DNA of 11,307 nucleotides from an uncultured Lachnospiraceae bacterium. GTDB taxonomy: Bacteria; Bacillota; Clostridia; Lachnospirales; Lachnospiraceae. Under the pieces are notes generated by a model. The model saw nothing but the letters and a program-made list of their open reading frames with translations. It did not search any database and was not told the DNA's origin. Within the stretch, counting starts at the first letter, position 1, and every line of letters begins with the position of its first letter. The DNA lies in assembly GCA_902783735.1 (NCBI GenBank), contig CACZSE010000056.1, forward strand, positions 1 to 11,307, read 5' to 3'. A program made the translations under genes and the position numbers. Of the stretch, positions 1 through 11,307 are shown piece after piece.

Positions 1-1653
1 CCCTATGTTACTGAAAGAGACAGTAATGATGCACTTAACAGTATCTTTATTACGGGGCCCAAATGCACAGGAAAGCACTATGCTCTTTCGTGTATTGCGG
101 ATGAGCTTTGCAAAAGACATATTCTTGCCGTAAGCGATATATATACCATTGACCTTTCGCTTTATCCCACAGCTGCGGAGGATAAGCTGTTTTTACAGGA
201 TCTTTATTCCGCACTTCAGAGTAAGGCTTCGGTACTTGCTTTTGAAAACTATGAAAACTGTCATGTTTCGATGCTTACAAGACTCAGTGATCTTGTGACT
301 ACCGGAGAGTGCAGGCTTTCCGAGAGATATATCATGCAAAAAGGCCAGCTTGTCAGTGTGAGCAACGCTTTGGCGGGCGAGACGGTTGGTTCTTTGGAAG
401 CCGCAGGCAAATACTTTGTTTTCATAGGAAGAAACGGGTTGGATAAGCTTGCGGGAGTGATGGGAGCACCGTTTGTAAATGCTTTGGGTGATGTTTGTGA
501 AACAGCAGCACTGAATGAGGAAGCACTTAAAAAGATATCTAAGGATCAGGAAGAGATCCTCATTGAAAAATGTAAAAAACAGCTTTTGTTTGATATTACG
601 ATCGACGACAGCTTCAGAGAATTTATCATAGGACAGTCCTCTAAGAACAGAGGCTTGCAGGGGATACTGGATACATATAATGACATTTTGAAAGCCCTGG
701 CACAGTTTAAACTTGAGAGTGATGAAGCTAAAAGCGCTATCACTCTTACCTGTGAGGAAGGAAGGATCGTCTTTGCTTCTGACAAAGAAAAGCTCCCGAT
801 GAGTGATTTTGTTCAGACAGGCTACAGCGGCGAGGTGGAAGCGGTTGAGAGTGAGCTTGAAAATATTGTGGGACTGGATATGGTCAAGGATTATATCCGC
901 AGTCTCAAGGAATATTATGCAATGCAGAAACGCCGCCGTGAAGAAGGACTTAAGGCAGGCGAGCTCAATAAGCACATGATCTTTACGGGAAATCCCGGTA
1001 CCGGTAAGACTACCATTGCACGTATAGTAAGTAAGTATCTTAAAGCTATAGGAGTTTTGTCGGGCGGACAGCTGGTGGAAGTATCCAGAGGTGACCTTGT
1101 GGGAAGATATGCCGGCCATACGGCGCCCCTTGTAAATCAGGTGGTAAAGTCTGCGCTTGGCGGTGTTTTGTTCATAGATGAGGCTTACAGCCTGTACAGA
1201 GGAGAAGATGACAGCTTCGGTCTTGAGGCGATAGATACTCTGGTTAAATGTATAGAAGATAACAGAGATAATCTGATCGTTATCCTGGCGGGTTATTCAA
1301 AGGAGATGGAAGATTTCCTTGAATCGAATTCGGGACTTAAGAGCCGTTTCCCCAATATTATAGATTTCCCCGATTATACGGGAGAAGAGCTGGTTTCAAT
1401 AGCAAAGATAACCGCAAAGTCCAAAGGATATGTTTTGGATGATGAAGTCCTTGCACCTTTACAGTCTTATTTTGAAGTGATCCAGGCCACAAATGCCCGT
1501 GAAGCAGGAAATGGACGTCTTGTAAGAAATAAGGTGGAAGAAGCTATTTTAAATCAGTCAAAGAGGCTTGTGGCTGAGCAAAACGAAGATATGTCATTGC
1601 TTAAACTGATGGATTTTGATATTGATCGGGAAAGCGACAGTGAAGAGAATTGA
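1..1653 (+). CDS. AAA+ protein: degenerate ClpB-D2-like module plus intact CbxX-type AAA+ module (5' partial)
   Basis: The frame is open from base 1 to the TGA at 1651-1653, so the start lies upstream; the ATG at 271 is internal. The first module follows the layout of a ClpB/ClpA second AAA domain: a Walker A-like GPKCTGKH (55-78), a Walker B-like VLAFENYENCH (232-264), an FVNALGDV segment (472-495) where ClpB has its arginine finger (FLNRID), and a ClpB-like small domain up to about 780. The second module is a canonical CbxX/SpoVK-type AAA+ ATPase: Walker A GNPGTGKT (988-1011), pore-loop-like RYAGHTAP after it, Walker B VLFIDEA (1165-1185), sensor-1 region near 1270-1293 and the arginine-finger motif GLKSRF (1333-1350). 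The protein is probably a cytosolic remodelling ATPase in which only the C-terminal module hydrolyses ATP. Its substrate is unknown. It is probably co-transcribed with the lipoprotein gene that follows 13 bases later. Confidence 0.9.
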   Translation, partial: PYVTERDSNDALNSIFITGPKCTGKHYALSCIADELCKRHILAVSDIYTIDLSLYPTAAEDKLFLQDLYSALQSKASVLAFENYENCHVSMLTRLSDLVTTGECRLSERYIMQKGQLVSVSNALAGETVGSLEAAGKYFVFIGRNGLDKLAGVMGAPFVNALGDVCETAALNEEALKKISKDQEEILIEKCKKQLLFDITIDDSFREFIIGQSSKNRGLQGILDTYNDILKALAQFKLESDEAKSAITLTCEEGRIVFASDKEKLPMSDFVQTGYSGEVEAVESELENIVGLDMVKDYIRSLKEYYAMQKRRREEGLKAGELNKHMIFTGNPGTGKTTIARIVSKYLKAIGVLSGGQLVEVSRGDLVGRYAGHTAPLVNQVVKSALGGVLFIDEAYSLYRGEDDSFGLEAIDTLVKCIEDNRDNLIVILAGYSKEMEDFLESNSGLKSRFPNIIDFPDYTGEELVSIAKITAKSKGYVLDDEVLAPLQSYFEVIQATNAREAGNGRLVRNKVEEAILNQSKRLVAEQNEDMSLLKLMDFDIDRESDSEEN

Positions 1654-1655
1654 AC

Positions 1656-1661
1656 AGGGTG
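1656..1661 (+). promoter_or_regulatory. Shine-Dalgarno AGGGTG that favours the TTG start at 1667
   Basis: AGGGTG ends five bases before TTG at 1667-1669. That TTG opens a lipoprotein signal peptide of ordinary length. The in-frame ATG at 1616 would add 17 polar residues and overlap the AAA+ gene by 38 bases. An in-frame GTG at 1640 with a GGGA eight bases upstream remains a second possibility. Confidence 0.6.
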
Positions 1662-1666
1662 AAAAG

Positions 1667-4600
1667 TTGAAAAGAAGATATAGAATTTTAAAATATCTGA
1701 TTCCGGTCATTTCTTTGATGCTCTTTTTAACTTCATGCACGAAAAAAGAACAAGAGGAAGTTGTGACGGAAGAACCGGTCATAGAGCAGATCGATATTCA
1801 AACAGAGCAGGATGAGAGTCCTGCTCTGCTTGTAATTGAAAAGATCACATCCATGCCCGATGCGCAGTGGATGGTGGATGATACGTTTCCGGGAAGAAAT
1901 GACAATGTGAGCACAACCCTTGCCATGAACAGTATGGACAGTTTCAAATATTACAGCGGACAGGGACATATGTACATCTCGGTCGGCGAGGATATAACAG
2001 GATTTAAGCTGTATATAAATGAGAAGGAAGCTGATACATCTGCCATAGAACCGGGTGGTATATATGATGTTGATCTTTCGGATATAGCATTAAGAGGCAT
2101 GAATACATTTCAGATATCATCTGTTTTGCCTTATGATGCCGAGACCAAAGTGAGGGTATGCATACCGTATCCTGAGATAGTGAATGCTACACCAAAGGAA
2201 GCAGGCATAAATGCAGATACTTTGTCACTTATCGAAGATATTGTTAAAACGGACATAGAATACGGATTTACAAGTGCTCAGATGGCAGTGATCAGGGATG
2301 GGAAACTCATATATGAAAATGCGTGGGGCAAGGTAAATTCCTATCTGCCCGATGGTTCACGAAACACTGCTTCCCCCGATGTGACAACGGACACCTTATA
2401 TGATCTTGCTTCCGTCACAAAGATGTTTTCGACAAATTATGCTGTCCAAAAGCTGGTCACGGACGGAGAACTTGATCTTGACAGCAGGATAACAGAATAT
2501 CTTGGCGAGGGATTTGTTACTGAAACTCTCGATGTAAGGATAGATAAATATGAGAGGTTTGATCCCGATACACAAAAAAGATGGAAATCTAAACTGACTG
2601 TCAGGGATATTTTAAAGCATCAGGCAGGCTTTGCTCCTTCCGTAGGATATTGTAAGCCTGAAAAGAAGGAACTGTTTTCCGGTAATGACAGTTCCGAAGA
2701 AACAAAACAGGCTACACTTTTGTCCATTTGTAAGACACCGCTTGTCTATGAGCCGGGAACGCAGACGATGTACTCGGATCTGGATTTCATGATATTGGGG
2801 TTTATAGTTGAAAACATAACAGGAAAGGACCTCGATACATATCTTAAGGATACATTTGCAGGTCCCATGGGGCTCTCGCATATGACTTACAGACCTCTTG
2901 ATAACGGCTATTCAAGAGATGACTGTGCAGCCACCGAATTAAACGGCAATACCAGGGATGGTACCATTTTCTTTGACGGTATCAGGACTGACACCATACA
3001 GGGTGAAGTTCACGATGAGCTGGCATATTACAGCATGGCAGGAATATCGGGACATGCAGGACTGTTTTCGAACGCAACTGATCTTGCAAAGCTTGCCTCA
3101 GTTATGTTAACCGGAGGCTACGGTACAAACAGATATTTTTCCGATGATGTCATGGATATGTTTACGGCTCCGAAGAGTGAGAAAGATCCCAATTGGGGAC
3201 TCGGCTGGTGGCGTGAAGCCGATCACATGAGAACATGGTATTTCGGTACTCAGTCGTCATCCCGTTCCTTCGGACACCAGGGATGGACGGGGACACTGGT
3301 CATAATAGACCCTGAAAGGGATCTTGTCATAGCCTATTTGACCAACAAAGTCAATTCACCCCTTATAAACCCTAAGAAAAACCCGAATTCGTTTGCGGGC
3401 AGTTCGTATACTTCATCGACACTGGGATTTACCTCACAGATATTATCCATAGGTATGGACAGCGATGAGGATATCACCGGACAGCTCATGAGTCTTCTGG
3501 AATCCATGGTCTGTGACAGTTTTAAACTGGTCGACCAAAGCGTTATGAACGATGAGTCGGATCCGCGTGTCAGAAATGTTTTAAGTAAGCTTGCTGTTTA
3601 CAAAAAGAGAGCAGAAGCCCTGTCCGATGAAAGTTATATCGAAAAGTCCGGCGAACTCTGTAACAGATGGGAACAGATTAAGAAAGAACAGGCTGTGGAA
3701 AATGAAGAGGAGGAGCCTGAATCCGAAGAAGTGATATTGGGTGATGAGAGGTTTGATGAATACCTTCCGTTACTTGAAGGAAAGAAGGTTGCACTTTTTA
3801 CCAATCACACCGGTATTGTGGGAGACGATCTGAATAAGAACGAGCATATACTGGATGCCCTTATAGACAGAAATATAAATGTTACCGCAGTTTTCAGTCC
3901 TGAGCATGGTTTCAGGGGTGATGCGGATGCGGGAGCTTCAATAAGCGATTCAACAGATGAAAAGACAGGGACTCCTATACTTTCATTATATGACGGTAAG
4001 TCGCACTATCCTTCAAAAGAGAGTTTGGAAAAGTTTGATACGCTGGTCGTGGATATGCAGGATGTGGGGCTGAGATATTATACATATTATATTTCACTCT
4101 GGTACCTTATGGATGCTTGTGCTGAGCATGATAAGAATGTCATCATTTTGGACAGACCTAATCCAAACGGATTCTATGTCGACGGTCCCGTATTAAAGAG
4201 CGGTTTTGAATCAAATGTGGGAAGATTACCCATCCCGGTGGTACATGGCATGACATGGGGAGAACTGGCTCGCATGATAAATGGCGAAGGCTGGTTAAAT
4301 GCCGGAAAAGATGCCTGCGATCTGACTGTTGTGGGATGCAAGAATTACAGTCATGATATCAAAACCGAAATTGTGATAGATCCTTCGCCGAACATAAAAG
4401 ATATGAGAGCGGTTTATCTTTATGCTTCCACCTGCTTTTTTGAAAATACTGCAGTTTCCGTGGGACGAGGCACCGACTATCCCTTTGAGATATACGGAAG
4501 TCCTTATCTTGAAAATTCGGGGTCCTTTGATTTTTCATTTACCCCCCAAAGCATGAGCGGGGCAACCGATCCGCCGTTTAAAGGACAGGTCTGCTACGGA

Positions 4601-4882
4601 AGAGATTTAAGAGATATTCCTCTTGAGGACATTACGCAAGCGGGGATAGATCTGCAATATCTTATCGATGCATATAACGGCATAAAACAAGCCAATCCCG
4701 ATATAGATTTCTTTGGAACACCCGATAAGAACGGCCATTATTGGATCGATTATCTTATGGGAACCGATGAAGTCAGAAAACTGATAGAGCAGGGAAAAAG
4801 CGCAGAGGAGATAAAAGCATATTGGCAGGATGATGTGGACCGGTTTTGCATTGAACGAAAACAGTACCTTTTGTATGACTGA
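1667..4882 (+). CDS. Lipoprotein fusing a PBP4B/YfeW/AmiE-type serine hydrolase to a NamZ-type (DUF1343, GH171) exo-N-acetylmuramidase
   Basis: Numbering is from the proposed TTG start (1071 residues). Residues 1-24 are a type II signal peptide: basic KRR, a hydrophobic core and lipobox LTSC with Cys24, so the protein should be anchored outside the membrane. Residues about 45-170 look like a beta-rich domain of unknown role. Residues about 175-640 are a class C beta-lactamase-fold hydrolase with S249-V-T-K252, Y369-S-D and H537-Q-G. Stretches such as AATELNGNTRD, SGHAGLFSN and GWTGT resemble E. coli YfeW (PBP4B). A glutamate-rich linker (about 677-690) leads to a NamZ domain (about 692-1071) with SPEHGFRG around E746, DMQDVG from D796, DRPNPNG from D829, and SVGRGT. 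In B. subtilis the AmiE amidase strips peptide from MurNAc and NamZ releases non-reducing-end MurNAc. This protein probably does both to cell-wall fragments, but its bond specificity is inferred. A weaker alternative for the first half is an esterase or DD-peptidase. Confidence 0.88.
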   Translation: MKRRYRILKYLIPVISLMLFLTSCTKKEQEEVVTEEPVIEQIDIQTEQDESPALLVIEKITSMPDAQWMVDDTFPGRNDNVSTTLAMNSMDSFKYYSGQGHMYISVGEDITGFKLYINEKEADTSAIEPGGIYDVDLSDIALRGMNTFQISSVLPYDAETKVRVCIPYPEIVNATPKEAGINADTLSLIEDIVKTDIEYGFTSAQMAVIRDGKLIYENAWGKVNSYLPDGSRNTASPDVTTDTLYDLASVTKMFSTNYAVQKLVTDGELDLDSRITEYLGEGFVTETLDVRIDKYERFDPDTQKRWKSKLTVRDILKHQAGFAPSVGYCKPEKKELFSGNDSSEETKQATLLSICKTPLVYEPGTQTMYSDLDFMILGFIVENITGKDLDTYLKDTFAGPMGLSHMTYRPLDNGYSRDDCAATELNGNTRDGTIFFDGIRTDTIQGEVHDELAYYSMAGISGHAGLFSNATDLAKLASVMLTGGYGTNRYFSDDVMDMFTAPKSEKDPNWGLGWWREADHMRTWYFGTQSSSRSFGHQGWTGTLVIIDPERDLVIAYLTNKVNSPLINPKKNPNSFAGSSYTSSTLGFTSQILSIGMDSDEDITGQLMSLLESMVCDSFKLVDQSVMNDESDPRVRNVLSKLAVYKKRAEALSDESYIEKSGELCNRWEQIKKEQAVENEEEEPESEEVILGDERFDEYLPLLEGKKVALFTNHTGIVGDDLNKNEHILDALIDRNINVTAVFSPEHGFRGDADAGASISDSTDEKTGTPILSLYDGKSHYPSKESLEKFDTLVVDMQDVGLRYYTYYISLWYLMDACAEHDKNVIILDRPNPNGFYVDGPVLKSGFESNVGRLPIPVVHGMTWGELARMINGEGWLNAGKDACDLTVVGCKNYSHDIKTEIVIDPSPNIKDMRAVYLYASTCFFENTAVSVGRGTDYPFEIYGSPYLENSGSFDFSFTPQSMSGATDPPFKGQVCYGRDLRDIPLEDITQAGIDLQYLIDAYNGIKQANPDIDFFGTPDKNGHYWIDYLMGTDEVRKLIEQGKSAEEIKAYWQDDVDRFCIERKQYLLYD

Positions 4883-4900
4883 TCCAAAGATTATATTAAG

Positions 4901-4935
4901 AAAGTGGTGCAGATATCTGCACCACTTTGTGTTTT
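4901..4935. terminator. Bidirectional intrinsic terminator between convergent genes
   Basis: Positions 4901-4928 form a perfect 28-bp palindrome: AAAGTGGTGCAGAT followed by its exact complement, centred on GATATC. It lies in the 72-bp gap between the stop of the lipoprotein gene (4882) and the stop of the convergent permease gene (4955). The right arm ends in TTT and runs into GTGTTTTA, a fair U-tract for plus-strand transcripts. The minus-strand side is followed by CTTAATATAA, which is weaker. Termination of both converging operons is the obvious reading. Confidence 0.85.
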
Positions 4936-4954
4936 ACCGGTTTATAAGTAAATG

Positions 4955-5923
4955 TTATTTTATGACTGATATGCTTTCCCTGTCTGCAAATATCGCTACA
5001 AAGATCAAAAATACGATTCCCTGTATCAGCTGCATGGCCTGGGTTGTCAGTCCCATCATGATAAGCCCGTTTGTAAGAACTACATATAAAAGAGAACCTA
5101 CGATCACATTTTCAAATCTTACTTTTGCACCGCCGGATATCGGCATTCCTCCAAGGACAAGTGCGATGAGGATCTGGGTTTCAAGCTGGTTGCCGACATT
5201 TGCCGTTGCGGAGCCGTTTTTAACAATATTCACAAAAGCCGCAAGACCTGTTATGGCACCGGAAAGAACATAGATCAGAAATTTAACTCTGTCGGTCCTT
5301 ACGCCCGCAAATTTAACCGCTTTTTCACCTGCACCGATGGCTTTTAAATTTATCCCAAATCCGGTGAAGCGAAATACTATAAAGCTTATGATCAGAACAA
5401 CGGCTGTGATACTTAGTTTGATGGCCGTTGTATCGTAGTCGTATACCTTCATGCTTGCGGCAACCGGAGAATTGGATGCCATGTATTTTATAAATCCTCT
5501 GAACAGAAACATCGTACATATGGTTACTATAAATGATTTGATCTTTCTGTTTACGTAGAAATATCCGTTAAAAGCACCGATAAGTGCACCGGCTGCTATT
5601 CCGCCGATCACAGCCAACAGCATATTTTTACCCGAAAGCAGACATACCACTATCGATGCTATGCCGAGTATGGAGCCCTGAGAGAAATCAAGACCTCCCA
5701 TCGACATGATGAAGAAAACTCCCGTAGCGGATATAAGTACTACATATACCTGATTCATGATCAGCTTACGGCTGTTCCACATGCTGCCTTTGGTAATGAT
5801 GTTAAAGACTATGCACATCGCTATAAGTCCGATGAATGGAAGAGATGAGCGGATCATGTTTATGACTGACTGTTTTTTTAAGGCACCCACAACCTGTGCC
5901 TGAGTTATATCTTTGCTATCCAT
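4955..5923 (-). CDS. ABC sugar transporter permease, RbsC/BPD_transp_2 family (permease 2)
   Basis: This is an integral membrane subunit of a ribose/galactose-class importer, about 322 residues, the usual length for the family. It has many hydrophobic segments. Family hallmarks are the MGGLDFSQGSILGIAS stretch near residue 75, NGYFYVNRKIKSFIVT near 120, the cytoplasmic coupling region AIGAGEKAVKFAGVRTDRVK near 200, and LVLGGMPISGGAKV in the C-terminal part. Two in-frame ATGs lie two codons apart, at 5929 and 5923. The Shine-Dalgarno at 5931-5936 is one base from the first and seven from the second, so 5923 is chosen. It is the last gene of the minus-strand transporter operon, 12 bases after the ATPase stop. 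Because a second, different permease is encoded upstream, the channel is probably a heterodimer. The substrate is not evident from the sequence. Confidence 0.93.
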   Translation of the reverse strand: MDSKDITQAQVVGALKKQSVINMIRSSLPFIGLIAMCIVFNIITKGSMWNSRKLIMNQVYVVLISATGVFFIMSMGGLDFSQGSILGIASIVVCLLSGKNMLLAVIGGIAAGALIGAFNGYFYVNRKIKSFIVTICTMFLFRGFIKYMASNSPVAASMKVYDYDTTAIKLSITAVVLIISFIVFRFTGFGINLKAIGAGEKAVKFAGVRTDRVKFLIYVLSGAITGLAAFVNIVKNGSATANVGNQLETQILIALVLGGMPISGGAKVRFENVIVGSLLYVVLTNGLIMMGLTTQAMQLIQGIVFLIFVAIFADRESISVIK

Positions 5924-5930
5924 GACCATC

Positions 5931-5938
5931 CCTCCTTA
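5931..5938 (-). promoter_or_regulatory. Fused stop codon and Shine-Dalgarno (TAAGGAGG) for permease 2
   Basis: On the minus strand the ATPase stop TAA (5938-5936) runs straight into GGAGG (5935-5931). A ribosome terminating on the ATPase message therefore sits on the initiation signal of the permease, which suggests reinitiation or coupling. The spacing of seven bases selects the ATG at 5923. Confidence 0.75.
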
Positions 5939-7435
5939 TACCATCTTTGAGATGAGACTGTTCTCATCCATATCTTTACTTCGTTTAAGTTCTCCATTGA
6001 TCTTACCGTCCTTCATGATGATTATCCTGTCACACATTCCAATCAGTTCCATAAGCTCTTCGGAGATCATGACGATCGATTTACCGGATTTTCGCATGCT
6101 GTCCATAAGCTGATATATATCCTGTTTAACCTTAATGTCTATTCCTCTTGTGGGACTGTCAAGTAAGAGGATATCGGAATCCTTGCCTATCCAGCGGGCA
6201 AGAACCACCTTTTGCTTGTTTCCTCCCGAGAGATTTGAAACAAACTGGTTAACACTCTGCATTTTTGTGGACATCTGTTTTGCGTATTTTTCGGCAAAGT
6301 CTTTAAGCTTCTTGTCACTCAAGAGGTGAGCTTTGTTGGAAAGCTCATCCAGTGACGGGAGACATATGTTATCTCGTATGCTCTGGTTCATTACAAGAGA
6401 TTCATTATCTCTGTCCTTCGAGGTATAGGCTATACTGTGTGAGATGGCAGTGGGTATATCATTTATTTTTGTTCCGTCAGCAAGAGTCACACTGCCTTCT
6501 CTGTCATATGATGCACCGAAGCATGCTTTACCGATCTCATGCATACCGGACTCGGACAGACCGCCAAAACCCAATATCTCACCTTTATGAAGTTCGAAAC
6601 TTACATGGGATATGAGACCGGGAACGGATACGTCCTCTACCTTCATGACCACTTCATCGGATACTTCCTCATCATAATCCGCACGGTAATATTTTCCCGT
6701 GACTTCCCTGCCTACCATCAGCTTTTTGAGTCCGTCTTCATCGATGTCGGCACTTTTTATGGTATCTATATATACACCGTCTCTCAAAACCGTAATGGTA
6801 TCTGACATCTTAAGCACTTCGGGAAGATCGTGTGAAATGAATATGACCGTATTTCCCTTTTCTCTGATCTTATACATCTGTTTATAGAGTTCTTCTCTGC
6901 CTTCTCTTGACAGGGCAGTGGTAGTCTCATCTATGACCACTATCTTTGGATCAAAGTAAGTAGCCTTTACTATCTCAACAAGCTTTCTGTCTTCGAAATT
7001 ATAATTCTCTATCATGTCGGAAGGCTTGATGCGGTCAAAACCGTATTCGGCCAGAAGTTCACCTGCTTTTCTGTTCATCGCAGATGTGTTTTTGATACCC
7101 ATTTTTACGAATCTGTCTTCATGGCCGAGAAAGATATTTTCAGCAACGGTAAGTCCGTCTAAAGTGCCGAGCTCCTGAACTATTATGGAGATACCTTCAT
7201 TGTTGGCTTCTACCTGGTTAACGGGATGAACCTCTTTTCCGTCAAGGATGAAGGTACCGTCGTCCTTCTGATAGATCCCGGCAAGTGAATTGGTCAGAGT
7301 TGATTTTCCCGAACCGTTCTCACCTATAAGGGCATGTATTTCACCTTTGTTTATATTGAAAGATACACTCTGCAAGGCTTTGGTTATACCGAAGTTCTTG
7401 CTGACATCTTTTATTTCCAATCTTATGTCACTCAT
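5936..7435 (-). CDS. Double-domain sugar ABC transporter ATPase, RbsA/MglA family, with one degenerate ATP site
   Basis: This 499-residue protein carries two nucleotide-binding domains, as is usual for RbsA/MglA ATPases that energise ribose/galactose-class importers. NBD1 has Walker A GENGSGKS (38-45), Q87, Walker B VVIDE (D169, E170) and H202. Its signature region reads NYNFEDRKLVEI (about 144-155) instead of an LSxGxxQ-type motif. NBD2 has a good signature LSGGNKQK (402-409). Its Walker A region reads GGLSESGMHE (291-300), without the GK(S/T) of an active P-loop. Its Walker B is LLLDSP, with Ser427 where the catalytic glutamate belongs. One composite site (NBD1 Walker motifs with NBD2 signature) therefore looks active and the other inactive. 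A weak second site is typical of RbsA proteins, but it is eroded further here. The start ATG has AAGGAGG eight bases upstream. Confidence 0.95.
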   Translation of the reverse strand: MSDIRLEIKDVSKNFGITKALQSVSFNINKGEIHALIGENGSGKSTLTNSLAGIYQKDDGTFILDGKEVHPVNQVEANNEGISIIVQELGTLDGLTVAENIFLGHEDRFVKMGIKNTSAMNRKAGELLAEYGFDRIKPSDMIENYNFEDRKLVEIVKATYFDPKIVVIDETTTALSREGREELYKQMYKIREKGNTVIFISHDLPEVLKMSDTITVLRDGVYIDTIKSADIDEDGLKKLMVGREVTGKYYRADYDEEVSDEVVMKVEDVSVPGLISHVSFELHKGEILGFGGLSESGMHEIGKACFGASYDREGSVTLADGTKINDIPTAISHSIAYTSKDRDNESLVMNQSIRDNICLPSLDELSNKAHLLSDKKLKDFAEKYAKQMSTKMQSVNQFVSNLSGGNKQKVVLARWIGKDSDILLLDSPTRGIDIKVKQDIYQLMDSMRKSGKSIVMISEELMELIGMCDRIIIMKDGKINGELKRSKDMDENSLISKMV

Positions 7436-7443
7436 TTGCTTCC

Positions 7444-7451
7444 CCTCCTTA
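7444..7451 (-). promoter_or_regulatory. Fused stop codon and Shine-Dalgarno (TAAGGAGG) for the ATPase gene
   Basis: The stop TAA of permease 1 (7451-7449) is contiguous with GGAGG, followed by GGAAGCAA and the ATPase ATG at 7435. The arrangement repeats the one at 5931-5938 and points to coupled translation of permease 1 and the ATPase. Confidence 0.75.
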
Positions 7452-8414
7452 CTTTACGATCTCACCCTTGGCTACTTTGGTTGTCAGCATAACTATTATG
7501 AGAAGAGCAAATCCTGTTATGACATCCTGGATGGCAGTGGGAGCTCCCAAAGCGATAAAGCCGAAGAAGATGATATTTATAACAAATTCTCCGATTATGA
7601 TAGCCGGTATCGGCATACCGTATTTTTTGAAAGCAAGACCGAAAAAGCATCCCATGGTCGGAACGAAGTTTCGTGTCATGGATGCCATACCGGTAACAGC
7701 GACCATGGATGAACCGTAACTTATCGTGAGAACGGCCATGATCCCAAGGAAGGCTCCGCTTATTATGAAAGCTAAGATCTTATATTTATTAACCTTTATG
7801 CCCATATTCTTTGCAACGAATTCGTTGCTTCCTATTGCATAGGTATAAGTACCGATCTTTGTATAGTTGAGTAAAAGATAAGCAATGGCAAAAGCAATGA
7901 CTGCCAGGATGATATTTCCGGGCATCTGACCGAAAGCGCGAAGGCCTGAGGGGAGCGTCTGTTCCACGCCACCTGCGATATAATTTGCTATGGATTCATA
8001 GATCAGAGCAAGGCCCGTTGTTACTATCATTGAGGGAATACGTAACTTAATATAGAACATTCCGTTAAGCATACCGACGATGGCACCTGTCAATATGGCA
8101 CCTGCTATGAGTCCTAAGTATCCGAGACCGAAGCGATTCGCAAAGACACAGCCCACGATGGCGGACAGCATTATATTGGCACCAATGGAAAAGTCAAACA
8201 TTCCCATTACCATTACGAAATAAAAACCTACGGCACCGACTGCGGCCAGCAGCGATGCTTCAAAATAGCTCAGCATGTTTTTGGCTGAACCGAAATTATC
8301 GGGGGTTATCAGCTTGAATATACCCCACGAGATGAAAACCATTATAAGGAGCAGCAGGTATCCTTTGAACTGACCTGACAGCCTTTTTGCGGTTGTTTCA
8401 GTTGACTCATTCAT
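7449..8414 (-). CDS. ABC sugar transporter permease, RbsC/BPD_transp_2 family (permease 1)
   Basis: This is a 321-residue polytopic membrane subunit of the same importer. After a short polar N-terminus, hydrophobic segments run along its length. Family marks are MGMFDFSIGANIMLSA near residue 70, NGMFYIKLRIPSMIVTTG near 115, the coupling region AIGSNEFVAKNMGIKVNKYK near 195, and GCFFGLAFKKYGMPIPA near 255. It is clearly diverged from permease 2, so the importer should use a heterodimeric channel. The ATG at 8414 has GAGGT (8427-8423) eight bases upstream. The gene follows the binding-protein gene across a 90-bp gap containing a stem-loop, and its stop codon is part of the Shine-Dalgarno of the ATPase gene. 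The transported compound is unknown. Confidence 0.93.
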   Translation of the reverse strand: MNESTETTAKRLSGQFKGYLLLLIMVFISWGIFKLITPDNFGSAKNMLSYFEASLLAAVGAVGFYFVMVMGMFDFSIGANIMLSAIVGCVFANRFGLGYLGLIAGAILTGAIVGMLNGMFYIKLRIPSMIVTTGLALIYESIANYIAGGVEQTLPSGLRAFGQMPGNIILAVIAFAIAYLLLNYTKIGTYTYAIGSNEFVAKNMGIKVNKYKILAFIISGAFLGIMAVLTISYGSSMVAVTGMASMTRNFVPTMGCFFGLAFKKYGMPIPAIIIGEFVINIIFFGFIALGAPTAIQDVITGFALLIIVMLTTKVAKGEIVK

Positions 8415-8457
8415 ACCGATTTACCTCATTTAAACCAAAAAAATTAGGATTTTTTGC

Positions 8458-8492
8458 AATAAACAGGCCGGTACCGTGTTGCGATACCGGCC
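8458..8492 (-). terminator. Intercistronic stem-loop (partial terminator or mRNA stabiliser) after the binding-protein gene
   Basis: GGCCGGTA (8466-8473) and TACCGGCC (8485-8492) form a perfect 8-bp GC-rich stem. Past one C-A mismatch, CG/CG extends it to a TGTTG loop. In the minus-strand transcript it is followed by TGTTTATT, an imperfect U-tract. It sits 12 bases after the binding-protein stop and before permease 1. The likely role is partial termination or 3'-end protection, giving more binding protein than membrane subunits. Confidence 0.65.
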
Positions 8493-8504
8493 CTTATATC
8501 TTGA

Positions 8505-9716
8505 TTATTTACCTGATCTTGATGCCGCATCTTCAATGGAAAGTGCTGCTGCTTTTGCCTTAAGACCTTCCATGTCAAGCTTTGACATCTCTTTGAGTTC
8601 ATCGGATGTATAAGGAAGCTGATCTACGAAATACTTCTCATAATCCTTATAATCTTCGGGTGATGCTACATAGAGGTAAGGGAATTTGATATCTTCGAAC
8701 TTACCGCCGAAATCTGAGTAGTTACCCTGGATCGCATTGTATACTGCCATGAAAGCGAAGAGAGGATCACAGTAGTGTCCGCCTGATTCGCCGGCCATGG
8801 AACCGTTTGCGAGTCTTTCACCGAGGTCGGGTAAAAAGTCTGTAGAGACTATATCGATGTCAGCAGTCTTTCCTGCACGTTCTACAGCTGCTATAGCGCC
8901 CTGAAGAGGATCGCCGCCGCCACCTGCGGGAATGAGAGCATCGAGATCGGGATTGGCACTCATAAGAGCTTCAGCTGCCTTTGAACCACCTTCCGAAGAT
9001 GTTCCTGCATACTGGGGCTCAGATAAAACTGCCTGATCATCGGGATGAGCTGCGTTCCACTTTTCAACGCCTGCCTTGTAACCTTCCCATCTGCCAAGCC
9101 ATGTTGCATCGCCCTGTTCCCAGCCTATAAGACCGATATTTCTGTCGCCCTTGTCAAGAAGGATCTGTACGAGCTTCTCGCCGTTTTCGGGCTCATTTTC
9201 ATGAACTGCTGCTACATAATACTCAGAATCAACGGCTGCCTGATAGATATCTGCGCTTGTTTCCTGGTTTATGATACGGAAGAACTGAGCAAGATAAACT
9301 CCGTTATCATTACAGGTCTTTATAGCTGAAGCCATCTCTGTATCTGAAGAGTTACAGATTATGATACCCTGACATCCGGCTGCACATAACTGCTCTACAG
9401 ATGCCGTAACCTTTTCCGATACATGTCCCTGGTCAACATATTGAACCTGAACACCGAGAGCAGCCGCAGCCTCATCAAGTATCATCTTGCATTGTGAACC
9501 GAGTACATCCGTTGAACTCCAGATGGAAACACCGATCTTTATATCGCCGTTTGCAGCGGGAGCGGGTGCATCGGGAACCTTTTCCTCAGATATTTTTGCC
9601 ACTGTGTCCGAAGTCGCAGATGATCCCGTGGGAGCTGAAGCGGTATTACCGCAACCTACCAGTGATGTCCCAACCATCAACAAACTGAGCATCATACTTA
9701 ACAGTTTCTTTTTCAT
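8505..9716 (-). CDS. Lipoprotein sugar-binding protein of the ABC importer (Peripla_BP_4/RbsB type)
   Basis: This 403-residue extracellular solute-binding lipoprotein captures the ligand and delivers it to the two permeases. Residues 1-22 are a type II signal peptide, with KKK, a hydrophobic core and lipobox LVGC (Cys22). A Ser/Thr/Ala/Pro-rich tether to about residue 58 follows. The mature domain starts with DIKIGVSIWSSTDVLG, the first strand of a type I periplasmic-binding fold, and continues with QLCAAGCQGIIICNSSD, GDRNIGLIGWEQGDATWLGR, ALIPAGGGGDP and DIDIVSTDF, the usual order for the ribose/galactose class. Several tryptophan, acidic and glycine residues around 200-215 could line a sugar pocket, but the ligand cannot be named. 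Six cysteines occur besides the lipobox one. The ATG at 9716 has a near-perfect AAGGAGGT upstream (9734-9727). It is the first gene of the transporter block, behind its own leader with a stem-loop. Confidence 0.93.
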   Translation of the reverse strand: MKKKLLSMMLSLLMVGTSLVGCGNTASAPTGSSATSDTVAKISEEKVPDAPAPAANGDIKIGVSIWSSTDVLGSQCKMILDEAAAALGVQVQYVDQGHVSEKVTASVEQLCAAGCQGIIICNSSDTEMASAIKTCNDNGVYLAQFFRIINQETSADIYQAAVDSEYYVAAVHENEPENGEKLVQILLDKGDRNIGLIGWEQGDATWLGRWEGYKAGVEKWNAAHPDDQAVLSEPQYAGTSSEGGSKAAEALMSANPDLDALIPAGGGGDPLQGAIAAVERAGKTADIDIVSTDFLPDLGERLANGSMAGESGGHYCDPLFAFMAVYNAIQGNYSDFGGKFEDIKFPYLYVASPEDYKDYEKYFVDQLPYTSDELKEMSKLDMEGLKAKAAALSIEDAASRSGK

Positions 9717-9942
9717 AGAATACTTTACCTCCTTAGAGTAATCCCTTCCCTTGACAGATGGACCCGTCGGTGCATCTGTCAGGGGTATACATTTTGCAGT
9801 TTGTTTTGTTTGAGTACTCCTAACGATTTCATAATATGGCTATTATCGTCAAAAAAACATGTAAAAATTTTGCCCGTTTGGTAATATTTTCATATTTGGG
9901 AAAATTGGATGTGCAAAACATAATGAATAACAGGCAGTGCTG
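9717..9942 (-). promoter_or_regulatory. Regulatory gap between response regulator and binding-protein genes
   Basis: This AT-rich 226-bp gap most likely holds the promoter of the transporter genes and the site for the adjacent AraC-type regulator. Visible elements are the leader stem-loop (9748-9785), an inverted repeat ATAATA-TGGC-TATTAT (9831-9846) whose minus-strand TATTAT could serve as a -10 box, and two TTTGG copies 18 bases apart (9877-9881, 9895-9899). TTGACG (9852-9847) resembles a -35 box, but no good -10 stands at 16-18 bases from it. The exact promoter cannot be placed. Confidence 0.5.
9748..9785 (-). promoter_or_regulatory. Long stem-loop in the 5' leader of the binding-protein mRNA
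   Basis: CCCTTGACAGATG (9748-9760) pairs with CATCTGTCAGGGG (9773-9785) over 13 bp, with one G-U-type pair. After a G-G mismatch, ACC/GGT (9762-9764 with 9769-9771) adds three pairs around a CGTC loop. It ends 13 bases before the Shine-Dalgarno at 9734-9728 and has no U-tract after it, so it is not an ordinary terminator. It could be an mRNA-stabilising 5' hairpin, a protein or RNA target, or a DNA operator. Confidence 0.6.
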
Positions 9943-10665
9943 TCAGATCTCCTTGCGATATTTGCTGGGAGATATCCCTTCGACCTTTTTGAACACTTTT
10001 GTGAAATAGAAGTAGTCATTATATCCGACGATCTCGGCGATCTCCTGAATGGAAATGCTTTCATCCCTTAAGAGCTCTTTGGCACGCTGGATCCTTAAAG
10101 AAGCTATATAGTCGGAAAAATTAACCTGAAGGCGATCCTTTATCATCTTGCTAAGATGTCCCATGCTGATATTGTACTTGGAGGCAAGAGATGTTAAGGA
10201 TATATCTTCGGTATAGTGTTCACGTATATCCGAGATCACATTATCGATCATTTTGTCATAGGAGGGCATAGAGACACCGTCGTCAGGTCTGTCCTTAGTG
10301 TCATTTAAAATGGCTGTCATTACTCTTAACAGATCTTCCTCTTTTATTGGCTTTAAAAGATAGTCATATGCATGATATTTAACGGCTTCCTTGGCATATG
10401 AAAATTCCGCGAAGCCTGTTATTATCACAACCTTGGTATCCGGAGATACTTCGGGTATGACCTTTAAGAGATCAAGTCCCGAGATACCCGGCATCCTGAT
10501 ATCGGTGAATACGACATCGGGCTTGAACATCTCTATTTCCTCTTTGGCTGTCAGACCGTTGTTTGCTATTCCCATTACCCAGGAGTCGATCTCTATTTTA
10601 TCCAGCAGTTTTTTTAAACCCAAAGTGACCCATACTTCGTCATCGGCTATATAAACATTTAACAT
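9943..10665 (-). CDS. Response regulator with AraC-type DNA-binding domain (YesN class)
   Basis: This 240-residue cytosolic transcription regulator is complete. Its receiver domain (about 1-120) has every expected residue: acidic pair D8-D9, phosphoacceptor D55 in FTDIRMPG, T83 and K105 followed by proline. The output domain (about 140-240) has two helix-turn-helix units of the AraC/XylS family: SLTSLASKYNISMGHLSKMI, and the family signature from IQEIAEIVGYNDYFYFTKVF to ISPSKYR. It is shorter than many YesN proteins because there is almost no linker between the domains. The ATG at 10665 has a CGGGGGT-type ribosome site eight bases upstream. The gene lies 38 bases after the histidine kinase and just ahead of the importer operon, so it is the probable activator of the binding-protein promoter. 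Confidence 0.95.
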   Translation of the reverse strand: MLNVYIADDEVWVTLGLKKLLDKIEIDSWVMGIANNGLTAKEEIEMFKPDVVFTDIRMPGISGLDLLKVIPEVSPDTKVVIITGFAEFSYAKEAVKYHAYDYLLKPIKEEDLLRVMTAILNDTKDRPDDGVSMPSYDKMIDNVISDIREHYTEDISLTSLASKYNISMGHLSKMIKDRLQVNFSDYIASLRIQRAKELLRDESISIQEIAEIVGYNDYFYFTKVFKKVEGISPSKYRKEI

Positions 10666-10703
10666 TTCTGATACCCCCGTTACTTCACTAAATACCTTAC
10701 TTT

Positions 10704-11307
10704 TTACGGTTCTCTCATGTGATCGGGCAATGAGAGCCTTATTATCGTGCCCTCATCCACAACACTGTCTATTTCAAAAGAATAGTCATCGTTATAGAAC
10801 AGACGCAACCGTTGAACTATGTTTGAAAGACCTATGCCGCCGTTTTCGTGAGGATTGATGATCTGGTCTCTTAAACCGGACAGCGTATCTTCGTCCATTC
10901 CGCATCCGTCATCCTCTATCGTTATATTCAGGCGTTCACCCGCATTTTCAATCCGTACACAGACCGAGCCGGGCCCCATTTTACGCTCCAGACCGTGAAA
11001 TACGGAATTCTCGACAAGTGGCTGTAAGAAGAAACGTATCATGGGTTTGTCGAGAACATCTTCATCGACATCGGTAGCGATCTTTATCTTGCCCATGAAA
11101 CGGTATTCTATGATACGTGCATATTTTGCAATATATGAGACTTCGTCCCTGACGGTAACGATATTGCTTGCTTTTACGGCATATCTGAATATATCCGACA
11201 AAGACATTGCCATTTCGGCGATATCGTCCTGGTCATTGATAAGAGCCATATCTCTCATGCAGGAGAGGGTATTATACAGAAAATGGGGATTGATCTGGTT
11301 ACGATAG
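10704..11307 (-). CDS. Sensor histidine kinase, LytS/YesM class (5' partial)
   Basis: The reading frame stays open to the right window edge. Upstream of the ATG at 11258 it still encodes YRNQINPHFLYNTLS, the phosphoacceptor motif of the His_kinase (PF06580) family, with the histidine codon at 11285-11283. The ATG at 11258 is therefore internal, and the sensor and membrane part lie outside the window. The ATPase domain is complete: N-box PLVENSVFHGL (Asn codon at 11009-11007), G1 box DDGCGMD (near 10914-10894) and G2 box NGGIGLSNIVQRL (near 10844-10806). Kinases of this class normally have N-terminal transmembrane helices and an extracellular or HAMP region. It should phosphorylate the response regulator encoded 38 bases downstream. 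In this genome class such pairs control adjacent sugar ABC importers, which matches the neighbours. Confidence 0.95.
   Translation of the reverse strand, partial: YRNQINPHFLYNTLSCMRDMALINDQDDIAEMAMSLSDIFRYAVKASNIVTVRDEVSYIAKYARIIEYRFMGKIKIATDVDEDVLDKPMIRFFLQPLVENSVFHGLERKMGPGSVCVRIENAGERLNITIEDDGCGMDEDTLSGLRDQIINPHENGGIGLSNIVQRLRLFYNDDYSFEIDSVVDEGTIIRLSLPDHMREP

Follow-up and report, generated by a model that had tools for sequence, protein, structure and literature searches.

One gene in this stretch of DNA encodes a predicted Lachnospiraceae-type surface lipoprotein in which two enzymes that trim the cell wall, and that most often occur as separate proteins, are fused. The order of its parts is a lipobox, an N-terminal domain, a PBP4B/AmiE-type serine hydrolase, an acidic linker and a complete NamZ (Table 1; the window is the whole stretch of 11,307 nucleotides that was analysed). 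From its domains and relatives we consider it moderately probable that the protein acts as a membrane-anchored peptide remover and exo-muramidase that, together with an anchored NagZ encoded elsewhere, shortens glycan chains from their ends.

Table 1. Features of the fusion gene and its upstream neighbour (window positions).
Feature	Position	Strand	Basis
PBP4B/AmiE-NamZ fusion gene (predicted lipoprotein), 1071 aa	1667..4882	+	open frame, Pfam/NCBIfam, orthologues L043, L044
SpoVK/CbbX-like AAA ATPase gene, truncated by window start	1..1653	+	Pfam/NCBIfam, locus comparison
Predicted signal peptide, lipobox LTSC, Cys24	1667..1738	+	sequence
N-terminal all-strand domain, aa about 53-166	1823..2164	+	structure model; Pfam search
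PBP4B/AmiE-type serine hydrolase half, aa 166-600	2162..3466	+	
S249-V-T-K252 motif	2411..2422	+	motif search, alignment
Y369-S-D motif	2771..2779	+	motif search, alignment
H537-Q-G motif	3275..3283	+	motif search, alignment
Helical segment behind hydrolase, aa 603-680	3473..3706	+	structure model
Acidic linker, aa 675-689	3689..3733	+	sequence; structure model
NamZ exo-muramidase half, aa 690-1071, BF0379 (PDB 4jja) branch	3734..4879	+	Pfam, tree, fold search
SPEHG motif (starts aa 744), E746	3896..3910	+	motif search, alignment
DMQDVG motif, aa 796	4052..4069	+	motif search
DRPNPNG motif, aa 829	4151..4171	+	motif search
GRGT motif, aa 933	4463..4474	+	motif search

The frame translates as 1071 codons with no internal stop. 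In-frame start candidates are TTG 1667, GTG 1640 and TTG 1616; starting at GTG 1640 gives 1080 aa, the length of database cluster P0002, and the start codon is not certain. The AAA ATPase gene ends 13 bases upstream of TTG 1667 and is kept as the neighbour of the fusion in three genomes.

The lipoprotein signal, the family assignments and all seven motifs named in a sequence-only reading of this DNA were borne out, the motifs exactly where it had placed them. The predicted signal peptide carries a lipobox cysteine, Cys24, whose column is at least 90% conserved in the same-order alignment, and among the 37 fused relatives described below a loose pattern finds a lipobox-like Cys at or before residue 45 in 32. 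The N-terminal domain, modelled in blocks at pLDDT 64–95, is probably a beta-sandwich; a Pfam search as permissive as E 10 matched nothing in it, and fold searches with the whole model gave match lists filled by the two catalytic domains. It precedes PBP4B in 32 of the 37 fused relatives, including all 17 with the reversed order. The hydrolase half matches Pfam Beta-lactamase above cut-off (aa 191–565, E 1.2e-54) and the NCBIfam PBP4B model NF002968 (aa 165–588, 422 bits versus a cut-off of 385), and has the SxxK, Y and HxG motifs of the family. The second half matches NamZ_N (aa 708–913, E 7.6e-71, 238.1 bits versus a cut-off of 26.9) and NamZ_C (aa 917–1070, E 3e-31, 109.7 bits versus 25), and its model has the fold of solved DUF1343 proteins; we take this half to be GH171 and E746, the PEHG glutamate, to be the catalytic residue of the NamZ family.

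An alignment of 15 same-order sequences shows no variation at S249, K252, Y369, H537 or E746. Among the 38 fused proteins, the window's included, PEHG is present in 37, and fixed-flank patterns found SxxK in 31, HxG in 31, DxQDxG in 33, DRPxPNG in 36 and GRGT in 34; looser patterns, some of them very permissive, found SxxK, HxG and DxQD in all 37 relatives, PEHG in 36 and DR-P in 35. The catalytic domains are modelled mostly at pLDDT 80–98 with a weak joint at residues 680–686 (pLDDT < 50), and the linker is probably flexible. The relative placing of the domains is not established by the model, whose pTM of 0.65 counts against the explanation we prefer.

A misassembly or sequencing error fusing two genes, or a contaminant contig, might be suspected in a fragmented MAG (349 contigs, 77% complete, 2.25% contaminated) of which the window is one entire contig. 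Two further genomes of the genus, however, hold orthologues (L043, L044) of 64–65% identity as continuous 1074-aa frames, each behind an AAA gene 85% identical to that of the window; because the same frame is found in both, we reject a frame-joining artefact. No break was seen near 3690–3740, where the sequence-only reading had suggested looking for a join. The 37 further fused proteins among the relatives listed likewise argue against an artefact of any kind, which we regard as next to negligible. They include P0004, which bears the name Lachnospiraceae and falls within the L043 protein, in support of a Lachnospiraceae host. In favour of the preferred explanation, dN/dS was low in both catalytic halves. 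Between L043 and L044 it was 0.06–0.10 in each of four regions; between the orthologues and the window it was 0.09–0.12 in the catalytic halves and 0.22–0.26, where computable, in the N-terminal domain, with synonymous sites near saturation. Of the 20 genomes that represent the genus, three carry the gene, an observation that weighs against the preferred explanation.

How often the two enzymes are fused was a question raised with the original reading: both halves occur in 37 of 119 other relatives among the matches listed. Sixteen of these have the order of the window, 17 the reverse, and four (P0007, P0008, P0009 and P0011) have a NagZ-type GH3 between the halves. Pfam places Beta-lactamase, GH3 and NamZ in that order in P0007 and P0009, and BLAST gives the same order for P0008 and P0011; all four keep KHFPGHGDTxTDSH, and their enzyme order is that of the B. 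subtilis operon. A search of P0012 for a GH3 remnant gave no convincing match. Sister proteins thus add a third enzyme of the pathway, which suggests that a single wall fragment undergoes all of its steps jointly.

It is conceivable instead that each half works on a substrate of its own, or that the two work at separate times, and that the fusion serves only to share a secretion and anchoring signal. The linker is modelled at low confidence, the occurrence of both domain orders implies that no fixed geometry is needed, and unfused NamZ of the window's branch is abundant in a set from which a length filter excluded fused ones; this abundance also counts against the explanation we prefer. Set against a merely shared signal are the recurrence of the same partners in two orders, four proteins that also hold the pathway's third enzyme, and a further pairing in a separate NamZ branch (G575, below), and we hold this alternative to be distinctly unlikely.

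Three trees were built by quick searches without bootstrap and with midpoint roots. Near copies (P0005, P0006, P0074 and P0099–P0101) were left out of all three; the hydrolase tree omitted L043 and used about one in three unfused PBP4B, and the NamZ tree used 30 of 120 unfused NamZ and omitted 19 of 40 neighbourhood NamZ. Fewest-change counts gave two changes for the reversed order, starred branches forcing one in the hydrolase and NamZ trees and two in the further tree, and the reversed order likely arose repeatedly. The window's NamZ half groups with BF0379 (4jja), outside the branch of BF0371 and opposite 4k05 and the operon NamZ of locus L083 (branch SH-aLRT 100, length 1.28). This position off the operon branch counts against the preferred explanation, and because of it a substrate preference cannot be transferred to the window's NamZ.

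In G575 (L160) Beta-lactamase and then NamZ lie in one frame of about 811–813 aa, 36 bases from a MurQ gene on the same strand. Unlike the window's, this fusion adjoins murQ, its NamZ is on the operon/BF0371 side of the tree and its hydrolase stays under the PBP4B cut-off (220 bits versus 385). Its protein (L087) is distant from the group of the window in every one of the trees; it was carried as noNamZ in the hydrolase tree and as unfused in the other two, and label counts are consequently off by one row. This fusion is distinct from that of the window and belongs to a different branch of NamZ, and its place beside murQ strengthens the case for a shared pathway. Among NamZ frames from the phylum sample that exceed 640 aa, the others were dismissed: frames of 717 aa (G575) and 773 aa (G456) show NamZ only, and the PBP4B-like match of a 940-aa frame (G613) is on the opposite strand.

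Salvage genes were sought in the window's genome (G000) and its relatives. A NagZ-type GH3 is encoded at G000:C263; it carries KHFPGQGGADADTH, a stretch rich in Glu and, close to its N-terminus, a hydrophobic segment, and the best GH3 matches in the other fusion-bearing genomes (G255, G258) score similarly. Such a GH3 above 250 bits occurs in eight of nine genomes searched, of which only three have the fusion; its lack of a tie to the fusion counts against the preferred explanation, as does the position of the fusion gene outside any mur or nag cluster in the window and at the L157 locus. MurQ above the model cut-off was found in none of the fusion-bearing genomes G000 (77% complete), G255 (95%) and G258 (96%); the only genome of the 20 in the genus to have it lacks the fusion. 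For its part, nagA was above cut-off in G255 and G258 and not in G000. These results, too, weigh against the preferred explanation. Weak MurQ-model matches in 18 of the 20 genomes, G000 included (26–39 bits, frames of 535–693 aa), presumably reflect the SIS domain of GlmS. Catabolism of released MurNAc by this cell through MurQ is therefore not supported. An adjacent sugar ABC importer was dropped as a candidate for MurNAc/GlcNAc uptake, because it is convergent with the fusion and the orthologous loci L043, L044 and L157 carry an ABC exporter downstream. The sharing of an ABC exporter with Butyrivibrio NamZ loci was judged generic (28–33% identity).

Across the phylum sample, MurQ above cut-off is found in 40 of 85 genomes with NamZ and in 47 of the remaining 313 (Fisher p 4e-9, kinship uncorrected), in line with the preferred explanation. 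The two genes lie within 10 kb in 22 genomes, counted from place lists that omit the NamZ of MurQ-less genomes and a small number of further ones; in G589 and G423 they lie on different contigs. Locus L083 reads MurQ, MurR/RpiR-like regulator, PTS IIBC, PBP4B/AmiE, GH3, NamZ; its PBP4B/AmiE is of the same family as the window's hydrolase half (176 of 423 aligned positions identical).

The first half might instead be a DD-carboxypeptidase or other peptide trimmer and not a MurNAc-L-Ala amidase, the fusion then remodelling the cell's own wall and not releasing nutrients. Its NCBIfam name is PBP4B, and a passage of PMC4916385 counts E. coli PBP4B as one of the DD-CPases/endopeptidases, while the title of a paper links it to DD-carboxypeptidase, which speaks against the preferred explanation; wall remodelling would also fit the lack of MurQ above cut-off in the fusion-bearing genomes and the many listed PBP4B relatives with SLH or FIVAR domains in place of NamZ. 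The name cannot separate the activities, however, since NF002968 gives 737 bits to the PBP4B/AmiE gene of the murQ-to-namZ locus L083, and E. coli PBP4B is itself described as encoded within the murQ operon. We therefore consider this alternative rather unlikely, and amidase activity is what we infer for the first half.

In the anchored-trimming explanation that we favour, the lipoprotein would be tethered through Cys24 to the outside of the membrane, presumably at the cell surface. The PBP4B/AmiE-type half would strip the stem peptide from the terminal MurNAc; the NamZ-type half, acting on the same substrate, would then cleave the peptide-free sugar, presumably MurNAc, off the next GlcNAc; and the separate membrane-anchored NagZ-type GH3 would take off the exposed GlcNAc, resetting the cycle. 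That the halves belong to one pathway, as first proposed, agrees with the triple and reversed fusions, G575 beside murQ, the L083 locus and the separate GH3. The earlier idea of a muropeptide-salvage machine finds support in this pairing and in the presence of a NagZ-type GH3, and lacks it for MurNAc salvage by this cell, with MurQ above cut-off in none of the three fusion genomes.

The fusions may, as a possible if somewhat doubtful generalization, be exo-lytic machines on a single chain, working inwards from the free ends of peptidoglycan fragments, with AmiE and NamZ anchored and NagZ beside them, or all three on one polypeptide in the sister proteins; cells with the fusion and without MurQ would profit in GlcNAc and peptides, MurNAc going to neighbours or into an unknown uptake route. 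That AmiE-, NagZ- and NamZ-type enzymes are fused repeatedly, their order varying and the NamZ coming from two branches, gives independent support for sequential action on one substrate, as in the B. subtilis pathway, which was established on unfused proteins. The fusions offer natural single-chain constructs with which hand-over at the ends of peptidoglycan can be tested, draw attention to the BF0379 branch of NamZ and raise the question of the fate of MurNAc in cells where MurQ is not detected.

This kind of fusion has a precedent, a DD-peptidase-DUF1343 protein having been tabulated in 2008: YP_439122.1, with the same Pfam family pair in one protein as the window fusion, is a table row ('Cell wall biosynthesis') in a serine protease survey that likewise lists GH3-DDPept proteins (PMC2605481). 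The survey's architecture section for this family, as available, does not discuss DDPept-DUF1343, and the passages at hand give no NamZ activity or pathway for it. In the available parts of the literature searched (PMC2605481, PMC5061867, PMC10936207, PMC12735725, PMC10465942, PMC10653849 and PMC4916385) we found no functional account of an AmiE-NamZ or AmiE-NagZ-NamZ fusion; the NamZ founding and NamZ1/NamZ2 papers may hold one. Five database entries from Lachnospiraceae MAGs (P0004, P0005, P0008, P0015 and P0016), named 'penicillin binding protein PBP4B', have the same or a longer architecture than the window protein, and the name covers their first half only. BF0379 of Bacteroides fragilis (PDB 4jja) is unfused, unlike the window's NamZ half.

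The closest known system is the B. subtilis cluster, given as murQ-murR-murP-amiE-nagZ-ybbC in the part of PMC5061867 seen, whose AmiE, NagZ and YbbC/NamZ are of the same enzyme families as the window fusion and its separate GH3. B. subtilis without NamZ or NagZ is described as shedding peptidoglycan fragments, and AmiE and NagZ were, in the passage at hand, omitted from a hydrolase study as inactive on intact peptidoglycan, which counts against the preferred explanation. The AmiE-NagZ-NamZ gene order of B. subtilis recurs in the triple fusions, and L083 is a locus of this layout. In B. subtilis these are separate genes beside murQ, whereas in the window two of the enzymes are on one lipoprotein outside mur clusters, with a NamZ of another branch and in host genomes without detected murQ.

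The fusion gene (1667-4882) is an unbroken frame of 1071 residues counted from TTG 1667; the database cluster of the same protein, at 1080 aa, starts at GTG 1640. A domain search, proposed when the DNA was read without databases (the sequence-only reading), matched the protein with Beta-lactamase, NamZ_N and NamZ_C, all far above cut-off, and the first half was assigned to PBP4B by NCBIfam (422 bits, cut-off 385). The motif positions claimed by that reading were all correct when checked on the translation: the lipobox is LTSC (Cys24), and S249, K252, Y369, H537 and E746 are invariant in an alignment of 15 same-order sequences. The metagenome-assembled genome (G000) is 77% complete in 349 contigs, the window being one entire contig, and a sequencing error joining two genes had been raised as a refuting case. 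This is opposed by the presence of the fusion in 3 of 20 searched genomes of the genus: besides G000, G255 and G258 carry a 1074-aa frame with 64-65% identity to the window's fusion, and in both it is immediately preceded by the same AAA ATPase gene (85% identity). The fusion thus stands as one gene, and an assembly artefact is very unlikely as its source. When the G255 and G258 orthologues (L043, L044) are compared, every one of four regions has a dN/dS of 0.06 to 0.10; between the window and either orthologue, synonymous sites are close to saturation.

The AAA ATPase is 687 aa at full length in orthologous locus L157, and its end is overlapped by the first start of the fusion frame in L043 and L044. 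In the importer, two permeases are encoded together with a double ATPase and with a binding protein whose N-terminus resembles that of a lipoprotein; an ABC exporter occupies its position in L043 and L044. The histidine kinase (His_kinase and HATPase_c domains), truncated by the window end, and the response regulator possibly regulate the importer.

Features of the window, the G575 fusion protein and locus L083
Feature	Location	Strand	Remarks
SpoVK/CbbX-like AAA ATPase	window 1-1653		just upstream of fusion in all three genomes
Ribose/monosaccharide-type ABC importer	window 4955-9716	minus	convergent with fusion
Response regulator with AraC-type domain and sensor histidine kinase	window 9943-11306	minus	behind importer
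Beta-lactamase	G575 protein (811 aa), residues 61-400		domain scan
NamZ_N	G575 protein, residues 450-652		domain scan
NamZ_C	G575 protein, residues 656-808		domain scan
MurQ	L083		443 bits, cut-off 302
MurR/RpiR-like regulator	L083		model-like, below NCBIfam cut-off
PTS IIBC	L083		model-like, below NCBIfam cut-off
PBP4B/AmiE-type protein	L083		NF002968, 737 bits
GH3	L083		model-like, below NCBIfam cut-off
NamZ	L083		

NamZ was above cut-off in 11 of 397 sampled family genomes, only the window's own having a frame of fusion length, and in 85 of 398 phylum-sample genomes. Full-length searching across 250 family genomes, with at most three candidates scored per genome, found both halves within one frame in no genome other than the window's own. 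Among the best 120 of 2185 matches of a large protein search, 37 of 119 other proteins contained both halves: 16 in the window's order, 17 reversed (Treponema sp. and Treponemataceae among the names) and 4 with a GH3 between; one of the 37, P0004, is the L043 protein. The fusion is recurrent though patchy (3/20 genus genomes, 37/119 listed relatives); a survey of its frequency had been called for earlier. Unfused NamZ of the window's branch is abundant (120 of 120 listed, in a search whose length filter shuts out fused proteins).

Many listed relatives have PBP4B domains fused to SLH (PF00395) or FIVAR (PF07554), e.g. P0020 and P0047, and P0107 combines two Beta-lactamase stretches with a GH3. 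An unfused Butyrivibrio NamZ of the window's branch (L001, 7869-9317) has a lipobox-like N-terminus (LGAC); its neighbours are an RsmF-type methyltransferase on one side and, on the other, two ABC_membrane transporters. Twenty NamZ genes, mostly open frames of 520-560 aa, form their own deep clade in the tree (L090, L095-L101, L103-L106, L108-L112, L114-L116); neither PBP4B nor GH3 was matched in the fetched stretches, nor MurQ above cut-off in their genomes, and they are possibly a separate NamZ subfamily.

Phylum-sample genome G575 (one contig) also joins Beta-lactamase to NamZ, in an 811-aa frame (L160, 430-2865). Its hydrolase scores 220 bits against the PBP4B model, below the cut-off of 385, and its NamZ belongs to the other NamZ branch. 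As trees place both halves (L087) apart from the window's group, and a same-strand MurQ above cut-off precedes the frame by 36 bases, the pair has been united at least twice, once next to murQ.

The sequence-only reading had suggested MurNAc salvage, with nagZ and murQ to be sought elsewhere in the genome. G000 does encode a NagZ-type GH3 of 516 aa, in which the part before the domain, read by eye, contains one hydrophobic segment and one stretch rich in Glu; such a match above 250 bits occurs in 8 of 9 genus genomes searched, so this enzyme is not tied to the fusion. Of 20 genus genomes, one has MurQ above cut-off, and it is not among the three that carry the fusion; on these matches MurNAc use via the known route is not supported. 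In the phylum sample MurQ is associated with NamZ, being above cut-off in 40 of 85 NamZ genomes versus 47 of 313 others, although the remaining 45 NamZ genomes have no MurQ above cut-off. nagA is above cut-off in G255 and G258, making GlcNAc use by these relatives possible, and has no match above cut-off in the 77% complete G000.

The passages of PMC5061867 on B. subtilis describe sequential extracellular muropeptide degradation by NagZ and AmiE. According to another published account both are inactive on intact peptidoglycan, so fragments or prepared ends would be the more likely substrate. NamZ-type exo-muramidases release MurNAc from non-reducing ends, as outlined in a review. From families and architecture, AmiE and then NamZ would handle the same terminal MurNAc, which would give a reason for fusing them, and a third enzyme, the NagZ-type GH3, would close the cycle.

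A DDPept-DUF1343 protein and GH3-DDPept proteins appear in a table of 2008 (PMC2605481). The present analysis adds that the two halves are PBP4B/AmiE and NamZ, that the pair also occurs reversed and in triple fusions, that a separate fusion adjoins murQ, to which branch the window's NamZ belongs, and that MurQ went undetected in the three genus genomes with the fusion.

Separate genes in a B. subtilis-like layout, MurQ through NamZ, are found at L083. Its hydrolase has 42% identity to the window's hydrolase half. NF002968 takes in both; by this model PBP4B and AmiE are one family, and the double name first given was apt. Across 40 fetched NamZ neighbourhoods, a PBP4B-like gene occurred in 8 (tblastn), GH3 in 11 and both in 6; seven of the eight PBP4B-like genes were only 29-34% identical, one of these (L085) being below the PBP4B cut-off.

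P0012 has about 430 residues of no assigned kind (about 570-1000) between PBP4B and NamZ, at the GH3 place of the triple fusions. The order Beta-lactamase, Glyco_hydro_3, NamZ was established by Pfam scan in P0007 and P0009 and by BLAST in P0008 and P0011. All four keep the catalytic motifs KHFPGHGDTxTDSH and ITD. This domain order is that of amiE-nagZ-ybbC among the separate B. subtilis genes murQ-murR-murP-amiE-nagZ-ybbC, as laid out in PMC5061867.
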